64,000 nt of DNA from Planctomycetota bacterium. GTDB lineage: Bacteria; Planctomycetota; UBA1135; GCA-002686595. The notes below the pieces were generated by a model. It was given only the letters and a program-made list of their open reading frames with translations. It searched no databases and had not been told where the DNA came from. The stretch lies in contig JAPLOF010000013.1 in the NCBI GenBank assembly GCA_026692665.1, positions 62,001 through 126,000 on the forward strand. Reading direction: 5' to 3'. Shown here one piece after another: positions 1 to 64,000 of the stretch. Numbering within the stretch: position 1 is the first letter of the stretch; each line of letters starts with the position of its first letter. The position numbers were made by a program, and so were the translations under genes.

Positions 1-1
1 C

Positions 2-493
2 GACCACCCCGAGTGGGTCGAGTGCGTGTTCGTGGGCACCTGCAGCGTCGGCACGGGCTACTGCTACGGCAACGTCGGGTGCCCCTGCGGCAACGACAGC
101 GTGGGAGGCGGGGGCTGCCTGAACTCCCTCGGCGTCGGCGGCACGCTCTCCGCGATGGGCCGCGCTTCGATCACGACCGACACCGTCGTGCTGACCGGCC
201 GCCAGATGCCGAACTCGTCAGCACTCTACTTCCAGGGCACGACGCAGACCCTGGCTACCTTCGGTGACGGCCTGCGCTGCGCGGCTGGCGCCGTGATCCG
301 TCTCGGCACGAAGTCGAACTTCGCTGGCGCATCGCAGTACCCGGAGGCGGGCGAAGCCTCGATCTCCTCGCGCGGCCAGGTCCTCGCGCCGGGCACGCGC
401 TACTACCAGTGCTGGTACCGCAACGCGGCGACCTACTGCTCGCCGTCGACCTTCAACCTGACGAACGGTTGGCAGGTCGACTGGCAGGCCTGA
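2..493 (+). CDS. C-terminal part of a secreted protein with the CPCGN module (5' end outside window)
   Basis: The frame is open from the window edge and stops at 491-493, so the start lies upstream. What remains is nearly all one C-terminal module of about 145 residues. In order it shows a YCYGN start, CPCGN, a GC pair, MPNSSALYFQGT, FGDGLRC, RLGTKSN, QYP, WYRN and a closing FNLTNG segment before an aromatic end. The same order recurs at the ends of the proteins at 873, 15758 and 57286, so this is a shared module. The paired cysteines suggest disulphides and an extracytoplasmic location. The function is not known to me; anchoring, sorting or adhesion at the cell surface is inference. The N-terminal part that would define this protein is missing. 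Confidence 0.85.
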   Translation, partial: DHPEWVECVFVGTCSVGTGYCYGNVGCPCGNDSVGGGGCLNSLGVGGTLSAMGRASITTDTVVLTGRQMPNSSALYFQGTTQTLATFGDGLRCAAGAVIRLGTKSNFAGASQYPEAGEASISSRGQVLAPGTRYYQCWYRNAATYCSPSTFNLTNGWQVDWQA

Positions 494-872
494 GGTCCTG
501 GTTCGCGGTGCGCCTGGCGACCCGGGTGTCCCCCCGTCGTTCCGCGTGGTGCTGGAGAGACTGCTCGAGCGCGACCCTTGCGATCGCCCCCAGCTGAACG
601 ACCGCGGGCACGGCGACTGGATTGCACGCATCGGCCTCGGCAGCGCCAGGAACTCGCAGAGTGCGGCAGCGGTCGCATGCGCGAAGGTCCGCGCTCGCGC
701 TACCCACAAGTTGTGGCACGGCCCTCCCCATCGGCGCATTCGCCCAGGGTGCCCGCAGTCCTAGGATTCGACCATTCGCGCGCGATTCCCCCCACAGCGA
801 ACGAGCGCACGGGGCGCTCACGGGCCTCCCAACCCGCCACTTTCCCAACTCGCTTCCGCACGAGGACTGGTC
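494..872. other. Intergenic, no gene recognised
   Basis: Between the partial module protein and the next start no frame has a recognisable product. Short open frames on both strands are arginine-rich and look like GC shadows. No clear terminator or promoter was found. Confidence 0.5.
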
Positions 873-2303
873 ATGAAAACCACATCGTTCCTCTCGCTTC
901 CGACCATCGCCTGGATCGGTCTCGCCTTGAGTTCGGGGGTCTCTGCGCAAACCGCCTACGTGGAGTTGGAGCCCAACAGCACGAAGGCGGAAGCCACGGT
1001 CGTGCACTGCATCCACTCGGCGGACTGGCTCTCCGGCACGACCATGGGAGCCTCGACGACACCGGGGTCGCCGCTCGCGGACACGGCCGACACGTTCCGC
1101 ATCAATACCTGCGCGCTCCCGCTCGGGATCTACCGCCACCGGCTGTTCATCAACTCGATGACGCCCGGCCACACGGGGACCCTGTGCGGTCGCAATCAGG
1201 TCGACGGCGTCATCGGTTCCTTGGAGGTCCCGATCCAATCGAGCTTCGCGAGGACGACCCCGGCGCGCTTCAACGAGTGGTACGGATTCGGCCGCGCCGA
1301 GGAGGTCTACTACCGCATCGAGGGTACGCCCGCGACGACGGCGCCCTACTCCGTCGTCCTCTCCTCGAACATCGTGACGCCCGTGGACTTCCCGCAGGTC
1401 CTCACCGAGGGGATGCTCACGATCTCGACCACGGGTGAGGGTCATGCGACCAACACGGACCTGTGGGTGTACGACTCCGCCCTCCTGCCGCTCTTCACGT
1501 TCGGCAACGACGACGCCAGCGGCCCGCCTTCCGCCCAGTCGAGCCTGACCCGCATGTTCTCCGCGGGCACCTACTACCTCGCGATCACGGACTACAACCT
1601 CGCGAGCAATCAGGCCAGCCCCGTCGACGACGCGAACCGGAACGGCAACGTGTTCGACTTCCCGGACGTGCTCGCCAGCGGTTCTTCCCTGCCGGGTGCC
1701 GATCTCACCTTCTCGATCACGGATTTCGCGCGTTCGAACCAGATGCACCTCGCGAAGACCGGCCCCTACGACGTCCTGTGGGTCCGCTTCGTCGTGATGC
1801 CGCACGGCTACTCGATGCACGCCTTCTGCTCCGGTGACGGACATCCGGGCAGCGAGCCGTGCCCGTGCGGCAACAATGCGAGCAGCGGCGACCACGGCTG
1901 CGCCGGTCTGCCGAACGCCTCGGGCGCGCTGCTCGACGCGACGGGCATTCCGGGCGTGACCCTCGACTCGGTCCTGCTGCGGTGCCAGGACATGCCGCCG
2001 AACTCGGTGTGCCTGTTCTTCCAGGGCACTTCCCTGGTCAACGGTGGTTTCGGCTCCGCCTTCAACGACGGTCTCCTGTGCGCCGGCGGAACGCAGGTGC
2101 GACTCGCGACGCGTCAGGTCGACTTCCTGGGCGATGCGACCTTCGGTTACGGGCAGATCGGCGATCCGCTCCTGCACGTCGCGGGCGGAGTGCCGGCGGG
2201 CGGCGGTGCCTTCGTGTACCAGGTCTGGTACCGCAACCTCGCGGGACCGTGTGGCAATCACTCGAACACGAGCAACGGCTTGGCGATCAACTGGGGCAAT
2301 TGA
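873..2303 (+). CDS. Secreted protein with beta-sandwich-like N-terminal region and C-terminal CPCGN module
   Basis: The 476-residue product starts with a typical Sec signal peptide (MKTTS, hydrophobic stretch, cleavage near SAQTA). The first part contains ELEPNST and DTADTFRI, which recall the opening of PPC (bacterial pre-peptidase C-terminal) domains, and a related stretch recurs near residues 190-230 (FSAGTYYLAITDYN). From about residue 310 the common module follows: CPCGN, GC, MPPNS, FFQGT, FNDGLLC, RLATR, YQVWYRN. This copy diverges from the other three: ALY is replaced by VCL and GDGLRC by NDGLLC. Neighbouring genes do not suggest a pathway. It is probably exported to the cell surface or periplasm; no enzymatic motif is visible. 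Confidence 0.85.
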   Translation: MKTTSFLSLPTIAWIGLALSSGVSAQTAYVELEPNSTKAEATVVHCIHSADWLSGTTMGASTTPGSPLADTADTFRINTCALPLGIYRHRLFINSMTPGHTGTLCGRNQVDGVIGSLEVPIQSSFARTTPARFNEWYGFGRAEEVYYRIEGTPATTAPYSVVLSSNIVTPVDFPQVLTEGMLTISTTGEGHATNTDLWVYDSALLPLFTFGNDDASGPPSAQSSLTRMFSAGTYYLAITDYNLASNQASPVDDANRNGNVFDFPDVLASGSSLPGADLTFSITDFARSNQMHLAKTGPYDVLWVRFVVMPHGYSMHAFCSGDGHPGSEPCPCGNNASSGDHGCAGLPNASGALLDATGIPGVTLDSVLLRCQDMPPNSVCLFFQGTSLVNGGFGSAFNDGLLCAGGTQVRLATRQVDFLGDATFGYGQIGDPLLHVAGGVPAGGGAFVYQVWYRNLAGPCGNHSNTSNGLAINWGN

Positions 2304-2319
2304 AGTCCGTGTCGAGCGA

Positions 2320-2336
2320 GGTCTCCGAGCGAGACC
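2320..2336. terminator. Possible bidirectional terminator hairpin
   Basis: GGTCTC-CGAGC-GAGACC forms a perfect 6-bp stem 17 bases after the stop of the 873 gene and between convergent genes. It has no T-run, so intrinsic termination is only possible. Confidence 0.35.
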
Positions 2337-2518
2337 AAGGGTGCACGGCATTCGCGATCCGAGTGCCGTGCGCCCGTTTCGCATCCAGGCACACTGCGCC
2401 GGTGGTGTCGGCACTCTGGATCCGGGACTCGCGGCCGCGCGCAGCAGCCTGCTGGAAACGGCGCGGGCGACGGAACCCGTGCTCCGCCGCCCGCTTCGGA
2501 TTCGAGGAGTCGTGGCGA

Positions 2519-3694
2519 TCAGCCCGATCCGCCCTCGACCTCCTTCATGAGCTTCTCGATCTCCGCGTCGAGGACGTTCTCGTCCACGCCGACCGACTTC
2601 CAGCGGATCACGCCCTTGGCGTCGATCAGGTAGGCAGTCGGCCACCCGCGGATGTTCCAGTCCGTCGAGATGGGACCGCTGGTGCTGCCGCCGTTCCAGA
2701 AGGACCGCCAAGTGATGCCCTTCTCCTCGATGACCTTCTTCACCTTGTCCCGGTCGGAGTCACTGTTGACGCCGATCAGCGCGAAGGGCTTCCCACTCAT
2801 CTTCTCCACGAGCGACCGCTCGTGCGGGTACATGGCCCGGCAGGGGCCTCACCAATCGCCCCAGAAATCGACCATGACCACCTTGCCGCGGTAGTCGGAC
2901 AGCTTGAAGGGCGTGCCCCCGATGTCCTCGCCGACGATGTCGGGAGCGACCTTTCCCACGGCGAACACTTGGATCTCGCGCAGGTCGCCCTTGGCGTAGT
3001 CGCCCAGGGTTTTCTTGCCACGGGGGACGTCGGCGTAGTCCTTCAGGACGGATTCGAGCAGCGCGACGACCTTGGCCTCGTCGTATTCCTTCTCGTCCTT
3101 CAGGGCCGAGGCCTGCTCGTAGGTTGCCGCGCCCTGCACGGCGCGGTGCGGGCTCTCGGCGGCGACGCGCCCGAGCAACTCCACGGCCTTCTCGCCGCGC
3201 GCGAGCGCAGGGACGACGCTGGCAAGCCGCTCGTCCTTCAGGAAGTTCGCCACGAGAAGTTCCGCGGCGCGATCGGTGCCCGTGCGGTCGTTGCGCACCA
3301 GCCATTCCAGGGCGGTGAAGCTCGCGTCGTCCTTGGATTCGGCGTCGACGATCGGCCACAGGAGCTTCGCGGTCGGATCCGGACTGGGGCGCGGCTTCTC
3401 GGCCGCGTAGGCCGCGCGCTCCTCGCTGGTCTTGAGCGCTCGATACGGTTCCATCCACGCGTTCTGCTCGTCGGCGAAGGCCTTGAGGATGCGCTTCACG
3501 TCCGTCGTGCGGGCGCTGTCCCCCGCCTTCGCCAGGGGCGCCTCCGCTGCACGCGCACCGGCAACCGGGACCATCGGGATGGCCGCGGTCGTCGTCTGCG
3601 CCGGCGAAGGCGGCGGGGGCGGACTCTCGTCCTTCTTGCCGCTCGACTGGCAGGCGACAAGCCCCAGTGCGAGCAGCCATGCACTCTTCCTCAT
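2519..3694 (-). CDS. TlpA/thioredoxin-like lipoprotein, predicted selenoprotein (UGA = Sec282 in a UGPC motif)
   Basis: This gene reads through a TGA at 2849-2851. Upstream of the TGA is a 281-residue part with a lipobox (LVAC, Cys15), a Pro/Ala linker, a helical region and the start of a thioredoxin fold (DYRGKVVMVDFWGDW). Downstream the same frame continues with GPCRAMYPHE and a complete thioredoxin C-terminal half, including WPTAYLID with the cis-proline. The family motif is WCGPC, so TGA stands exactly at the first, nucleophilic cysteine; the resolving Cys285 is kept. A SECIS-like hairpin follows (2807-2824). I start at the second ATG (3694) because GGAGGT at 3701-3706 lies 6 bases before it and directly abuts the first. 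The product is probably a periplasm-facing thiol-disulphide reductase. The alternative is a nonsense mutation in a pseudogene, but both halves are intact and in frame. The total is 391 residues including Sec. Confidence 0.88.
2807..2824 (-). promoter_or_regulatory. Putative bacterial SECIS element (apical hairpin)
   Basis: On the mRNA, CACGAGC-GGUC-GCUCGUG forms a perfect 7-bp stem with a 4-base loop. The loop starts 32 bases after the UGA (31 bases between). From memory, bacterial SECIS models need a small apical loop with a G in its first two bases, roughly 16-37 bases after the UGA; all of this is met. As I recall, the E. coli fdhF SECIS loop also reads GGUC. The bulged U of fdhF is absent here. 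A second small hairpin (GGCCC-CUGCC-GGGCC) directly follows the UGA. Confidence 0.75.
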
Positions 3695-3911
3695 GCTCAT
3701 ACCTCCAGGCCGATCGTAGGGGGGCTACCCCCCGGTGCGCCAGGACCCGAGATGCCGCGCCATCCGTGCACAGGATCCGGGCTCGCTCCACGCCCGATTC
3801 TCCGTCGACAGTCTGCGAGGGCCAGGCCGGAAACTCCCCCAAGGCGCTCACGTGTTGCCGCGCCACGGTGGCCGACCCCGTCGCGCAACGGTGGGTCCAG
3901 GCATCCGCCGT

Positions 3912-4184
3912 GGATTGGCCTGCCAGCCCGTGGTGTTCGTCACGCGCGGCCGGCGGCTCGCGACGCCGGCTTCGAGCCCGTTCGGCGACTTCGCCCTCGG
4001 TGCGCAGCACACTCTGGGTGCCTCGCTCGCAAGCGCGGGTGCGCCTAACCCGCGCGCGTTGGAGCGACCGAATGACTCGAGCCACGTCGGATTGACACTG
4101 AGCCTGCAGGCGCTGACGACTTCGAGCATCGGGTCGCCTTCGAAGGCCCCAACGAACGCGTCCGCCGTCGTAGTGGTGCCCTGA
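3912..4184 (+). pseudogene. Possible decayed C-terminal tail of a secreted protein
   Basis: This frame ends in a stretch containing PNDSSHVGLTLSLQAL, then an Ala/Ser-rich segment and a short hydrophobic end before the TGA. It resembles the terminal strand pair (PNDPxLVGLxxxxQ) that I recall at the ends of many secreted planctomycete proteins. Upstream the frame has no signal peptide or recognisable body, and the surroundings look frame-broken, so it may be a remnant. The similarity is by eye only. Apart from this, 3707-4233 holds nothing I recognise. Confidence 0.3.
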
Positions 4185-4233
4185 GCCCGAACCGGCGCAC
4201 CGATGCGGTCCGAGGCGAGACTCTACGCGTCCT

Positions 4234-5838
4234 TCAGGGCGGACAAGGCCCGTCGAACTCTGTCCACACGACGCAGTGCGCGCCCTTCACGATCCAGACC
4301 GGTTCGCCAGCCAGGACGCAGCGAACGTAGCGGTCGATCGCCGACGGCGGCGGCTCGCGGACGGCCACCTGCGGATCGCGCGTCGCGAAGACGTAGTCGT
4401 CGTAGGCTTTCTGGTGTCCCGGCGTGCGACGCGGGTCCAGCACGGGCATGTGGGCGATCTCGCGATCGCACTTGCCGTGCACGTCGATCGCGCCGCGGTG
4501 AGACGCATAGACGAGGGCACCCGCGGCGCCGAGCGTGATCTTCGTCCCGGGAGGCGTCGCGCGCTCGAGCGCTCGGCCCAGGCGGAACCAGCGCTGCTCG
4601 TTCCGCACGTATTCGCCTCCGTACAGGCGCTCGAGGTACGAGCGTCGAGGCTCGAGGAGCGTGGGAATCACGGGCGAACAGAGCGCGCCCAGACAGGTCA
4701 CCGCGGCGACGAGCGGGCGCCCCGTGCTCAGGGCCCCGGGCCGGAGCAGGACCCAGATCGCGGCCGCCATGCCCGCTGCGGAAAGACCGATGGAGGCGAA
4801 GCGGTCGGCGCCGAGGTGCACGGGCCACGTGTCGCCTCCATTGTGGATGGAGTAAGCGACGCCGAGCGGCAGCAGGAGAAGGAGGGATCCGACCGCGACC
4901 GATGCAATTCCGAGGGAACGCCGGACGAGCAGGACGGCGCCGCATCCTCCGGCGAGAACGGCGACCGGGATCGCCACCCATCCCATCCGCACGCCGGCCA
5001 GCACACGTTCGACGAGAGAGGAGCCACCTAGCTTCAGGTAGTACGTGTTCGGCATCCACTCGCCGAAGATCGCGATCCGCGCGCCGAACAGGATGGCGAG
5101 CGCGGCCGCCAGGACGCCGACCGCGGCGAGGACCGCGCGCCAGGCCTGTCGCGCGTCGAGCTGGGTGCGATCGAACGCGAGCACCGCGAATCCCGGAAGG
5201 ACGTAGAGCACGGCATCCATGCGGATCCAGGATGCGACGGCCGCGACCGCTCCGAGTGCGAGACCCCGACGCAAGGGTGCCATGCTGCCAACCGCCGCAC
5301 GAACCGCGGCGAGAGCGGCGACCAGGACGAGGCTCACCTCGAATCCCTCCGCGATCCACCACGTGATCGCCACGGGCGCGGCCGCGAGCGACGCCGCGAG
5401 GACGCACGCGGACCTCGACGGAGAGCTCGACGTCGCGTCGCCCCGCCCGGCTCGGGACGCCAGCCTCGCTCGGATCGAGGCGCCAAGTCCGAATGCGATG
5501 GCGAGCGAGGCCAAGCCGAGGGCCGTGGTGTACAGCCCGAGGTCGTCCTCGCGGAAGAACGGCAGCGCGTGTGCCGCGCCGAGCAGCAGGACGTGGACGG
5601 GACTCGAAAATCCCTCGACCGGTTCCGCGCCGGGGAACCAGACCGGTCCAGCACCCTGCGCGAGGCTGCGCGCGAAGCAGGCCGTGATGTAGATGTCGTC
5701 CGCGACGCCGTGCACGCGGCGACCCTCGATGTCGAACTCGAGTGGGCTGCGCAGAGCGAGCACGAGAACGGCCTGGACCAGGAAAGCCCAGGTCCAGGGG
5801 CTCGTGGCGATCGATCTGGCTCGCTGCGCGGAGTTCAC
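4234..5838 (-). CDS. Polytopic GT-C-fold glycosyltransferase (AftB/GT39-like)
   Basis: The protein has many hydrophobic membrane segments. Near its N-terminus, in the first periplasmic loop, a DD pair (GVADDIYITACFARS) fits the acidic motif of GT-C polyprenyl-phosphate-sugar transferases. It is followed by PGAEPVEGFSSPVHVLLL and later MPNTYYLKLGG, which match the NPGERVEGYSNP and PNTYYLK blocks I know from AftB-like arabinofuranosyltransferases and related bacterial GT-C proteins. It probably transfers a lipid-linked sugar to a cell-surface acceptor. The frame is open up to an ATG at 5976, but the first 46 residues there are basic and unlike a protein start, so I chose GTG 5838 (VNSAQRARS; 534 residues). 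It is monocistronic; donor and acceptor are unknown. Confidence 0.72.
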   Translation of the reverse strand: MNSAQRARSIATSPWTWAFLVQAVLVLALRSPLEFDIEGRRVHGVADDIYITACFARSLAQGAGPVWFPGAEPVEGFSSPVHVLLLGAAHALPFFREDDLGLYTTALGLASLAIAFGLGASIRARLASRAGRGDATSSSPSRSACVLAASLAAAPVAITWWIAEGFEVSLVLVAALAAVRAAVGSMAPLRRGLALGAVAAVASWIRMDAVLYVLPGFAVLAFDRTQLDARQAWRAVLAAVGVLAAALAILFGARIAIFGEWMPNTYYLKLGGSSLVERVLAGVRMGWVAIPVAVLAGGCGAVLLVRRSLGIASVAVGSLLLLLPLGVAYSIHNGGDTWPVHLGADRFASIGLSAAGMAAAIWVLLRPGALSTGRPLVAAVTCLGALCSPVIPTLLEPRRSYLERLYGGEYVRNEQRWFRLGRALERATPPGTKITLGAAGALVYASHRGAIDVHGKCDREIAHMPVLDPRRTPGHQKAYDDYVFATRDPQVAVREPPPSAIDRYVRCVLAGEPVWIVKGAHCVVWTEFDGPCPP

Positions 5839-6100
5839 GCCGGGCGACCGGGGTGGCTCTGGTCTGCGTTGCTGGAGGACGCGCAATGGAGTGCCGCGCG
5901 CACTGAGGTCGCGGACGATACCAGCGCAGGATCGGCGCCAACTCTCCGCGCGCCGTCTCGACGGCCTCTTCTCCAATGCACGAACGACTTCACGGGCACC
6001 TCTGGGCGCAGGACAGGTTACGCCAGGCTCTCGGCTCCCGCGATCAACGAGATTCCTCGACGAGGATGGACGCGCGAGCGCCCGGCCGCCTGGGCGAAGT

Positions 6101-7843
6101 TCAGAAGCGGAAACGCCACTGGAAGGACAACTTCCAGGCGTCGTCCTGATCGACGAACGCCGCCCCGGGGTCGAACCAGCCCAGGACGAATTCGAAGTCC
6201 GACCCGCTCCAGTCGCGAACGCCCAGGATCAGGTCGAGTTCCTGGCCCAATTGGGTGTGCACGCCATCGGGACTCGCCTTGAGGTCCGATCGGCGCAGGA
6301 AGGCCGCCGCCGTGTCCTGGTCGAACCCGTGCCACACCAGATCGAGCGACGAATCGCGCGTGAAGCGCGTGCCCACGCCGAACGTGAGCACCGACAGGTT
6401 CGAAAGTTCCGGGTCCACGACCTCGCCGTAGTAGCGGAACGAGCTGACTCCGCCGAGCTTCCCGTTGTTGCGCTCGAGCCCGGTCTGCCGGAACGACTCG
6501 TCCGTCGCCGTGGAATCACCGTCGTCACCAGAGCCGAACGCCCAACCGGCGCTCATGTAGAAAGGCTTGAGGAAAGTCCATGTCGTGCCGACGTCGAGGC
6601 CGAACCCGCGCAGGTTCGTGTCGTTCTCGTACCCGCGCACGATGCTGCCCTCGAGCCAGGACTTGGTCGCGGGCAGCCATTCGCCCAACATGCGCGCGCC
6701 GAAGTAGATCGGATACGAGTCGAAGTCCCCTCCCGCGCGACGGTCGACGACCCAGCCGGCGAGGTGGCGCTTCGGATCGTCGTTGGACACGTAGAGAATC
6801 CCGTTCTCGGCCTCGCCGTCGTACGGATTGTCCGTCTCCCCGAGCATCGCGCTGAGCGAGGCGTCGACGCGCACGCCGCCGCCGCGCCAGACCGCGCGCA
6901 CCGCGTCGAGGTCCTTCTTGTAGATCCACTCGCGCGGATCGTCGAAGTCCTGGCGGCCGACGTGGAGGTCGACCCCTGTGCCAGCGATGTCGCGCACGAA
7001 GGCCCACAGCTCCTTCACGCGAACGTCCGAATTCCAGCCGTCGGCGCCGTTCTGCGCGTCGCGGTAGTCCCACTCGAACCGCGGGGCGAAGAGCGCGCTG
7101 AATCGCTCGCTGGGAGTCCACAGGAACTGCGGCCTGACCGTGATCCGCGTCTTCTGCACGTCGCGATCGCGTGCATCGCGCAAGTCGTAGTTGTCCTCGC
7201 GCACGTACTTGGTCTCGATCAGGGCGCCAAAGGTCAGGCCATCCGCGAGGCGGATGGAACCAGGCACGTAGTCGTCCTCGTCCAGCTTGCCCTGAGCGAC
7301 CTGAAAGCGGATCTCCTCCGCGAGCGGGATGACCCCGAGCGGTTCCTTGTTCTCGAGCTTGGTGGTCTTGGACAGCCGCACGCGGAATCCGATGACGTCC
7401 GCCTCGAAGCCACCGGCACCCGTGGCCAGCCGGTCGATGCGACCCGCGATCCGATCGCGCCCGGCCTCGCGCGGCGCCATCTCGCGCGTCAGGAACACGC
7501 CTTCGCCGCGGTAGCTGCCCTCCACCTTCACCCGGCGACCGACGGCGAGGGTCTCGAAGGTCAGCCCCTCGTCCCAGCGCACGGTCGTCCCGAGCCTCAC
7601 TTCGAGGCCCAGGACGCGGAAGGTCTGCGCGCCCGCGTTCACCTCGGTCACGGCACCGAGAACGACGTGCTTGTCGCCCGGCGGGAGCACCTGCACGGAG
7701 CTCGCCTCGAAGGCGCCGTCGGCGGCGATCGCGCCCTTGAGCTCGACCCACTGGCCCACGCGCAGCTCTTCCAGGCTCTGGCCCCGCGCCGAGGCGGCCA
7801 GGAGAAGCAGGAGCGCCGCCAGGGCGCGGAACACGTCACGCAC
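6101..7843 (-). CDS. Outer-membrane beta-barrel, alginate-export-like, with N-terminal DUF5666-like domains
   Basis: This is the last gene of the glycan operon. A signal peptide (hydrophobic core, ARGQS) is followed by about 170 residues of small repeated beta units (WVELKGAIAADGAFEAS, VGRRVKVEGSY, IAGRID) that look like DUF5666/OB-type modules. The remaining ~390 residues are rich in alternating aromatic/polar strands (FRYYGEVVDPELSNL, SSLDLVWHGFDQD, FVLGWFDPG) and end in KLSFQWRFRF, the C-terminal phenylalanine signature of outer-membrane barrels. The barrel resembles the Alginate_exp family. The GTG start at 7843 overlaps the stop of the kinase gene by 8 bases. It probably exports the polysaccharide made by the upstream genes. 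The product has 580 residues. Confidence 0.75.
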   Translation of the reverse strand: MRDVFRALAALLLLLAASARGQSLEELRVGQWVELKGAIAADGAFEASSVQVLPPGDKHVVLGAVTEVNAGAQTFRVLGLEVRLGTTVRWDEGLTFETLAVGRRVKVEGSYRGEGVFLTREMAPREAGRDRIAGRIDRLATGAGGFEADVIGFRVRLSKTTKLENKEPLGVIPLAEEIRFQVAQGKLDEDDYVPGSIRLADGLTFGALIETKYVREDNYDLRDARDRDVQKTRITVRPQFLWTPSERFSALFAPRFEWDYRDAQNGADGWNSDVRVKELWAFVRDIAGTGVDLHVGRQDFDDPREWIYKKDLDAVRAVWRGGGVRVDASLSAMLGETDNPYDGEAENGILYVSNDDPKRHLAGWVVDRRAGGDFDSYPIYFGARMLGEWLPATKSWLEGSIVRGYENDTNLRGFGLDVGTTWTFLKPFYMSAGWAFGSGDDGDSTATDESFRQTGLERNNGKLGGVSSFRYYGEVVDPELSNLSVLTFGVGTRFTRDSSLDLVWHGFDQDTAAAFLRRSDLKASPDGVHTQLGQELDLILGVRDWSGSDFEFVLGWFDPGAAFVDQDDAWKLSFQWRFRF

Positions 7844-8915
7844 GGCGCATCTCCGCGGCGGACTCGCGTGCGACATCGACCAGCGGCTCGATCGCGAGCC
7901 GCGCGCGCGGGCGCAGGCCGTGCACGAGGGCGAGGCGCAGGGCGCTGGCGGTCGAGTAGAAGCGCTCGCTGCGCTCCTCCAGGACACCGAACCCCTCGCG
8001 CAATGCCCTGACCGCGGAGAGCGCGCTGCGGTCGTCCGCGCCGCGCAGGCCGAGCCATCCGGCGAGCCTCGTGTGAACCGCCAGGTTCGCGAAGTCGAGC
8101 TCCGGCTCCGCCCGGCAGGCGAGATCCAGGTCCAGGAGCGCGACAGTCCGACCTTCGACGAGGAGCTGCCCGTCGTGGAGGTCGCGGTGCGCGACGACGT
8201 GCGAAGCGGCGGGCTCCAGAGCGACCTCGTCGAGGAGAGCACGGGCCTCGTGCCAGCCGGGGGGCAGACTCCCCGCGGCCAGCACGAAGCGCCGCGCGTG
8301 CCGATCGAGCTGCGCCAACTCCTCGGCGCGCCCGTGGACCTCGAGCCGTGTGTCCGGAGCGCTGCCCTGCATCCGCCGCAGTGCCTGCCCGACGCGTTGG
8401 AAGACACCCAGATCGTCGAAGCGCAGCTCGTGGCCGCGCAGGAGTTCGAAGGCGACGCACTCCTCGGACTCATCGGCGTGCAGCACGCGTGGCAGGCGGA
8501 ATCCCGATTGGACGCCGCCTTTCGGAGTCGCGGACAGGGCCGCGTGCAAGGCGGCATGCAGTCGTGCGGACTTCACGGCGCGGCCACGGCGATAGGCCTT
8601 CACGACGTGCGCGCCGTAGCGGGCATTCAGGCGCGCGACCATCCGGCGTCCAGGGCGCCAGGAGAGGAGATCGGCCTCGCCCCGGTCGCACAGCGCCGAC
8701 AGTTCGCGTGCGGCCGGAACGCGCTTCTCGTCGCCCGGTCTCAGCTCGCGCAGCTGCTCGCCCTCGCACTCGAACCAGCGGAACCCCGCCGGCGTCTCGA
8801 GGGTCAGGACCAGGCCACCATCGTCGCGCACCTCGGTACGGAGAATTCGCGCAGCGGCATCGCCACCCACTTCGCGCTCGAGCACGGCGAGTGCCAAGTC
8901 GAACGGCGCGGTCAC
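7836..8915 (-). CDS. APH-fold small-molecule kinase (second of two)
   Basis: The C-terminal half holds the aminoglycoside-phosphotransferase/choline-kinase catalytic pattern: AHRDLHDGQLL (Brenner-type HxD loop, with Gln where Asn is usual), then LLDLDLACRAEPELDFANL for the metal-binding Asp. The open frame extends to 9026, but the added residues are arginine/proline-rich; the GTG at 8915 overlaps the preceding stop by 4 bases (GTGA) and gives VTAPFDLALAVLE, so I chose it (359 residues). The substrate is unknown. In a glycosyltransferase/ABC operon it may phosphorylate a sugar, polyol or a glycan substituent. The operon carries two diverged kinases side by side. Confidence 0.75.
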   Translation of the reverse strand: MTAPFDLALAVLEREVGGDAAARILRTEVRDDGGLVLTLETPAGFRWFECEGEQLRELRPGDEKRVPAARELSALCDRGEADLLSWRPGRRMVARLNARYGAHVVKAYRRGRAVKSARLHAALHAALSATPKGGVQSGFRLPRVLHADESEECVAFELLRGHELRFDDLGVFQRVGQALRRMQGSAPDTRLEVHGRAEELAQLDRHARRFVLAAGSLPPGWHEARALLDEVALEPAASHVVAHRDLHDGQLLVEGRTVALLDLDLACRAEPELDFANLAVHTRLAGWLGLRGADDRSALSAVRALREGFGVLEERSERFYSTASALRLALVHGLRPRARLAIEPLVDVARESAAEMRRA

Positions 8916-10171
8916 GGCGTGAGCTCCTCGGCCAGGTCGAGCAGCCTCGCAGCTCGGTCGACGGCACCGGACTCCAGGCGGCGGATCGAAGCCGCGGCGC
9001 GCTGCACGAGCCCGCGCGCCGCCCACGCACGAAGCCGGGATCGATCTGGCGCCTCTCCCCCGCCGCTCGCGTATCCCTCGAGCAGGAGCGCGAGCACCCT
9101 GTCCGCACTCGCCCCCGCGGCCAGCGCATCAGCCCACCACGAGGCCAGATCCTCGGCCGGATCTCCCGCACGCAGAGCGTCCCAATCGAGGAGCGCTGTG
9201 GAACCGGCCGTCCGTCGGAGCACCTGATCGGGGTGGACATCGCCGTGGATCCAACACGGCGCGACCGGAGCGAGCGCGGGGCGGGCGGCCATGCGACGCG
9301 CTCTCGTCCAGAGCGCGCGCTCGACCTCGAACAGGTCGAGGAATTCAGCGCCGTCGAGCGTGGACGTGGGCCCGGGGGCAGGCTCGGCGTGCAGCTCGGC
9401 CAGCATTCGCCCCGCGTCGTGCGCGCCGCTGAAGTCGTCCGGACCGCATACCCGGCCGTCGAGCCACTCCTCGATCAGGAGACCGCTCCGGTCCTCCTGA
9501 GCGATGAGACGCGCCCCCAACGCAGCCGACGCCCGGCAACGCGCTCGCGCCGCGAGGACGCGCTGTGCCCTGCGGGGAGCCAGGGCTCGAGCGGCCAGAG
9601 GGACGCGGCTGCGACGCCCATCGGCGTCACGCACGGCGATCTCGAGTCGCAGCACGGCGCGTTGCGCGGGCTTGTAGCGCAGCAGCGTCAAACGCGAGCG
9701 ATGCCTGCGGATCGACAACGCGGCGAACGCCTCGCAGGGCGCGAGCAGCCGCCTGATCCGCAACGGATCATGGAGCCGGTGAGCGCCGGGAAGCGCCCGG
9801 TCCGCCGGGAACCACCAGGCACGGCCGCCGTCGACGAGCTCGGCCAGCGGATGCAGACCGGGCAGGAGCTCCGCCAGCCGAGCGGTCCACACGGCGTTGC
9901 TCGCGCGAGAGACCGGACGCACCCGACGCTCGATGCACAGCCGGAGGTCTCGTCCGTCGGACGTGGCGACGCGGAACAGCGCCATGCAGACCGCGTGCGG
10001 GATCCAACGCGCGTGCTCCCAGACCGCATCGACCAGCTCCGGACCGGCAGGCCGGACCAGCGCGGCTCGCGCGATGTCGAGTGCTTCCTCGGCGCTCGGC
10101 GGTCGCAGTCCCACATCTCCGGCTCGCTCGGGGATCCCGGCGTCACGCGCGTACTCGCGCAGAGCGGTCAC
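8912..10171 (-). CDS. APH-fold small-molecule kinase (first of two)
   Basis: The 419-residue product starts at GTG 10171, which overlaps the ABC-transporter stop by 4 bases. The N-terminal ~150 residues (HAVCMALFRVATSDGRDLRL) form an ATP-lobe-like region and are long for a minimal APH. The catalytic loop is CWIHGDVHPDQVL, followed by LLDWDALRAGDPAEDLASW with the DWD magnesium-binding motif. The family phosphorylates hydroxyls of aminoglycosides, choline, thiamine or sugars. The context argues against antibiotic resistance and for modification of a glycan precursor, which is inference. The protein shares the fold but little obvious sequence with its downstream neighbour, so it is not a recent tandem copy. 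Confidence 0.75.
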   Translation of the reverse strand: MTALREYARDAGIPERAGDVGLRPPSAEEALDIARAALVRPAGPELVDAVWEHARWIPHAVCMALFRVATSDGRDLRLCIERRVRPVSRASNAVWTARLAELLPGLHPLAELVDGGRAWWFPADRALPGAHRLHDPLRIRRLLAPCEAFAALSIRRHRSRLTLLRYKPAQRAVLRLEIAVRDADGRRSRVPLAARALAPRRAQRVLAARARCRASAALGARLIAQEDRSGLLIEEWLDGRVCGPDDFSGAHDAGRMLAELHAEPAPGPTSTLDGAEFLDLFEVERALWTRARRMAARPALAPVAPCWIHGDVHPDQVLRRTAGSTALLDWDALRAGDPAEDLASWWADALAAGASADRVLALLLEGYASGGGEAPDRSRLRAWAARGLVQRAAASIRRLESGAVDRAARLLDLAEELTP

Positions 10172-11949
10172 GGCACGATCTCCGACAGACTGCGCGTCTG
10201 GCGGCGGTAGGCGGCGTTGCGCGCCACGAGCTCGGAGTGCGTGCCTTCGTCCTCGGCACGTCCCTCGCGCACGAACACGATCTTGTCGAAGGCCGACAGG
10301 TCGTCGAGATCGTGTGCGATCACGATCACGATCGAATCGCGAGCCCGCTGGCGCAACGTCTCCATCACGCGCTCGACGCCCGTGCGATCGAGACCCGAGA
10401 AGGGCTCGTCGACGATCAGGACACCGCTCGGGCGGAGGAACGTGCGCGCCAAGCAGAGCCGGCGGCTCTCCCCGCCCGATAGGCCGCCGCCGCGCGTCCC
10501 GAGCTCCGTGTCGAGCGCCTGCGGCAATGCCGCGACGAACGCGTCGGCGCCGGCTGCGCGCAGGGCGACCCACAGTTCCTCGTCGGTCGCCTCGGGGCGT
10601 CCGAGCAACAGGTTCTCGCGCACGGTCTCGCCGAACAGGACGGTGTCCTGCAGAGCCAGCGCATAGGACGCGCGCAGCGCCGCGAGATCGTGGTCGGCGA
10701 GCGGCGCGCCGTCGAGCAGCACGCGCCCCCTCGTCGGGTCGTAGAGGCGGACCGCGAGCGCCGCCACCGTCGACTTGCCCGATCCGCTGCGGCCGAAGAC
10801 TCCGGTCAGCTCGCCGCGCCGGAACAGGGCGTCGAATCCACGCAAGGCGTCCACGCCATCCGCGTAGGCGAAGTGCACGTCCTCGAATCGCAGTTCTCGC
10901 GGCGCGGCCGCGGGACGCAGGTTCGCGGCCCCGCTCCTGACTTCGACAGGCTCGTCGAGGATCGTGAGCAGCCGCTCGCCGCTGGCGATCGCCTTCGCGA
11001 CGCGGCCGCTGTTCTTCGAGGTCGAGCGCACCGGCTTGAGCAGGCTGCGCACGTACGCCAGGAACACCAGGAGCTCACCGGTCGTGAGCAGGCCCTGCGA
11101 AACGCGCAGTGCTCCATAGCCCAGCGCGGCGGCTGCACACGAACCGAACAGCGCCTCGACCGAGACGGTCAGGCGCGCGGACAGGCGACTCGCCTTGAAT
11201 TCGCTGCGCGACGTGCGCCCGTTCTGCTCGGCGAACACGCGCGCGATGCGCTCGGTGGCGCCCAGCGACTGGACCGTGGGCACCGCCGCCAGGGCTTCGT
11301 GGACCTGGTCGGCGAGTTCGCCCTCCTTCTTGCGCTGCTTGCGCGCGGCGGTCGTCAACTTCTTGGAGAGCACCGCTACGAGCACCAGGAACAACGGCAC
11401 CACGCCGAGGACGGCCAGAGTCAGCCGCCAGTCCACCAGCGCCATGGCCACGAGCGTGCCCGTGATCAGGAGAGTGCGCGTGGCGAAGGCCACGGTCGCG
11501 TCCACCAGCATCTGTCGCACGAGCGGGACGTCGCCGAGGACGCGCACGAGCAGGTCACCGGTCTTGTGGCGCGAGTGGAAGCGCGGGGACAGCCGGTTCA
11601 AGTGCGCGAAGAGCCGCTGACGCAGCGTGCTCGTGAATCCCTGTCCGACCTTCGCCGTCCAGATGGCCGCGAGATAGTCGAGCAGCGAGTCGAGGAGCAC
11701 GATGCCGAGCGCAGCCGCCGCCCCCCAGCCGATGATGTAGGTGGCGGAATGCTGGCTGGGCTTGGCGTGGGTCAGGGCCGAGTCGACGATCCACTTCACC
11801 GGCCACGGCCGGAGGATCTCGAGCGCCACGGTCGCGAGCGTGGCCAGGCCAACCAACACGAGCAGCACGACGTGCGCGCGCAGGTCCTGCACGAAGCGCC
11901 GGCCGACACGTGTGCCGGCCGAAAGGCGCCCGATGGCCCTCTGGATCAC
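10168..11949 (-). CDS. ABC transporter, fused permease and ATPase (exporter type)
   Basis: The protein of 593 residues has an N-terminal six-helix permease domain (VVLLVLVGLATLATVALEIL, then YIIGWGAAAALGIVLL) and a C-terminal ATPase. Visible motifs are Walker A GRSGSGKST, signature LSGGESRRLCLARTF, Walker B GVLIVDEPFSGLD and the H-loop in VIAHDLDDL. This is the MsbA/lipid-exporter-like half-transporter layout that works as a dimer in the inner membrane. The GTG start at 11949 overlaps the upstream glycosyltransferase stop by 4 bases. The neighbours are glycosyltransferases and an outer-membrane barrel, so a lipid-linked glycan is the likely cargo (inference). Confidence 0.9.
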   Translation of the reverse strand: MIQRAIGRLSAGTRVGRRFVQDLRAHVVLLVLVGLATLATVALEILRPWPVKWIVDSALTHAKPSQHSATYIIGWGAAAALGIVLLDSLLDYLAAIWTAKVGQGFTSTLRQRLFAHLNRLSPRFHSRHKTGDLLVRVLGDVPLVRQMLVDATVAFATRTLLITGTLVAMALVDWRLTLAVLGVVPLFLVLVAVLSKKLTTAARKQRKKEGELADQVHEALAAVPTVQSLGATERIARVFAEQNGRTSRSEFKASRLSARLTVSVEALFGSCAAAALGYGALRVSQGLLTTGELLVFLAYVRSLLKPVRSTSKNSGRVAKAIASGERLLTILDEPVEVRSGAANLRPAAAPRELRFEDVHFAYADGVDALRGFDALFRRGELTGVFGRSGSGKSTVAALAVRLYDPTRGRVLLDGAPLADHDLAALRASYALALQDTVLFGETVRENLLLGRPEATDEELWVALRAAGADAFVAALPQALDTELGTRGGGLSGGESRRLCLARTFLRPSGVLIVDEPFSGLDRTGVERVMETLRQRARDSIVIVIAHDLDDLSAFDKIVFVREGRAEDEGTHSELVARNAAYRRQTRSLSEIVP

Positions 11950-13013
11950 GCAAGGCCTCTCGCGGGGACTCGATCGAGGAGCTGAGCCGCCAGCCCGGCC
12001 CAGGTGCGGGTCTCCGCGCGCGCACGCGCTGCGCGTCCGAGGCGCGCGCGCAGCCCGGCATCGCTCACGAGCATGGCGAGTACGTGTTCCAGAGCGTCCT
12101 GTTCCTTCGGATCGTAGACGATCCCGTCCACGCCATGCTCGACCTCGCGCGGCAGGTCGCCCAACGCGGGCACGACGGGCACGGCGGTGCAGGCCATCGC
12201 TTCCAGGAGCTTGAGAGGCGAGAAGTAGCACGGCTCGCCGGGCGCGTAGCAGAGCGGCAATACGTCCGTGCAGGCGACGACGCGCGCGGCTTCCTCGTGG
12301 GTCTTCCAGCCCAGGCGAGTGATCCGCTCAGCGGCGACACGACCGAGGAGGTGCTCTTCGAACGGGCCCTCGCCGAGGATCAGGAGGTGCACGGGCAGCC
12401 CGCGCTCCACCAGCCGGCCGAACGCCGCGACGAGCCGGTCGAAGCCGTGCCAGGGCCGGAGTCGTCCGTGGAAGCCGATGGCGACGCGTCCTTCGGGCAC
12501 GAGCTCGGCGCGCAACGGGTCGTTCGCGGTTCGCGGCCGGAAGATCTCGGGATCCACCGCGTTCGGCTGCACCACGGTGAATGCCGGAGGAGCACCACGC
12601 AGGAGCGCGTAGCTCTGCACGTCGCTCGAAACGCACAGCACGCGCGATGCGCCCGCGAACTGATCGCGCTCCCGCTCGGGATCGTGCGTGCTCTTCTGCC
12701 CGGGCCGATGACGAGCCTCCTCGTCGAGCAGGGGCGCATTGACCTCGAGCACGTACGGCACGGCGTGGGCACGCGCGAACTCGCCGGTCGCATAGGCTCC
12801 GAGCGCGTAGCGTTCGTAGACGAGGTGGAGAGGCCGGGAAGCGTGCTCGGACTCCAGGCGCTCGCGCAGCGCGCTCCCGTCGGCCTGGTCGAGCGAGAGG
12901 ACCTCCGAGCCCGCGCGGGCGAAGGCTCGCCGCATCGCCTCGACGTGGACGGCGGCTCCTTTCCGTGCACCCGGACCGATGCCGCGGTCGGCGTTGACGT
13001 GAGCTACTCTCAC
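11946..13013 (-). CDS. Glycosyltransferase family 4 (GT-B fold)
   Basis: The 355-residue product starts VRVAHVNADRGIGPG with the glycine-rich N-terminal loop typical of GT4 enzymes. The C-terminal domain shows IGFHGRLRPWHGFDRLVAAF, LLILGEGPFEE and the nucleotide-sugar-binding E-x7-E region (FSPLKLLEAMACTAVPVV). The GTG start at 13013 overlaps the upstream stop by 4 bases. It probably adds a sugar to the glycan assembled by this operon. Donor and linkage cannot be told from the sequence. Confidence 0.88.
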   Translation of the reverse strand: MRVAHVNADRGIGPGARKGAAVHVEAMRRAFARAGSEVLSLDQADGSALRERLESEHASRPLHLVYERYALGAYATGEFARAHAVPYVLEVNAPLLDEEARHRPGQKSTHDPERERDQFAGASRVLCVSSDVQSYALLRGAPPAFTVVQPNAVDPEIFRPRTANDPLRAELVPEGRVAIGFHGRLRPWHGFDRLVAAFGRLVERGLPVHLLILGEGPFEEHLLGRVAAERITRLGWKTHEEAARVVACTDVLPLCYAPGEPCYFSPLKLLEAMACTAVPVVPALGDLPREVEHGVDGIVYDPKEQDALEHVLAMLVSDAGLRARLGRAARARAETRTWAGLAAQLLDRVPARGLA

Positions 13014-14248
13014 ACGACTCCCGCGGGCACGGCGACTTCGTCGAACCACGTGCGCAGGGTGGCCGCGCTCCGGCGCCCGTCGAAGAACGCCCGCGCTCGG
13101 GCCACGCCGGCTTGCGCGAATCGGGCGCGCAGCGTGCCGTCCCTCAGGAGCAGTTCGAGCGCGTCGGCGGTCGCGGGAGCATCGTCCTCCGGCACGAGCA
13201 CGCCCGCTGTCCCGTGGCCGAGGATCTCCGGGATTCCCGTCACGGGGGTCGAGATGCAGGGCAGCCCGGAGGCGAGCGCCTCGATCAGGGTCGTCGGCAG
13301 TGCGTCGCGGTTTCCGTCCTCGCCGATGACGCACGGCAGGCACATGACGGTCGCGCGCGCCAGCAGCTCGCGCACCGCGTCCTGGTCGAGCGCGCCGGTC
13401 AGCGTCACCGCGTCGCGCAGACCGCTTTGGGCGATGTGCGCCTCGATGCGAGCACGGTCCTCGCCCTCGCCCACGAACGTGGCGCGAGCCGGGATCCCGC
13501 GTTGGCGGAGGATCGAGAGCGCGTCGACCAGGATCGGAAAGCCCTTCTTCTCGACCAAGCGCGCCACGCACAGGACGTGCATCGCATCGCGCTCCACCCC
13601 AGGCCGCGGCTGGAACAGCTCCAGGTCGACGCCGTTGTAGAGCCGCCGGACGCGCGCGAAGGCCGCGGGCGTGAGGATCTCGCGCAGGTGCCGGACGTTG
13701 GCGTCGCACACCGTGACGGTGAACCGCGAGCGCTCGACGACGCGCGAGAGCAACCCCGGGTTCACGGTCGAGCGGTAGATGTCCTTGGCGTGCGCCGTGA
13801 CGCTGTAGCCGGGGCCTCCGAGGTCCTGCGCGATCATCGCCACCATCGCCGAATCGGTGGCGAAGTGGACGTGGACGTGGTCGATCGAGTTCTCGCGCGC
13901 CTTGCGCAGGAAGAGCAGGGCTTCCGCGAACAGGCCCGGCATGCGCGCGTGGTGGTACGCCGAGAGCTCGCGCACCAGCGCGCCGAACCGGTCGAGGAGG
14001 CGCCGCGCCTCCTCGTCTCCGGCGAACATGTCGAGCCAGGGCTCCATCGAGTCCTGCGCGGCCATCATCTCGATCCGCGCCTTCAACCGCGCGAACTCGG
14101 GGTGACGCGGCTCGTTGTCGGCTGGACGTCGCGAGAAGACGGTGAGGTCGGTCCCCAGGCGTTCCTGCTGGAGGATCTCGTTGAGCACGAACGTCTCCGA
14201 CAGGCGCGGGAACTTCTTGAGCAAGTAGGCGACGCGGGGCGTGCTCAT
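13010..14248 (-). CDS. Glycosyltransferase family 4, colanic-acid/exopolysaccharide type
   Basis: The 412-residue product begins MSTPRVAYLLKKFPRLSETF, the N-terminal block of WcaL/AmsK-like exopolysaccharide glycosyltransferases. It continues with HVHFATDSAMVA, SVTAHAKDIY, the C-terminal donor site (VLCVARLVEKKGFPILVDAL, FVGEGEDRA) and the E-x7-E loop (LPTTLIEALASGLPCIST, GIPEIL). The ATG at 14248 overlaps the preceding stop (ATGA). Its family members act in the cytoplasm at the membrane on undecaprenyl-linked oligosaccharides, so it supports a polysaccharide role for the operon. Confidence 0.9.
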   Translation of the reverse strand: MSTPRVAYLLKKFPRLSETFVLNEILQQERLGTDLTVFSRRPADNEPRHPEFARLKARIEMMAAQDSMEPWLDMFAGDEEARRLLDRFGALVRELSAYHHARMPGLFAEALLFLRKARENSIDHVHVHFATDSAMVAMIAQDLGGPGYSVTAHAKDIYRSTVNPGLLSRVVERSRFTVTVCDANVRHLREILTPAAFARVRRLYNGVDLELFQPRPGVERDAMHVLCVARLVEKKGFPILVDALSILRQRGIPARATFVGEGEDRARIEAHIAQSGLRDAVTLTGALDQDAVRELLARATVMCLPCVIGEDGNRDALPTTLIEALASGLPCISTPVTGIPEILGHGTAGVLVPEDDAPATADALELLLRDGTLRARFAQAGVARARAFFDGRRSAATLRTWFDEVAVPAGVV

Positions 14249-15456
14249 CGAAGGCCTCGAGCGGCATGCGCCGCGCGCGGGGCCGCGCACAGTTCGCGGG
14301 CCACCCTGCAGACCCCGGCGGCCCCCTCCATCGGAGGCAGCCAGGAGTCCTGACGTCCACGTGCCAAGGCGCGTTCGACAGCGGCGCGCAGTGCATCGGG
14401 TGCCGGGGACGGCACGCATTCGGCGAGGCCCAGCGCCGCCATGCGCTCGGCGCGCAGGAGCTGCTCCCGGCGCGGGAAGCTGCGCGGGCAGAGTACGGTG
14501 GGCACGCCGCTCTGCAGGAACTCCACCACCGAGTTGTAGCCGGCCATGCCGACGACCGCGTCCGACTGCGCCAGGAGGTGCGGCATGTCGGCGTGGAAGC
14601 GCTGCACCTCGACCTGGGGGATCTCCCGCGCGCGACGCTTGATGCTGCGCGCGCGCTCCTCGTCGAACAGCGGGCCGAGCACCAGCGTGCTGTCCCAGTG
14701 GGCCGGCGCGAGCTCGATCGCGTCGAGGTAGGTCTCGATGCGCTCGACGCCATCCTCGCCGCCGCCGACGGTGACGAGCACGCGATCTCGCTCGCGCTGG
14801 GTGCGCGGCACGTGACCGGGCACGTGGAAACGTCCGACGTAGCCGACGAACTCGAGTCGCTCGCGCAGCTCGGGAGGCATCGGATACTGCTCGCGCGGAT
14901 CGAACACCTCGGGCGCGCCATAGACGCAGATCCGGTCGTACTCGTGGGCCAACGCGTGGCGGACGCGCGGATGCCCCCATTCGCGCGCGACGACGTCGGG
15001 TGCGTCGATGATGTCGCGCACGCCCAGGATCGTCCGGGTCCCGTGCTCGCGCGCCACGCGCAGGACGAGATCGAGTTCGCCGGCCAGGCCCAGGACCTGG
15101 TGGTCCACGATCAGGAGGTCGGGAGCGAAGCTCTGCTGGATCTCCAGGAGGAGCCGGCGGCGCAGTTCGACGAGGTGGTCGATCTCGCCCCCCAGCGAGC
15201 GCGGGACGTAGGTACCGCGGTCGTCCTTGGTCACCGAGGGCAGCTTCACGACGTCGATGCCCGGAGCGTGCGAGAAGTGGGTCGCGCAGGGGGACCCGGT
15301 GGTGATGAGGACGCTCGAGCCCGCGAACGTGCGCCGCAGCTCGTCCGCCAGCGTCATCGTCCGCCGGAGGTGCCCGAGGCCGAACGAGTCGTGGCTGTGC
15401 AGCTGGATCCTCAAGGGGCGGCGGATCTCGGAGGGGTGTTCGGGCTGTTGGGGCAT
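14245..15456 (-). CDS. Predicted glycosyltransferase of the COG4671 / MurG-like type (first gene of operon)
   Basis: The 403-residue product contains HSHDSFGLGHLRRTMTLADE, the N-terminal block I know from the COG4671 'predicted glycosyl transferase' group, and a C-terminal MurG/PseG-like donor site (VTVGGGEDG, GMAGYNSVVEFLQSGVPTVL, PRREQLLRAERM). The longer open frame upstream is the antisense of the next gene; ATG 15456 (MPQQPEHPSE) is the first sensible start and lies at the edge of the divergent intergenic region. It leads a seven-gene operon and probably helps make the exported glycan. Confidence 0.82.
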   Translation of the reverse strand: MPQQPEHPSEIRRPLRIQLHSHDSFGLGHLRRTMTLADELRRTFAGSSVLITTGSPCATHFSHAPGIDVVKLPSVTKDDRGTYVPRSLGGEIDHLVELRRRLLLEIQQSFAPDLLIVDHQVLGLAGELDLVLRVAREHGTRTILGVRDIIDAPDVVAREWGHPRVRHALAHEYDRICVYGAPEVFDPREQYPMPPELRERLEFVGYVGRFHVPGHVPRTQRERDRVLVTVGGGEDGVERIETYLDAIELAPAHWDSTLVLGPLFDEERARSIKRRAREIPQVEVQRFHADMPHLLAQSDAVVGMAGYNSVVEFLQSGVPTVLCPRSFPRREQLLRAERMAALGLAECVPSPAPDALRAAVERALARGRQDSWLPPMEGAAGVCRVARELCAAPRAAHAARGLR

Positions 15457-15757
15457 CTGCGGAGGGGCCGTTCGTGCGAGCCACCCGCGAGCGCAAGGGG
15501 CGTGCCCGGGGTGCTCCCCCCTCCGCAGGGCCCTGCCAGGCCGTGGGCGCTTGTCGAGGGCTTGATCTCGTCTTGATCCTGGACGTCCACGGCCCTCTGC
15601 AGTCCAGGTCCTGGACCGGGGCTCCACAGGAGCATCGCCCTGGCCATCCCGAGCGCCCCGGGAGGTTGGCACCCCGATTGCCCAGGAGGCGCACCGCACC
15701 CGCGAGAGCCCCGGCATTCCGCCGGTCTTCTCCGCCCGAGCCGGACCGATCCCCACC
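15457..15757. promoter_or_regulatory. Divergent intergenic region
   Basis: These 301 bases separate the leftward glycan operon from the rightward module protein and must carry both promoters. Candidate -35-like TTGATC stretches occur near 15560-15577, but no convincing -10 partner was found, so no promoter is called. Confidence 0.4.
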
Positions 15758-17365
15758 ATGAAGCTCTTCCGATCCATCGCCTCCCCCTTCCTCCTGCTGG
15801 CGCTCGCGCCCTTCGCACGCGCCGATTTCCTCGACGGGCGCGTGCTCGGCTCGAACGGACTCGGTGTCGCGAGCGTGAACATCACCGCGCGCAACTCCGG
15901 AGGAGGTGGTGGCGGCGTCAGCCTCGTCAACGCCGGAACGGACGCGAACGGCTTCTTCCACGTGACGATCCCGGCCGGCACCTTCGAGATCACGTTCCAG
16001 CCCCCCCAGCCGCCGGCCAGCAGCGGACTCATCACGGTCGTGGACCCGGTGACCGTCGCGGGCACCGCGAACATCGGCAACGTCGTCCTGACCCCGGGCG
16101 TGGTCCTGAGCGGGAGGATCGTCAACTCCGCGGCCGTGGGTGTCTCGGGAGTCAATTTCGACGTCCTCGACGCGGGTGGGGTGAATGCCACCCTGCGCTA
16201 CGACCAGACGGACGCGCTCGGGAACTTCATCTTCGCCGCGCCGGTCGGATCGACCGAGCTGCGGATCGACACGAGCGGGGTGATCGGCCAGACGCTGGCT
16301 CCGCTCGCGATCGCCCTGAACGCGACGTCGGACGTGAACTTCGGCACGATCGTCCGGCCGCAGGGCTACGTGGTCTCCGCCATCGTGCGCAACAGCGGCG
16401 GGATCGCGGTGCCGAACTGCGACGTCGACACGTTCGACACCGCGACGGGGTCGAAGCTCTACACGCCGGGTGACGACAGCAATGCCTCGGGCTTCGTCGA
16501 CTTCGTCGTGCCGGCCGGCACGTACCGCTTCCAGTTCTGTCCATTGCTCGCGACGCGGCTCGTCTCGCGCGACATCGGTCCGTCCACGGTCGCCGCCAAC
16601 ACGAGCCTCGGCATCGTCACGCTGCAGGCCGGGGTGATCCTCTCCGGCACCATTCGCAACGGCCAGGGCCAGGGAGTCGCGAACGCCGACGTCGACGTGC
16701 GCGACCACACGACGCTGGTCCAGGTGCCGCTGTGCGGCGAGGCTTCGACGGGCTCGGGGCAGTACGCCACGGTGGTCCCGGTCGGCACGTTCGACGTGTT
16801 CTTCGACGGCCCCCCCGGTTCCGGCCTGGGCAGCGACGCCCGCGCGAACGTGTCGATCACGGCGGACACGGTGCTCGACGGGGTCCTGCCGGCCTTCAGC
16901 GGCTACTGCTTCGGCGACGGCACGGGAACGGCCTGCCCGTGCGGCAACACCGCGGCGCCCGGCAGCGGGACCGGCTGCCTCTCTTCGCTCGGCGTGGGAG
17001 GACGGATCACCGCCGTCGGCGCGGCGAGCATCGCGGCCGACACGCTCGTGCTCGGCGGCACCCAGATGCCGAACAGCTCGGCGCTGTACTTCCAGGGGAC
17101 CGCGCAACAGAACGGTGGACTGGGCTCGGCCTTCGGCGACGGCCTGCGCTGCGCGAGCGGCTCGGTGCTCCGGCTGGGCACGAAGACGAACGTGAGCGGC
17201 ACGTCGCAGTACCCGGTCGTGGGCGATCTGCCGATCTCCATCAAGGGGGCTAACGTCGCGGGTGGCACGCGCGCCTACCAGGTCTGGTACCGCAACGCGG
17301 CGGCCTTCTGCACCGTGAGCACCTTCAACCTGACGAACGGCCTCCTGATTCCCTGGGCTCCGTGA
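15758..17365 (+). CDS. Secreted protein with carboxypeptidase-regulatory-like repeats and C-terminal CPCGN module
   Basis: A signal peptide (MKLFRSIASPFLLLALAPFARA) is followed by about four repeats of a 75-95-residue beta-sandwich unit. Each has the pattern G-x-V/I-x-N-S/G-x-G-V-x-(N/D)-V-D-V-x-D, then F-x-x-x-VPAGTY/F (examples GVGVSGVNFDVLDAGG, FVDFVVPAGTYRFQF, VVPVGTFDVFFDGPP), as in CarboxypepD_reg-like domains. From about residue 385 comes a canonical module: YCFGDG, CPCGN, MPNSSALYFQGT, FGDGLRC, RLGTKTN, QYP, YQVWYRN, FNLTNGL. The 535-residue protein looks like a surface structural or adhesive protein. The lipoprotein gene starts 10 bases downstream, so the two are probably cotranscribed. 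Confidence 0.87.
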   Translation: MKLFRSIASPFLLLALAPFARADFLDGRVLGSNGLGVASVNITARNSGGGGGGVSLVNAGTDANGFFHVTIPAGTFEITFQPPQPPASSGLITVVDPVTVAGTANIGNVVLTPGVVLSGRIVNSAAVGVSGVNFDVLDAGGVNATLRYDQTDALGNFIFAAPVGSTELRIDTSGVIGQTLAPLAIALNATSDVNFGTIVRPQGYVVSAIVRNSGGIAVPNCDVDTFDTATGSKLYTPGDDSNASGFVDFVVPAGTYRFQFCPLLATRLVSRDIGPSTVAANTSLGIVTLQAGVILSGTIRNGQGQGVANADVDVRDHTTLVQVPLCGEASTGSGQYATVVPVGTFDVFFDGPPGSGLGSDARANVSITADTVLDGVLPAFSGYCFGDGTGTACPCGNTAAPGSGTGCLSSLGVGGRITAVGAASIAADTLVLGGTQMPNSSALYFQGTAQQNGGLGSAFGDGLRCASGSVLRLGTKTNVSGTSQYPVVGDLPISIKGANVAGGTRAYQVWYRNAAAFCTVSTFNLTNGLLIPWAP

Positions 17366-17375
17366 GCGGGCGCCG

Positions 17376-19697
17376 ATGAGGAACCGGATCCGGGCCCTCG
17401 CCCTCGCCACGGTCGCGCTCACTGGCTGCGACCGCCTCGCGCTCGAGAACCCTCTGGGCCCGCCAGCCAGCGGCGGCGGCGGACCTCCGCCGCCCGTCCT
17501 GCCCAGCGCGCACGGGAGCGTGGGGCTCGTCGCGGCGTGCGGCGGTGTCGCTCGGCTGCGGGCCGACTGGAGCGTGCCCGCGGACGGACTGGATGGCATC
17601 GAGGGCGCCGTCTTCGCCGGTACCGACAGCGCCGCGCTGTTCACCGGCACGGCGCATCCGGTCGATCTGGCGAGGGGACACGTGATCCTCGAGGGCGTGC
17701 CGGACGGCGTCGAGCTCCACGTCGGACTCGGGCTGCGCGCGGTGGCGGCGATGCCCGATTCAGCAATCGCGGCCGGAACGGGCGAGTGGGTGCAGAGCGG
17801 CCCGGTCCTCCGCGTGCACACCGGGCCTCCGGTCTACGTGAACCCCGCGCTCGCGCCCGACGCCGGCGACGGTACCAGCCCGGAGACCGCGTTCGGCGAC
17901 CTCGCGCTCGGCATGCTCATCGCCAACTCGCAGGGCGGCGGCAGCGTGTGGGTCAGCGAGGGCACGGTCCAGAACGCCGCGATCCCGTTGTTCGAGGGCG
18001 TCCACCTCGTCGGCGGGTTCGGTGCGGACTTCGTCCTCGGCCGACGCGATCCGGTGGAGGCGCAGACGCTGCTCGTGGGCGTTCCAGGACAAGCGATCAC
18101 GACGGTCACGAGCGGTCCGGGTGGCACCGCGGTGATCGATGGGATCGCTTTCACCGGCACGGCGGCGGTGCCCGCGGCGCTCGACGACACGGGACGCCGC
18201 GTCGAGATGCGCTCGCTGCGCATCTTCGGTTGCCAGCGCGGGATCAAGCTCCGGAACATCTCCACGAGCCCGGTGGTCGCGGTCGTGCTCGCCGGCGTGG
18301 AGGCGAGCGGTGCACAACTCGAGGGACTGTCGATCGACGGCCCCTTCGACCTGTGGCTGGAAGCCTGCGCCTTCGACGCGAACGGCAACGAGGGTCTCGA
18401 CCTGAACCACCTGTGGGCTCCTTCGGGAGCGACCTCGCGCCTCGTCGTGCGCGGCTCGAGCTTTCGCTCGAACGGCAACGAAGGCGTCGACTGCCACCTG
18501 GGAGCGTCACCGGGACCGACGTCCCCGGGGGGCTTCTTCGACGTGCGCATCCAGGACTGTGATTTCGAGGGCAACGGGCTCGACGGCTTGCGCGTCGACG
18601 TCGACTACGAGAGCACGCCCGCATGGTCGGCCGACGTGCTCGTGCGCGGCTCGCGAGCGCGGGCCAACCGCGGCGCCGGTGTCCACCTGGACCTCGATGG
18701 CCGCACGCGGACCCTGCTGCACGGGATCGTCGCCAGCGCGAACGGGCAGGACGGCGTGCTCGTGACGTCGGAGACGTTCGCCGGCATGGCGACCGTGGCG
18801 AGTTCCGCGCTGCTCGGCAACCTCGGCGCGGGCCTGCGTGCGTCGCTCGGCAACGTGTCGATCGCCGCGAGCCACTGCGTCCTGGCGGGCAACTCCGCTG
18901 GCGATGCACAGAGCGCGATCGTCCCCGTGGTCGCGCACTCTTGTGCGTCGTACCTGGCGGGAGCAGCCAGCGGCGGGATCCAGACCCACGCTTGCGTCGT
19001 CGCGTCCGATCCCCTCGCGCTCGCGTTCCTGCGCGCGCCGATCGGCTTCGCGACGGCCACCGGGCTGTCGGCGGGACTCGTCGTCCTCGACGCCGCGTCG
19101 AGCGCCTCGATCGGCGACGACTTCGAGATCGCCGACGATGGCGCGTCGCGCGAGGTCACGTCGACGACGGGCACTTCGATCGGCCTCGAGCCCGTGCCCG
19201 ACCCCTTCTCGGTTCCGGCGCGCTGCTCCTGGTTCGCGCCCGGGACGGACGTGCGCGAGGACTGGAGGCTCGGCCGCGGCTCGATCGCCGTGGGCGCAGG
19301 CCTCGTTCCGCCCGGCGCGGAACCGGTCGACGCCGGCATCTTCGGCGCTCCGCTCGCGCTCGCGCCGGGCCGCGACGCGGCGCTCCCGCCCGAGCTGTTC
19401 GCCGCGGTGGAGACCATGCCGGCTTGGAGCCGGCCGATCGGGGCCTCGACGACGTTCACCGTGGCCTTCGTCGGTGGAGAACCGGATCCCGCCTCGGTGG
19501 CGGCTTCCGTGCTCGCGTTCCGCTCCACCGGCGCTCCGCTCGGGATCGTGCCCGGGATCGTCGGCGGAAAGCTGGAGGTCCCGGCGCCCGCGGGCGGATG
19601 GCGCACCGGGGACCGCATCGAGATCCACCGCGGGCTCGCCGCGACCGACGGGCGGCCGCTGTGCGCGCCACTCGTCGCCCCCCTGCTCGTCCCCTGA
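17376..19697 (+). CDS. Beta-helix (pectin-lyase-fold) repeat lipoprotein
   Basis: The 773-residue product starts MRNRIRALALATVALTGCDR, a lipoprotein signal with lipobox LTGC. After a Pro/Gly-rich linker and a small beta domain there is a long right-handed beta-helix-like region (about residues 150-530) with repeated short strands and Asn/Gly turns (RSLRIFGCQRGIKLRN, WLEACAFDANGNEGLDLNHL, VVRGSSFRSNGNEGVDC, ASANGQDGVLV). No catalytic residues of polysaccharide lyases are evident. It probably sits in the outer membrane facing the periplasm or surface. It follows the 15758 gene by 10 bases; together they may form a surface structure. Confidence 0.78.
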   Translation: MRNRIRALALATVALTGCDRLALENPLGPPASGGGGPPPPVLPSAHGSVGLVAACGGVARLRADWSVPADGLDGIEGAVFAGTDSAALFTGTAHPVDLARGHVILEGVPDGVELHVGLGLRAVAAMPDSAIAAGTGEWVQSGPVLRVHTGPPVYVNPALAPDAGDGTSPETAFGDLALGMLIANSQGGGSVWVSEGTVQNAAIPLFEGVHLVGGFGADFVLGRRDPVEAQTLLVGVPGQAITTVTSGPGGTAVIDGIAFTGTAAVPAALDDTGRRVEMRSLRIFGCQRGIKLRNISTSPVVAVVLAGVEASGAQLEGLSIDGPFDLWLEACAFDANGNEGLDLNHLWAPSGATSRLVVRGSSFRSNGNEGVDCHLGASPGPTSPGGFFDVRIQDCDFEGNGLDGLRVDVDYESTPAWSADVLVRGSRARANRGAGVHLDLDGRTRTLLHGIVASANGQDGVLVTSETFAGMATVASSALLGNLGAGLRASLGNVSIAASHCVLAGNSAGDAQSAIVPVVAHSCASYLAGAASGGIQTHACVVASDPLALAFLRAPIGFATATGLSAGLVVLDAASSASIGDDFEIADDGASREVTSTTGTSIGLEPVPDPFSVPARCSWFAPGTDVREDWRLGRGSIAVGAGLVPPGAEPVDAGIFGAPLALAPGRDAALPPELFAAVETMPAWSRPIGASTTFTVAFVGGEPDPASVAASVLAFRSTGAPLGIVPGIVGGKLEVPAPAGGWRTGDRIEIHRGLAATDGRPLCAPLVAPLLVP

Positions 19698-19742
19698 CAC
19701 CCGCGACCGCGAGCCGAGCGATTCCTGGCCCAAGCCCTCCAC

Positions 19743-19771
19743 TTGACATTGTGGAAGTGCTTGCTTACATT
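19743..19771 (+). promoter_or_regulatory. Sigma70-type promoter of the TetR-CarF operon, possibly leaderless
   Basis: TTGACA (19743-19748) and TACATT (19766-19771) are separated by 17 bases. The expected start point falls at or next to the ATG at 19778, and no Shine-Dalgarno sequence precedes that ATG, so a leaderless mRNA is likely. TTGT (19749-19752) and ACAA (19772-19775) are inverted ends that might belong to a TetR operator. Confidence 0.6.
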
Positions 19772-19777
19772 ACAACC

Positions 19778-20428
19778 ATGGGCCGCCCGAGCACCCTCGA
19801 AGACAAGCGGCGCGAGTTCCTCCCGATCGTCGCGGGAGCATTCGCCGAGCTCGGTTACCGACGCCTGACGAGCGCCGAGCTCGCCGCGCGTTGCGGTGTC
19901 GGAGAGAACGTGCTCTACCGCATCTGGCCCGACAAACATGCGATGTTCCTCGCGGCGCTCGAGTGGGTGTACCTCGCGTCGGAGCGGACCTGGGAGCGGC
20001 TCCTCGCGGAACCTGGGAACGGCGAGAGCGCCTTCCTGCGCCTTCTCTCGCACGAGGCGCGACACCTGGGCGAGTACGGATTGCACCGGATCGTGTTCGC
20101 GGGCCTGAGCGAGACCGACGATCCGAGGATCCGCGCGGCGCTGCAGGATCTCTACGCGAAGTTCCACGCCTTCGTGCGCCGCCAGCTGAGCGCGCACCGC
20201 GTGGCGGGCGCGCCGGGCGGTCTCGACGCGGAAACCGCGGCCTGGGCCATCATCGGCCTCGGAACGGTCGCCAACGTCGGGCGCGAGCTGGGTTCAATCG
20301 GCGCGAGCCGGCGCGAGTCGATCCTCTGGGATGCCGGCCGCCTGGTCGCCGAGGGACGCATCGACGCCGAGGCGGACGGTCCGCCGCGAAAGAAGCGCGC
20401 GAGCGCCGAGAAGAAGAGGAGGAAATGA
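19778..20428 (+). CDS. TetR-family transcriptional regulator
   Basis: The 216-residue product has an N-terminal TetR helix-turn-helix (FAELGYRRLTSAELAARCGV, then YRIWPDKHAMFLAALEWVY) and a variable helical ligand domain with WAIIGLGTVANVGRELG near its end. It closes with an unusual very basic tail (PPRKKRASAEKKRRK). It is the first gene of a tight operon: the next ATG follows one base after its stop. The likely role is to repress its own operon, which ends in a plasmalogen desaturase gene, in response to a lipid-like or other small ligand (inference). The upstream long open frame is a shadow of the lipoprotein gene. Confidence 0.9.
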   Translation: MGRPSTLEDKRREFLPIVAGAFAELGYRRLTSAELAARCGVGENVLYRIWPDKHAMFLAALEWVYLASERTWERLLAEPGNGESAFLRLLSHEARHLGEYGLHRIVFAGLSETDDPRIRAALQDLYAKFHAFVRRQLSAHRVAGAPGGLDAETAAWAIIGLGTVANVGRELGSIGASRRESILWDAGRLVAEGRIDAEADGPPRKKRASAEKKRRK

Positions 20429-20429
20429 G

Positions 20430-20816
20430 ATGAACGCTGGACTCTCGATGCCGATCCAACGCGCCCGCTGGGACATGCCGCGGCTCTTGCTGCGCCTCGC
20501 GATCCTCGCCTGGGCCGGGTTCTGGACGTGGTTCGTGGTGCTCGACGGACTGCACGACGCCGTGTCGCTCGGGCCGACGACGTACCTGATCATGCTGGCC
20601 ATCCTGGCCGGCCTGTGGATCCCCACCGTGGCCGCGTGGCTCCGTCCGCTCGCGGGCGCCGTGTGCATGGCGCTGGCCGGAGCGCTCGCGCTGTGGTTCT
20701 TCCCCGGCGCCTTCGCGCGAGGCATCCTCGCCGGGCCGCCGATCGCCTTCGCCGTTGCGCTGTTCTGGATCGCGAAGCGCGAACGCGCCCACGGCGCGGA
20801 GGGCGGCCCCCGATGA
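20430..20816 (+). CDS. Small four-helix membrane protein of unknown function
   Basis: The 128-residue product has four hydrophobic segments (LLLRLAILAWAGFWTWFVVL, TYLIMLAILAGLWIPTVAAW, LAGAVCMALAGALALWFF, GPPIAFAVALFWIA). It begins 1 base after the TetR stop and overlaps the next gene by 4 bases (ATGA), so it is translationally coupled in the operon. No conserved motif identifies it. It may partner the lipid desaturase in the membrane; that is inferred from position only. Confidence 0.75.
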   Translation: MNAGLSMPIQRARWDMPRLLLRLAILAWAGFWTWFVVLDGLHDAVSLGPTTYLIMLAILAGLWIPTVAAWLRPLAGAVCMALAGALALWFFPGAFARGILAGPPIAFAVALFWIAKRERAHGAEGGPR

Positions 20817-21430
20817 TCTGGGTGATCGAGGTCGTCGTCGCCGTGCTCGCCGTCGACCTCGTGTCGGGACTCGTCCACTGGGCCGAGGACACGTTCGGCA
20901 CCGTGACGACGCCGGTCGTAGGGCCCTGGATCGTGGCGCCCAACGTCCTGCACCACGACGACGCGTCGGCTTTCGTGGCGCGGAGCTGGCTGGCGAGCTC
21001 GTGGGACCTCGCACTCGCCGCGCTCGCCGTGGTCCTCCTCTCGATCGCGGGTGGTTGGTTCGGCCCGGGCGTGGCCGTGTTCGCCCTCCTGGGCGCGAAC
21101 GCGAACCAGATCCACAAGTGGTGCCATGCGCCGTCGCGGGCGCCGCTCCTCGTCCGCATCGCATGGGGCGCCCGGCTGCTGCAGGGACCGGCTCACCATG
21201 CTCGGCACCACCGCGGGGAGAAGAACACGGCCTACTGCGTCGTGACGCCCTTCGTGAATCCCGCGCTCGACCGCGTCGGCTTCTGGCGGGTCCTCGAGCG
21301 CTGTTGCGTGCCCTTCACCGGCGCGCCGCGGCGGGAAGACCTGCGCGCGATCCGGCTCGTCCGGACCGCGCACAGGCGCGAGGTGGCCGTGGAGCAGCCC
21401 CCTCGCTGGCTGGCTAGAGGCCGATCGTGA
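20813..21430 (+). CDS. carF: CarF/TMEM189-type lipid desaturase (plasmanylethanolamine desaturase family)
   Basis: The 205-residue protein keeps the histidine clusters of this family: SGLVHWAEDTFGT, APNVLHHDDASAF, NANQIHKWCHAP and LLQGPAHHARHHRGEKNTAYC. It has membrane segments near residues 3-20 and 65-105. Family members use a di-iron centre to introduce the vinyl-ether bond of plasmalogens; in Myxococcus CarF this serves photooxidative-stress signalling. It is coupled to the membrane protein by ATGA overlap and ends 17 bases inside the convergent gene. The presence of the gene predicts ether lipids in the organism. The family call is strong; the exact substrate is inference. Confidence 0.88.
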   Translation: MIWVIEVVVAVLAVDLVSGLVHWAEDTFGTVTTPVVGPWIVAPNVLHHDDASAFVARSWLASSWDLALAALAVVLLSIAGGWFGPGVAVFALLGANANQIHKWCHAPSRAPLLVRIAWGARLLQGPAHHARHHRGEKNTAYCVVTPFVNPALDRVGFWRVLERCCVPFTGAPRREDLRAIRLVRTAHRREVAVEQPPRWLARGRS

Positions 21431-22439
21431 ACTCGAGCGCGTCCGTGAGTCCGATGTTGTTCGGCGGCGGGAAGGCCGGATCGCGCGAGTAGAACTGACA
21501 ATTCACGGTAACACCTGCCACGAGCATCGGGTCGGCTCCGCTCGCGATCCAGGCGTTGAAGTCGAAGTGGTAGATGCCCGTGCAGTTCGCCGTGCCGACG
21601 CTGCCGCCCGAGTTCTGGATCGCGGTGCGACGGAGCGGCGCCTGGACGCACAGCGTCCCGCCCAGGAAGGGCGTGCTCGCGCGCCCGCTCGTCCCGTAGA
21701 ACAGGATGCCGTTCTGCAGGTTGCGGACGTTCGAGCCCTGGATCAGGAACCCGGCTCCGGAGCTCGCGCTCGGGACGCCGAGCGAGCTGATCTGCGGCGT
21801 GCAGCCCAGCGAGTTGACCTTCGCGTTGCAGTACACCGCGGGGGTGGTACCGGAGCCCTCCGCGCGCAGCAGGAACACGCCGTGGATGCCCGCGCCGAGG
21901 ATCTCGATGTGGTTGTAGAAGGCGCTCGAAAGCTGCGCCGGATCGAAGAAGTTCGGTGCATCCGTGGCGAACCAGGCGCGGCCCGAGAGACCCGAGTTGT
22001 AGTCGAGCAGGGAGATCGTCCCGAGGGAACCGTCGGTGGTGAGGAACGCCCCGATGAAGAAGCCGCCGTTCACGGTCGCCGGCGCGAGCAGCGGGTAGTT
22101 CGTGTAGGTGTACGAGTTCACGTTCGGCACCGTGGCCGTCACGTCGCGAACCAGGATCGCATCCGCGGGGTCGCGGTCGTTGTTGGGGTCCTCCCACACG
22201 CACAGGTGCACCGTGGTGCCGGCGGGGATCTGGCCCGGCTGCCACATGACTTGCACGCTCGTGATCGCGTCCGTGGCACCGACCGTCGTGAACGACTGGA
22301 ACCAGCAGTAGTCGGCGGGGATCCCGTAGGTCAACCCGGAGTTCGGCAGCCCGTCGTCGAGCGCGTACTGGTTCGTGGCCCACGCGCTCGTGGAGGATGC
22401 GCCGAGGAAGGCGAGAAGCGGTATGAGGATGCGTTGCAT
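21414..22439 (-). CDS. Secreted protein with a second type of C-terminal module
   Basis: The 341-residue product has a signal peptide (MQRILIPLLAFLGASSTSAWA) and a beta-rich N-terminal domain (YALDDGLPNSGLTYG, CWFQSF, GTTVHLCVWEDPNNDRDP). From about residue 200 a different terminal module begins: YCNAKVNSLGCTPQISSLG, PSASSGAGFLIQGSNVRN, GILFYGTSGRASTPFLGGTLC, NCTGIYHFDFNAWIASG, FYSRDPAFPPPNNIGLTDAL. It lacks CPCGN and WYRN, so it is not the same module as in the 873 gene, but it has the same role as a cysteine-containing terminal extension. Its 3' end overlaps the CarF gene by 17 bases on the opposite strand. Confidence 0.8.
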   Translation of the reverse strand: MQRILIPLLAFLGASSTSAWATNQYALDDGLPNSGLTYGIPADYCWFQSFTTVGATDAITSVQVMWQPGQIPAGTTVHLCVWEDPNNDRDPADAILVRDVTATVPNVNSYTYTNYPLLAPATVNGGFFIGAFLTTDGSLGTISLLDYNSGLSGRAWFATDAPNFFDPAQLSSAFYNHIEILGAGIHGVFLLRAEGSGTTPAVYCNAKVNSLGCTPQISSLGVPSASSGAGFLIQGSNVRNLQNGILFYGTSGRASTPFLGGTLCVQAPLRRTAIQNSGGSVGTANCTGIYHFDFNAWIASGADPMLVAGVTVNCQFYSRDPAFPPPNNIGLTDALEFTIGL

Positions 22440-22875
22440 GAGGGTGGTCCTTGTTCCGGAGCTCAGCACCGGCGGCGCCCAGCAGCAGGCACTCGCGCAG
22501 CGCTGATCGCTCCGTGGCAACTGCGATGCCAGGGTGCCGCGACGATCCGCGCACGGCCGCGCTCGCGCCAACGCCCAACATCGCGCGCCCGCGGGGCCGC
22601 ATCGATACCCCGAGCGACGAGGTCGCGCGGGCTCTTGTGCGTAGTCCGCCGGGAGTTCCGGTCGCGCCGGGGAAGCCCGGCCTCGCTCCGGCGCGGGCCG
22701 GTCGCATCGCGCCACGGAACTCGCGGCTTTCCCCCCGCCTGCCCGGCGAAGTGCGTAGCGTCCACCCGATCGAGAGCCGTTACGTTCCTTGTCACGGCGA
22801 CGGCGCCCGCGACCTGCGTGCCCCCACTCGCCTTCGATCGTCCCGCGGCACCGGCCCCGAACGAGAGGATCTGCG
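22440..22875. other. Intergenic between divergent genes, nothing recognised
   Basis: The region carries promoters for the 22439 and 22876 genes. No gene, clear promoter or repeat was recognised. GAGAGGA at 22863-22869 is the Shine-Dalgarno of the BON gene. Confidence 0.4.
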
Positions 22876-23559
22876 ATGAACACCACGACAACGACGCGGA
22901 AGTGCGACCTCGACATCCAGCACGAGGTGGTGCGCGAGCTCATGTGGGAACCGCGGCTGGGCGGATCGGACGTGGGCGTGCAGGTGAAGCACGGCGTGGT
23001 GACCCTGGTCGGTCCGATCGACAGTTGGGCGAAGAAGCAGGCCGCGTGCGACGCGGCGCACCGCGTGCCGGGCGTGCTCGACGTGGCGAACGACCTCACC
23101 GTGGTCATTCCCACGCCCTGGAAGCGGACGGATTCGCAGATCGCCGAGGCCGTGCGCCACGCGCTGCAATGGAACACGTTCGTGCCGAGCGATCGGGTCC
23201 TCTCGACCGTCATGGACGGCTGGGTGACCCTCCAGGGACAGGTCGATTCCGGCTTCCAGCACGAGGAAGTCACCCGCTCCGTCGAGCGCATCGCCGGCGT
23301 GCGCGGCGTCATGAACAAAGTCGTCGTGCGCGCCAACCCCGTGGACGCCGCCCAGATCCGATCGTCGATCCAGCAGGCGCTGGTCCGTCAGACCGAGCGC
23401 GAGGTGAAGCGCATCGACGTCCGGGTCCAGGACGGTGTCGTGACGTTGTCGGGCATGGTGCGCTCGTGGTCCGAGAAGGTCGCCATCGAGCGCCTGGCGT
23501 CGCACGAGCGCGGCGTGCACCGTGTGCAGAACGACCTCGCCGTGGATCCCCACATCTGA
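22876..23559 (+). CDS. Triple BON-domain protein
   Basis: The 227-residue product has three BON-like units of about 65 residues, each ending in a GVVTLxGxV strand and a GVxxVxNDLxV strand (VKHGVVTLVGPIDSW/GVLDVANDLTVV; MDGWVTLQGQVDS/GVRGVMNKVVV; VQDGVVTLSGMVRSW/GVHRVQNDLAV). There is no signal peptide, so it is probably cytoplasmic. BON domains bind lipid or osmotic-stress ligands. Similar three-BON proteins often sit in stress islands with Hsp20 and universal stress proteins, as here. Confidence 0.88.
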   Translation: MNTTTTTRKCDLDIQHEVVRELMWEPRLGGSDVGVQVKHGVVTLVGPIDSWAKKQAACDAAHRVPGVLDVANDLTVVIPTPWKRTDSQIAEAVRHALQWNTFVPSDRVLSTVMDGWVTLQGQVDSGFQHEEVTRSVERIAGVRGVMNKVVVRANPVDAAQIRSSIQQALVRQTEREVKRIDVRVQDGVVTLSGMVRSWSEKVAIERLASHERGVHRVQNDLAVDPHI

Positions 23560-23731
23560 GATCCGCGGCTCCAGGCCGGGCCTGGGAGGCATACGGCAAC
23601 GAGGATCGAGAACGACATCCGGCGCGCCGGAACGCGGCACGTCCCAACGCGACCCGAGGGGGTCCAACTCGACGACACGAGCCGGATGCCGCGCGTGACC
23701 CCGCCGGCCGCGCGCGGTTCGCGCAGGCTGT

Positions 23732-25141
23732 TCAATCCATGCGGCGCCCGTTGGTGACCAATCCGGAGCGCGTCAACTCGAACGACGCGGCCCGTCCATC
23801 CTCGATGCGGAAGACCAGCTTCGAATCCGGCTCGCCCACGAAGTCGAACGCCAGGGCTCCGCGGTGCCGCAGCGCAATCGGTGAACCGGTCGGCCATTCG
23901 ATCCCGAGCTTCCCCTCCTTCTCGGTGATGCTCACGCGGGTCGTCGCGATCTGGTAGGCGCCGACGCACTTGGCGATGTCGGCCGCGCTCAGGGCGACCT
24001 CGCGCGGGTTCGGCGAAGGCAGGCCGAGGACGTGGCAGGCGATCTCGTGCTCGAACTCGTCCACTTGGGCGGATGCGCAGTTCGAGATCACGACCACGCT
24101 CACGCCGACACGCGCGTAGTGTGCCGCGCGCAGCCGGAAGCCACCGACGCCGCCGGCGTGGGCATACCAGGCGGAATCTCCCAGCTTCCCGAGGGTCAGG
24201 GCGAAGCTCGCGCCCGTCGGCTCGCCGTCCGTGGTCCGCACCGGGGTCGTGAGGGCCTGCGTGGTCGCCGCTCCCAGGGCGTTCCTGCCCAACGCGGACT
24301 GCATCCACAGCGCGAGGTCGCCGGCCGTCGAGCACAGCGCCTGGTCCCCCGCGTACGGCGAGGCCCGCATCGGCACGGCGAGGTCGTGATCGTCGAGGAT
24401 CTGCTTGCAGTCCTCGGCGTACCCGACCGGCCGGGACTCGGCCGGGCACACGTCCGTGTCCGTCAATCCGAGCGGCCGGATCACGTGGGTCTTCAAGTGC
24501 TCCGCGAGCGACTCGCCCGAGACCCGGGCGAGGATCATCCCGAGGAGCGCATAGCCCGAGTTGTCGAGCGAGTACGCGGATCCAGGCTCGAACGCGAAGG
24601 GCACGTCCGCGTACAGCGTCAGGAACTCCTTCTCGTTCATCTCGCGCCTCGCCACGTCCGGGTGCTTCTCTTGCAAGGCCAGCCAGGACGGGACACCCCC
24701 CGTGTTCGCCAGCAGGTGCTTCAGCCGCAGCTCGTGCTGCATCGCCGGGAACTCCGGAAGGAGCTTCGCGATGTCGTCGTCGAGCGAGAGCTTGCCGGCT
24801 TCGACGAGTCGCAGCGCAGCGGCGGCTGTCCAGGCGTGGACGAAGGACCCAGCGGGCCACAACGTGTCCGGCGTCGCGAGAGCTCCGCGCGCCGCGTCGG
24901 CATAGCCGAAGCCGCGGCAGACGGCGACTTTTCCATCCCGCGCGACGGCGATCGTCAGGCCGGGAACGCCGTCCTCCTCGACAGCCCGGCGCCCGATCGC
25001 CGCGACGAGTTCGTCGAGCGCGTCCCGGGTCACCTGGGGCCTCGCCGCGCTCGGCGGATCGCCGACCGGCGTGGCATGAGCACCGAGCACCAGCGGTGCG
25101 AGCAGGACGATCGATTCGGCTTTGCGACGGAACGTGACCAT
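23732..25141 (-). CDS. Class C beta-lactamase-fold protein with altered active site
   Basis: The 469-residue product has a signal peptide (ESIVLLAPLVLGAHATPVG), a beta-lactamase/penicillin-binding-protein domain and a C-terminal beta domain. The fold markers are clear (VEAGKLSLDDDIAKLLPEF, HLLANTGGVPSW, NSGYALLGMILARV, DLALWMQSALG). The SxxK motif reads SFVH (Ser99, His102), so the general-base lysine is missing, and the YxN motif reads LDN, while HAG stands where H/KxG is expected. It may be an inactive binder or a hydrolase with changed chemistry. It is divergent from the sensor kinase gene. A role in resistance is not supported. Confidence 0.8.
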   Translation of the reverse strand: MVTFRRKAESIVLLAPLVLGAHATPVGDPPSAARPQVTRDALDELVAAIGRRAVEEDGVPGLTIAVARDGKVAVCRGFGYADAARGALATPDTLWPAGSFVHAWTAAAALRLVEAGKLSLDDDIAKLLPEFPAMQHELRLKHLLANTGGVPSWLALQEKHPDVARREMNEKEFLTLYADVPFAFEPGSAYSLDNSGYALLGMILARVSGESLAEHLKTHVIRPLGLTDTDVCPAESRPVGYAEDCKQILDDHDLAVPMRASPYAGDQALCSTAGDLALWMQSALGRNALGAATTQALTTPVRTTDGEPTGASFALTLGKLGDSAWYAHAGGVGGFRLRAAHYARVGVSVVVISNCASAQVDEFEHEIACHVLGLPSPNPREVALSAADIAKCVGAYQIATTRVSITEKEGKLGIEWPTGSPIALRHRGALAFDFVGEPDSKLVFRIEDGRAASFELTRSGLVTNGRRMD

Positions 25142-25268
25142 GGCGGAACCTCCTGGGACCCCTCGAGGAGAGCACGCCCCATGCCAGGCACGGATACGCA
25201 CGATGGCGTACCGCGCCTCGAATGCGGAGGCATTCGTGCAGGCCCGCTCCGCGGCGCGGAAAGCCCCC

Positions 25269-25294
25269 TTGGGACATGACCTGGCAGGTCCCAA
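25269..25294. promoter_or_regulatory. Inverted repeat TTGGGAC-N12-GTCCCAA, candidate operator
   Basis: The arms TTGGGAC (25269-25275) and GTCCCAA (25288-25294) are perfect. Inside lies a second perfect repeat GACCT-GGC-AGGTC (25278-25290). The site lies between the divergent beta-lactamase-like and kinase genes. Its GGGAC/GTCCC ends recall the DosR box of mycobacteria (GGGACT..AGTCCC), and the adjacent regulator is of the same NarL class; the longer spacing differs. No copy was found upstream of the other island genes. Confidence 0.45.
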
Positions 25295-25390
25295 ACAAGG
25301 GCGACGCGCGGAACGCGCACTCGGCCGTGTCGGTCCGACAACGCGATTCGCACGAGGCAAGGTGCGTCCAGCGGTCGTACTTCGTATCTT

Positions 25391-27409
25391 ATGAGGGTTG
25401 ATGGCGTACCGGCCGCTTCGATGCGGCACGCAATGGAACAACCGCACGAGCGATCCCACGGACTGGAGAGCAGTGAGCCCGCGCTTCGCGCTCCTGCCTT
25501 GCGCGGGGAAGCGTCGGCCCACCACGAGATCAACACGCGCGGGCGCGCGCCGCACGAGTTGCTCCCCGGTTGGGTCGAAGACCAGGTCCTGCGCCGGTTC
25601 CGTGATGTCACCCAGGACATCGCCGTCGTGATCGACCTCGACGCCCGCATCGTCTGGGCGAATCGCGCGGCACAGCGACTCTTCGGAATCGACTCCGACC
25701 TGCGCCCCCATCGGACGATCCTCGACTCGGTCGCCCCGGAGGACCGGATCCTCGTCTCCGCGGCACTCGCGCGGATTCGTGCACACCCCCAAACCGAAGC
25801 GGAGCGCTGCGAGGTCAGCCACGTCGGGGACGGCGGCAGCGTTCGTCGGGCCCAGTGGTTTCTGCACTCCATTTGCGGTCCCCATGGGACGCACGTCGGC
25901 TACTCCGGCTGCGGGCACGACGTGACGGAGCAACGGCGCGCCGAGTCGGCGATCCTCCGCAGCGACGCTCGCATGAGCGCCGTTCTCTCCTCGCTCCTCG
26001 ATCCGATGGTCTCGATCGACGCCTACGGCACGATCCTGTCGGCCAGCAACTCCGTGGAACGCGTGTTCGGCTATGCGCCTTCGGAACTGATCGGGCAGAA
26101 CGTGAAAGTTCTCATGCCCGACCCGCATCGGACGCTGCACGACGAGTACCTGGCCAGGTACCGGAGCACGAACGTGGCGGGGATCATCGGCCGCACGCGC
26201 GAGTTCGACGTGCTGTGCAAGGACGGGCGCTCGATCGTGTGCGCCCTCTCGGTCTCGCGCGCCGATCCTTCGGACGGGCAAGACGCGATCTTCACCGGCA
26301 CGTTCCGTGACGTCACGGACCTCAAGCGCGCGACACAGGCACTCGTCGAGAGCGAGCGTCGGTTCCATGCGATCTTCGACGGCGCGTTCCAGTTGATCGG
26401 GATGCTCTCCCCGACCGGCCACGTACTGGAGATGAATCCCACCGCGCTCGACCTGATCGGGGCGCACCGGGACGAGGTCATCGGAGCCCCGTTCGCCGAG
26501 TCACGCTGGTGGTCTCACTCGCCCGAGATGCAGGCACGAGTCCGCGCCGCGGTCGAATCCGCCCGGCGCGGCGAATTCGTCCGCTTCGAAGCGCGCAGCG
26601 TCGCCCACGACGGGTCCGTGCGGGACATCGACTTCTCCCTGAAGCCCGTGAAGGACGAATCCGGCCGGGTCGTGCTCCTGATCCCCGAAGGGCGGGACAT
26701 CAGCGAGCTGAAGCGGGCTCAGCGCGCCGAGACGGCGATGTTGCGCGCCTTCGCCGCGATCGGCGAGTCGGCGGCCCTCCTCGCGCACGAGATCAAGAAC
26801 CCGATCACCGCGGTCAACGTCGCACTGCGCGCGGTCGCGACGGAGCTGGGCGAGGACCACCGCGTCATCCTGGAAGACCTCGTGACCCGCATGCAGCGCG
26901 TCGAGCAGATGATGCGCCGGACGCTCTCGTTCACCAAGCCGCTAGACCTGCGCTCGAGCCCGTGCACCGCACGCGAGCTCTTCGCCTCCGTCCGCGAGCA
27001 TCTCCAGTCCGACATCGCGCGGTACGAGGCCGACCTGCGCGTCGAGATTCCCGCAGAGGATGTGAGCTTCGCCTGCGACCACCAGCTCCTCCGCGACGTG
27101 CTCGCCAACCTCGTCACCAACGCACTCGAGGCGAAAGGCCGCGGCGCGCTGGTCACCCTCTCGGCTTCGCGCTGTGTCGACGGCTCCGTCGTGCTGGCCG
27201 TGGAGGACGACGGGCCGGGGATCCCGGAGTCCATGATCGACTCGCTCTTCCGGCCGTTCGTCACGACGAAGAGCAAGGGCAACGGTCTGGGCCTCGCCAT
27301 CTGCCGCAAGGTCGTCGAAGAACACGGGGGCACGATCACCGCCGAACGCGGGCGCACGAGGGGCGCGCGCTTCGAGATCCGGCTGCCCCTCGAAAGGACG
27401 GTCTCGTGA
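25391..27409 (+). CDS. FixL-like oxygen-sensing histidine kinase with three PAS domains
   Basis: The 672-residue protein lacks membrane segments. PAS1 covers about 68-180, PAS2 about 190-315, PAS3 about 320-440, followed by a HisKA domain (AHEIKNP, His466) and an ATPase domain (LVTNALEA, DDGPGIPE, GNGLGLAICRKVVEEHGG). PAS2 is strikingly FixL-like: GYAPSELIGQNVKVLMPDPH, then HDEYLARYRST and GIIGRTREF. Aligned on B. japonicum FixL, the proximal haem histidine (His200) is His250 here, and Arg206 and Arg220 are Arg256 and Arg270. FixL His214 is Gly. It should therefore bind haem and sense O2 (family knowledge plus alignment by eye). Its stop overlaps the response-regulator start by 4 bases. Confidence 0.88.
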   Translation: MRVDGVPAASMRHAMEQPHERSHGLESSEPALRAPALRGEASAHHEINTRGRAPHELLPGWVEDQVLRRFRDVTQDIAVVIDLDARIVWANRAAQRLFGIDSDLRPHRTILDSVAPEDRILVSAALARIRAHPQTEAERCEVSHVGDGGSVRRAQWFLHSICGPHGTHVGYSGCGHDVTEQRRAESAILRSDARMSAVLSSLLDPMVSIDAYGTILSASNSVERVFGYAPSELIGQNVKVLMPDPHRTLHDEYLARYRSTNVAGIIGRTREFDVLCKDGRSIVCALSVSRADPSDGQDAIFTGTFRDVTDLKRATQALVESERRFHAIFDGAFQLIGMLSPTGHVLEMNPTALDLIGAHRDEVIGAPFAESRWWSHSPEMQARVRAAVESARRGEFVRFEARSVAHDGSVRDIDFSLKPVKDESGRVVLLIPEGRDISELKRAQRAETAMLRAFAAIGESAALLAHEIKNPITAVNVALRAVATELGEDHRVILEDLVTRMQRVEQMMRRTLSFTKPLDLRSSPCTARELFASVREHLQSDIARYEADLRVEIPAEDVSFACDHQLLRDVLANLVTNALEAKGRGALVTLSASRCVDGSVVLAVEDDGPGIPESMIDSLFRPFVTTKSKGNGLGLAICRKVVEEHGGTITAERGRTRGARFEIRLPLERTVS

Positions 27410-28107
27410 ACACAGCCGCACGGATTCCACCCATGGAAACAGAACCCGCGATCCGCGTCTTCCTCGTCGACGACCAGACCATGATCCGGGCTGGCTTCCG
27501 CAGCCTGCTGGGCCGCGACCCGCGATTCCTGGTGCTCGGAGACCTGGGCGACCCGCGGCAGGCGATCCAGGTGATCGCCGAGAAGAAGCCCGACGTCGTG
27601 CTGCTGGACATCTCGATGCCCGGCCTGTCGGGCATCGATGCGCTCCCGCTCATCCGCGCGGCGCATCCCAAGGTGAAGGTCGTCATGCTGACGCACCACG
27701 AAGGCGAATCGTTCGTCGAACAGGCGCTGCGGGCCGGCGCCGACGGCTACCTGTCGAAGGACTCCGACCCGGCGGAACTGGTGCTGGCGCTCCAGTCGGT
27801 GCACCAGGGCAAGATGTACCTCTCGCCGCGTGTGGCCGGGACGTTCCTGCATCGGACGCGGGACGGTTCGGCGGCTCCGGGTCAGACCCACCACCTGCAA
27901 GGCAAGCTCGAATCCCTGACGCCGCGCGAGCGGGAGGTGTTCCAACTCCTGGCGCTCGGCAAGAGCAACAAGGAGATCGCGCGTACGCTCACGATCACGC
28001 TGGGCACCACGAAGAAGCACCGCGAGAACCTGCAGCGCAAGCTCGACTGCCACTCCGTCGCCGAGATGGCGCTCCTGGCCATCCGCGAGGGGCTGATGGT
28101 GCCCTGA
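27406..28107 (+). CDS. NarL/FixJ-type response regulator
   Basis: The 233-residue product has a receiver domain (RVFLVDDQTMIRAGFRSLL; phosphoacceptor Asp68 in VVLLDISMPG; MLTHHEG; Lys in YLSKDSDP) and a C-terminal LuxR-type helix-turn-helix (LTPREREVFQLLALGKSNKE, then TKKHRENLQRKL). GTG 27406 overlaps the kinase stop by 4 bases; an ATG at 27433 is an alternative start. It is the natural partner of the FixL-like kinase and probably controls the adjacent stress genes. Confidence 0.92.
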   Translation: MNTAARIPPMETEPAIRVFLVDDQTMIRAGFRSLLGRDPRFLVLGDLGDPRQAIQVIAEKKPDVVLLDISMPGLSGIDALPLIRAAHPKVKVVMLTHHEGESFVEQALRAGADGYLSKDSDPAELVLALQSVHQGKMYLSPRVAGTFLHRTRDGSAAPGQTHHLQGKLESLTPREREVFQLLALGKSNKEIARTLTITLGTTKKHRENLQRKLDCHSVAEMALLAIREGLMVP

Positions 28108-28414
28108 TTCCCGCGCCGAGGTCTGGGCTGCGACCGTGCGGTGGCCGACGCCACGGAGCTTCGAACGACGATTCCCTCCGCGAGTCCTTCGGCCACCCGC
28201 TGTTCCCGAGCGTGAACTCGGACGACTCGCGCTCGCCCCACGGCTCCGGCGCTACGCACTTCGCCCCGTCCGCGTACGTCCGCTCTCGCACGGATCCCGG
28301 ACCACGGGGTCGGTAGCGTAGGCGTGACTGCGGCGCCCTCCCTCGAGGGTGCGTCCAGCGACATCGTGCCGCTGTTCGCAACCAGGATCGCTGGGCGCCT
28401 GTCGGAGGCTCCCC
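28108..28414. other. Intergenic upstream of the shortened hsp20
   Basis: About 300 bases with no recognisable gene. CGGAGG at 28404-28409 is the Shine-Dalgarno for the next gene. No promoter or FixJ/DosR-like site could be recognised with confidence. Confidence 0.4.
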
Positions 28415-28684
28415 ATGAAGCTGGTCACAAGACACGCTCCCACGCCCATCGATTCCTTCCGCAGTGAGTTCGACGAACTCCTGAGTCGATTCTTCACGGG
28501 AGAACCGACGAACCGTCTGCCCGCCGCGTTCACACAGACGACGTTCCCCGCGGTCGATCTCCCCGAGAACGTCCGCCTCGATCCCGACTCCATCGTCGCG
28601 AGCTACAAGAACGGGATGCTCGAGCTCACGATCCCGAAGCTCGAGCCGACGCCGGCCGCGAAGATCGCCGTGAAGCAGGGATAG
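28415..28684 (+). pseudogene. Hsp20/alpha-crystallin protein with internal in-frame deletion
   Basis: The 89-residue product has the N-terminal arm of a small heat-shock protein (PIDSFRSEFDELLSRFF) and its C-terminal strands (LPENVRLDPDSIVASYKNGM, LELTIPK, KIAVKQ). The middle of the alpha-crystallin domain is missing: the sequence jumps from TTFPAVD, where the domain normally begins, directly to LPENV, which normally lies about 60 residues later. Family members have about 140-150 residues. The frame is kept and the Shine-Dalgarno is good, so it may still be translated, but the core beta-sandwich cannot form. The next gene starts 15 bases after the stop. Confidence 0.75.
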
Positions 28685-28699
28685 GAGTTGCTCCGTCCC

Positions 28700-29722
28700 A
28701 TGAGCGTGCTCGCCGGCTGGCAGACGATCGAACAGGACTTCCCGCGCAACGGCTCGTGGGAGGAACAGGCCTGTTTCTGCCTCCAGTACGCCCTGCTCGC
28801 ACCGTCGACGCACAACGCGCAGCCCTGGCTCTTCCGGATTCGCGCGGGGGCGATCGAGTTGCAGGCCGATCGCTCACGCGGGCTCGCGGTCAGCGATCCG
28901 TTCGACCGCGAGCTGTCGATCAGCTGCGGCGCGGCGCTGTTCAACCTGCGCATCGCACTCCAGCGCTTCGGATTCCAGGTCGAGGTCGAAGTCGTCCCGC
29001 GCGCCGACGACCCCGACCTTCTGGCGCGTGTCACGGTGGTCGGCCGTGCGCGGCCGGCAGCCGAGTCACGCCTGCTTTTCCAGGCCATTCCACGGCGCCA
29101 CACGAATCGCGGCAGCTTCGATTCGCGCCCGGTCTCCCCGCGCATCCTGCACGAGCTCGTGCAGGCCGCACGACGGGAAGGCGCCTGGCTCGAGATCCTC
29201 GAAGGCGACAACAAGCTCGCGGCGGCGGATCTCGTCGCCGAGGGCGACCGTGTCCAACTCGCCGATCCCCACTTCCGCCGGGAGCTCTCGGCCTGGCAGT
29301 CGGACGGTCGCGGTGCCCGTGCCGACGGACTCTCCGCTCTCGGGCTGCCGACGCGCGAGACCGGCTTCGAGCTCGGCCCCCTCCTCATCCGCACGTTCGA
29401 CTGGTATTCCCTTGGGCGTCCTGCGCAGGACCGTGAGCTCGCTCTGGGATCCCCCGTGCTGGCCGTACTCGGAACGCGCCACGAGGAGACCTCCGCGTGG
29501 CTCGCAGCGGGACAAGCGCTTCAGCACATCCTGCTCGGAGCGACGATCGCCGGAGTCCATGCGTCGTTCCTCAACCAGGCGATCGAGGTCTCGGCGCTGC
29601 GCCAGCGACTGTGCGCCCTGACGGGCTGCGTGAGCTTCCCGCAGATCCTGTTGCGCATGGGGCACTCGAACGCAGCTCCAGCCACGCCGCGGAGAAAGCT
29701 CGAAGACGTGCTCCTGCGTTGA
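28700..29722 (+). CDS. Acg-family (nitroreductase-like) FMN-binding protein
   Basis: The 340-residue product contains the nitroreductase FMN-binding block (YALLAPSTHNAQPWLFRI), a second copy-like region after residue 190 and the C-terminal ALQHILLGATIAGVHASFLN and FPQILLRMGHS motifs. This is the layout of the Mycobacterium Acg (Rv2032) group, which joins two nitroreductase-like halves; those proteins are hypoxia/dormancy-induced and may sequester flavin rather than reduce nitro compounds. TTG 28688 also opens the frame but abuts the GGAG at 28684-28687; ATG 28700 is better spaced. Confidence 0.83.
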   Translation: MSVLAGWQTIEQDFPRNGSWEEQACFCLQYALLAPSTHNAQPWLFRIRAGAIELQADRSRGLAVSDPFDRELSISCGAALFNLRIALQRFGFQVEVEVVPRADDPDLLARVTVVGRARPAAESRLLFQAIPRRHTNRGSFDSRPVSPRILHELVQAARREGAWLEILEGDNKLAAADLVAEGDRVQLADPHFRRELSAWQSDGRGARADGLSALGLPTRETGFELGPLLIRTFDWYSLGRPAQDRELALGSPVLAVLGTRHEETSAWLAAGQALQHILLGATIAGVHASFLNQAIEVSALRQRLCALTGCVSFPQILLRMGHSNAAPATPRRKLEDVLLR

Positions 29723-29762
29723 CTCAGCCCGATAGCATGGTGTTCGAACGAGGTGACCGAAG

Positions 29763-30689
29763 ATGGAAGCGCATGAACATGGACGAGCCCGTCTGCCGCG
29801 GCGTCTGATCGTCGCCGTCGACGCGGACGCGATGTCGGACAACGCGATCGACACGGGCCTCGAGCTGGCGCGCCACTTCGACGCGCGCGTCGAGTTCGTC
29901 CACGCATTCTGGTCGTCCGCACTGGGAACGGACTACGTGGAAGACCCGCGCAACGTGGCACGGGGCGTGGATCTCGCCAGCGCGGTCGAGCAGTTCATCC
30001 ACGCCCACCTGCGCGACGTGCTGGCGTCGAGCAAGTCGGCGCTGCGGGCCGAGGACGTACTGCGCGTGACTCCGGGGTTGCCGGCGCGCGTGCTGATCGA
30101 TCGCGCCCAGGAGACGAACGCCGACCTCCTGGTGCTCGGCGCCCTGCGCAAGCGGACCGTACTCGACTTCGGCAGCACCGCCCGCTCGATCCTGGCGAAA
30201 GCACCCTGCCCGGTGCTGGTCCAACCGGGGCCGCGTGCCGCGATCCGCCGCATCCTCGTCCCCGTCGACATGTCCGCGGAGAGCAGGCTGGCCCTCGCGA
30301 CGGCGTGCGCCTGGGCCAAGGCGCTGGGCGCGCGGGTCCACGCGCTGCATTGCTTCGACAGCTCCGTCACGCAGGCCGGCGCGACGTGGGCCGGCATCGC
30401 GGTCGCGGGCGCCATCGACGAGCTCGCCAAGGCGAGCCGCCGCGAGTTCGACAGCGAGATGGAGGCCTTCGACTGGGGTGGCGTCGAGCACGAAGCCACG
30501 TTCGTGGAGGGTCTGCCTTCGGAACGGATCCTCACGCAGGCCAAGGCGGCCGACATGATCGCGATGGGCACGCACGGCCGCACCGGCTTCGCTTCCGCGT
30601 TGCTCGGCAGCGTGGCCTACTCCGTGCTCAAGCACTCGACGAAGCCGGTCCTGGTCGTGCGGGATCCGCGCCGCGTGTTCCAGTCCTGA
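29763..30689 (+). CDS. Tandem universal stress protein (two USP domains)
   Basis: The 308-residue product carries two USP domains (about 14-155 and 158-305). The second keeps the ATP-binding pattern G-x2-G-x9-G-S (GTHGRTGFASALLGS) and ends VLKHSTKPVLVVRDP. The first has a degenerate loop (GALRKRTVLDFGSTARS) and may not bind ATP. The protein is probably cytoplasmic. It lies 40 bases after the Acg-like gene and is likely cotranscribed with hsp20 and acg; USP genes of this tandem type are typical members of oxygen-limitation regulons. Confidence 0.92.
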   Translation: MEAHEHGRARLPRRLIVAVDADAMSDNAIDTGLELARHFDARVEFVHAFWSSALGTDYVEDPRNVARGVDLASAVEQFIHAHLRDVLASSKSALRAEDVLRVTPGLPARVLIDRAQETNADLLVLGALRKRTVLDFGSTARSILAKAPCPVLVQPGPRAAIRRILVPVDMSAESRLALATACAWAKALGARVHALHCFDSSVTQAGATWAGIAVAGAIDELAKASRREFDSEMEAFDWGGVEHEATFVEGLPSERILTQAKAADMIAMGTHGRTGFASALLGSVAYSVLKHSTKPVLVVRDPRRVFQS

Positions 30690-30726
30690 CTGGGGGCAGC
30701 GTGCCGGGCGGGGCCCTCGCCGGCGC

Positions 30727-33237
30727 TCATCCCCCTGGAGCCCCGGGACCAACCTCCCCACGGCGCGCAAGCAGCAGCGGGAGGCAGGCGAGCACCGAAC
30801 CGGCGATCGCAAGCAGCCAGTCGTCCAGGTGCAGCGGGGTGAGGTGCAGCCAGTGCGAGAGCACCGGCGTCTGCACCAGGACGAGCGCAAGGCCGACCGT
30901 GCCCAGCACGATCGCGCGCGCAGTCCAGGTGCCCAGTCGGCTCAGGATCGCCGTCATGGTCGCGCTGGCGCAGGACAGCGCGACGAGCGCCATCGCGCGG
31001 CCGTGCTCGACGGCCCGCCCCTCGTCGAATCCGCGCAGGTAGGCGAGGACGATCACCACGGTCAGCAACGTCCCGACCGTACCGATCACGACCCAGTCCG
31101 ATCGCGCGAAGAAGGCCCCAGAACGCAGCCTGCGCTCGCGCACCAGGCGTCCGGGCGGCGGCAGTTCCTGGAACACGATCATCGCCGTCGGGTGGATCAC
31201 GAGCTCGAGCCACACGATGTGCACGGGCAGGTAGAGCAACGGGAATCCCGCGAGCGGGATCACGGCAGCGGTCAGCACGAGCGGCACGTGGACCATGAGC
31301 AGGTACTTGAAGCTGATCTGCAGATTGCGGAAGAGCTGCCGGCCCTCGGCCACGGCGCGCACGATCGTCCCGAAGTCGTCGTCCAGGAGCACGATCGAGG
31401 CGATCTCGCGCGCGCTGCGAGTTCCGCGCTCGCCCATGGCGATGCCGATGTCCGCAGCTTGCAGAGCGGGCACGTCGTTGACCCCGTCGCCTGTCACGGC
31501 CACGACCTCCCCTGCGGACTGCAGAGCGCGAACGAGCGTCAGCTTCTGGGCCGGAACCGCCCGCGCGACGACGTCGACCTGCCCGATGCCGTCCGCACCG
31601 CCCGAGAGGAAGCGCTCCAGATCGCTGCCCAGGACCACGCGCAGGCTGCCGCCATCCCGGCCGTGGCCACTCGCGAGGCCGATCTCGCGGGCGATCGCCT
31701 GGGCCGTGGCCGGGTGGTCGCCGGTGACGACGATCACGTGGATCCCGGCGTCCCGGCATTCCCCGACCGCCTCGCGCACGCCGGGGCGCACGGGATCCTC
31801 GAACGCCAGGAGGCCCGCGAAGTGGAACCCGCGGTTCGGCTCGCCGCCGGTCCAGTCTCCGCGCGGGATGGTCCGCGACGCGCACGCGATCACCTTGTGC
31901 CCCTCGGTGGCGAGTTCGAGGACGCGGTTCTCCCAATCGGCGCGCAACTCGCTGTCGAGATCGCAGATCGCGAGCACGACCTCGGGCGAGCCCTTGGTCG
32001 CGATCAGCAGGCCGGCGGCCTCCTCGACGACCGCCGTCGCGCGCTTGCGGTCCTCGGTGAACGGATAGCGCTCGACGATCGGGGCCTGCACCGCCTGGCC
32101 GGCTTCGCCATCGGCGACCGCCAACACGGCCGCGTCGAGCGGGTCGCCGGAGTCGCGTTGCGACGCCAGAGCGCCCACGCGTAGCGTCTGCTCGCGAGCG
32201 AGGCCCGCCGCGGACAGCACGTGCGTCAGATCCAGGCGGCCTTCCGTGATCGTCCCCATCTTGTCCGAGCAGATCGTCGAGACACGTCCGATGTTCTCGA
32301 CGCTGACCGCGCGTCGCACGAGCGCCTTTCGTTTCGCCAGCCGGTGCACGCCCACGCCCAGGAACACGGTGAAGACGACGGGAAACTCCTCGGGCAGGGC
32401 TGCCACGGCCAGCGTCATCGCGCTGATGACGGCGTCGAGGAGTCCGTGGCCCTGTACGAGCCGGATTCCCGCCAGCGCGACGCACATGACCGCGGCGACG
32501 ACGACGAGCACGCGCACGAGGCCGGCGATCGCGGTCTGCAGCGGAGTCCGCGCGTGCGAGCCCAGGACGGCGGACTGCACGATCGCGCCGTACAACGTCT
32601 CCTTGCCCGTGAACGCGATCCGCAGTTTGGCGCGGCCGGTCAGCAGCCGCGTGCCCGCGAAGCCCCAGGCTCCCGCGTCCAGGCGCACCTCGTCCGCTCC
32701 GGCCGGCCACGCGCCGAGGGCGGCCTTGCGGACGGGGAACGACTCTCCGGTCAGCGCGGACTCGTCGACCTGCGCTTCCGTTGCACTCACGACGACGCCG
32801 TCGGCGGGAAAGGACTCGCCGGCGACGACGAGCGCGAGGTCACCGGGGACGACCTCACCGGCCGGGATCTCGATCTCCGCGCCGTCGCGCACCACGCGCG
32901 CACGCGTGGTGAGCCGCGAGCGCAGACCCTCGGTCGAGGCACGCGTGCGCTGGTGCAACCAGGCGTCCATCCCGGCCAGCGGGACGATCGACACGAACAG
33001 GACCGCGGCTTCGGCCAGTTCGCCCAGCACCGCGTACAGGACGCTGGTGCCCACCAGGAACCACAGCATGGGGTCCTTGGCCGTGTCGCGCAGCAACGCC
33101 AGCATCTGGCTCTCGGGCACCTCGACGATGTCGTTCGGACCGAAGCGCTGTGTGCGCTCGCGGACCTCGGGGGACGTGAGCCCCCGCTCGGGGTGCGAGA
33201 GCCCGGCGAGTCGGTCGAGAGGGAGGCCGTGCTGCAT
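30727..33237 (-). CDS. P-type cation-transporting ATPase with DKMGT phosphorylation motif
   Basis: The 836-residue protein has the full P-type layout: actuator TGES (ESALTGESFPV), TM4 with PEEFPVVFTVFLG, phosphorylation site, nucleotide domain (KGSPE), TGDHPATA and hinge TGDGVNDVPAL, then about six C-terminal helices. The invariant DKTGT reads DKMGT (Asp325 kept, Met327 for Thr). The PEEFP in TM4 places it near the P2-type calcium/magnesium-like pumps of bacterial stress islands; the ion is unknown. It is convergent with the USP gene. ATG 33237 (MQHGLPLDRL) was chosen because the residues before it are basic and non-homologous. Confidence 0.88.
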   Translation of the reverse strand: MQHGLPLDRLAGLSHPERGLTSPEVRERTQRFGPNDIVEVPESQMLALLRDTAKDPMLWFLVGTSVLYAVLGELAEAAVLFVSIVPLAGMDAWLHQRTRASTEGLRSRLTTRARVVRDGAEIEIPAGEVVPGDLALVVAGESFPADGVVVSATEAQVDESALTGESFPVRKAALGAWPAGADEVRLDAGAWGFAGTRLLTGRAKLRIAFTGKETLYGAIVQSAVLGSHARTPLQTAIAGLVRVLVVVAAVMCVALAGIRLVQGHGLLDAVISAMTLAVAALPEEFPVVFTVFLGVGVHRLAKRKALVRRAVSVENIGRVSTICSDKMGTITEGRLDLTHVLSAAGLAREQTLRVGALASQRDSGDPLDAAVLAVADGEAGQAVQAPIVERYPFTEDRKRATAVVEEAAGLLIATKGSPEVVLAICDLDSELRADWENRVLELATEGHKVIACASRTIPRGDWTGGEPNRGFHFAGLLAFEDPVRPGVREAVGECRDAGIHVIVVTGDHPATAQAIAREIGLASGHGRDGGSLRVVLGSDLERFLSGGADGIGQVDVVARAVPAQKLTLVRALQSAGEVVAVTGDGVNDVPALQAADIGIAMGERGTRSAREIASIVLLDDDFGTIVRAVAEGRQLFRNLQISFKYLLMVHVPLVLTAAVIPLAGFPLLYLPVHIVWLELVIHPTAMIVFQELPPPGRLVRERRLRSGAFFARSDWVVIGTVGTLLTVVIVLAYLRGFDEGRAVEHGRAMALVALSCASATMTAILSRLGTWTARAIVLGTVGLALVLVQTPVLSHWLHLTPLHLDDWLLAIAGSVLACLPLLLARRGEVGPGAPGG

Positions 33238-33443
33238 GGTGTCCGCGAAGCAGACTCGGCAAGTGTAGTGCCACGGGCCTCCGCATCGTGCCGCCTCGGT
33301 GCGCGACTCGGCCGATACCTGGACTTCCAGCCCCTGCCGGAGCTTCACGTGGCAACGTCGGCGGATACGCAAGACCGCGCGGTCGTGTCATGATCCCGGG
33401 CGCGGTGGCTTCGACTTCCGCGCCACCCCGGAGTCCCCCGCCG

Positions 33444-34442
33444 ATGCGCATCGGAATCGCGTACGACCTGAAGACCGACTTCCAGGCCCAGGCATCCGGC
33501 CCCGACGACGCGCTCGAGGAGTACGACTCCCCCACGACCGTCGAGGGGATCGAGCTGGCGCTTCGTTCCCGCGGTCACACGGTGACCAGACTGGGAGGCG
33601 GGCGCCGCTTCCTCGCGGCCGTGCTCGAGTCGCCACCCGAGCTCGTCTTCAACATCGCCGAGGGCCACGGCTCGCGCTCGCGCGAGGCGCACGTTCCGGC
33701 CGTGTGCGAGATGCTCCGGATCCCGCACACCCACTCCGATCCGCTGACGATGGCGGTCGCCCTCGACAAGGCGATGGCGAAGCGCGTGGTCGCGATCGCG
33801 GGCGTGCCGACACCGCGCTTCGCCGTGATCGAGAGCGCGCGCGAGCTCGCGTCCCTGAGCCTGGAGTTCCCGTTGTTCGCGAAGCCGCTGTTCGAGGGTT
33901 CGAGCATGGGCATCCGCAAGAACTCGCGCATCGCGAACGCGGGAGAACTCGACCAGCGCGTCGGCACGCTGCTCGAGCACTACCACGAACCCGTGCTCGT
34001 CGAGGAGTTCTGCGACGGACCCGAGTTCACGGTCGCGGTGCTGGGCACGGGACCGACCGCGCGCGTCGTCGCGCCGATGGAGATCGTGCCCAAGAAGATC
34101 GCGGTGGCGGACTTCGTCTACTCGCTGGACCTGAAACGCGGCGCGAACTGGCGTGAAGAGCTCGAGTACGTCGCGCCACCACGTCGCGACGCGACATTCT
34201 TGCGCGCGATCGAGAAGGTCGCCTTGGATGCCCACCGCGCGCTGGGATGCCGCGACATCTCGCGGGTCGACGTGCGCGTGGGCCGGGATGGCGCGCCGAA
34301 GTTCATCGAGGCCAACCCCCTGCCCGGAATCGCGCCCGGCTGGAGCGACCTGGCCCTTCTGTGGGAAGGCCTGGGTCGAACCTACGAGGACCTCGTGAAC
34401 TCGATCGTGGACGAGGCGCGCGAGCGCCTGCGACTCCCATGA
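33444..34442 (+). CDS. D-Ala-D-Ala ligase-like ATP-grasp protein (first of pair)
   Basis: The 332-residue product starts MRIGIAYDLKTDF and contains the ATP-grasp pattern of D-alanine-D-alanine ligases: VFNIAEGHGSRSREAHVPA, LDKAMAKRVVAIAGVPTPRF, FAKPLFEGSSMGI, VLVEEFCDGPEFTVAVLG, RVDVRVG and FIEANPLPGIAPG. The N-terminal Rossmann-like part resembles Ddl but the substrate residues are not those of a housekeeping Ddl. Other starts exist at 33390 and 33288; ATG 33444 has GGAG ten bases upstream. It overlaps the next gene by 4 bases. It probably joins a carboxylate to an amine in a small peptide-like product. Confidence 0.85.
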   Translation: MRIGIAYDLKTDFQAQASGPDDALEEYDSPTTVEGIELALRSRGHTVTRLGGGRRFLAAVLESPPELVFNIAEGHGSRSREAHVPAVCEMLRIPHTHSDPLTMAVALDKAMAKRVVAIAGVPTPRFAVIESARELASLSLEFPLFAKPLFEGSSMGIRKNSRIANAGELDQRVGTLLEHYHEPVLVEEFCDGPEFTVAVLGTGPTARVVAPMEIVPKKIAVADFVYSLDLKRGANWREELEYVAPPRRDATFLRAIEKVALDAHRALGCRDISRVDVRVGRDGAPKFIEANPLPGIAPGWSDLALLWEGLGRTYEDLVNSIVDEARERLRLP

Positions 34443-35440
34443 CGCGCGTCGCCGTCGTCTACAACGACGATTCGGCCCTCGCCCGCGGCGACGCGCAGGA
34501 CGCGATCGCCGTGCAGGGCGTGGTCTCGTGCGCACGGTCCGTCGCGGACTCGCTGCGCGCCCGTGGCCACGCGGCGGAGACCCTCGCGCTGCCGCCCGAT
34601 CCGCGAGCCGTGGCTATGTTCGTCGGCGCGCTGCGCGTCGACGTCGTGTTCAATCTCGTGGAGGCGATCGGCGGCGACGCGCGTCGCGAGCCGGCGTTCG
34701 CCTGGGCCTGCGAACTCCACGGGATCGCCTACACCGGCTCGCCGCCCCGCGCGATGACGCTGTGCCTGGAGAAGCCCGTCGCGCAGGCGCTGCTCGGCGC
34801 GAGCGGAGTGCCGGTCCCCCGTCACGTCGTGCTCGCGCGCGGCGACGAGCCGGTCGCCTCGTTGAGCTACCCCGTGATCGTGAAGCCCTCGCGCGAGGAC
34901 GCGAGTCACGGCATCGAATCCGCGAGCGTGGTGCGCGACGAGGCAGCCATGCGCGCGCGGGCCCGCCATGTGATCGAGCACTACGCGCAGCCGGCGATCG
35001 TCGAGGAGTTCGTCGAGGGCCGGGAGATCAACGTGGCCCTCATCGCGAGCCCGCGCGGACTCGAGATCCTGCCTCTGTCGGAGATCGACTACGCCGGCTT
35101 CCCGCCCGAGATGCCCCGCATCGTCTCGTATGCCGGCAAGTGGATCGAGACGAGCCGCGACTGGGCGCTGACGCAGGTGATCGCCGCGCGCGGGCTCGAC
35201 AACGCGCAGCGGGCGCGCATCGAAGCCGTGGCGCGGCGCGCGTTCTACGTGCTGGGCCTGCACGGCTACGGCCGGGTGGACGTGCGCCTGGACGCGCGCG
35301 GCGAGCCCCACGTGATCGACGTGAACCCGAATCCGGACATCTCTCCCGACGCCGGTTTCGCGCTGGCCGCCGCTCGCGGCGGGTACGCACACGCGGACCT
35401 CGTCGAGTGGATCGTGGCGAGCGCGCGCCGCCCGGAGTAG
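34439..35440 (+). CDS. D-Ala-D-Ala ligase-like ATP-grasp protein (second of pair)
   Basis: This 333-residue product shares the ATP-grasp framework with its neighbour: VVFNLVEAIGGDARREPAFA, YTGSPPRAMTLCLEKPVAQA, VIVKPSREDASHGI, IVEEFVEGREINVALI, GRVDVRLDARGEPHVIDVNP. The two proteins are clearly diverged, so they are likely to have different substrates in one pathway. The ATGA overlap means translational coupling. No peptide precursor, thiolation domain or transporter lies next to them, so the product cannot be predicted. Confidence 0.87.
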   Translation: MTRVAVVYNDDSALARGDAQDAIAVQGVVSCARSVADSLRARGHAAETLALPPDPRAVAMFVGALRVDVVFNLVEAIGGDARREPAFAWACELHGIAYTGSPPRAMTLCLEKPVAQALLGASGVPVPRHVVLARGDEPVASLSYPVIVKPSREDASHGIESASVVRDEAAMRARARHVIEHYAQPAIVEEFVEGREINVALIASPRGLEILPLSEIDYAGFPPEMPRIVSYAGKWIETSRDWALTQVIAARGLDNAQRARIEAVARRAFYVLGLHGYGRVDVRLDARGEPHVIDVNPNPDISPDAGFALAAARGGYAHADLVEWIVASARRPE

Positions 35441-35464
35441 GGACACTCCTCGATCGATCCTCCA

Positions 35465-35476
35465 CACCTCGAGGTG
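35465..35476. promoter_or_regulatory. 12-bp perfect palindrome CACCTCGAGGTG
   Basis: The palindrome lies 24 bases after the ATP-grasp stop and upstream of the SEL1 gene. It could be an operator or chance in GC-rich DNA; no other copy was recognised. Confidence 0.25.
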
Positions 35477-35652
35477 AGGGAGCCCATGCCACCGCCGGAG
35501 CCCGGTCCGACCGCTTCCGGGGCTCGAGCTTCACGATCTCTTGATCCAAACCGAGGGTTCGCGACCGGTACATTGATGCGCTCACCTCCGGCGCTCGGGC
35601 CCATGGGGTCCCCGCAAGCGTGCCCATGCCGCCTTCACCGAACCGAGCCTCG

Positions 35653-36741
35653 ATGCTTCGCAGTCTGGTCGCCCTGGCCCTCGTGCTGTCCGCGTGCAGC
35701 ACCGGCGCGCGCGCGCCCGAGGCGAACGCGACGAGCCTCGCGACCCGGAGTCCCGAGGAGTGCCGCGTCCTGGCCGAACAGGGCGACGTCGAAGCTCAAC
35801 TGCGGCTCGGTTCGATGTACTTCGAAGGCGCGGGAGTGCCGCGCGACGAGGCCGAGGCAGCCCGCTGGTTCGCGCGCGCCGCGGAGCGCAACGATCCTCG
35901 CGCGCAGTTCGCGCTGGGTGTCCTCGCGCGTGACCCCGCCGAGCGGAATCGTTGGCACCAGTTGGCCGCGGATCAGGGTCATGCCGGCGCGCAGCGCAGC
36001 CTGGGCGTCGCGTACCTCGCCGGCGACGGTGTCCCGCAGGATGCCGCGCAATCTGCGCGCTGGCTGCGCCTGGCCGCGGACCAGGGCGAGGCGCAGGCGC
36101 AGTTCCTGCTCGGCATGCTCTACGCCGAAGGGCGCGGCGTGCCCGAGGACGCGGCCGAGTCCGCGCGTTGGCTGCGCGCTGCGGCCGAACAGGGGCTGGC
36201 GCAGGCGCAACGCAGCCTGGCCGCGGCGCTCGCGAAGGGCCGAGGGATCCCGGCGGATCCCGTGCAGGCGGCGGCCTGGTTTCGACGGGCGGCGGAGCAG
36301 GGCCTGGCCGAGGCACGGGCGGATCTCGGGCTCATGTACGTGCAAGGCCGCGGCGTCGCGCAGGATCCGGCCGAGGGCGCGAAGTGGCTGACGCTCGCCG
36401 CCGAGCAGGGCGTCGCCGTGGCGCAGTCGAACCTCGCGCTGCTCTATCTGCAGGGCCAAGGCGTGCCGAAGGACGACGCGCTCGCGGTGCGCTGGTTCAC
36501 GGCCGCGGCCGAGGGCGGAGTCGGCGCCGCGCAGGTCCGTCTGGCGACGATGTACGAGCTGGGCCGCGGCGTCGCGCAGGACGACGTGATCGCGCACGCC
36601 TGGTACTCCGTCGCCGAATCGAGCGGCGAGAGCCGCGCGCGGGAACGATCCGAAGTCCTCGCGCAGCGGATGACGCGCGAGCACCTCGAGTCCTCCGCGG
36701 CCTTGGCCTCGGACCTGCGCAAGCGCCTCGCCTCCCGCTGA
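35653..36741 (+). CDS. SEL1-repeat lipoprotein, eight repeats
   Basis: The product starts MLRSLVALALVLSACSTG, a lipoprotein signal with lipobox LSAC. In-frame starts at 35626 (ATG) and 35620 (GTG) would add a few residues. Eight SEL1 units of about 36 residues follow, each of the type AxAQxxLGxxYxxGxGVxxDxxxAxxWxxxAAEQG; the second is degenerate and shorter. The protein is 362 residues. SEL1 solenoids are protein-interaction scaffolds. A relative with nine units lies at 38321, beyond the EAL-HDOD gene. Its partner is unknown. Confidence 0.9.
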   Translation: MLRSLVALALVLSACSTGARAPEANATSLATRSPEECRVLAEQGDVEAQLRLGSMYFEGAGVPRDEAEAARWFARAAERNDPRAQFALGVLARDPAERNRWHQLAADQGHAGAQRSLGVAYLAGDGVPQDAAQSARWLRLAADQGEAQAQFLLGMLYAEGRGVPEDAAESARWLRAAAEQGLAQAQRSLAAALAKGRGIPADPVQAAAWFRRAAEQGLAEARADLGLMYVQGRGVAQDPAEGAKWLTLAAEQGVAVAQSNLALLYLQGQGVPKDDALAVRWFTAAAEGGVGAAQVRLATMYELGRGVAQDDVIAHAWYSVAESSGESRARERSEVLAQRMTREHLESSAALASDLRKRLASR

Positions 36742-36758
36742 CGGAATCCGCCGGTGCT

Positions 36759-37970
36759 TCAGTCCGCGGCGAGGCTGGACCGCACTTGTCCCGACCAGCG
36801 AAGCGCCTCGAGGTAGCAGTCGCGCAGGTCCGTGGCGGAGCAACTTCCGCCTTCGAGCGCCGACCAGTCGGCACGCTCGCAGGCCTCGACGGCACGCAGG
36901 CTGTCGCCCAAGGCGCCCTCGTGGAGCAGGAGTGCGTTCGAGAGCTCTTTCGACAAGCCGAGTCTCTCGACGATCTCGCCGAGAGGGCGATCGACGAACG
37001 CGTCGAGCAGGGAGAACAGGCCGACGCTGAAGTACCGATCGGGCAGTCCGTGCATGCGCTCGCCGAGCTTCTCGCACATGTGGGCGCGGACGAGGGCCAT
37101 GGTCACGAGCTCGCCCGGTTTCCCGTCGAGGTCGGCCATCAGGATCATGGCGACGCAGGTCCGCAGGCGTTCCGTCCCGAGCATGACGACGGCGTGGCGC
37201 AGCGATTCGATCCGCTCTCGCACGCCGAAGTAGACCGCGTTCACGTGACGCAGGAGGCGCACGCCCAGACCGACGTCGGCCGCGATCAGGGTCTCGATCC
37301 TTTCGAAGGTCGTCGCGGGGTCCTGCAGTTCGGAGAGGAGCCGCAGCAGCGCGTTGCGATCCGTCGGCATGCGCCGCCCGGGCACGATGTCGGGGCGCGC
37401 GAAGTAGTAGCCCTGGAAGAGATGGAACCCGGCGTCCAGCGCCGCATCGTGGACCGCGCGCGTCTCGACCTTCTCGGCCAGGATGCGCAGACCGGGCCTC
37501 GCGATCGACCGCAGGTCGTCGACCAGTCCCGCCTCGGATCGGCCGAGCATGTCGAGCTTCACGAAGTCGGCGAACTCGAGGAGCCCTGCCGTCCGTTCGT
37601 TGAGGACGTAGTCGTCGAGCGCGATCTGATAGCCCGCCGTACGCGCGCTCCGGAGGGCACGCAGGACCTCGGCGTCCGCCACGACGGACTCGAGCACTTC
37701 GAGCACGACGCGTTCGGGCGGGAGCACGCGGAAGTGCTCTTCCGTCAATGCGGTGCGCGAGAAGTTGACCCAGGCCCGCACGGGGCCGACGAGCTCGTCG
37801 AGTCCGATGTCCATGACAGAACGGACCGACACCACGGCGGTGGCGACTTCGGGTGATGCCGAGTCCACCAGCGCCCCGTGCTCCGGCCGGAACAGGAGCT
37901 CGTAGGCGGTGAGTCCGTTCGCGCGATCGAAGATCGGCTGGCGGGCGATCAGCACTTCTTCGGCGAGCAT
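36759..37970 (-). CDS. EAL-HDOD (YuxH-type) signalling protein
   Basis: The 403-residue product has an N-terminal EAL-fold domain (LIARQPIFDRANGLTAYELL, VVLEVLESV, IALDDYV, FVKLDML, LRILAEKVET, FHLFQGYYFARPD) and a C-terminal HDOD domain (LLRHVNAVYFG, LRHAVVMLGTERLRTCVAMI). EAL is replaced by EVLE-type residues, as is usual for this group, so it is probably a non-catalytic c-di-GMP or protein-binding module. ATG 37970 (MLAEEVLI) was chosen because upstream residues do not fit the domain. It is convergent with the first SEL1 gene and divergent from the second. Confidence 0.88.
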   Translation of the reverse strand: MLAEEVLIARQPIFDRANGLTAYELLFRPEHGALVDSASPEVATAVVSVRSVMDIGLDELVGPVRAWVNFSRTALTEEHFRVLPPERVVLEVLESVVADAEVLRALRSARTAGYQIALDDYVLNERTAGLLEFADFVKLDMLGRSEAGLVDDLRSIARPGLRILAEKVETRAVHDAALDAGFHLFQGYYFARPDIVPGRRMPTDRNALLRLLSELQDPATTFERIETLIAADVGLGVRLLRHVNAVYFGVRERIESLRHAVVMLGTERLRTCVAMILMADLDGKPGELVTMALVRAHMCEKLGERMHGLPDRYFSVGLFSLLDAFVDRPLGEIVERLGLSKELSNALLLHEGALGDSLRAVEACERADWSALEGGSCSATDLRDCYLEALRWSGQVRSSLAAD

Positions 37971-38320
37971 GGGGGTCGATCGAGTTCTGCTGAACTGGGT
38001 GTCGGGGGGGAAGGCCCGGTGGAGTCTCGAGCCAGAGCCTGACCCTCGAGTCCCTGCTCGGGAATCGGCCAGCACGGGACGCAACCTGAACCTCGAGGTC
38101 CGAAGTCAGGCCCCCTCCCTCCCGGAGCGGCCTGGGGGGCGTCCCCGGCCGCCACGACGACCCCGCACCGCGCCTGGCCCGGCTTCCCCCCCGCCAGGCG
38201 GGCGGGTCACGCCGGAACGCGAGCCTCGAGCGTCTTTGTAAACGACGACACCTGGAATCTCCTCCCGGGTCGTCGTCCGGGAGTTCAGTCCACGACCGCG
38301 GCACTGCCGAAAGCGGGGTC
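37971..38320. other. Divergent intergenic region with hairpin at 38242-38276
   Basis: ACGACGAC (38242-38249) and GTCGTCGT (38269-38276) are inverted 8-bp arms with a 19-base loop, 45 bases before the SEL1 start, perhaps an operator or leader structure. The rest of this 350-base region is very GC-rich and holds no recognised gene. Confidence 0.35.
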
Positions 38321-39562
38321 ATGAACCGCTCCCTGTTTTCGGCGCAAACCTCGACGCTCCTCTCGATCTGTCTCGTCCTGGCGGCCGCGAGCTGCGCGAG
38401 TGCGAAGCGCGAGGGCTGGTACGACTACAACAGCGGCGACTGCGCCAGCGCGCTCGCGCGTTGGACTCCGCTCGCAGAACAGGGCGACGCCGACGCGCAG
38501 TTCCTCGTCGGAGTGCTCCACGACGAAGGGCGCGGCGTGGCGGCGGATCCGAGCGAGGCGGCCAAGTGGTATCGCCTGGCGGCCGAACAGGGCCACGCGG
38601 CCGCGCAGACGAACCTCGGCCTCCTGTACTACGACGGCCGCGGCGTCGAGAAGTCGCACACGGATGCGGCCACGTGGTTCGGGCGAGCCGCCGAGCAGGG
38701 CTACGCGCGCGCGCAGACGAATCGCGGAGTGATGTACCTGCTCGGGCAGGCACTGCCCCAGAACCACGAACAGGCGCGGACGCTGCTGCGCCTCGCCGCC
38801 CAGCAGGGAGACGCGAAGGCCCAGCGACTCCTCGGCTCGATCTACCACGAGGGCATCGGCGTCGAGGAGAACGACAAGCAGGGCGCGCAGTGGCTCGCTC
38901 TCGCGGCGGAGCAAGGCGACGCCACGGCCGAAACCCTGCTCGGCATCCTCCACTTCGGCGGCGAGGGCGTCGCCCAGGACGACGGAGCCGCCGCCGAGCT
39001 CCTGAGGAAGGCCGCCGACCAGGGCCTCGCGTCCGCGCAGTACTCGCTCGGTTGGCTCCATTGGCGCGGCCGGGGCGTGGACCAGGACGACGCGCGCGCC
39101 GCACTGTGGTTCGGTCGCGCTGCCGAGCAGGGCCTGCCCGTGGCGCAGACGCAGATCGGCCTGATGCTCCTCTCGGGGCGCGGTGTCGAGCGGAACGACG
39201 CACAGGCCGCCCATTGGCTGGGCCTAGCCGCGGAGCAGGGCTTCGCCCTGGCGCAGTACGACCTCGGACTCCTGCACCTGAAGGGCCAGGGCGTCGAGCG
39301 CGACCCGGCTCTCGCGGCGCAGTGGTTGCGCCGCGCGGCCGACCAGGGGCTCGGAGTCGCGCAGGAGAAGCTCGGCCGCCTGTACGAGCTCGGCCGCGGA
39401 GTCGAGCGCGACGAGGTGGCGGCGTACGCGTGGTACAGCGCGAGCCTGGCGAACGGCCACGCACCCGCGGCGGTCGAGCGCGAGCGGATCGCGAGCACGC
39501 TCGATGCGGCCCAACTCGCGCGGGCCGGCGAGGTCACGCGCGGAACGGACGGCGGGCGGTAG
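38321..39562 (+). CDS. SEL1-repeat lipoprotein, nine repeats
   Basis: A lipoprotein signal (LSICLVLAAASCAS, lipobox ending in Cys) precedes nine SEL1 units of 36 residues, with the same consensus as the 35653 gene (AEQG, LGxxYxxGRGVExD). The third unit has lost the GxGV turn (LGQALPQNH). The last unit ends YELGRGVERDEVAAYAWYSA, nearly the same as the end of the first protein (YELGRGVAQDDVIAHAWYS), so the pair arose by duplication. Length is 413 residues. It probably forms an outer-membrane scaffold. Confidence 0.92.
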   Translation: MNRSLFSAQTSTLLSICLVLAAASCASAKREGWYDYNSGDCASALARWTPLAEQGDADAQFLVGVLHDEGRGVAADPSEAAKWYRLAAEQGHAAAQTNLGLLYYDGRGVEKSHTDAATWFGRAAEQGYARAQTNRGVMYLLGQALPQNHEQARTLLRLAAQQGDAKAQRLLGSIYHEGIGVEENDKQGAQWLALAAEQGDATAETLLGILHFGGEGVAQDDGAAAELLRKAADQGLASAQYSLGWLHWRGRGVDQDDARAALWFGRAAEQGLPVAQTQIGLMLLSGRGVERNDAQAAHWLGLAAEQGFALAQYDLGLLHLKGQGVERDPALAAQWLRRAADQGLGVAQEKLGRLYELGRGVERDEVAAYAWYSASLANGHAPAAVERERIASTLDAAQLARAGEVTRGTDGGR

Positions 39563-39584
39563 GTCGCCTGGCCCCCGAGGCGAC
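39563..39584. terminator. Possible terminator hairpin after the second SEL1 gene
   Basis: GTCGCCT-GGCCCCCG-AGGCGAC is a perfect 7-bp stem starting one base after the stop codon. There is no T-run, so it is a weak intrinsic terminator or an mRNA-end stabiliser. Confidence 0.4.
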
Positions 39585-39795
39585 GACGTGGTGCGGGTCA
39601 CCGCGCTCCCCCACCGTCGCAGGGTACCGGGACTACCGCGCGGCGGCCGCTTGCAGTGCGTGGAGCAGTCCGAACATGTCGAGCCGGAGCGAAGAGACCC
39701 CTGCGCTCCATCCTCCGTCCCGCCGCAGTCGAAAGGCGCGTCGCGCTCCGTCCGACGAGCGGAAGCACGGGGTTCGACTCGATCCGCGGCGCGCC

Positions 39796-40782
39796 TCAGA
39801 ACGCCGCGACGCGCTGGATGACCCAGAACATCGCGACGCTTCCGATGGCATAGGCCGGAACGGGCCGCAGCCAGTTGGGCGCGGGAAGTGCAGCCCGCCG
39901 TGCCAATGCGATGAGCGAGAGCACCACGCCGATGAAGAGGAGGTGGCCGAGTTCCACGCCGATGCTGAAGAACAGCAGCGCGGTTGGGACGTGAACGGTC
40001 GGCAGGCCGGCCTCGGAGAGGCCGCCCGCGAAGCCCAGGCCATGCATCAGGCCGAAGCTGAAGGCCACGACCCACGGTGCGCGCGCCGTGATGCCCTCTT
40101 CACCGCGGCGCGCACGCAGGATCTCCGCGGCGACGAAGACGATGCTGAGGGCGATCACGGCCTCGACCGGGCGCTGCGGCACGTGCACGATGCCCAGCGT
40201 CGCGGCGGTGAGCGTCAAGCTGTGCGACAGCGTGAACGCGGTCACGGTCTTGACTAGCCGCCAGCCACCGCGGGTGATGATCAGCAGCGCCAGCACGAAG
40301 AGCAGGTGGTCGATGCCCGAGAGGATGTGCTCGATGCCGAGCATGCCGTACGTGCGCGCGACCTCGAAGGCGCGCGGCGTGTCCGACACGACGAAGGAAG
40401 GCACGGAAGGCGTGAGCCGCACGACCTGCGTGCTGCCGTCGAGGCGCTCGAGGCGCACGAGCACGTCGGTCATCGTCGCGGAAAGCCCGGCGATGCGGAT
40501 CGTGCCGCCAGCGAGCCCGCCCGGGCAGGAGACCGTCCATCGCTGCGTGAAGGCGTTGCTGACCATCGTGGCGCGCGGCTCGCTCGCTGCGGTGCAGCCG
40601 GCAGGCAACTCCACGTACAGCGAGAGGCGCAGGTTCTCGCCTCTGCCCGGCACCTTCCAGAGCACGTCGTAGGTCTCATTCGTGCGCTGGCGCAGTTCGA
40701 GGTAGGCCGGTCGCACCTCGTGCGCGCTGATGCCGGACGCCAGCACGACGAGCAGCAGCAGGGCGAGCAGCGCGCGCTTCAC
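39796..40782 (-). CDS. HupE/UreJ-type membrane protein
   Basis: The 328-residue product has a signal sequence (MKRALLALLLLVVLASGISA), a beta-rich periplasmic domain (HEVRPAYLELRQ) and six to seven helices with the HupE/UreJ_2 features: GIEHILSGIDHLLFVLALL, AFTLSHSLTLTAATLG, FGLMHGLGFAGGLSEAG and FSIGVELGHLLFIG, all with membrane-embedded His/Glu. Members are linked with nickel uptake, but this long subgroup is often found beside PpiC and DUF3604 genes, as here. It overlaps the PpiC stop by 4 bases (ATGA). Confidence 0.87.
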   Translation of the reverse strand: MKRALLALLLLVVLASGISAHEVRPAYLELRQRTNETYDVLWKVPGRGENLRLSLYVELPAGCTAASEPRATMVSNAFTQRWTVSCPGGLAGGTIRIAGLSATMTDVLVRLERLDGSTQVVRLTPSVPSFVVSDTPRAFEVARTYGMLGIEHILSGIDHLLFVLALLIITRGGWRLVKTVTAFTLSHSLTLTAATLGIVHVPQRPVEAVIALSIVFVAAEILRARRGEEGITARAPWVVAFSFGLMHGLGFAGGLSEAGLPTVHVPTALLFFSIGVELGHLLFIGVVLSLIALARRAALPAPNWLRPVPAYAIGSVAMFWVIQRVAAF

Positions 40783-41636
40783 TTCGCCTTCCCAGTGTCG
40801 TCCAGTCCTTCGATCTGGACCGTGTAGCTCTTCAGCAACTCCGTGTAGAAGGCCTCATTGGCGGCGATGCGCCGCGCGTTGTCCCACTCACGTCGCACGG
40901 CTTCACGCACATCGCTCAGCACGGGCGTGTGCCCTTCGGCGCGTTCGCGGACGTACACGAGGTGCACGCCGTAGCCGGACTCGACCGGCCCTTGCCAGCG
41001 ACCGACTGCGAGCCCGTCGAGAGCCTTGGAGAAGGGCTCACCAAACTGCTGCGCGACATCGCCCAACGGGAGATCCGTGTACTGCGGCTCGAGCATCCGC
41101 GAGTCCCCTAGCGTCGAGAGATCGGCCCCCGCGCCAGCGTGTTCCAGCTGAGCCCGTAGCTTGGCCGCGTCACTCGCGAGGTCCGCGCCGTGCTTCTGCG
41201 GATCGAGATAAACCTGGTTGAACGTGAACCGCGGCTCGACGCGGAACGCGTCAGCGTGGGTGCGAAGGTACTCCTCGAGTTCGGCCTCGGTCGGCTCGGC
41301 GAGCGCGGCAACGTCGTCGGAGACGAACTCCATCTTCTGCCGCAGGCGTCGGCGGATAACGGTGTCCTCCCGATCGAGGCCCAGCGCCATGGCCTCGCGG
41401 CAGTAGACCTCCTCGCGTACGCGGTCCCGCACGAGGCCGGCGAGTTCTTCCGTGGTGGGAGGCCGCTGCCAGGTCTTCGCGAACCCGGCGGCCATCTGCT
41501 CGATCTGTCCGAGCGTCACGACGATCTGCCCCGGTTCGCGCGAACCGCCGTTCCGCTGCAGCAGGCCGTACGCGAGAAACAGTGCCGCGCCGAACACCAG
41601 GAAATGCAGCAGCGGTTCCTTCAGTATTCGTCTCAT
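40779..41636 (-). CDS. PpiC/SurA-like peptidyl-prolyl cis-trans isomerase, membrane-anchored
   Basis: The 285-residue product starts MRRILKEPLLHFLVFGAALF, a single N-terminal membrane anchor. A SurA-N-like helical region follows (YCREAMALGLDREDTVIRRR), then a parvulin-like domain (FNQVYLDP, DSRMLEPQYTDLPLGDVAQQ, LAVGRWQGPVESGYGVHLVYV). The chaperone domain faces the periplasm. It is likely a folding factor for the DUF3604 proteins encoded upstream; it begins 17 bases after the DUF3604 stop and is coupled to HupE. Confidence 0.85.
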   Translation of the reverse strand: MRRILKEPLLHFLVFGAALFLAYGLLQRNGGSREPGQIVVTLGQIEQMAAGFAKTWQRPPTTEELAGLVRDRVREEVYCREAMALGLDREDTVIRRRLRQKMEFVSDDVAALAEPTEAELEEYLRTHADAFRVEPRFTFNQVYLDPQKHGADLASDAAKLRAQLEHAGAGADLSTLGDSRMLEPQYTDLPLGDVAQQFGEPFSKALDGLAVGRWQGPVESGYGVHLVYVRERAEGHTPVLSDVREAVRREWDNARRIAANEAFYTELLKSYTVQIEGLDDTGKAK

Positions 41637-41652
41637 GGCCGCGCGTAGCGAA

Positions 41653-43602
41653 TCACTTCGCAGGCGTGTACCAGATCGGCGAGGTGTAGGCGCGCTCGGT
41701 GACTGTCATGGCGGCTTCCGCGGGCGGCTTCACGCCGAAGCGCTTGGCGTCGTACGCGGTCCAGCGGGGCGTCGGGATCTCGATCACGCGCACGTAGTAG
41801 AAGGCCCTGAGCGCGGGATCGAATGCGGGGTCCTTCCAGACCGTGATCAGTTCGGGGTCGCCGATCGTGTTGCTCCACGTGGCGTTGCCCACGTCGACCG
41901 TGCTGCCGACCGAGGGCAACTTGCCGTCTGCGCCCGGCTTGCGCTTCTCGGCGTCGCCCCAGGCGACGTCGTAGATCTTCTCCTGCACGTTGCCCTGCGC
42001 GTCGAGCCAGCCCTTGATGACCTGGATGCGATCGAGGTTCGCGCCGATCGGATCCTTGAGCGCCGCGACGAGGAAGGTCGGCGACTTTCCGGCCGGTGCC
42101 GCGTGCAGATCTCCGCCCATCGGCACGCCCTTCGTGTATCCGATGCGCGCGGGCATGCGGTCCGCGGCGTCCGTCGCCTCGAAGTCATAGCCGCCGAAGA
42201 AACGCACGACCATGCGCGTGCCCGTCGTCGCGTAGGTCTCCTTGCGCTGCATCGCGTCCCAGATGGACTCACGCGTGTTCTCGTTGGCCCACACCGCGGC
42301 CCAACCCGAGGCGCTGACTTCCCAGTCCCTGATCGTGACACCCGTCTTCGGGTTGTTCATGAACGTCGCGTTGATTCGTTCGGGGCTCGGCTCCTGCGGC
42401 GTCGTCTTGCCGAAGAAGTTCTCCTCCTCCATCGCGGCGAGGCCGTTGTGCGCGTCGCTGCTGCCGATCAGGCCGAACTTGTAGGGGTTGACGCCGAGCT
42501 TCGCTTCGAGCTTCAGGCCGTTCTCGAGCGCCGAGCGCGCGTACTCGAACTCGAGCATGGCCTTGGTCTTGGCCTGGCTACCGTCGAGGTTGCCCTTGTC
42601 CCAGCGCTCGAAGTTCGCGAACTCGTCGGTCGGCGAGAGAAACGGGTGCGCCTCGCCGTCCCCCTTGGTCTGCGTCGCTTCGTAGAGCCGCTCCCACTTC
42701 GCGCGCTCCGCGCAGTACGCGCTGTCGAGCTTCTTTCCGAAGGCCTCCTCCACGGGAAACATCGTGCCGTTGCTGAGGTTGCCGTTGTGCGCGATCGCGA
42801 GCACGCTGCCGCCGGTCTTCGCCTCGTAGGCGGCCATCCACTTCCACAGGTCGAGCGGGTTCGTGCTGCCCTGGGGCGGGATGCAGGTGAACGGGTCGAC
42901 CATCGAGGCCTTGTCCCCGTTGTCGCGGAAGATCACGTTGCGGTGCAGGTTGTTGCCCTTGTCCAGCGCGGTCCACTCGTAGCCGATGAGCGCCGTGAAG
43001 CGGCCCGGCTCGTTGTACTTCTCGTTGGCCTCGATGGTCGCGAGCCAGGCGCTGTGGTACGGGCGCGTGCCGGGCGCGTAGACGAGTGCCGGCGGGAACT
43101 TGCCCTGCGAGAAGGCGCCGATGATCTCGAGCGCGGCCTGCGCGCCCTGACCGTTCTGCATCATGTCGTACCACTTGCGTCCCGTCGGGTCGGCGAGGAG
43201 CTCGGCCTTGCCCGCGAAGAAGTCGGGGAAGAAGCCCATGTTGTCCGAGTGGTCCGCCACGACGAGGAAGTCGAGCGGCCGCGAGAGCCTGGCCGGCTGT
43301 CCGCTCGACGAGGTGACTTCCTCTCCGCGCGCAAAGCGCAGCGCGTCGGCCGGCGTGAGACGGCAGCCGAAGGCGCCCGCATCCATCGAGTACGAGGTGT
43401 GCAGGTGCGTGTCGCCGAAGAAGGGCCGCGTCGGAAAGTTGCGCCCAGCGTAGGGCGAGTACGGCGGCTTCGCCGGGAACGACTTCCCGAGCTTTGCGGC
43501 ATCGGTCGTGCCGATGTCGGTGGTCGCGGACTCCTGCGCGTGGACAGACAGCGAGCCGGCGCTCAGGGCCAGTGCGAGGGTCGTGTATCTCACGTACTTC
43601 AT
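41653..43602 (-). CDS. DUF3604 secreted PHP-like metalloprotein (copy 2)
   Basis: A signal peptide (MKYVRYTTLALALSAGSLSVHA) precedes the domain. The metal-site motifs of a PHP-like fold are visible: FFGDTHLHTSYSMDAG, VVADHSDNMGF, AIAHNGNLSNG and IGSSDAHNGLAAMEEENFFG. DUF3604 proteins are large periplasmic predicted phosphoesterases with unknown substrates. GGAG precedes the ATG at 43602. The product is 649 residues, is a tandem paralogue of the next gene, and shares its end (AYTSPIWYTP). The cluster with HupE and PpiC points to a maturation and metal-supply module. Confidence 0.87.
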   Translation of the reverse strand: MKYVRYTTLALALSAGSLSVHAQESATTDIGTTDAAKLGKSFPAKPPYSPYAGRNFPTRPFFGDTHLHTSYSMDAGAFGCRLTPADALRFARGEEVTSSSGQPARLSRPLDFLVVADHSDNMGFFPDFFAGKAELLADPTGRKWYDMMQNGQGAQAALEIIGAFSQGKFPPALVYAPGTRPYHSAWLATIEANEKYNEPGRFTALIGYEWTALDKGNNLHRNVIFRDNGDKASMVDPFTCIPPQGSTNPLDLWKWMAAYEAKTGGSVLAIAHNGNLSNGTMFPVEEAFGKKLDSAYCAERAKWERLYEATQTKGDGEAHPFLSPTDEFANFERWDKGNLDGSQAKTKAMLEFEYARSALENGLKLEAKLGVNPYKFGLIGSSDAHNGLAAMEEENFFGKTTPQEPSPERINATFMNNPKTGVTIRDWEVSASGWAAVWANENTRESIWDAMQRKETYATTGTRMVVRFFGGYDFEATDAADRMPARIGYTKGVPMGGDLHAAPAGKSPTFLVAALKDPIGANLDRIQVIKGWLDAQGNVQEKIYDVAWGDAEKRKPGADGKLPSVGSTVDVGNATWSNTIGDPELITVWKDPAFDPALRAFYYVRVIEIPTPRWTAYDAKRFGVKPPAEAAMTVTERAYTSPIWYTPAK

Positions 43603-43634
43603 CGTCTTGCTCCTTCGGGCTGTGCTGTTCACAT

Positions 43635-45536
43635 TCAAGGCGAGTACCAGATCGGCGAGGTGTAGGCGCGCTCCTGCGTCGTCATCGGGACCTCCGCCGG
43701 CATCTTGATCCCAAAACGCAGCGCCTCGTACGCGGTCCAGCGCGGTGTCGGAATCTCGATCACGCGCGCGTAGTAGAACGCGGGCTGCTTCGGATCGAAG
43801 CTCGGGTCCGTCCAAGTGGTCGAGAGCTCAGGTGCACCGATCGTGTTCTTCCAGGTCGCCTTGGCCACGTCCACCGTGTTGCCGACCGCCGGGAGCTTGC
43901 CGTCGGCGCCCGGCTTGCGATCGCCGCTCCAGGCGACGTCGTAGACCTTCTCCTGCGCCTTGCCGTCCTTGTCGAGCCAGCCCTTGACGATCTGGATGCG
44001 ATCGAGGTTGCCGCTGTAGGCATCCTTCAGCGCCGCAACGAGGAATGTCGGCGACTTGCCGCCCGGGCTCTTGCGCAAGTCGCCACCCATGGGAACGCCC
44101 TTGGCGTAGCCGACGCTGGCGGGCAGGCGCGACTGCGCATCGTCCGCGGTGAAGCCCCAGCCGCCGAAGAACCTCACGACCATGCGCGGACCGGTCGTGG
44201 CGTACGTCTCCTTGCGCTTCATGGCGTCGAAGATCGCTTCGCGCGTGTTCTCGATCGCCCAGACACCGGCATAGCCGGCGGAGGCCTGCTGCCAGCCCTT
44301 GATCGTGAACTTGGGATCCGGCGCCTCGATCACGACGTGCTCCCAGCGGTGCGGTCCGGGCTCGACGCCCGAGTGCTTGCCGAAGAAGTTCTCCTCCTCG
44401 ACCGCCGCCAGCGCCGTGTGCGCGTCCGTGCTGCCGATCATCCCGAACTTGAACGGGTTGACGCCCAGCTTGCGTTCCAGCAGGAGGCCGGTCTTGAGCG
44501 CCTCGCGTGCGTACTCGGACTGCAGCATCTCGGGCTTCTTCGCCTCGGTGCCGTTGAGGTTGGACTTGTCCCACTTCTCGTAATCGGCGAACTCGTCGTT
44601 CGGCGAGAGCGCGGGATGCGCCTCGCTGTCGCCCTTGATCTGCGTGACCTCGATGATCGACTCGAAGCGCGCGCGCAGTTCGGCCAGCTCCTTCGTGTAC
44701 GGCTTGCCGTCGAAGGTCTCGACCGAGAACATGCGCCCGTTGCTGAGGTTGCCGTTGTGCGGGATCGCCAGCACCTCCCCGCCCGTCTCCTTCTCGAATC
44801 CCGCCAGGAACTTCCACAGGTCCTCGGGGTTCTGGCTGTCGAACTGCGAGAAAGGAACCGTGCGATTCGCAACGCTCGCATTGCCGCGGAAGAGCACGTT
44901 GCGGTGCAGGTTGTTGCCGCCCATCGTGGTGTACTCGAACCCGATGATCGCGCTGAAGCGGCCGGGATCGTTGTACTTGTCCGCAAGCGCGGTATAGGCC
45001 TGCCAGGCGTTGCGCACGGCCTTCGGGCTCTTGATCGGCGCCTCCTTGGTGGACAACGAGGCCACGATCTCCATGGCCGTCGCAAACACCTTGTCGTTGT
45101 CGCCGCTCGTCAGAGCGTCGTGCCACCTCTTCCCGATCTCCGTCGCGAGGATCTCGGGATCGCCGCTGAGAAGTTGCGGCATCAGGCCGTACATCTCGGC
45201 GTGATCGGAGATCACCAGGAAGTCGAGCGGGCGAGAGAGTTTCGCGCGCAGTCCGCCGGTCGAAGTGATCTCCTCGCCGCGCGCGAAGCGGAAGGCATCC
45301 TCCTGGCCGACCCGGCACATCGTGCCCGCGTCGACCGAGATCGCGGTGTGGAGGTGCGTGTCGCCGAAGAAGACCCTCGTCGGGTAGTTGCGCCCTGCAT
45401 AGGGCGAGAACTGCGGTCCGGCGATCTTCGCAACGTCTTCCTTCGTCGCACCTTCGTGGTTGCCTTCCTGCGCGTAGACCGCGTTCGCGAAGGCCCAGGT
45501 GGCGATCAGGAGTAGCGGCCGAGCGAACTGATTCAT
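43635..45536 (-). CDS. DUF3604 secreted PHP-like metalloprotein (copy 1)
   Basis: The 633-residue product starts MNQFARPLLLIATWAFANAVYA (signal peptide). It contains FFGDTHLHTAISVDAG, VISDHAEMYGLMPQLL, AIPHNGNLSNGRMFSVE and IGSTDAHTALAAVEEENFFG, so the metal-site histidines and aspartates match copy 2. N-terminal thirds differ more than the C-terminal parts, which are close to identical in stretches (GKSPTFLVAALKD, RWTAY, QERAYTSPIWYSP). It is the upstream gene of the four-gene set; 32 bases separate the two copies. Confidence 0.87.
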   Translation of the reverse strand: MNQFARPLLLIATWAFANAVYAQEGNHEGATKEDVAKIAGPQFSPYAGRNYPTRVFFGDTHLHTAISVDAGTMCRVGQEDAFRFARGEEITSTGGLRAKLSRPLDFLVISDHAEMYGLMPQLLSGDPEILATEIGKRWHDALTSGDNDKVFATAMEIVASLSTKEAPIKSPKAVRNAWQAYTALADKYNDPGRFSAIIGFEYTTMGGNNLHRNVLFRGNASVANRTVPFSQFDSQNPEDLWKFLAGFEKETGGEVLAIPHNGNLSNGRMFSVETFDGKPYTKELAELRARFESIIEVTQIKGDSEAHPALSPNDEFADYEKWDKSNLNGTEAKKPEMLQSEYAREALKTGLLLERKLGVNPFKFGMIGSTDAHTALAAVEEENFFGKHSGVEPGPHRWEHVVIEAPDPKFTIKGWQQASAGYAGVWAIENTREAIFDAMKRKETYATTGPRMVVRFFGGWGFTADDAQSRLPASVGYAKGVPMGGDLRKSPGGKSPTFLVAALKDAYSGNLDRIQIVKGWLDKDGKAQEKVYDVAWSGDRKPGADGKLPAVGNTVDVAKATWKNTIGAPELSTTWTDPSFDPKQPAFYYARVIEIPTPRWTAYEALRFGIKMPAEVPMTTQERAYTSPIWYSP

Positions 45537-46051
45537 GGCGCGTAGTTCCGATGGTTGGGGCCGGTTCACGGTCCGCAGGTGAACCATCCCCGACAGTTCG
45601 CTTGCCGACTGAACCGCGAGCGCTTCGGAGCTCCGTTCGCGGACAGAGATCCCGAGGATCGCACTGGCACAGGATAGCGGCCGCACCGGCCACTGCGACG
45701 GTTCTGCCCCTGGTGGACTCATCGCCCGCCCATGGGCGCGCGACTGGCTCCTCTGTCCGCCCGTGAGAGACTCCTGGCCCATGGCGAAGGAGACGCCGCC
45801 GGCTCTTTCGCTCGGCCGGTGTCGGTGGACACGGCCATGAGCAGTGCCTCCCTGGACGACCAGTATCCATCGATCGGCTTCCGATCCGCGCGGAGCGTTG
45901 CCGAATGACGGAGCGAGCCCGGGCTCCGCGGGCGCGCGGTTCTTCCGATCCTCACCTGCATCGGGCGCTGAAGGAGTACCAGGGTCCGCCTGGTGGCCAA
46001 CCTCCGGTACGGCCGGTGACCGGGAGTATCCGTGCGGCGGTGTCGGCCGAC
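45537..46051. other. 515-base intergenic region, nothing recognised
   Basis: Both strands were read. Open frames here encode arginine/proline/serine-rich sequences with no recognisable domain, signal peptide or motif. It must hold the promoter of the DUF3604 cluster. A decayed gene cannot be excluded. Confidence 0.4.
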
Positions 46052-46534
46052 CTAGCGCTTCGGCTTCGGCACGTGCTGGTCCACCAGGATCGGGTTGCCG
46101 TCGGGATCGACGAGCGTGAAGCTCGCCGGGCCGTCGGTGGACTCGTCGGCCTCGGTCTCCAGCTTCACTCCGCGTTGCTTCAGGACGCGCTGCAGCTCGC
46201 GGACGTCCTGGAAGTCCTTGGGGGTCTTCCGCTCGCTGTCCCAGCCCGGATTGAAGGTCAGGCTGTTCTTCTCGAACATGCCCTGGAACAGGCCGATCTT
46301 GGTGGTGCCGTTCTGCAGGACGACCCAGTTCTGCTCGAGCTTGCCGCCCACCTGCTTGAAGTCGAGCTTCTCGTAGAAGGCCTTCGACGCCTTGATGTCC
46401 TTGACGGTGAGGCTGACGGAGAAGTTGCCGAGCTGCACGGGCTCGTCCTTCTTGGCCTGCGTGTCCTGGGGAAGGTTGGTCGTGAGGATCACGGCGGCCA
46501 GTCCGCCGAGAGTGAGCGCAGCGAGTGTGTTCAT
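46052..46534 (-). CDS. Exported VOC/glyoxalase-like protein
   Basis: The 160-residue product begins with a signal peptide (MNTLAALTLGGLAAVILTTNLP) followed by one VOC domain: VSLTVKDIKASKAFYEKLDF, WVVLQNGTTKIGLFQG, FTLVDPDGNPILVDQH. The usual metal-binding His/Glu pairs are only partly visible, so catalysis is uncertain. An exported VOC protein is unusual, as most are cytoplasmic. The next gene upstream, a peroxiredoxin, lies 158 bases away on the same strand. Confidence 0.8.
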   Translation of the reverse strand: MNTLAALTLGGLAAVILTTNLPQDTQAKKDEPVQLGNFSVSLTVKDIKASKAFYEKLDFKQVGGKLEQNWVVLQNGTTKIGLFQGMFEKNSLTFNPGWDSERKTPKDFQDVRELQRVLKQRGVKLETEADESTDGPASFTLVDPDGNPILVDQHVPKPKR

Positions 46535-46692
46535 GGTCGAGTTGCTTTCGATCCAACGTGACTCTCGGCAGGTACCTGCGAACCTGGAGAGGAGATGCGT
46601 CGGTGTCCAGGATACGAGGCCGCAGAACGCAGGTGGTTTGCGCGCGATCGGCGCGGCCCGCACGATCGCCGCGAGTTCGAGGCCTCCGGGGA

Positions 46693-47385
46693 TCAGGCCC
46701 CCTTCGAGCCGGGCTTCCTCGCCGGAGTCTTCTTCGAGGACTTCTTCTTCGAGGACTTCGCGACCGGCGCCTTCGCGGGCCGCGCTTTCGCGCCCGGCGT
46801 GGATGCGCTCGGTCGCGAACTCGCGGCCCGGGCGCCCGCCGGGAGCTTCGCGGCGGGGGCCCGGGGCGGGACGATCGTCGCACCGGATTTCGCCGCGGGA
46901 GCACGCTTCGGCACGGACGGGATCGCGCCCTCGGCGATCGCGGAGAGCACCGCGTCGACGTGTCCTTCGACCTTCACGGGCGACCACACGCGCTCGACCT
47001 TGCCGTCGGCGTCGACCAGGAACGTCGAGCGGATCACGCCCATCACGGGCTTGCCATACATCGTCTTCTCGCCGAACGCTCCACAGAGCTTCGCCAGCGC
47101 GTTGCCCTCGTCCGAGAGCAGCTCGAACGTGAGCCCGTACTTGGCCTGGAACTTCAGGTGGCTCGCGACAGTGTCCTTCGACACCCCGTAGACCGCGATG
47201 CCGGCCTTGCCGAGCCGCGCCAGGTTGTCGCGGAAATCGCAGGCTTCCTTCGTGCAGCCGGGCGTGTCGTCCTTGGGATAGAAGTAGAGGACGTAGCGGC
47301 GTCCACGCAGGTCCTTCGTGGACACGCTGCGGCCGGACGTGGACGGCAAGGAGAACGCGGGGGCGGGGCTCTTCGGGCTCAACAT
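46693..47385 (-). CDS. bcp: PrxQ/BCP peroxiredoxin with a histone-H1-like C-terminal tail
   Basis: The 230-residue product has a peroxiredoxin domain in its first ~155 residues: YFYPKDDTPGCTKEACDFRD with peroxidatic Cys44 and the resolving cysteine five residues later, the atypical two-cysteine PrxQ arrangement, and RSTFLVDADGKVERVW. It reduces hydroperoxides. After the domain comes a low-complexity tail of about 70 residues rich in Lys, Ala and Pro (VPKRAPAAKSG, APVAKSSKKKSSKKTPARKP). Normal family length is about 155. The tail resembles bacterial H1-like DNA-binding proteins and may target it to the nucleoid. The cysteines are ordinary TGC codons. Confidence 0.9.
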   Translation of the reverse strand: MLSPKSPAPAFSLPSTSGRSVSTKDLRGRRYVLYFYPKDDTPGCTKEACDFRDNLARLGKAGIAVYGVSKDTVASHLKFQAKYGLTFELLSDEGNALAKLCGAFGEKTMYGKPVMGVIRSTFLVDADGKVERVWSPVKVEGHVDAVLSAIAEGAIPSVPKRAPAAKSGATIVPPRAPAAKLPAGARAASSRPSASTPGAKARPAKAPVAKSSKKKSSKKTPARKPGSKGA

Positions 47386-47467
47386 GGGCGGAGGCTCTCT
47401 CTCGGGGGTCGCGGGGTCCTGCGCAGGGTAACGCCGGGCCCGATTCCCTGCGCGCCGGACCGCGCCC

Positions 47468-48430
47468 TCACAATCGCGAGCGTTTGTCGATCAGGTCGGC
47501 GAGCAAGCCGACGGCCAGCACGTTCATCATCGCCATGGCCAGCAGGGTCGTCTTGTCCGAAAGATTCGGCGGCGAGACGACGAACGCGTCGTAGTAGAGC
47601 GAGGCCAGGAGCGCCACGAGGACGAACCCCGCCACCGGGTAGAGGACCTTGAGCGGGTTGAAGTACAGCACGGTCCTCACGATCAACTGCGTGAAGCCGA
47701 GGGTGTCGCGGATCGGCCGGATCTTGGAGCGGCCCGAGCGCTTGGCGTAGTCGATCGGCACGTAGTCGACGCGGTGGTCGTTGGTCAGCGACGCGAGCGT
47801 GATCGTGGTCGTGAAGCTGAAGCCGTCGGGCAGGATCGGCCGGTAGCGCACGACGAGCTCGCGCCGCATCGCGCGCAGGCCCGAGTTCAGGTCGGGGATG
47901 TTCGTCCCGGCCAGGTAGCTCGCCAGCCAGCGCAGGAACGCCTTCGCGGGCCGCCGCACCAGGGGAATGTGGACGTCCGCTCCGGTGCGCGACCCGACCG
48001 CCATGTCCGCGCCGTCGTCGATGCAGGCCAGGAGCTCGACGACCTTCCCCTCGGGATAGGTTCCATCCCCGTCGGTGATGACGACCACGTCGTGGGTCGC
48101 GCGCACGAACCCGGTCTTGAGCGCGGCGCCATAGCCCTTGTTGCGCGCATGGCGCACGACGCTGAGCGCCGGGAAGCGCGCACGCAGGGACTCGAGCACG
48201 CGCGCCGTGCCGTCCCGCGAGCCGTCGTCGACGACCAGGATCTCGACCGGGACGCCCAGCACGAGGCCGGCCAGGCGCTCGACGACGCCCGCGATGCCCT
48301 TCTCCTCGTCGTAGGCCGGGACGACGAACGTCACGCCGCGCGCGGTGGGACGCGCGGTCGGGTCGTGCTTCGGAAGGGGGTCGCGCGCGGACAGAACGGT
48401 CTCTCTGCCATACGCGGCGCGGTCGTTCAA
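47468..48430 (-). CDS. Glycosyltransferase family 2 (polyprenyl-phosphate sugar synthase type)
   Basis: The 320-residue product has a GT2 domain (FVVPAYDEEKGIAGVVERL, EILVVDDGSRDGT, RNKGYGAALKTG, VVITDGDGTYPEGK with the DxD-like DGD, MAVGSRTG, DLNSGLRAMRR) and two C-terminal membrane helices (VAGFVLVALLASLYY, LLAMAMMNVLAVGLLADLI). This is the DPM1/GtrB-like layout that makes polyprenyl-phosphate sugars, donors for GT-C enzymes such as those at 4234 and 54563. I chose TTG 48430, which overlaps the MutY stop by 4 bases (TTGA). Confidence 0.85.
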   Translation of the reverse strand: MNDRAAYGRETVLSARDPLPKHDPTARPTARGVTFVVPAYDEEKGIAGVVERLAGLVLGVPVEILVVDDGSRDGTARVLESLRARFPALSVVRHARNKGYGAALKTGFVRATHDVVVITDGDGTYPEGKVVELLACIDDGADMAVGSRTGADVHIPLVRRPAKAFLRWLASYLAGTNIPDLNSGLRAMRRELVVRYRPILPDGFSFTTTITLASLTNDHRVDYVPIDYAKRSGRSKIRPIRDTLGFTQLIVRTVLYFNPLKVLYPVAGFVLVALLASLYYDAFVVSPPNLSDKTTLLAMAMMNVLAVGLLADLIDKRSRL

Positions 48431-49572
48431 CGCGCAGTCGCCCGCGCGAACGGCGCGCGCAGGATCTTCGCGGTCAAACCGGTCGGCCCGAGCTCCGCGA
48501 TCTGCGCACGGCTCGCGAAATCGAGGGGCGCTTCGGGATCGCCGGCGAGCCAGCGCGCCTCGAAGACGCGCACGCGTATCCGGTGGCGGGTGATCGAGTG
48601 GCTGAGGGTGCCCAACTCGTCCCCCAGGGCGATCGCCGGGGTCGCGCCGCGGGCGTCGGGCCAGTCCGGTCCGGCGAGCAGCCGCGCGCCCGAGGGCTCG
48701 ACCGTGGGCAGCTCCCACAGCCCCGCCATTCGACCGGTCGCGGGCCGCTGCTGGACGAGCCAGCGGTCGCCCGAGCGGACGATCGCCACGTGGAGCTCGA
48801 CTTCGATGGCGGTCGGCCGGCGCTTCGGAACGGGCAACTCGCTCGTGAGCCCGCGCTCGAGCGCCCGACACCGCGCCTGCACGGGACAGGCGAGACAACG
48901 CGGCTCGCGCGGGACGCACACGAGCGCGCCGAGCTCCATGAGCGCCTGGTTCCACTCCCCCGCCGAACGACCGGCGAGGTCCGCGACGAGCAGGCCGGCG
49001 TGCTCCCAAGTCCGCGCCCGGAAAACAGCCGATTCCTGCGGCGCTTCGATGGCGTAGAGCCGCGCCAGGACGCGCGCGACGTTGCCGTCGACGAGCCGTT
49101 CCGGCCGGTCGAAGGCGATGCTCGCGACCGCTCCGGCGGTGTACGGCCCGACTCCGGGGAGCGCCAGGAGGTCCTCGCGCGCGCTGGGAAAGGCGCCGCC
49201 GTGGCGCTCGAGGACCGCGCGCGCGGCCTCGTGCAGCGCGCGCGCGCGACGGTAGTAGCCCAGGCCGCTCCAGGCGGCGAGCACGTCCTCGACCGGAGCG
49301 GCGGCGAGGTCGGCCACGGTCGGAAAGCGGGCCAGGAACCGCTCGAAATAGGGGATCACCGCTTCGACGCGCGTCTGCTGCAGCATCGATTCGCTGATCC
49401 AGACACGGTACGCGTCGCGATCCCGGCGCCAGGGCAGGTCGCGGCGGGCCGAGGCGAACCAGGCGAGGAGCGCCGGGATCAGGTCGGACTCGGCGGCCGG
49501 GCGCGCGGATCCCGCGCTCGCGGATGCGGCTCGTGCCCTCCGAGGCGGTCCGAGTTCAGGACGGGTACCCAC
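48427..49572 (-). CDS. mutY: A/G-specific adenine glycosylase MutY
   Basis: The 381-residue product has the helix-hairpin-helix glycosylase fold with catalytic Glu in SESMLQQTRVE, hairpin LPGVGPYTAGAVASIAF and Asp in LVDGNVARVLAR. The 4Fe-4S ligands are CVPREPRCLACPVQARC (C-x6-C-x2-C-x5-C). A C-terminal NUDIX-like MutT domain (QQRPATGRMAGLWELPT) recognises 8-oxoguanine. It removes adenine mispaired with 8-oxoG. The first ~28 residues are Ala/Arg-rich, so the start may be later. The glycosyltransferase downstream is coupled by TTGA overlap. Confidence 0.95.
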   Translation of the reverse strand: MGTRPELGPPRRARAASASAGSARPAAESDLIPALLAWFASARRDLPWRRDRDAYRVWISESMLQQTRVEAVIPYFERFLARFPTVADLAAAPVEDVLAAWSGLGYYRRARALHEAARAVLERHGGAFPSAREDLLALPGVGPYTAGAVASIAFDRPERLVDGNVARVLARLYAIEAPQESAVFRARTWEHAGLLVADLAGRSAGEWNQALMELGALVCVPREPRCLACPVQARCRALERGLTSELPVPKRRPTAIEVELHVAIVRSGDRWLVQQRPATGRMAGLWELPTVEPSGARLLAGPDWPDARGATPAIALGDELGTLSHSITRHRIRVRVFEARWLAGDPEAPLDFASRAQIAELGPTGLTAKILRAPFARATAR

Positions 49573-49670
49573 GGTGGTTCAGGAGAACACGTCCGCGGCA
49601 AACCACAATCCCGCGCGCCCGCTTCCGGCGCACTTGTCTCTGGGGGCCTGGACGGCGTACCACAGGTCCC

Positions 49671-52211
49671 ATGCCCCGTTCCGAACGACTCGTCCTGGGC
49701 TTCGCCTGGCTTGCCGGGCGCACCCGGACTCGCCTGGCTCGCCTCGTCCTGGGACTCGTCTCGGGCTGGCTCCTCTCCCGCTTGCGGCTCGTTCCCGGCG
49801 ATGCCTGGCTCGGCGGTCCGGCCTGCGACGCGTCCAGCGCGCTCGTCGTGCGCGGCGCCGCGCTGGCGTTCGTCGGTCTGGCGCTCGGGGCGATCGGGCG
49901 CGACGTCGGGGTCGCCTTCCTCGTCGGACTCGCGGCGGCGATCGCCGGGCACGGACTCCTCCTGGGATTCCCGCTCGGCATGCCGGCTTGGGACGTCCTG
50001 ATCGCGGGCGCGGTCCTGGGTGTCGTCGCGTGGTCCATCCGCGGCGAGGAACAGAGCCAGGCGGAGGCCGCGCCGGCGCCGGCCCAGATCGGCGAGCGCA
50101 TCGGCCTCTTCGTGGCGGGCGGCGGCGCGGCCATCGTGCTCGAGGTGGTCGCGCGTCACCTGCGACTCCTGGGCGGCGGCCTCGCGCAGGACGACTCGGC
50201 CTTCGCGACCACCTTCGCGGTGCTGCTCGCCCTGGGCGGCGGTTGCTTCGGCTGGATCGCGAACCTGCGGAAGCTGGAGCGCTGGGCGCTGCCCTGGCTG
50301 ATCGCCGCGACCGCGGCGGCCGGCTACTGGGCGCTGCACGCGCTCGAGGGACTGGGACAGATCCTCGAGTTCGGCCGCTTCCTCTCGCGCTACGGACTCG
50401 ACGCGTCGTGGCACGCCACGTTGCCGGCGGACGCGCTCGTCGGCGGGGCCGTCCTCGTCGTGCCGGCCTTCCTCCTCGGCCTCGCGCTGCGCGGTGCGCG
50501 CGGCGCGGGGAACCTGTCGAGCCTCCTCGTCGGCGCGGGCGTCGGCCTGGCGCTGCTGCCCCGTCTCCTGCGCCACGACCCGGCGGCCTCGACGAGCGTC
50601 TCCGAGCTCTTCTCGGCGCAGCTCCTGCCCTTCGGACTCCTGGCCGCACTGCTCGGCGCGGGCCTGGCCTTGATGTCGATCCCCGGACGCGGGGCGCGCG
50701 CGCGCTGGACGGCGTTCGCGTGCGCGCTGCCGCTCGGGCTGCCGATTCTGCTCGTCGAGACGAAGCCGCTCTTCCTGCTGTCGCCCTGGGAGCGGCGCGC
50801 GACGATGCCGTTCCTCGCGTTCGAGACGCCGGAGGGGCTCGCGACCGTCGAGCCCGGCGAGGGCGGCCTCAAGCTCGCCACCCTGGACCGCCGCAAGCTG
50901 TCACCCGGCCTCGACGGCGTGCGCGCGGATGCGCAGGCGATCGCGACGTCGTTCCTGGCCCTGTCCGAAGAACAGCGCGCGGCGCGGAACGTGCGCGTGC
51001 TGCTCGTCGGCCAGTTGACGCAAGTGCGGGCCGCGGAGTTCACACGCTGCGGCGCGACGCGCATCGACCGGACCGGCGCATGGCATGCGGCGATGCCCAG
51101 GCTCGAAGGCGAGCTCCTGAAGGACTACCCGGTGCCGCCGGGCGACGTGATCGACGCGCGCGAGGCGTCCGTGCGTCTCGCGGCCGGCCAGTACGACCTG
51201 TGCGTCGTCCTGGCGGCGGACGGCGATCCGCCGCACTGGCGCGCCATCGGGGAAACAGCGGGAACAGCCGTCGTCATGCGCTGGTCGCGGATCGACGAGC
51301 CGTTCTTGGCCCGACTCCCCGGCTCGCGCTTCGCGGGCAGCACGGAGCGCGAGCCGCTCTACGCGCTCGTGGGGGGTGGCCTCGAGGAGCTGATGCTGGG
51401 CGTCCTCGACGGCGCGGCGCGGCCGGAAGCCGGACGGGCCGGACGGCTCGAGCTCGTGCGCCTCGACGGAACCGTTCCGCGCCCGCTGCCCGTGACGCGG
51501 CTCCTGGAGCGCAAGCGCTGGCGCCCCGCGTCGGCGACGTTGACCGTGGCGGAGCGGATCGAGGCCGAGAACCCCACGGCTCTGTGGCGCGGCGTCGCGT
51601 CGTTCGCGCGGGCGCAGGTCCCGAGCTCGCCGTTCGAGACGGTCAGCCAGCAGGTCGAGTTGGACGACTCCACTCTCGCGGACCTGCGCGACGCGGCGCT
51701 CGCGGCCCCCCCGTCGGCGTTCACGCGCGAGACGTGGAACTGGCTCGCGCGCATCCTCTCGGGCAAGCGCGACGTCACGGCCATCGAAGCCCACGTGGCT
51801 CCCCTCGCCGCGCGCTGGACGCCGTGGCCCGAGCTGGAGGTGGCGCTGGCGCGCGCCGACCTCGAGGCTCTCGATCCGGAGGCCGCGGTGCGGAGACTCG
51901 CGCCCCTGGCGGACGCCGCCGCGCCGGGATTCGACGTCCTGGCCGTCTTGGGCGAGGCGCGGGAGCAGGCCGGGGATGGACCTGGCGCGGTCCAGGCCTG
52001 GAAACGGGCCCTGGAGCTGCGCCCCGCCGACGCGTCGGTGGGCCGGCGGCTCGCGATGGCGCGGGTTCGCGAGGGGGATCCGGGCGGCGTGGAGGCCATC
52101 CGGCGGCTCCTCGAGGAGCATCCCGACGACGAGGAATTGCGTCCGTTCCTGGGTCCGGGTCCCTGGCCGGCGGTCCCGCGCGGCCCGGCGCCGGAACCCC
52201 GCCCCCACTAG
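49671..52211 (+). CDS. Large membrane protein with C-terminal TPR-like region, function unknown
   Basis: The 846-residue product has about ten to twelve hydrophobic segments in its first ~370 residues (AALAFVGLALGAIGRDVGVA, VGGAVLVVPAFLLGLALRGA and others). A soluble part follows with Rossmann-like strands (VRVLLVGQLT, YDLCVVLAADG), somewhat like the spermidine-synthase-type fused transporters but without a recognisable SAM motif. The last ~130 residues form TPR-like helices (GEAREQAGDGPGAVQAWKRA). It starts at ATG 49671, 98 bases from the divergent mutY start. I do not recognise the family. Confidence 0.75.
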   Translation: MPRSERLVLGFAWLAGRTRTRLARLVLGLVSGWLLSRLRLVPGDAWLGGPACDASSALVVRGAALAFVGLALGAIGRDVGVAFLVGLAAAIAGHGLLLGFPLGMPAWDVLIAGAVLGVVAWSIRGEEQSQAEAAPAPAQIGERIGLFVAGGGAAIVLEVVARHLRLLGGGLAQDDSAFATTFAVLLALGGGCFGWIANLRKLERWALPWLIAATAAAGYWALHALEGLGQILEFGRFLSRYGLDASWHATLPADALVGGAVLVVPAFLLGLALRGARGAGNLSSLLVGAGVGLALLPRLLRHDPAASTSVSELFSAQLLPFGLLAALLGAGLALMSIPGRGARARWTAFACALPLGLPILLVETKPLFLLSPWERRATMPFLAFETPEGLATVEPGEGGLKLATLDRRKLSPGLDGVRADAQAIATSFLALSEEQRAARNVRVLLVGQLTQVRAAEFTRCGATRIDRTGAWHAAMPRLEGELLKDYPVPPGDVIDAREASVRLAAGQYDLCVVLAADGDPPHWRAIGETAGTAVVMRWSRIDEPFLARLPGSRFAGSTEREPLYALVGGGLEELMLGVLDGAARPEAGRAGRLELVRLDGTVPRPLPVTRLLERKRWRPASATLTVAERIEAENPTALWRGVASFARAQVPSSPFETVSQQVELDDSTLADLRDAALAAPPSAFTRETWNWLARILSGKRDVTAIEAHVAPLAARWTPWPELEVALARADLEALDPEAAVRRLAPLADAAAPGFDVLAVLGEAREQAGDGPGAVQAWKRALELRPADASVGRRLAMARVREGDPGGVEAIRRLLEEHPDDEELRPFLGPGPWPAVPRGPAPEPRPH

Positions 52212-52444
52212 GTTCCGAGCGGGTTATGCTTGTCCTACTCTCCGGTCCGGGGACGCGTGTTCGCGTTTCCTGACCTGAAGCGCGTCTTTCTTTCCGTGTT
52301 TCGACCGGCGACGTCAGGAACTTCCGCAGGTTCCGGACCGTCCCACCAGGGAATGCCCGCGACCCCATGGCCGTGGTGAGCAGGCAGGCTCACCGGCCTC
52401 CCGGCGCGCGCAGACCGCGACCTCTCTCCAAGGAACGTTCCTCG

Positions 52445-53002
52445 ATGATCCAGAAGAAGTTGACCGCCCTGGTGTTGGGCGGAGTCGCCCTCGCGGGCGC
52501 GGCCGTGCTCGGCACGGCGCAGATCGAGCGCCTCGATCTGAACCAGATGGTGCAGCGCGCGGACGACGCCGTCGTCGGCACGATCACCTCCCGCAACGTG
52601 ATCCGCATCGACCACCCGGTCGACGGCGCCGAGCTCTACTACACGTCGCTGACCATCGAAGGGCGCTCGCTCTCGACGAACGCGCCGCGCACGGTCGACG
52701 TGTGGTTCGGCGGCGGTTTCATCAACGAGACGCAAGGGGTGTTCAACTCGGAAGCGCCGTCGATGGACGACCAGAAGGTCGGCAACAAGGTCGTCGCCTT
52801 CTACAAGTTCGAGGAGAACATGGGCGGTGACCTGTCGGGCAACGCGCTCATGACCTGGCACGGCGGCCTGTACCGCACGTTCGAGTCGCGCCGCACGACC
52901 TTCGTGCAAGGCCGTGGCAACGGCTACGCCATCCCGTCCAACGTGCGCCTCGACGATCTCGACGCACAGGTCAAGTCGCTCGCCGCGGCGAAGCAGAAGT
53001 GA
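52445..53002 (+). CDS. Exported protein of unknown function, partner of the matrixin gene
   Basis: The 185-residue product has a signal peptide-like start (MIQKKLTALVLGGVALAGAA) and a beta-rich body (ADDAVVGTITSRNVIRIDHP, YYTSLTIEGRSLSTNAP, VDVWFGGGFIN, GNKVVAFYKFEENM). It contains no catalytic motif that I recognise. AAGGAACG precedes ATG 52445. The protease gene starts 11 bases after its stop, so the two are likely cotranscribed. It could be a substrate, inhibitor or chaperone of the protease; this is inferred from position only. Confidence 0.8.
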   Translation: MIQKKLTALVLGGVALAGAAVLGTAQIERLDLNQMVQRADDAVVGTITSRNVIRIDHPVDGAELYYTSLTIEGRSLSTNAPRTVDVWFGGGFINETQGVFNSEAPSMDDQKVGNKVVAFYKFEENMGGDLSGNALMTWHGGLYRTFESRRTTFVQGRGNGYAIPSNVRLDDLDAQVKSLAAAKQK

Positions 53003-53013
53003 GGACAGACCCC

Positions 53014-54369
53014 ATGAAGCCCCAGCACGTCCTCGGTTCCCTCGCGGCCCTCGCCATCGCCTCCGCTCTCGTCCTCCCCTCCCGCACGGAGGCCTTCACG
53101 ACGATCGGCGGCAATCTCGGCCTGACGCAGCGCGACTACCGCGTCTTCAACAACTTCACCGACCCGACCGCGAACGACAACGCCACGCCCGACGCGAACT
53201 TCCCGGGCTACACCGGCGTCGCGATGGCCATGTGGAAGGCCAACCTCGACTGGTCGAGCCGACTGCACGGCAACGGCAACGGCGACCCGCACCAGCCCGG
53301 CGGCCTCGGCTCGGGCGGCGCGAACTTCGACCCGTCGTGGCAAGGCTATGCGACCGGCATCGGCGGCACGAACGACAACATCATCTCGGAGCTCGCGGGC
53401 AGCTCGGGCGCCACGCTGGCGTTCTGCGAGACGCCGATCGCCGACGGTTGGCGCATCCGCGTCTACGCCGACGCCGCGATCTGGAACGACGGCCCGACCA
53501 CGCCGAACAACCAGTTCGACCTGCAGGGCGTCATCTGCCACGAGCTCGGCCACGCGCTGGGTCTCGGGCACACGACGGTCGTGGGCGCGACGATGGAAGC
53601 CGCGGTCGCGAACCCGGCCGTCGCCTCGCGCTCGATCGCGGCCGACGACATCGCGGGCGTGCAGGCGATCTACGGCGTCGCCGCGGCGGGCAAGCCGATC
53701 ATCAGCGGCATCGCGACGGCCCCCGGCCAGCTCACGATCAACGGCTCGAACTTCTCGGGTTCCGGGAACGAGGTGTGGTTCACGCAGCTCGGATCGGCCA
53801 GCAACGGCGACCCGGTGAAGCTCACGGGCGTCGCGTCGAATGGCGTCCAGATCGTCGTGAACGTCCCGGTCAACGCCGGTCCGGGGGACGTGCTGGTCAA
53901 GATCTCGGGCGCGGGCAACGACAAGCTGTCGAACCCCTGGCCCTTCCAGCCCGACAACGGCCCGACGTGCCCGCTGGCGTTCAACTCGTGCTTCACGTCG
54001 CCCAACTCGGTCGACGCGGTCGGCGCGGTCATGGGCTACGCCGGCACCCAGTCGATCGCGGCCAACAACCTGGTGCTCCTGGCTTCGGGCTGCCCGCCCA
54101 ACGCCTCGGGGATCTTCTATTACGGTTCCACCGAGACGTTCACCGTGTTCGGGAACGGCTACCGCTGCGTCGGCAGCCCGGTGTTCCGCCTGGGGATCCT
54201 GCAGGTCAACCTGTTCGGGGACGCGATCTACAACCTGAACCAGAACGCCCTGCCGGGCCCGATCAGCTCCGGCCAGACGAAGTTCTTCCAGTTCTGGTAC
54301 CGCAACCCGGCCGCGGGCGGCGCGGGCTTCAACCTGAGCGACTCGCTGGGCGTGCCGTTCTGCCCGTGA
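53014..54369 (+). CDS. Secreted matrixin-like metalloprotease with module-type C-terminus
   Basis: A signal peptide (HVLGSLAALAIASALVL) leads into a matrixin domain with the zinc motif HELGHALGLGH (starting His176, catalytic Glu177) followed by the Met-turn region GATMEAAVA. Next is an IPT/TIG-like beta domain (GKPIISGIATAPGQLTINGS) and a C-terminal module that matches the CPCGN module in its second half (NNLVLLASG, FGNGYRC, FRLGILQV, FFQFWYRN, FNLSDSLGVPFC) but lacks CPCGN. GTG 52999 would overlap the upstream gene; ATG 53014 has GAGGA at 53001-53005 and is preferred. The product is 451 residues. Confidence 0.88.
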   Translation: MKPQHVLGSLAALAIASALVLPSRTEAFTTIGGNLGLTQRDYRVFNNFTDPTANDNATPDANFPGYTGVAMAMWKANLDWSSRLHGNGNGDPHQPGGLGSGGANFDPSWQGYATGIGGTNDNIISELAGSSGATLAFCETPIADGWRIRVYADAAIWNDGPTTPNNQFDLQGVICHELGHALGLGHTTVVGATMEAAVANPAVASRSIAADDIAGVQAIYGVAAAGKPIISGIATAPGQLTINGSNFSGSGNEVWFTQLGSASNGDPVKLTGVASNGVQIVVNVPVNAGPGDVLVKISGAGNDKLSNPWPFQPDNGPTCPLAFNSCFTSPNSVDAVGAVMGYAGTQSIAANNLVLLASGCPPNASGIFYYGSTETFTVFGNGYRCVGSPVFRLGILQVNLFGDAIYNLNQNALPGPISSGQTKFFQFWYRNPAAGGAGFNLSDSLGVPFCP

Positions 54370-54421
54370 GAGCGGACGGATCCGGCGACCGTCCACCACC
54401 ACGGACGAGGCCTGGAAGAAT

Positions 54422-54449
54422 CGGGGAGGTTCCGCGAGGAGCCTCCCCG
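54422..54449 (+). terminator. Terminator hairpin after the matrixin gene
   Basis: CGGGGAGG (54422-54429) and CCTCCCCG (54442-54449) form a perfect 8-bp stem with a 12-base loop, followed by a pyrimidine-rich stretch (ATTTCCCCCTTCC). It lies 53 bases after the stop codon. Confidence 0.55.
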
Positions 54450-54562
54450 GTGCATTTCCCCCTTCCGTCCGGTCGGTCCGGCTCGCGCCACAGCCGGGAC
54501 ACGGCACGCGCGTTGCCATTCCGGTGGCGCCCGCCCCCCGACGGCGGTGCAATCCCGAGCCC

Positions 54563-57157
54563 GTGCCGACGACGCCCCCCGACCTCGCCTCCACTCCCCC
54601 GTGGAGCACCGCCCGGCGCTGCGCTCTCGGGCTGCTGCTCGTCGCGCTGACGCTCGCCGCCTACGGCCCGGTCTTCGGCGCGCAGTTCGTCTACGACGAC
54701 CACCTGGTCGTGCTGCGCAACCCGGCGGTCGCGCAGTTCGACCTCGGGGCGCTCCTGACGCGGCCGCTGTGGGCGTTCTACAACTCGGAGACAGAGCTCG
54801 CGGTCGGCTACTGGCGCCCCGCGTCGAGCGTGCTGCTCGCGCTGACCTACGCGCTCGCGGGTCCGGCCCCGCTCGCCTTCCACATGCTCGTCCTCGCGCT
54901 GCACCTCGCGGCCTGCGGCGCCGCGTGGGCGCTGGCGCGCCGGATCACCCGCAGCGACGGCGTCGGCTTCTGCGTCGCGCTGCTCTTCGCCCTGCATCCC
55001 GTGCACGTCGAGAGCATCGCCTGGATCAGCGCGGTGGGCGACCCGGCCTTCGGTCTGTGCGCCTTGCTCGCGCTGGAACGACATCTCGCGTGGCGCGAGG
55101 CCGGCTCGCGCGGATCGCCGTGGGCCGCCGGCGCGCTGCTCCTCGCGGGGCTCGCGGCGAAGGAGCTCGCCGCGGGCGCGATCGTCGCGGTCGTCGTGCT
55201 CGATCTCGCGTTGGGGCACCGGCCGCGCGGCTGGCGCGCGTACGTGCCCTACGTCGCGGCCTTCGGCGCCTACTGCGCGGCGCGCATGTGGGTCTTCCAC
55301 AGCCCGTGGGCCGGATTCGACCGCACGACGACCGAGTTCGGGGTTTCCGCGGCAAGACTCCTGCTCTTGCGCGCGGAGATCCTCGGCCTGGGACTGCGCT
55401 TCGCCGCGTGGCCCACGGAACTGCGGCTCTTCCACCCGTTCGCGCCGGATGCGAGCCGTGCGGGGCTCGCACTCCCGCTCGCGGCTCTCGGGGTCTGGGT
55501 CGCGCTGTGCGCCTGGTTCGCCTGGCGCAAGGAGCGGGTGATGTTCGCCGCCACGGCATTGATCCTCGCGCCGCTCGCCGTGCTCGTCGTGCGGGTCGGA
55601 GCGCTCGGCACCTTCCCGTTCTCCGAGCGGTACCTCTACCTGGCCGTGTTCGGAATCGCTCTGCTCGCGGTCGTGCTGGCCCGGCGGTTCGTCCCCAGGC
55701 CCGCGGCCCTCGCGCTGTTCGGTGTCGCCTGCATCGCGGCGGGGGTCGCTACGCACGCGCAGGCCCGGACCTGGCGAGACGACGCGACGCTGTTCCGGAC
55801 GGCGGCCGAGCGCAGTCCGCGCGCGCCGTACGCCCGCTGGCTCCACGGGCGGGAGTTGCTGGAGCGCTACCGCGCCACGCGCGATGCTGTGGCGCTGCAC
55901 GGAGCGGAACGCGAGTTCACGGAGTCGCTGGCGCTGCTGGAGGCCGCGCAAAAGGGCGACGGAACCATCTTCGGACTGAGTGACGACCACGTGCAGTCGA
56001 ACGTGGGCCTCGGCTGGGTCCTCCTCTACCTGGCCGATGCCGACGGCACGCACGATTTCGAGCCCGCGGAACAGGTGTTCCGCATGGCGTCGCAGCGCTA
56101 CCCCGACAGCGAGGAGGCCTGGACCGGGCTGGGCGTCGCGCGCATGGAGCGCGGCGACGTCGCCGGCGCGAAGACCGCGTTCGACCAGGCGCTGAAGGTC
56201 AACGAGCGTTTCGTCGAGGCGCACCGCAACCTGGGACGGCTCCACATGCGCACGGGGGACTGGGCCGCGGCGCGCGCCTCGTTCGAGAACGCGCTGCGCT
56301 GGCAGCCCGACGGTCCCGACACGCTCGTTCTCCTGGGACAGGCCTTGGAACGCGGTGGTGACGACGGCGCGGCTCGACGCACGTTCGACCGCGCAGCCGA
56401 GCTCGCTCCACGCGACGCGCGCCCGCGCGTGCAGCGCGCGATCCTGTGCGCGAAATCCGGCCTGTTCGACGAGGCGCTGCGCGAGCTCGACGCGGCGATC
56501 GCGCTGGATCCGAACGAGGCCGAGGCGCACCTCACGCGCGGCAAGGTCCTGGCCGCGCGCGGCGAGAACCACGCGGCGCTGGCTGCATTCCAACGCGCCT
56601 GCGAGCTCGACACGTCCTCGTTCGAGGCTCACAACAACGCCGGCCTGCTGGCGGTCCAGCTGGAGGGCGTGCCCCAAGCGATGCCCTTCCTGCTGCGCGC
56701 CTACGAGAACCGGCCGGACGCTGCCGCCGCGAAGCGACTCGGCGACGCGATCCGGAAGCTGCCGATCGCGAGCCCCGAGGCGTTCCTGCAGCTCGCCACT
56801 TCGGACGCCGACGACGGCGACGTGGATGGCGCGCTCGCCTGGCTCGCGGACAGCTTCGAGCTGCAGCCCGAGAACGGGCCCGCGCACTTCCTGCAGGGCG
56901 CGATGCTGGAGAAGAAGGGCGACAAGATCGGCGCGCGCACGGCGCTCGAGAAGGCCGTGAAGCTCATGCCCGACAGTTTCCCGGCGCAGGACCTCCTGGC
57001 GGGACTCCTGCAGGAACTCGGCGACAAGGCCGGCGCGCTGGAGCACTCGGAGGCTGCGCTGCGGATCCTGGAGCGCTCCGCGGCCGGAACGAACGCGTAC
57101 GACCAACCCCTCGATGCGCTGCGCGGCAGGATCCGGCGCTTGCGCGAGGGCGGCTGA
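54563..57157 (+). CDS. TMTC-like membrane protein: GT-C domain plus TPR repeats
   Basis: The 864-residue product has about ten N-terminal membrane helices with the GT-C acidic motif after the first helix (FVYDDHLVVLRNP) and the TMTC-type blocks GYWRPASSVLLALTYAL and HPVHVESIAWISAVGDPAF. From about residue 440 a long TPR array follows (EEAWTGLGVARMERGDVAGA, AHRNLGRLHMRTGDWAAARA, AEAHLTRGKVLAARGENHAA). In eukaryotes TMTC proteins O-mannosylate secreted proteins; bacterial relatives are likely lipid-linked sugar transferases. GTG 54563 is the most plausible start, but it has no strong Shine-Dalgarno and is uncertain. Confidence 0.82.
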   Translation: MPTTPPDLASTPPWSTARRCALGLLLVALTLAAYGPVFGAQFVYDDHLVVLRNPAVAQFDLGALLTRPLWAFYNSETELAVGYWRPASSVLLALTYALAGPAPLAFHMLVLALHLAACGAAWALARRITRSDGVGFCVALLFALHPVHVESIAWISAVGDPAFGLCALLALERHLAWREAGSRGSPWAAGALLLAGLAAKELAAGAIVAVVVLDLALGHRPRGWRAYVPYVAAFGAYCAARMWVFHSPWAGFDRTTTEFGVSAARLLLLRAEILGLGLRFAAWPTELRLFHPFAPDASRAGLALPLAALGVWVALCAWFAWRKERVMFAATALILAPLAVLVVRVGALGTFPFSERYLYLAVFGIALLAVVLARRFVPRPAALALFGVACIAAGVATHAQARTWRDDATLFRTAAERSPRAPYARWLHGRELLERYRATRDAVALHGAEREFTESLALLEAAQKGDGTIFGLSDDHVQSNVGLGWVLLYLADADGTHDFEPAEQVFRMASQRYPDSEEAWTGLGVARMERGDVAGAKTAFDQALKVNERFVEAHRNLGRLHMRTGDWAAARASFENALRWQPDGPDTLVLLGQALERGGDDGAARRTFDRAAELAPRDARPRVQRAILCAKSGLFDEALRELDAAIALDPNEAEAHLTRGKVLAARGENHAALAAFQRACELDTSSFEAHNNAGLLAVQLEGVPQAMPFLLRAYENRPDAAAAKRLGDAIRKLPIASPEAFLQLATSDADDGDVDGALAWLADSFELQPENGPAHFLQGAMLEKKGDKIGARTALEKAVKLMPDSFPAQDLLAGLLQELGDKAGALEHSEAALRILERSAAGTNAYDQPLDALRGRIRRLREGG

Positions 57158-57285
57158 CCGCGTGCGCGGACTCGCAGGGAGTGGCGGCGGTCCCTGGCGC
57201 TCGTCGCCGCCCCGCAGGTGCGTGGCGTGGACGAGAACGACCCGACGACGAAGCGTCTGCGCGTGCCGCGCGGATCAGGCCGCGA

Positions 57286-59118
57286 TCACGCCGACCACGT
57301 CACCAGGAGCCCGTTCGACAGGTTGAACGTCGAGCTCGTGCAGAACGCGGCGCTGTTCCTGTACCAGACCTGGTACGTGCGGGAACCGGGTCCGGTCACG
57401 AGGCCGCGCGACGAAATGCTCGGATCGCCGGCCATCGGGTACTGCGACGCACCGCTCGCGTTCGACTTCGTGCCGAGCCGGATCACCACGCCGCCCGCGC
57501 AGCGCAGCCCGTCGCCGAACGCGACGCCCGCGCCTCCGCTCTGCTGAGAGGTTCCCTGGAAGTAGAGGGCCGAGCTGTTGGGCATCGACGCGCCGCGCAG
57601 CACCAGCGTGTCCGCCGCAATGCTCGACGTGCCCTGCGCCATCAGACGCCCGCCGGTGCCGAACGAACTGGCGCAGCCCGCCTGCTCGATCGGGGCGCTC
57701 GCGTTTGCGCACGGACAGGCGGCCGCGGAACCATCGCCGAAGCAGAAGGGCACCGCCGTCCGGGCGACGACGACGGTGCGGTAGTCGCTGGGCGTGCCGC
57801 CGGCGCCGTCGGCGTAGCCCGCGGCGGCGTGCAGTCCGCTGCTGGACGAGAGCCACAGCGCGCGCTGATTCCCCGTGCCGGAACCATCGTCGCGGTGCGT
57901 CCACTCCAGCACGCCGCGCGGGTCCCAGGCCGCGAACGTCAGGTCGAGGTCGCTCGCTCCACCCGCGCCCGGACTCGACCCGGCGAGCGTCACGTTGCCG
58001 AACGCGTCGACCGTGAGACCGCGAGAGAAGTCGTCGCCGCCGAAGGGCCCGTTCCAGGTCGCGCTCCAGGCTACTGAGCCGAGCGCGTCGAGCGCCCACA
58101 CCGCGAAGTCCTGACCGGTCCCGGTGCCGACCAGCGTTCCGCCCGCCACGAAGCGCCCGAACGGATCCACGCCGAGCCCGCGGATCGCGTCGTTGCCGTG
58201 CGCCGTCCCGTCGAATATGCGCGTCCACGCATGGTTGCCGGCCGCGTCCCAGCGCACGACGAGCGCATCCTGCCCATTCGCGAGCGAGGTGGCGTAGCCG
58301 CCGACACAGCTCGCGCCCGCCGCGTCGACAGCCACGCGGAAAGCGTAGTCGTCGAGGTTCGCGCCGCCGTCGCGCGTCACGAGCCACTGCTGCGCGCCGG
58401 TCCCTCCGGCGAGGCGCACGAGCACGGCATCCTTGCCGCGGGTCGCCGTCTCGACGTATCCCGCGGCCCACACGTCTCCGCCCGGGCCGATCTCGACGTC
58501 GTAGAGCAGGTCGTAACCGCCGTTGCCGCCGTCCGCGCTCCAACTCCACACGAGGTTCCCGCCCGCGTCGACGCGCTCGACCGATAGGTCTCCGCCGTTC
58601 GCGCCGTCGGATCCGCACACGATCACGTCGCCGTTCGACGCGAGAGCCATCCCGCGCAGGAAGTTCGGCCCTCCCGTCGTGCCCACCGTGCGGCTCCACG
58701 AGAGATTCCCCGAGGCGTCGTAGGCGAGGAGCGTCCGCTGCGACTCGTAGCTCGACCCCGAGTAACCGGCCGACTGGCCCGCGACGTACACGATCCCGCC
58801 CGCGCCGATCGCGACCTCGTAGCCGACGTCGTCACCGTTCAACGGGCCGTTGAACCGGCGCGACCAGAGCTCCGTCCCGGCGAGGTCGTAGCGCACCGTC
58901 TCGATGTCCCCCGTCGGCGGCGGCGGTGGGAAGCCGCTCGTCGTGTTGTAGGACTTGCCCGTGACGGCGACGCGTGCGCCGTCGGTGGCGACGGCATAGG
59001 CCAGGTCCTGCTGTCCGGCGGCGGCACCGTCGTGGCTCTGGGCCCACAGTTCACGGACCTGCGCGCTCGCGGACGGTACGAGGAGGAGTAGGACGAGGGC
59101 CGGACGCGACGCGCTCAT
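57286..59118 (-). CDS. Secreted beta-propeller protein with C-terminal CPCGN module
   Basis: The 610-residue product has a signal peptide (MSASRPALVLLLLVPSASAQ). About eight propeller-like units of ~55 residues follow, each with DAAGNxxWxR and GxxVxVAGxS/T motifs (LLAYDASGNLSWSRTVGTTG, VERVDAGGNLVWSWSADGG, VVRWDAAGNHAWTRIFDGT), as in SBBP-type repeats. From about residue 470 comes a canonical module: CFGDG, CPCAN, MPNSSALYFQGT, FGDGLRC, RLGTKSN, QYP, YQVWYRN, FNLSNGL. CPCAN replaces CPCGN. It is convergent with the TMTC gene. Confidence 0.88.
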   Translation of the reverse strand: MSASRPALVLLLLVPSASAQVRELWAQSHDGAAAGQQDLAYAVATDGARVAVTGKSYNTTSGFPPPPPTGDIETVRYDLAGTELWSRRFNGPLNGDDVGYEVAIGAGGIVYVAGQSAGYSGSSYESQRTLLAYDASGNLSWSRTVGTTGGPNFLRGMALASNGDVIVCGSDGANGGDLSVERVDAGGNLVWSWSADGGNGGYDLLYDVEIGPGGDVWAAGYVETATRGKDAVLVRLAGGTGAQQWLVTRDGGANLDDYAFRVAVDAAGASCVGGYATSLANGQDALVVRWDAAGNHAWTRIFDGTAHGNDAIRGLGVDPFGRFVAGGTLVGTGTGQDFAVWALDALGSVAWSATWNGPFGGDDFSRGLTVDAFGNVTLAGSSPGAGGASDLDLTFAAWDPRGVLEWTHRDDGSGTGNQRALWLSSSSGLHAAAGYADGAGGTPSDYRTVVVARTAVPFCFGDGSAAACPCANASAPIEQAGCASSFGTGGRLMAQGTSSIAADTLVLRGASMPNSSALYFQGTSQQSGGAGVAFGDGLRCAGGVVIRLGTKSNASGASQYPMAGDPSISSRGLVTGPGSRTYQVWYRNSAAFCTSSTFNLSNGLLVTWSA

Positions 59119-59187
59119 GGACGATCTCCGCTGGGGAGATGCGATCGTCACCGCGTTCCTCGAGCAGCGCAAGCCGCGCCCCGATGG

Positions 59188-59667
59188 TCAGGAGTTCAGG
59201 CGCCAGATCGTGAAGTTCAGGAAGGCCGCGAAGCTCACCCACGCCAGGTAGGGCACCAGCAGGAGGCCCGCGATCCGCCGCACACGCCAGAAGGACACCA
59301 GGGTCCCGGCCAGCACGGCCCACAGCCCGAGGATCTCGGCCAACGCGATGTCGGGGCGATGCAGGCCGAAGAACAACGGCGTCCACAGCGCGTTGAGCAG
59401 CCACTGCACGAGGAACAGCGCGAGCGGGCGCTTCTGTGCTCTCCAGCCGCCTTCACGCCACACGAGCCAGGCTGCGACGGCCATCATCAGGTAGAGCAGC
59501 GTCCAGACCGGGCCGAAGAGCCACGCCGGCGGATTCCAGGACGGCTTGACGAGCCCGGCGTACCAGCCGTCGATCGAGACGAAGACGGCGCCGAGGGAGG
59601 CGGCCAGGGAGAGCACGATCCAGCCGATCAGTGCCAGGACAGGGCGGCGCGGTCTGCTCGGGATCAC
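59188..59667 (-). CDS. tspO: TspO/MBR family membrane protein
   Basis: The 159-residue product has five helices and the family motifs KPSWNPPAWLFGPVWTLLYL and QWLLNALWTPLFFGLHRPDI. TspO binds tetrapyrroles and cholesterol-like ligands and is linked to oxygen, light and stress signalling in bacteria. GTG 59667 (VIPSRPRRP) overlaps none of the exonuclease, whose stop lies 10 bases upstream, so the genes are probably cotranscribed. The presence of TspO and CarF in one region hints at photo-oxidative stress functions, which is speculation. Confidence 0.92.
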   Translation of the reverse strand: MIPSRPRRPVLALIGWIVLSLAASLGAVFVSIDGWYAGLVKPSWNPPAWLFGPVWTLLYLMMAVAAWLVWREGGWRAQKRPLALFLVQWLLNALWTPLFFGLHRPDIALAEILGLWAVLAGTLVSFWRVRRIAGLLLVPYLAWVSFAAFLNFTIWRLNS

Positions 59668-59677
59668 GAGTGCACCA

Positions 59678-61153
59678 TCACGGGCGCACGCGCGCGAAAT
59701 CGATGAACCCGCGCTCGACGTCGGTCCCGACGAGTTCCACGCGCACGCGATCCCCCACGTCGAGGTCCTCGAAGCCGTGCATGACCTTGCCCTCGGCCGC
59801 GGGCCGGAAGATGCGTGCCCACGTCCCCTTCTCCGATGCGCCGGTGACGATGCCGTCGAAGCGTTCACCGATCCGGCTCGAAAGAAGTAGCGCCTGCGCC
59901 GACTTGCGCACGTGACGCTCGACCTTGGTCGCGTCGTCCTCCTGCTCGGTGCAGTGGCGCGCGAGAACCGACAGTTCCTCGTCCCCGTAGGGCACGCCGC
60001 GCCCCGCGATCGCCGCCTTCAAAAGGCGCTGCGTGACGAGATCGGGGAAACGTCGGTTCGGAGCGGTCGAATGGGTGTAGTCGCGAATCGCGAGGCCGAA
60101 GTGCTCGGTCGATCCTTCGCCCGGCAGCTCGGCCACGTACTCGCCCGAGCCCAGCAGCTTGACCACGGAGAGCGAGATGTCGGGGAACCGCGTGGGGTTC
60201 GCGCGTCGCTGGACATCCAGGAACGCCTCCAGAGCTTCCGCGCTGGGCTCCACGGGCAGGCGGCCGCCCAGGTCGGCCGCGAGTTGCACGATGCGCGCCC
60301 AGCGCTCCGGCGAGCGCAGGATCCGACGCAGCGACGGGAACTTGCGCCCGGCGAGGAAAGCGACCGTCGCGCTGTTGGCCGCGATCATGAAGTCCTCGAT
60401 CAACTCCTTGGCACGGTTCCTCTCGTCCGGCCGCATGTCCGTCAGCACGTCGCCCTCGTACACCGCGCGCGGTTCGAGCGTGTCGAGGAGCAGCGCCCCC
60501 CGTCGATAGCGCACTGCGCGCAGCGCCTGAGCGACGCGGTCCTGGATGCGCAGCTGCTCGTCGAGCCCCGGCACGGCCGCGAGGCGCGGCGGCGGCTCCG
60601 CGTGGCCGTCGAGCCAGGCCGCGACTCCGTCGTAGGCGAGTTGCGCGCGGTTCAGGACCGTGGCCCGGTACATGTCCGAACCGTTCACGATCCCGTCCTT
60701 CGCGACCGTCATCTCGGCGACCACGGCCAGGCGCTCGCAATCCTGGTTGAGCGAAGTGAGGTCCGTCGACAACCGCTCCGGGAGCATCGGGAAGATCTCG
60801 GCCGCGGTGTACACGGACGTGGTGTTCGTGCGCGCGTGCTGGTCGATCGGGGTGCCGCGCGCGACGAGCGCGTCGACGTCGGCGATCGCCACGAGGATCT
60901 TCACCGCGCCATTCGCGAGCGGCTCCGCGACGCTGAGCTGGTCGAGGTCGCGCGAATCGTCGTTGTCGATCGAGCACCACAACCGGCCGCGCAGATCGCG
61001 GATGCCCGGGCCCGAATCGGCCGCAGCACCCGGGAACTCACGCGCCTGGGCGATCGCCGCGGGCGAGAAGTCGGGCAGGAGGCCGCGCTGGACCATCGCG
61101 CGCCGTGCGATCTCCCGCAGGTCGCTGCGATGCGGACGGTACGTGCGGGTCAT
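59678..61153 (-). CDS. RNase II/RNase R-family exoribonuclease
   Basis: The 491-residue product is an RNB-domain protein. The catalytic acidic cluster is visible in SIDNDDSRDLDQLSVAE, followed by VAIADVDALV, FPMLPERLSTDLTSLN, DYTHSTAPNRRFPDLVTQRL and a C-terminal S1-like part (FDGIVTGASEKGTWARIF, GDRVRVELVGTDVERGFIDF). The N-terminal cold-shock domains of RNase II/R are mostly missing, so it is a short member of the family. It hydrolyses RNA 3' to 5'. Start ATG 61153 (MTRTYRPHRSD) fits the domain; the longer frame does not. Confidence 0.9.
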   Translation of the reverse strand: MTRTYRPHRSDLREIARRAMVQRGLLPDFSPAAIAQAREFPGAAADSGPGIRDLRGRLWCSIDNDDSRDLDQLSVAEPLANGAVKILVAIADVDALVARGTPIDQHARTNTTSVYTAAEIFPMLPERLSTDLTSLNQDCERLAVVAEMTVAKDGIVNGSDMYRATVLNRAQLAYDGVAAWLDGHAEPPPRLAAVPGLDEQLRIQDRVAQALRAVRYRRGALLLDTLEPRAVYEGDVLTDMRPDERNRAKELIEDFMIAANSATVAFLAGRKFPSLRRILRSPERWARIVQLAADLGGRLPVEPSAEALEAFLDVQRRANPTRFPDISLSVVKLLGSGEYVAELPGEGSTEHFGLAIRDYTHSTAPNRRFPDLVTQRLLKAAIAGRGVPYGDEELSVLARHCTEQEDDATKVERHVRKSAQALLLSSRIGERFDGIVTGASEKGTWARIFRPAAEGKVMHGFEDLDVGDRVRVELVGTDVERGFIDFARVRP

Positions 61154-61333
61154 TGGAAGCGGATGGTAGGTGCTCGAGGCGCTGGGAGTCCAACGCGACC
61201 GTGTCGCTTCCGCGGGCGCAGCGCGCTTTTCTCGAGAGCGAAGCCTCGCGGTGCGGCGCAACCGGTCGACCAGCCCCGCTTGGGCAGGGGGATCGGCCAG
61301 ACGATCGGCGTACACTCCCCTGCGGAGACCCCG

Positions 61334-61582
61334 ATGCTCGAACTGCGCCCGAACTGCGAATGCTGCGACCGCGACCTGGCCCCCGACGAGGCCGGCGCGT
61401 GGATCTGCTCCTTCGAATGCACGTACTGCGCCGACTGCGCGACGCGCGTCCTGCGCGGACAGTGCCCGAATTGCGGCGGCGAGCTCCTCGCGCGACCGCG
61501 GCGGCCGAGCGCGAAGCTGGCCACGAATCCGGGCTCGACGCGGCGGGTGGTGAACGCTCGAGGATGCGCCGGCGGACCTTGA
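61334..61582 (+). CDS. DUF1272 small cysteine-rich protein
   Basis: The 82-residue product starts MLELRPNCECCDRDLAPDEA and contains ICSFECTYCADCA and CPNCGGELLARPRRP, four CxxC-type pairs that should bind zinc. This is the DUF1272 family pattern. CGGAG lies 6 bases before the ATG. The C-terminal ~20 residues are extra relative to the core. It is a small cytoplasmic protein of unknown role; it is divergent from the exonuclease and convergent with the PyrK-like gene. Confidence 0.85.
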   Translation: MLELRPNCECCDRDLAPDEAGAWICSFECTYCADCATRVLRGQCPNCGGELLARPRRPSAKLATNPGSTRRVVNARGCAGGP

Positions 61583-61600
61583 TGCCCTTGCGGGCGCGAC

Positions 61601-62470
61601 TCAGTGAGCGCCGACCAGCGTGATCGCGTTCGTCTGGAAGACGGGCCCCTCGACGCAGCACTTGGCGTTCGGCCAGGCGCCCATGGGTCCTTCCGGCACC
61701 GTCGGGACCGGACAGCCGTTGCAGATGCCCACGCCGCAGCCCATCACGCTCTCGAGGCTGAGCCAGCAATCGAGGCCCTTCGCGCGCGCGAGCTTCTCGG
61801 TGGCTTCGAGCATGCGCTCGGGGCCGCACGCGAGGAGTCGCACGGTCTGCGGGACGCTGCCGTCGGCCCACAGGCTCTCGAGCAGCTTGAGCACGTTGCC
61901 GCGCATCCCGTGGCTGCCGTCGTCCGTGCAGGCCTCGACGCGCACGCCCAGCGAGCGGAACGCGTCGATGTCGTAGAGCATCCCCTTCCGCGCGGCGCCG
62001 TACAGGTAGACGAGCTGGTCGGCGCGGGCCGGCGCGCGCCCGTCCATGCCGCGCAGCGCCTGCTGAATCCCCATGTAGAACGGCGCGGATCCGATGCCGC
62101 CGGCGAGCATGACCCACGGCGGACCGTCGCCGTCGAGCGCCGGCCAGCCGTTGCCGAGCGGACCGACGACGCGCAGTGTGGTTCCCGGAGTGCAGGCGGC
62201 GAGCGCGCTGGTTCCCGTGCCCATGACCTTGATCAGGAACTCGAGCTCGTCGCCGTCCTGGCGGTAGATCGAGAAGGGCCGCGGGATGGCCGGCGACAGG
62301 CGGTCGTCACGGCGCAGCATGAAGAAGCGCGCCGCGCGGATCGGCGGCAGCGCGACGTCGGGCCGGATGCGCAGGATGACGCCGTCGTCGCCGCAGCGGG
62401 TGACGGAGGTCGTCTTCGCGGTGAACGTGCGTGCGTCGGGCGGCGGGGCGGGCATGGGGCCGGAGAGCAT
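61601..62470 (-). CDS. Dihydroorotate dehydrogenase electron-transfer subunit-like protein (PyrK type)
   Basis: The 289-residue product has the ferredoxin-reductase-like FAD domain (RPFSIYRQDGDELEFLIKVM), a NAD-binding region (VMLAGGIGSAPFYMG) and a C-terminal 2Fe-2S cluster motif (MGCGVGICNGCPVP, then NAKCCVEGPVF). PyrK passes electrons from NADH to PyrD. No pyrD lies adjacent in the window. The same fold serves other oxidoreductases, so the symbol is withheld. ATG 62470 was chosen over ATG 62455 because GGA precedes it at a good distance. Confidence 0.85.
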   Translation of the reverse strand: MLSGPMPAPPPDARTFTAKTTSVTRCGDDGVILRIRPDVALPPIRAARFFMLRRDDRLSPAIPRPFSIYRQDGDELEFLIKVMGTGTSALAACTPGTTLRVVGPLGNGWPALDGDGPPWVMLAGGIGSAPFYMGIQQALRGMDGRAPARADQLVYLYGAARKGMLYDIDAFRSLGVRVEACTDDGSHGMRGNVLKLLESLWADGSVPQTVRLLACGPERMLEATEKLARAKGLDCWLSLESVMGCGVGICNGCPVPTVPEGPMGAWPNAKCCVEGPVFQTNAITLVGAH

Positions 62471-62524
62471 ACGATTCCGAGCCTGGAACGGCATCCCCGG
62501 CCGACGCGGATAGGCTCTGCTCCC

Positions 62525-62914
62525 ATGAGGACCTTCGAGGACGTCGTGCGCGGCGAGCGCGAGGTCGTGCGCATCGACGAGGACGAACACCACATCGCCT
62601 TCCTGAACCCCTCGCCGCTGCGTCCCGGGCACACGATCGTCGTGACGAAACGGGTCGTCCCCTACCTCTTCGACCTGACCCCGGACGAGCACGCGCGGCT
62701 GTGGGAGTTCGCCCGGCGGGTCGCGGTGCGCATCCGCCAGCGGCTCCCGTGCGAACGGGTGTGCGTTGGAGTGATCGGCTGGCAGGTGCGGCACGTGCAC
62801 GTGCACCTCGTTCCGACGGACGCGGACGGTCAGTTCCCCCCGCTGCCCGGGACGCCGGTTCCCGCGGAGGAACTGCGGGACGTCGCGCAGCGGATCCTCC
62901 ATCCCCGGCCCTAG
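62525..62914 (+). CDS. HIT-family nucleotide-binding hydrolase
   Basis: The 129-residue product carries the HIT core: [20 protein letters not shown] and the histidine triad HVHVHLVP near residue 95. It is the length of Hint/HIT proteins, which hydrolyse purine nucleoside phosphoramidates or dinucleotides. It is divergent from the PyrK-like gene with 54 bases between. The substrate is unknown. Confidence 0.93.
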
Positions 62915-63008
62915 CGCGTCCCGGCAACCCGTCCCACGATCGCCGCTCCTCTCCGGAGGAAGGGGCCGACCTGGCTCGTTCCTCCAGAGCACCCGAGAGA
63001 CTCTCCCC

Positions 63009-64000
63009 ATGCAACGACGACCGACGACCCTGGGCCAGCTGCGTGAATCCGGCTGGCGCTCGCGCACCGTGAAGCAGGAGCTGCGCGACAACCTGATCGC
63101 GCGGCTCCGGTCCGGCGCGCCCATCTTCCCGGGCGTCATCGGCTACGACGAGACGGTGATCCCGCAGGTCGTGAACGCGATCCTCGCGGGCCACGACTTC
63201 ATCCTGCTCGGTCTGCGTGGGCAGGCGAAGACGAGGATCCTGCGCGGACTCGCGGAGCTGCTGGACGCGGAGATCCCGGCCGTGGAGGGCAGCGAGATCC
63301 GCGACGATCCCATGAACCCGGCCGAGGAGCGCACGCGGCGCATGCTCGAGAAGATGGGCGACGACCTGCCCATCACCTGGGTGCCGCGCGCGGAGCGGTA
63401 CCGCGAGAAGCTCGCGACGCCCGACGTCACGATCGCGGACCTGATCGGCGACGTCGATCCGATCAAGGCGGCCACGCGCAAGCTGACGCTGGCGGACCCC
63501 GAGGTCGTGCACTACGGGATCCTGCCGCGCGCGAATCGCGGCATTTTCGCGGTGAACGAGCTGCCGGACCTCGCGGCGCGCATCCAGGTCGGCTTGCTGA
63601 ACATCCTCGAGGAGGGCGACGTCCAGATCCGCGGGTTCCCCGTGCGCCTGCCCCTGGACGTGCAGCTCGTCTTCTCGGCGAACCCCGAGGACTACACGAA
63701 TCGCGGGCGCATCATCACGCCGCTGCGCGACCGCATCAGCTCCCAGATCCTGACGCACTATCCGCGCACGCTGGACCATGCGCTGGCCATCACGGCGCAG
63801 GAGGCCTGGCTCGATCGTGGAGCGGCCGTGCGCGTCGACGTCCCCGAGTGGCTGCGCCAGGCGGTCGAGGAGGTCGCGTTCCGCGCGCGGGCCAGCGAGT
63901 TCGTCGACCAGAACTCGGGCGTCAGCGCGCGCATGACGATATCGCTGCTCGAAGTCGTCGTCTCGAACGCGGAGCGTCGCGCGCTGCGTGCCGGGCGTGC
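63009..64000 (+). CDS. Mg-chelatase-like AAA+ ATPase (partial, 3' end outside window)
   Basis: The first 330 residues are present and the frame is open at the window end. After a short N-terminus ([20 protein letters not shown]) comes an ATPase domain with an altered Walker [14 protein letters not shown] (Ala for the second Gly of GKT-type loops), an insert with [19 protein letters not shown], and [60 protein letters not shown] (Walker B/sensor region). This is the ChlI-like/MoxR-related group of COG1239. The Walker A change seems typical of this group. Its ATPase probably remodels a protein complex; a VWA-type partner often follows. Confidence 0.88.

What the first reader, a model, noticed from the sequence alone, without database searches (positions are those of the whole stretch)
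2519..3694. TlpA-like lipoprotein with UGA in place of the active-site cysteine: likely selenoprotein
The frame upstream and downstream of TGA 2849-2851 is continuous and together forms a complete thioredoxin-fold lipoprotein of 391 residues. The TGA falls exactly on the first cysteine of the expected WCGPC motif (GDW-U-GPCRAMYP), the position where selenocysteine raises thiol-disulphide activity. An automatic annotation would split it into a truncated lipoprotein and a 104-residue fragment. Sec-containing thioredoxin-like proteins are known in some bacteria; a TlpA-like lipoprotein with a long N-terminal helical domain in a planctomycete-like genome is at least rare.
Basis: partly seen in the sequence, partly recalled or inferred. 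Interest (0 to 1): 0.95.

Follow-up and report, generated by a model that had tools for sequence, protein, structure and literature searches.

The report
Selenocysteine TlpA-like lipoprotein with frozen SECIS
An in-frame UGA sits exactly where a thioredoxin-like bacterial protein should have its first catalytic cysteine, is followed by an RNA hairpin kept almost letter for letter in its closer relatives across the phylum, and lies in a genome with the whole selenocysteine machinery, so the gene very likely encodes a selenium-containing redox enzyme, predicted to be an exported lipoprotein, that ordinary gene finding cuts in two.

Summary
Confirmed. On the minus strand, 3694-2519 is one 391-codon frame with TGA at 2849-2851 (residue 282), at the first cysteine of W-C-x-x-C. 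The window's genome holds tRNA-Sec (anticodon UCA), selA, selB and selD; selD has its own in-frame TGA. In the best match of each of the 30 best genomes (window's gene included), 30 of 30 have TGA at this site; of 103 listed phylum matches at E<=1e-35, 99 carry an in-frame TGA. A hairpin CACGAGC-GGUC-GCUCGUG starts 24 nt after the UGA and meets the published bacterial SECIS model. Its codons GAG CGG TCG CTC are identical in 30 of 30 genes, while other conserved residues with synonymous codons (one Tyr excepted) use two to six. A model of UGA plus hairpin finds 56 of 294 genomes (three by weak matches only). More distant Sec relatives lack this hairpin. The gene very likely encodes a Sec-containing TlpA/ResA-like lipoprotein; Sec incorporation and function are predicted, not measured. 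The kind (Trx-fold UxxC selenoprotein) is known; no NCBIfam selenoprotein model reaches its cut-off. New points: wide spread in the phylum, a frozen SECIS coinciding with the peptide HERSL, and one relative with two such units fused into a predicted double-Sec protein.

The parts
2519..3694 (-). Sec-containing TlpA-like lipoprotein gene, 391 codons plus TGA stop
   Evidence: continuous frame with TGA=U; Pfam AhpC-TSA/Redoxin/Thioredoxin_8
2849..2851 (-). in-frame TGA, predicted selenocysteine codon (residue 282)
   Evidence: first position of UxxC; 30 of 30 fetched loci have TGA here
2807..2824 (-). predicted bacterial SECIS hairpin CACGAGC-GGUC-GCUCGUG; stem 2818-2824/2807-2813, apical loop 2814-2817
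   Evidence: fold; codons GAG CGG TCG CTC unchanged in 30 of 30 genes; model R1; its 12-nt core occurs once in the window
3702..3706 (-). Shine-Dalgarno-like GGAGG, 7 nt before ATG 3694
   Evidence: sequence
3650..3694 (-). predicted lipoprotein signal with lipobox LVAC (Cys15)
   Evidence: sequence; lipobox rule recalled, no signal predictor run
2966..3514 (-). N-terminal all-helical domain, residues 61-243
   Evidence: AlphaFold model, pLDDT block means 96-98 over this part; no Pfam match here
2522..2959 (-). thioredoxin-fold TlpA/ResA-like domain, residues 246-391, UGPC active site
   Evidence: Pfam, PDB sequence search, Foldseek

Best explanation
The gene at 3694-2519 (minus strand) very likely encodes a selenoprotein: a predicted lipid-anchored, exported TlpA/ResA-like thiol-disulfide oxidoreductase whose first catalytic cysteine is replaced by an in-frame UGA that SelB, guided by the hairpin just downstream, would decode as selenocysteine. 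Shown by sequence: the frame, the UGA at the UxxC position, the hairpin-forming sequence, its codon-level conservation, and the presence of tRNA-Sec, selA, selB and selD. Inferred: that SelB with Sec-tRNA binds this hairpin and inserts Sec at UGA in competition with release factor, so that a 281-residue truncated form may also appear; that the protein is exported and lipidated; that the Sec/Cys pair cycles between selenol-thiol and selenenylsulfide; and that a DsbD-like membrane reductase, encoded in the same genome, keeps it reduced so that it reduces disulfides or peroxides outside the cytoplasm. Substrates are unknown.
For: Frame and TGA. tRNA-Sec 73.9 bits, anticodon tca; selB 335.4 bits with its neighbours in the frame, selA 470.9, selD 318.3 bits, all over cut-off, selD with its own TGA. 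30 of 30 fetched loci (best match of each of the 30 best genomes; 93 of 294 genomes match at E<=1e-20) have TGA at W-U-x-x-C; 99 of 103 listed matches at E<=1e-35 carry an in-frame TGA (my count). Hairpin: stem 7 bp, loop GGUC, 31 nt between UGA and loop, -11.9 kcal/mol, which meets the published bSECIS constraints (PMC13188914 section 5). GAG CGG TCG CTC identical in 30 of 30 genes; other conserved residues with synonymous codons use 2-6 codons, except one Tyr (TAC in 29 of 29) and the hairpin's own His. Model R1 finds UGA plus hairpin in 56 of 294 genomes, E down to 2.9e-25, three genomes by weak matches only. 57 of 61 TGA genomes have a strong selB; the two genomes with only a Cys form at E<=1e-35 (G283, G069) have none. 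Fold: mean pLDDT 88.8; the best Foldseek matches are ResA-type thiol-disulfide oxidoreductases, with CcmG among the 50 shown. DsbD_TM 86.6 bits in the genome. FdhA-like frame with U-H-A-P and four further TlpA/AhpC-type frames with W-U-G-x-C in the genome.
Against: No protein or selenium measurement exists. The single-sequence folding signal is modest: z -1.73 against shuffles; 61 of 2000 synonymous redraws fold as well over 57 nt and 111 of 2000 over the 24-nt hairpin; 9 of 373 in-frame 24-mers of the gene fold at least as well. The stem hardly varies, so covariation cannot be tested. 15 of 54 Sec rows in the tree set, three paralogues in this genome among them, lack this hairpin, and I did not look for another SECIS in them. 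4 of 61 TGA genomes lack a strong selB; they are 77-89% complete. The window's genome is itself 89.96% complete. Lipidation, DsbD partnership and substrate were not tested.
Confidence: 0.92

Rival explanations
1. The UGA is a sequencing error or a nonsense mutation, and the gene is broken.
For: A single codon separates it from a normal CxxC protein, and Cys homologues exist.
Against: The same TGA stands in 30 of 30 fetched loci from 30 genomes; the part after it is conserved and models with high confidence; the hairpin codons are frozen.
Confidence: 0.01
2. UGA is reassigned to another amino acid (such as Trp) throughout this genome.
For: Frames stay open through UGA.
Against: The gene ends at a TGA, and the hairpin core is absent from the 100 nt that end there onward; the unannotated 476-codon ORF at 873-2303 also ends in TGA; the internal TGA falls at a Cys position of homologues; the genome has tRNA-Sec with anticodon UCA plus selA, selB and selD. 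Stop usage over the whole genome was not counted.
Confidence: 0.01
3. UGA acts mainly as a regulated stop: the main product is the 281-residue helical lipoprotein, and the Sec form is made only when selenium is available.
For: The N-terminal helical domain is complete before the UGA. UGA recoding can be incomplete, 30-40% in vivo in one study (PMC4513850, start of the abstract in the listing only).
Against: Nothing here shows a function of the short form; it would end inside the thioredoxin fold, at the active site. Both products can coexist with the main explanation.
Confidence: 0.1
4. The conserved HERSL peptide is a protein-level constraint and the hairpin is a by-product.
For: Some Cys homologues also carry ERSL: 14 of 92 Cys rows. 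The Cys relative L089 keeps CAC GAG CGG, though not TCG CTC.
Against: Codon choice is frozen (GAG CGG TCG CTC in 30 of 30) although the same amino acids elsewhere in these genes use 2-6 codons; Cys relatives L075, L076 and L091 have other letters here.
Confidence: 0.03

Closest known systems
Thiol-disulfide isomerase-like selenoprotein (cd02966, UxxC), in Table 1 of PMC13188914
   Same: TlpA-like domain class, UxxC motif, predicted computationally
   Different: Listed there with one Sec and one representative; I could not compare sequences, and the stem 'planctomycet' does not occur in that review
Redoxin family selenoprotein (PF08534, UxxC), in Table 1 of PMC13188914
   Same: Redoxin Pfam class and UxxC
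   Different: Only the table entry was seen; sequence relation not tested
ResA-like WAxxUGC motif-containing protein, NCBIfam NF041054
   Same: ResA-like Sec protein by its name
   Different: 33.2 bits against a cut-off of 300; motif UGC, not UxxC
ResA/TlpA/CcmG thiol-disulfide oxidoreductases (PDB 1st9, 1jfu, 2b1k)
   Same: C-terminal fold and active-site region
   Different: Cys in place of Sec; sequence matches cover only the C-terminal part of the query
UGC-containing TlpA disulfide reductase family selenoprotein (cd02966), in Table 1 of PMC13188914
   Same: TlpA class selenoprotein
   Different: motif UGC, not UxxC

Membership tests
Bacterial (SelB-dependent) selenoprotein | in-frame UGA at a redox-active position that is Cys in homologues | tested here: met
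Bacterial (SelB-dependent) selenoprotein | selA, selB, tRNA-Sec and selD in the genome | tested here: met
Bacterial (SelB-dependent) selenoprotein | bSECIS: loop 3-9 nt, stem 4-16 bp, G in the first two loop positions, 16-37 nt spacing, MFE <= -7.5 | tested here: met
   loop 4 nt GGUC, stem 7 bp, spacing 31 nt, -11.9 kcal/mol
Bacterial (SelB-dependent) selenoprotein | selenium present in the protein | not testable with these tools
   needs 75Se labelling or mass spectrometry
TlpA/ResA-like thiol-disulfide oxidoreductase | thioredoxin fold of the AhpC-TSA/Redoxin class with a WxxC-type active site | tested here: met
   PF00578 66.5 bits, PF08534 63.4 bits, both over cut-off; Foldseek to ResA entries, TMt 0.84-0.88
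TlpA/ResA-like thiol-disulfide oxidoreductase | NCBIfam TlpA or ResA model over its cut-off | tested here: not met
   ResA 69.6 bits of 170; TlpA 68.2 of 230; so 'TlpA/ResA-like', not TlpA or ResA
NCBIfam NF041054 (ResA-like WAxxUGC selenoprotein) | score over the cut-off | tested here: not met
   33.2 of 300 bits
Lipoprotein | N-terminal signal with lipobox cysteine | tested here: inconclusive
   MRKSAWLLALGLVAC read by eye; no predictor run

The most novel reading that the evidence does not exclude
In this phylum one SECIS sequence has been locked at the nucleotide level and has written itself into the enzyme: the hairpin dictates the peptide HERSL next to the active site, comes as a fixed UGA-hairpin unit with paralogues and domain duplications, and so allows chains of fused Sec-thioredoxin units (two in G128; perhaps more in the organisms behind nine protein-database pieces that begin just after one such site and end just before the next). 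These would be modular multi-selenocysteine redox chains in bacteria.
Probability: 0.4. Interest if true: 0.75.

Novelty: new member of a known kind. Interest (0 to 1): 0.58.

Why it matters
Ordinary gene finding cuts these genes at the catalytic residue (the window's own protein is held as a 281-aa stub, P0002), so a redox family present with an in-frame TGA in 61 of 294 sampled genomes of the phylum is easily missed. [quoted passage not shown] Here is one that is essentially invariant in the closer members over a phylum, which gives a clean substrate for testing what SelB reads and how an RNA signal constrains protein sequence. A fused double-Sec protein asks how a ribosome passes two UGA codons in one message.

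Tried and rejected
Error or pseudogene and a genetic-code change were rejected (see rivals). Covariation support was dropped because the stem hardly varies. Sec-to-Cys reversion leaving a HERSL scar was considered: a tree of 146 thioredoxin domains without the hairpin columns needs 15 Sec/Cys changes, 5 forced by starred branches, but an AU test does not reject one clade of the 39 hairpin-bearing Sec rows against 92 Cys rows (p 0.241), and HERSL also occurs in a Cys row outside the main mixed clade (P0055), so direction and number of changes stay open. A search for more fused multi-Sec genes in the order of G128 found only G128 itself among 12 genomes. Rfam on the window at gathering threshold gave no match. 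Searches of the held library listed no paper whose title or abstract start describes this family. I opened seven of those papers in part only. The library lacks most subscription journals, and the supplementary table of PMC4807772, which lists planctomycete selenoprotein candidates, could not be read, so earlier notice is possible.

Limits of the counts: one search scored at most 6 candidates per genome and lists only the best matches; the 30 loci are the best match of each of the 30 best genomes; 99 of 103 and 61 genomes are my hand counts from that list; that the TGA lies at the active site was checked only in fetched loci; 'strong selB' (E<=1e-70) was set; the 57 of 61 rests on handles typed from the two tables. 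For the tree I left out 20 loci by hand (L064, L067-L073, L080-L088, L117, L119, L120): some repeat sites already held, others (such as L068, L070 and L083-L087) are further Sec sites. Rows without my active-site pattern or with under 90 residues were also dropped, so the Cys forms of G283 and G069 are not in the tree. Near-identical L041 was left out of alignment A1 (29 sequences). Four weak R1 matches (G242, G191, G109:C9, G132:C289; E 1.7e-5 to 8.9e-5) lie where one search lists nothing; I did not compare all R1 matches.

Full report
THE OBSERVATION. The minus-strand frame 3694-2519 is continuous except for TGA 2849-2851 and gives 391 residues with residue 282 in D-F-W-G-D-W-U-G-P-C. ATG 3694 has GGAGG 7 nt upstream, so it is preferred over ATG 3700. 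The database protein P0002 (281 aa, ending ...DFWGDW, contig of 141803 bases, the length of contig C13) is the truncated reading. P0003, P0004, P0005 and P0009 end at the same residue, at 79, 75, 59 and 49% identity to the query.

THE MACHINERY. The window is C13:62001-126000 of a 4.58-Mb, 64-contig genome, 89.96% complete. It has tRNA-Sec (73.9 bits, over the cut-off; ARAGORN: tRNA-SeC, anticodon tca), selB, selA and selD, all over their cut-offs; selD lies about 3.4 kb from selA and has its own in-frame TGA.

RELATIVES. The protein (Sec given as Cys) was searched in 294 genomes of the phylum: 93 match at E<=1e-20. Of the 103 listed matches at E<=1e-35, 99 have an in-frame TGA; a few of the 99 also have a second TGA, a TAG or a TAA. 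In the 30 fetched loci the TGA is at W-U-x-x-C in 30. Two named records, an uncultured Pirellulaceae and a 'Planctomycetota bacterium', have TGA and hairpin as well. 61 genomes have a TGA member at E<=1e-35; 57 have a strong selB, and the four without are 77-89% complete. The two genomes with only a Cys form at that level, G283 (WCGPC) and G069 (WCAPC), have no strong selB. Only 6 candidates per genome were scored, and the query is itself a Sec member, so Cys forms may be under-counted: in the protein database, 80 of the 120 listed homologues carry a CxxC site by my pattern.

THE SECIS. The 57 nt from the UGA fold at -22.6 kcal/mol with a hairpin CACGAGC-GGUC-GCUCGUG. Loop length, stem length, G at the loop start, 31-nt spacing and energy meet the published bSECIS model (PMC13188914, section 5 read). 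Energy alone is weak evidence (z -1.73; 61 of 2000 synonymous redraws as low over 57 nt, 111 of 2000 over the hairpin). Codon conservation is the strong evidence: in 30 genes GAG, CGG, TCG and CTC are each used 30 of 30 times and CAC 29 of 29, while other conserved residues with synonymous codons use two to six codons, except Tyr289 between the UGA and the hairpin (TAC in 29 of 29, whose numbering from ATG 3700 is two higher). With codon shares taken from other conserved positions, the joint chance per gene is about 0.006; ten independent genes would give about 1e-22. Fifteen columns in a row are invariant in the alignment of 29 sequences. A covariance model of UGA plus hairpin finds 56 of 294 genomes, three (G242, G191, G132) by weak matches only, and two places in the window's genome, this gene and a paralogue on C23. 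Cys relatives L075, L076 and L091 do not show these letters; L089 keeps CAC GAG CGG but not the other arm. Some divergent Sec members keep the hairpin (L101; L079 with U-x-x-U); 15 of 54 Sec rows, mostly of an FWGFW-U type, do not.

WHAT THE PROTEIN IS. It has a lipoprotein-type N-terminus (read by eye), a low-confidence stretch to about residue 51, an all-helical domain (61-243) and a thioredoxin fold (246-391), modelled at mean pLDDT 88.8 and pTM 0.81. Sequence and fold searches point to ResA, TlpA and CcmG/DsbE, but no TlpA or ResA curated cut-off is reached. The Foldseek rows shown align 136-169 columns of the 391, so none of them can span both domains; the helical domain was not searched on its own. 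The genome has a DsbD_TM protein, a plausible electron donor (inference).

A SELENOPROTEOME AROUND IT. PF00578 gives 20 matches in this genome, 5 with TGA, all five read at W-U-G-x-C; only this gene and the C23 one have the hairpin. An FdhA-like frame has a TGA in U-H-A-P, the motif listed for Sec-FdhA in the review (UHxP), with the score below its cut-off. In relatives, neighbouring Sec genes occur (G196, G038, G078), and in G128 two units are in one frame with two UGA-hairpin sites 346 codons apart; its 5' end runs off the contig. Nine of 187 listed database proteins begin just after one site and end just before the next; that their ends are UGA is not shown.

WHAT IS KNOWN. A 2026 review (PMC13188914; outline, passages, sections 5 and 10, and parts 1 and 2 of 3 of section 7 read) counts 119 families/subfamilies, the vast majority with one Sec and a small subset with 2-3; it lists cd02966 UxxC and Redoxin UxxC classes and does not contain the stem 'planctomycet'. 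PMC4807772 (passages and section 17) reports selenoproteins in two planctomycetes, naming FdhA and FmdB in that section; its table S9 was not seen. So, as far as these sources show, this is a new family-level member of the known class of Trx-fold selenoproteins, with an unusually constant SECIS.

Noticed in passing
L033 (G128:C42) 1-2121: Two fused helical-plus-thioredoxin units in one frame, Sec254 and Sec600, each followed by the same hairpin; the 5' end runs off the contig.
   Followed up: partly
L079 (G064:C54): Relative with U-L-T-U: both active-site cysteine positions are TGA, with the hairpin core kept.
   Followed up: no
G000:C39:47602, C15:234095, C58:45984, C23:72612: Four more TlpA/AhpC-type frames with TGA at W-U-G-x-C in the window's genome; the C23 one has the same hairpin.
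   Followed up: partly
G000:C17:5695-6141 (L123): Formate-dehydrogenase-like frame with TGA in U-H-A-P, below the TIGR01553 cut-off.
   Followed up: partly
P0010, P0012, P0014-P0016, P0020, P0022, P0023, P0032, P0033, P0048, P0055, P0068, P0082: Cys homologues that carry ERSL at the hairpin's place; possibly former Sec proteins, direction unresolved.
   Followed up: partly
window 6101-8557 (-): ORF with DUF5666 and Alginate_exp (outer-membrane barrel) matches; true start probably inside.
   Followed up: no
window 873-2303 (+) and 4234-5976 (-): Neighbouring ORFs with no Pfam match at E<=0.01; no operon partner of the selenoprotein gene was recognised.
   Followed up: no
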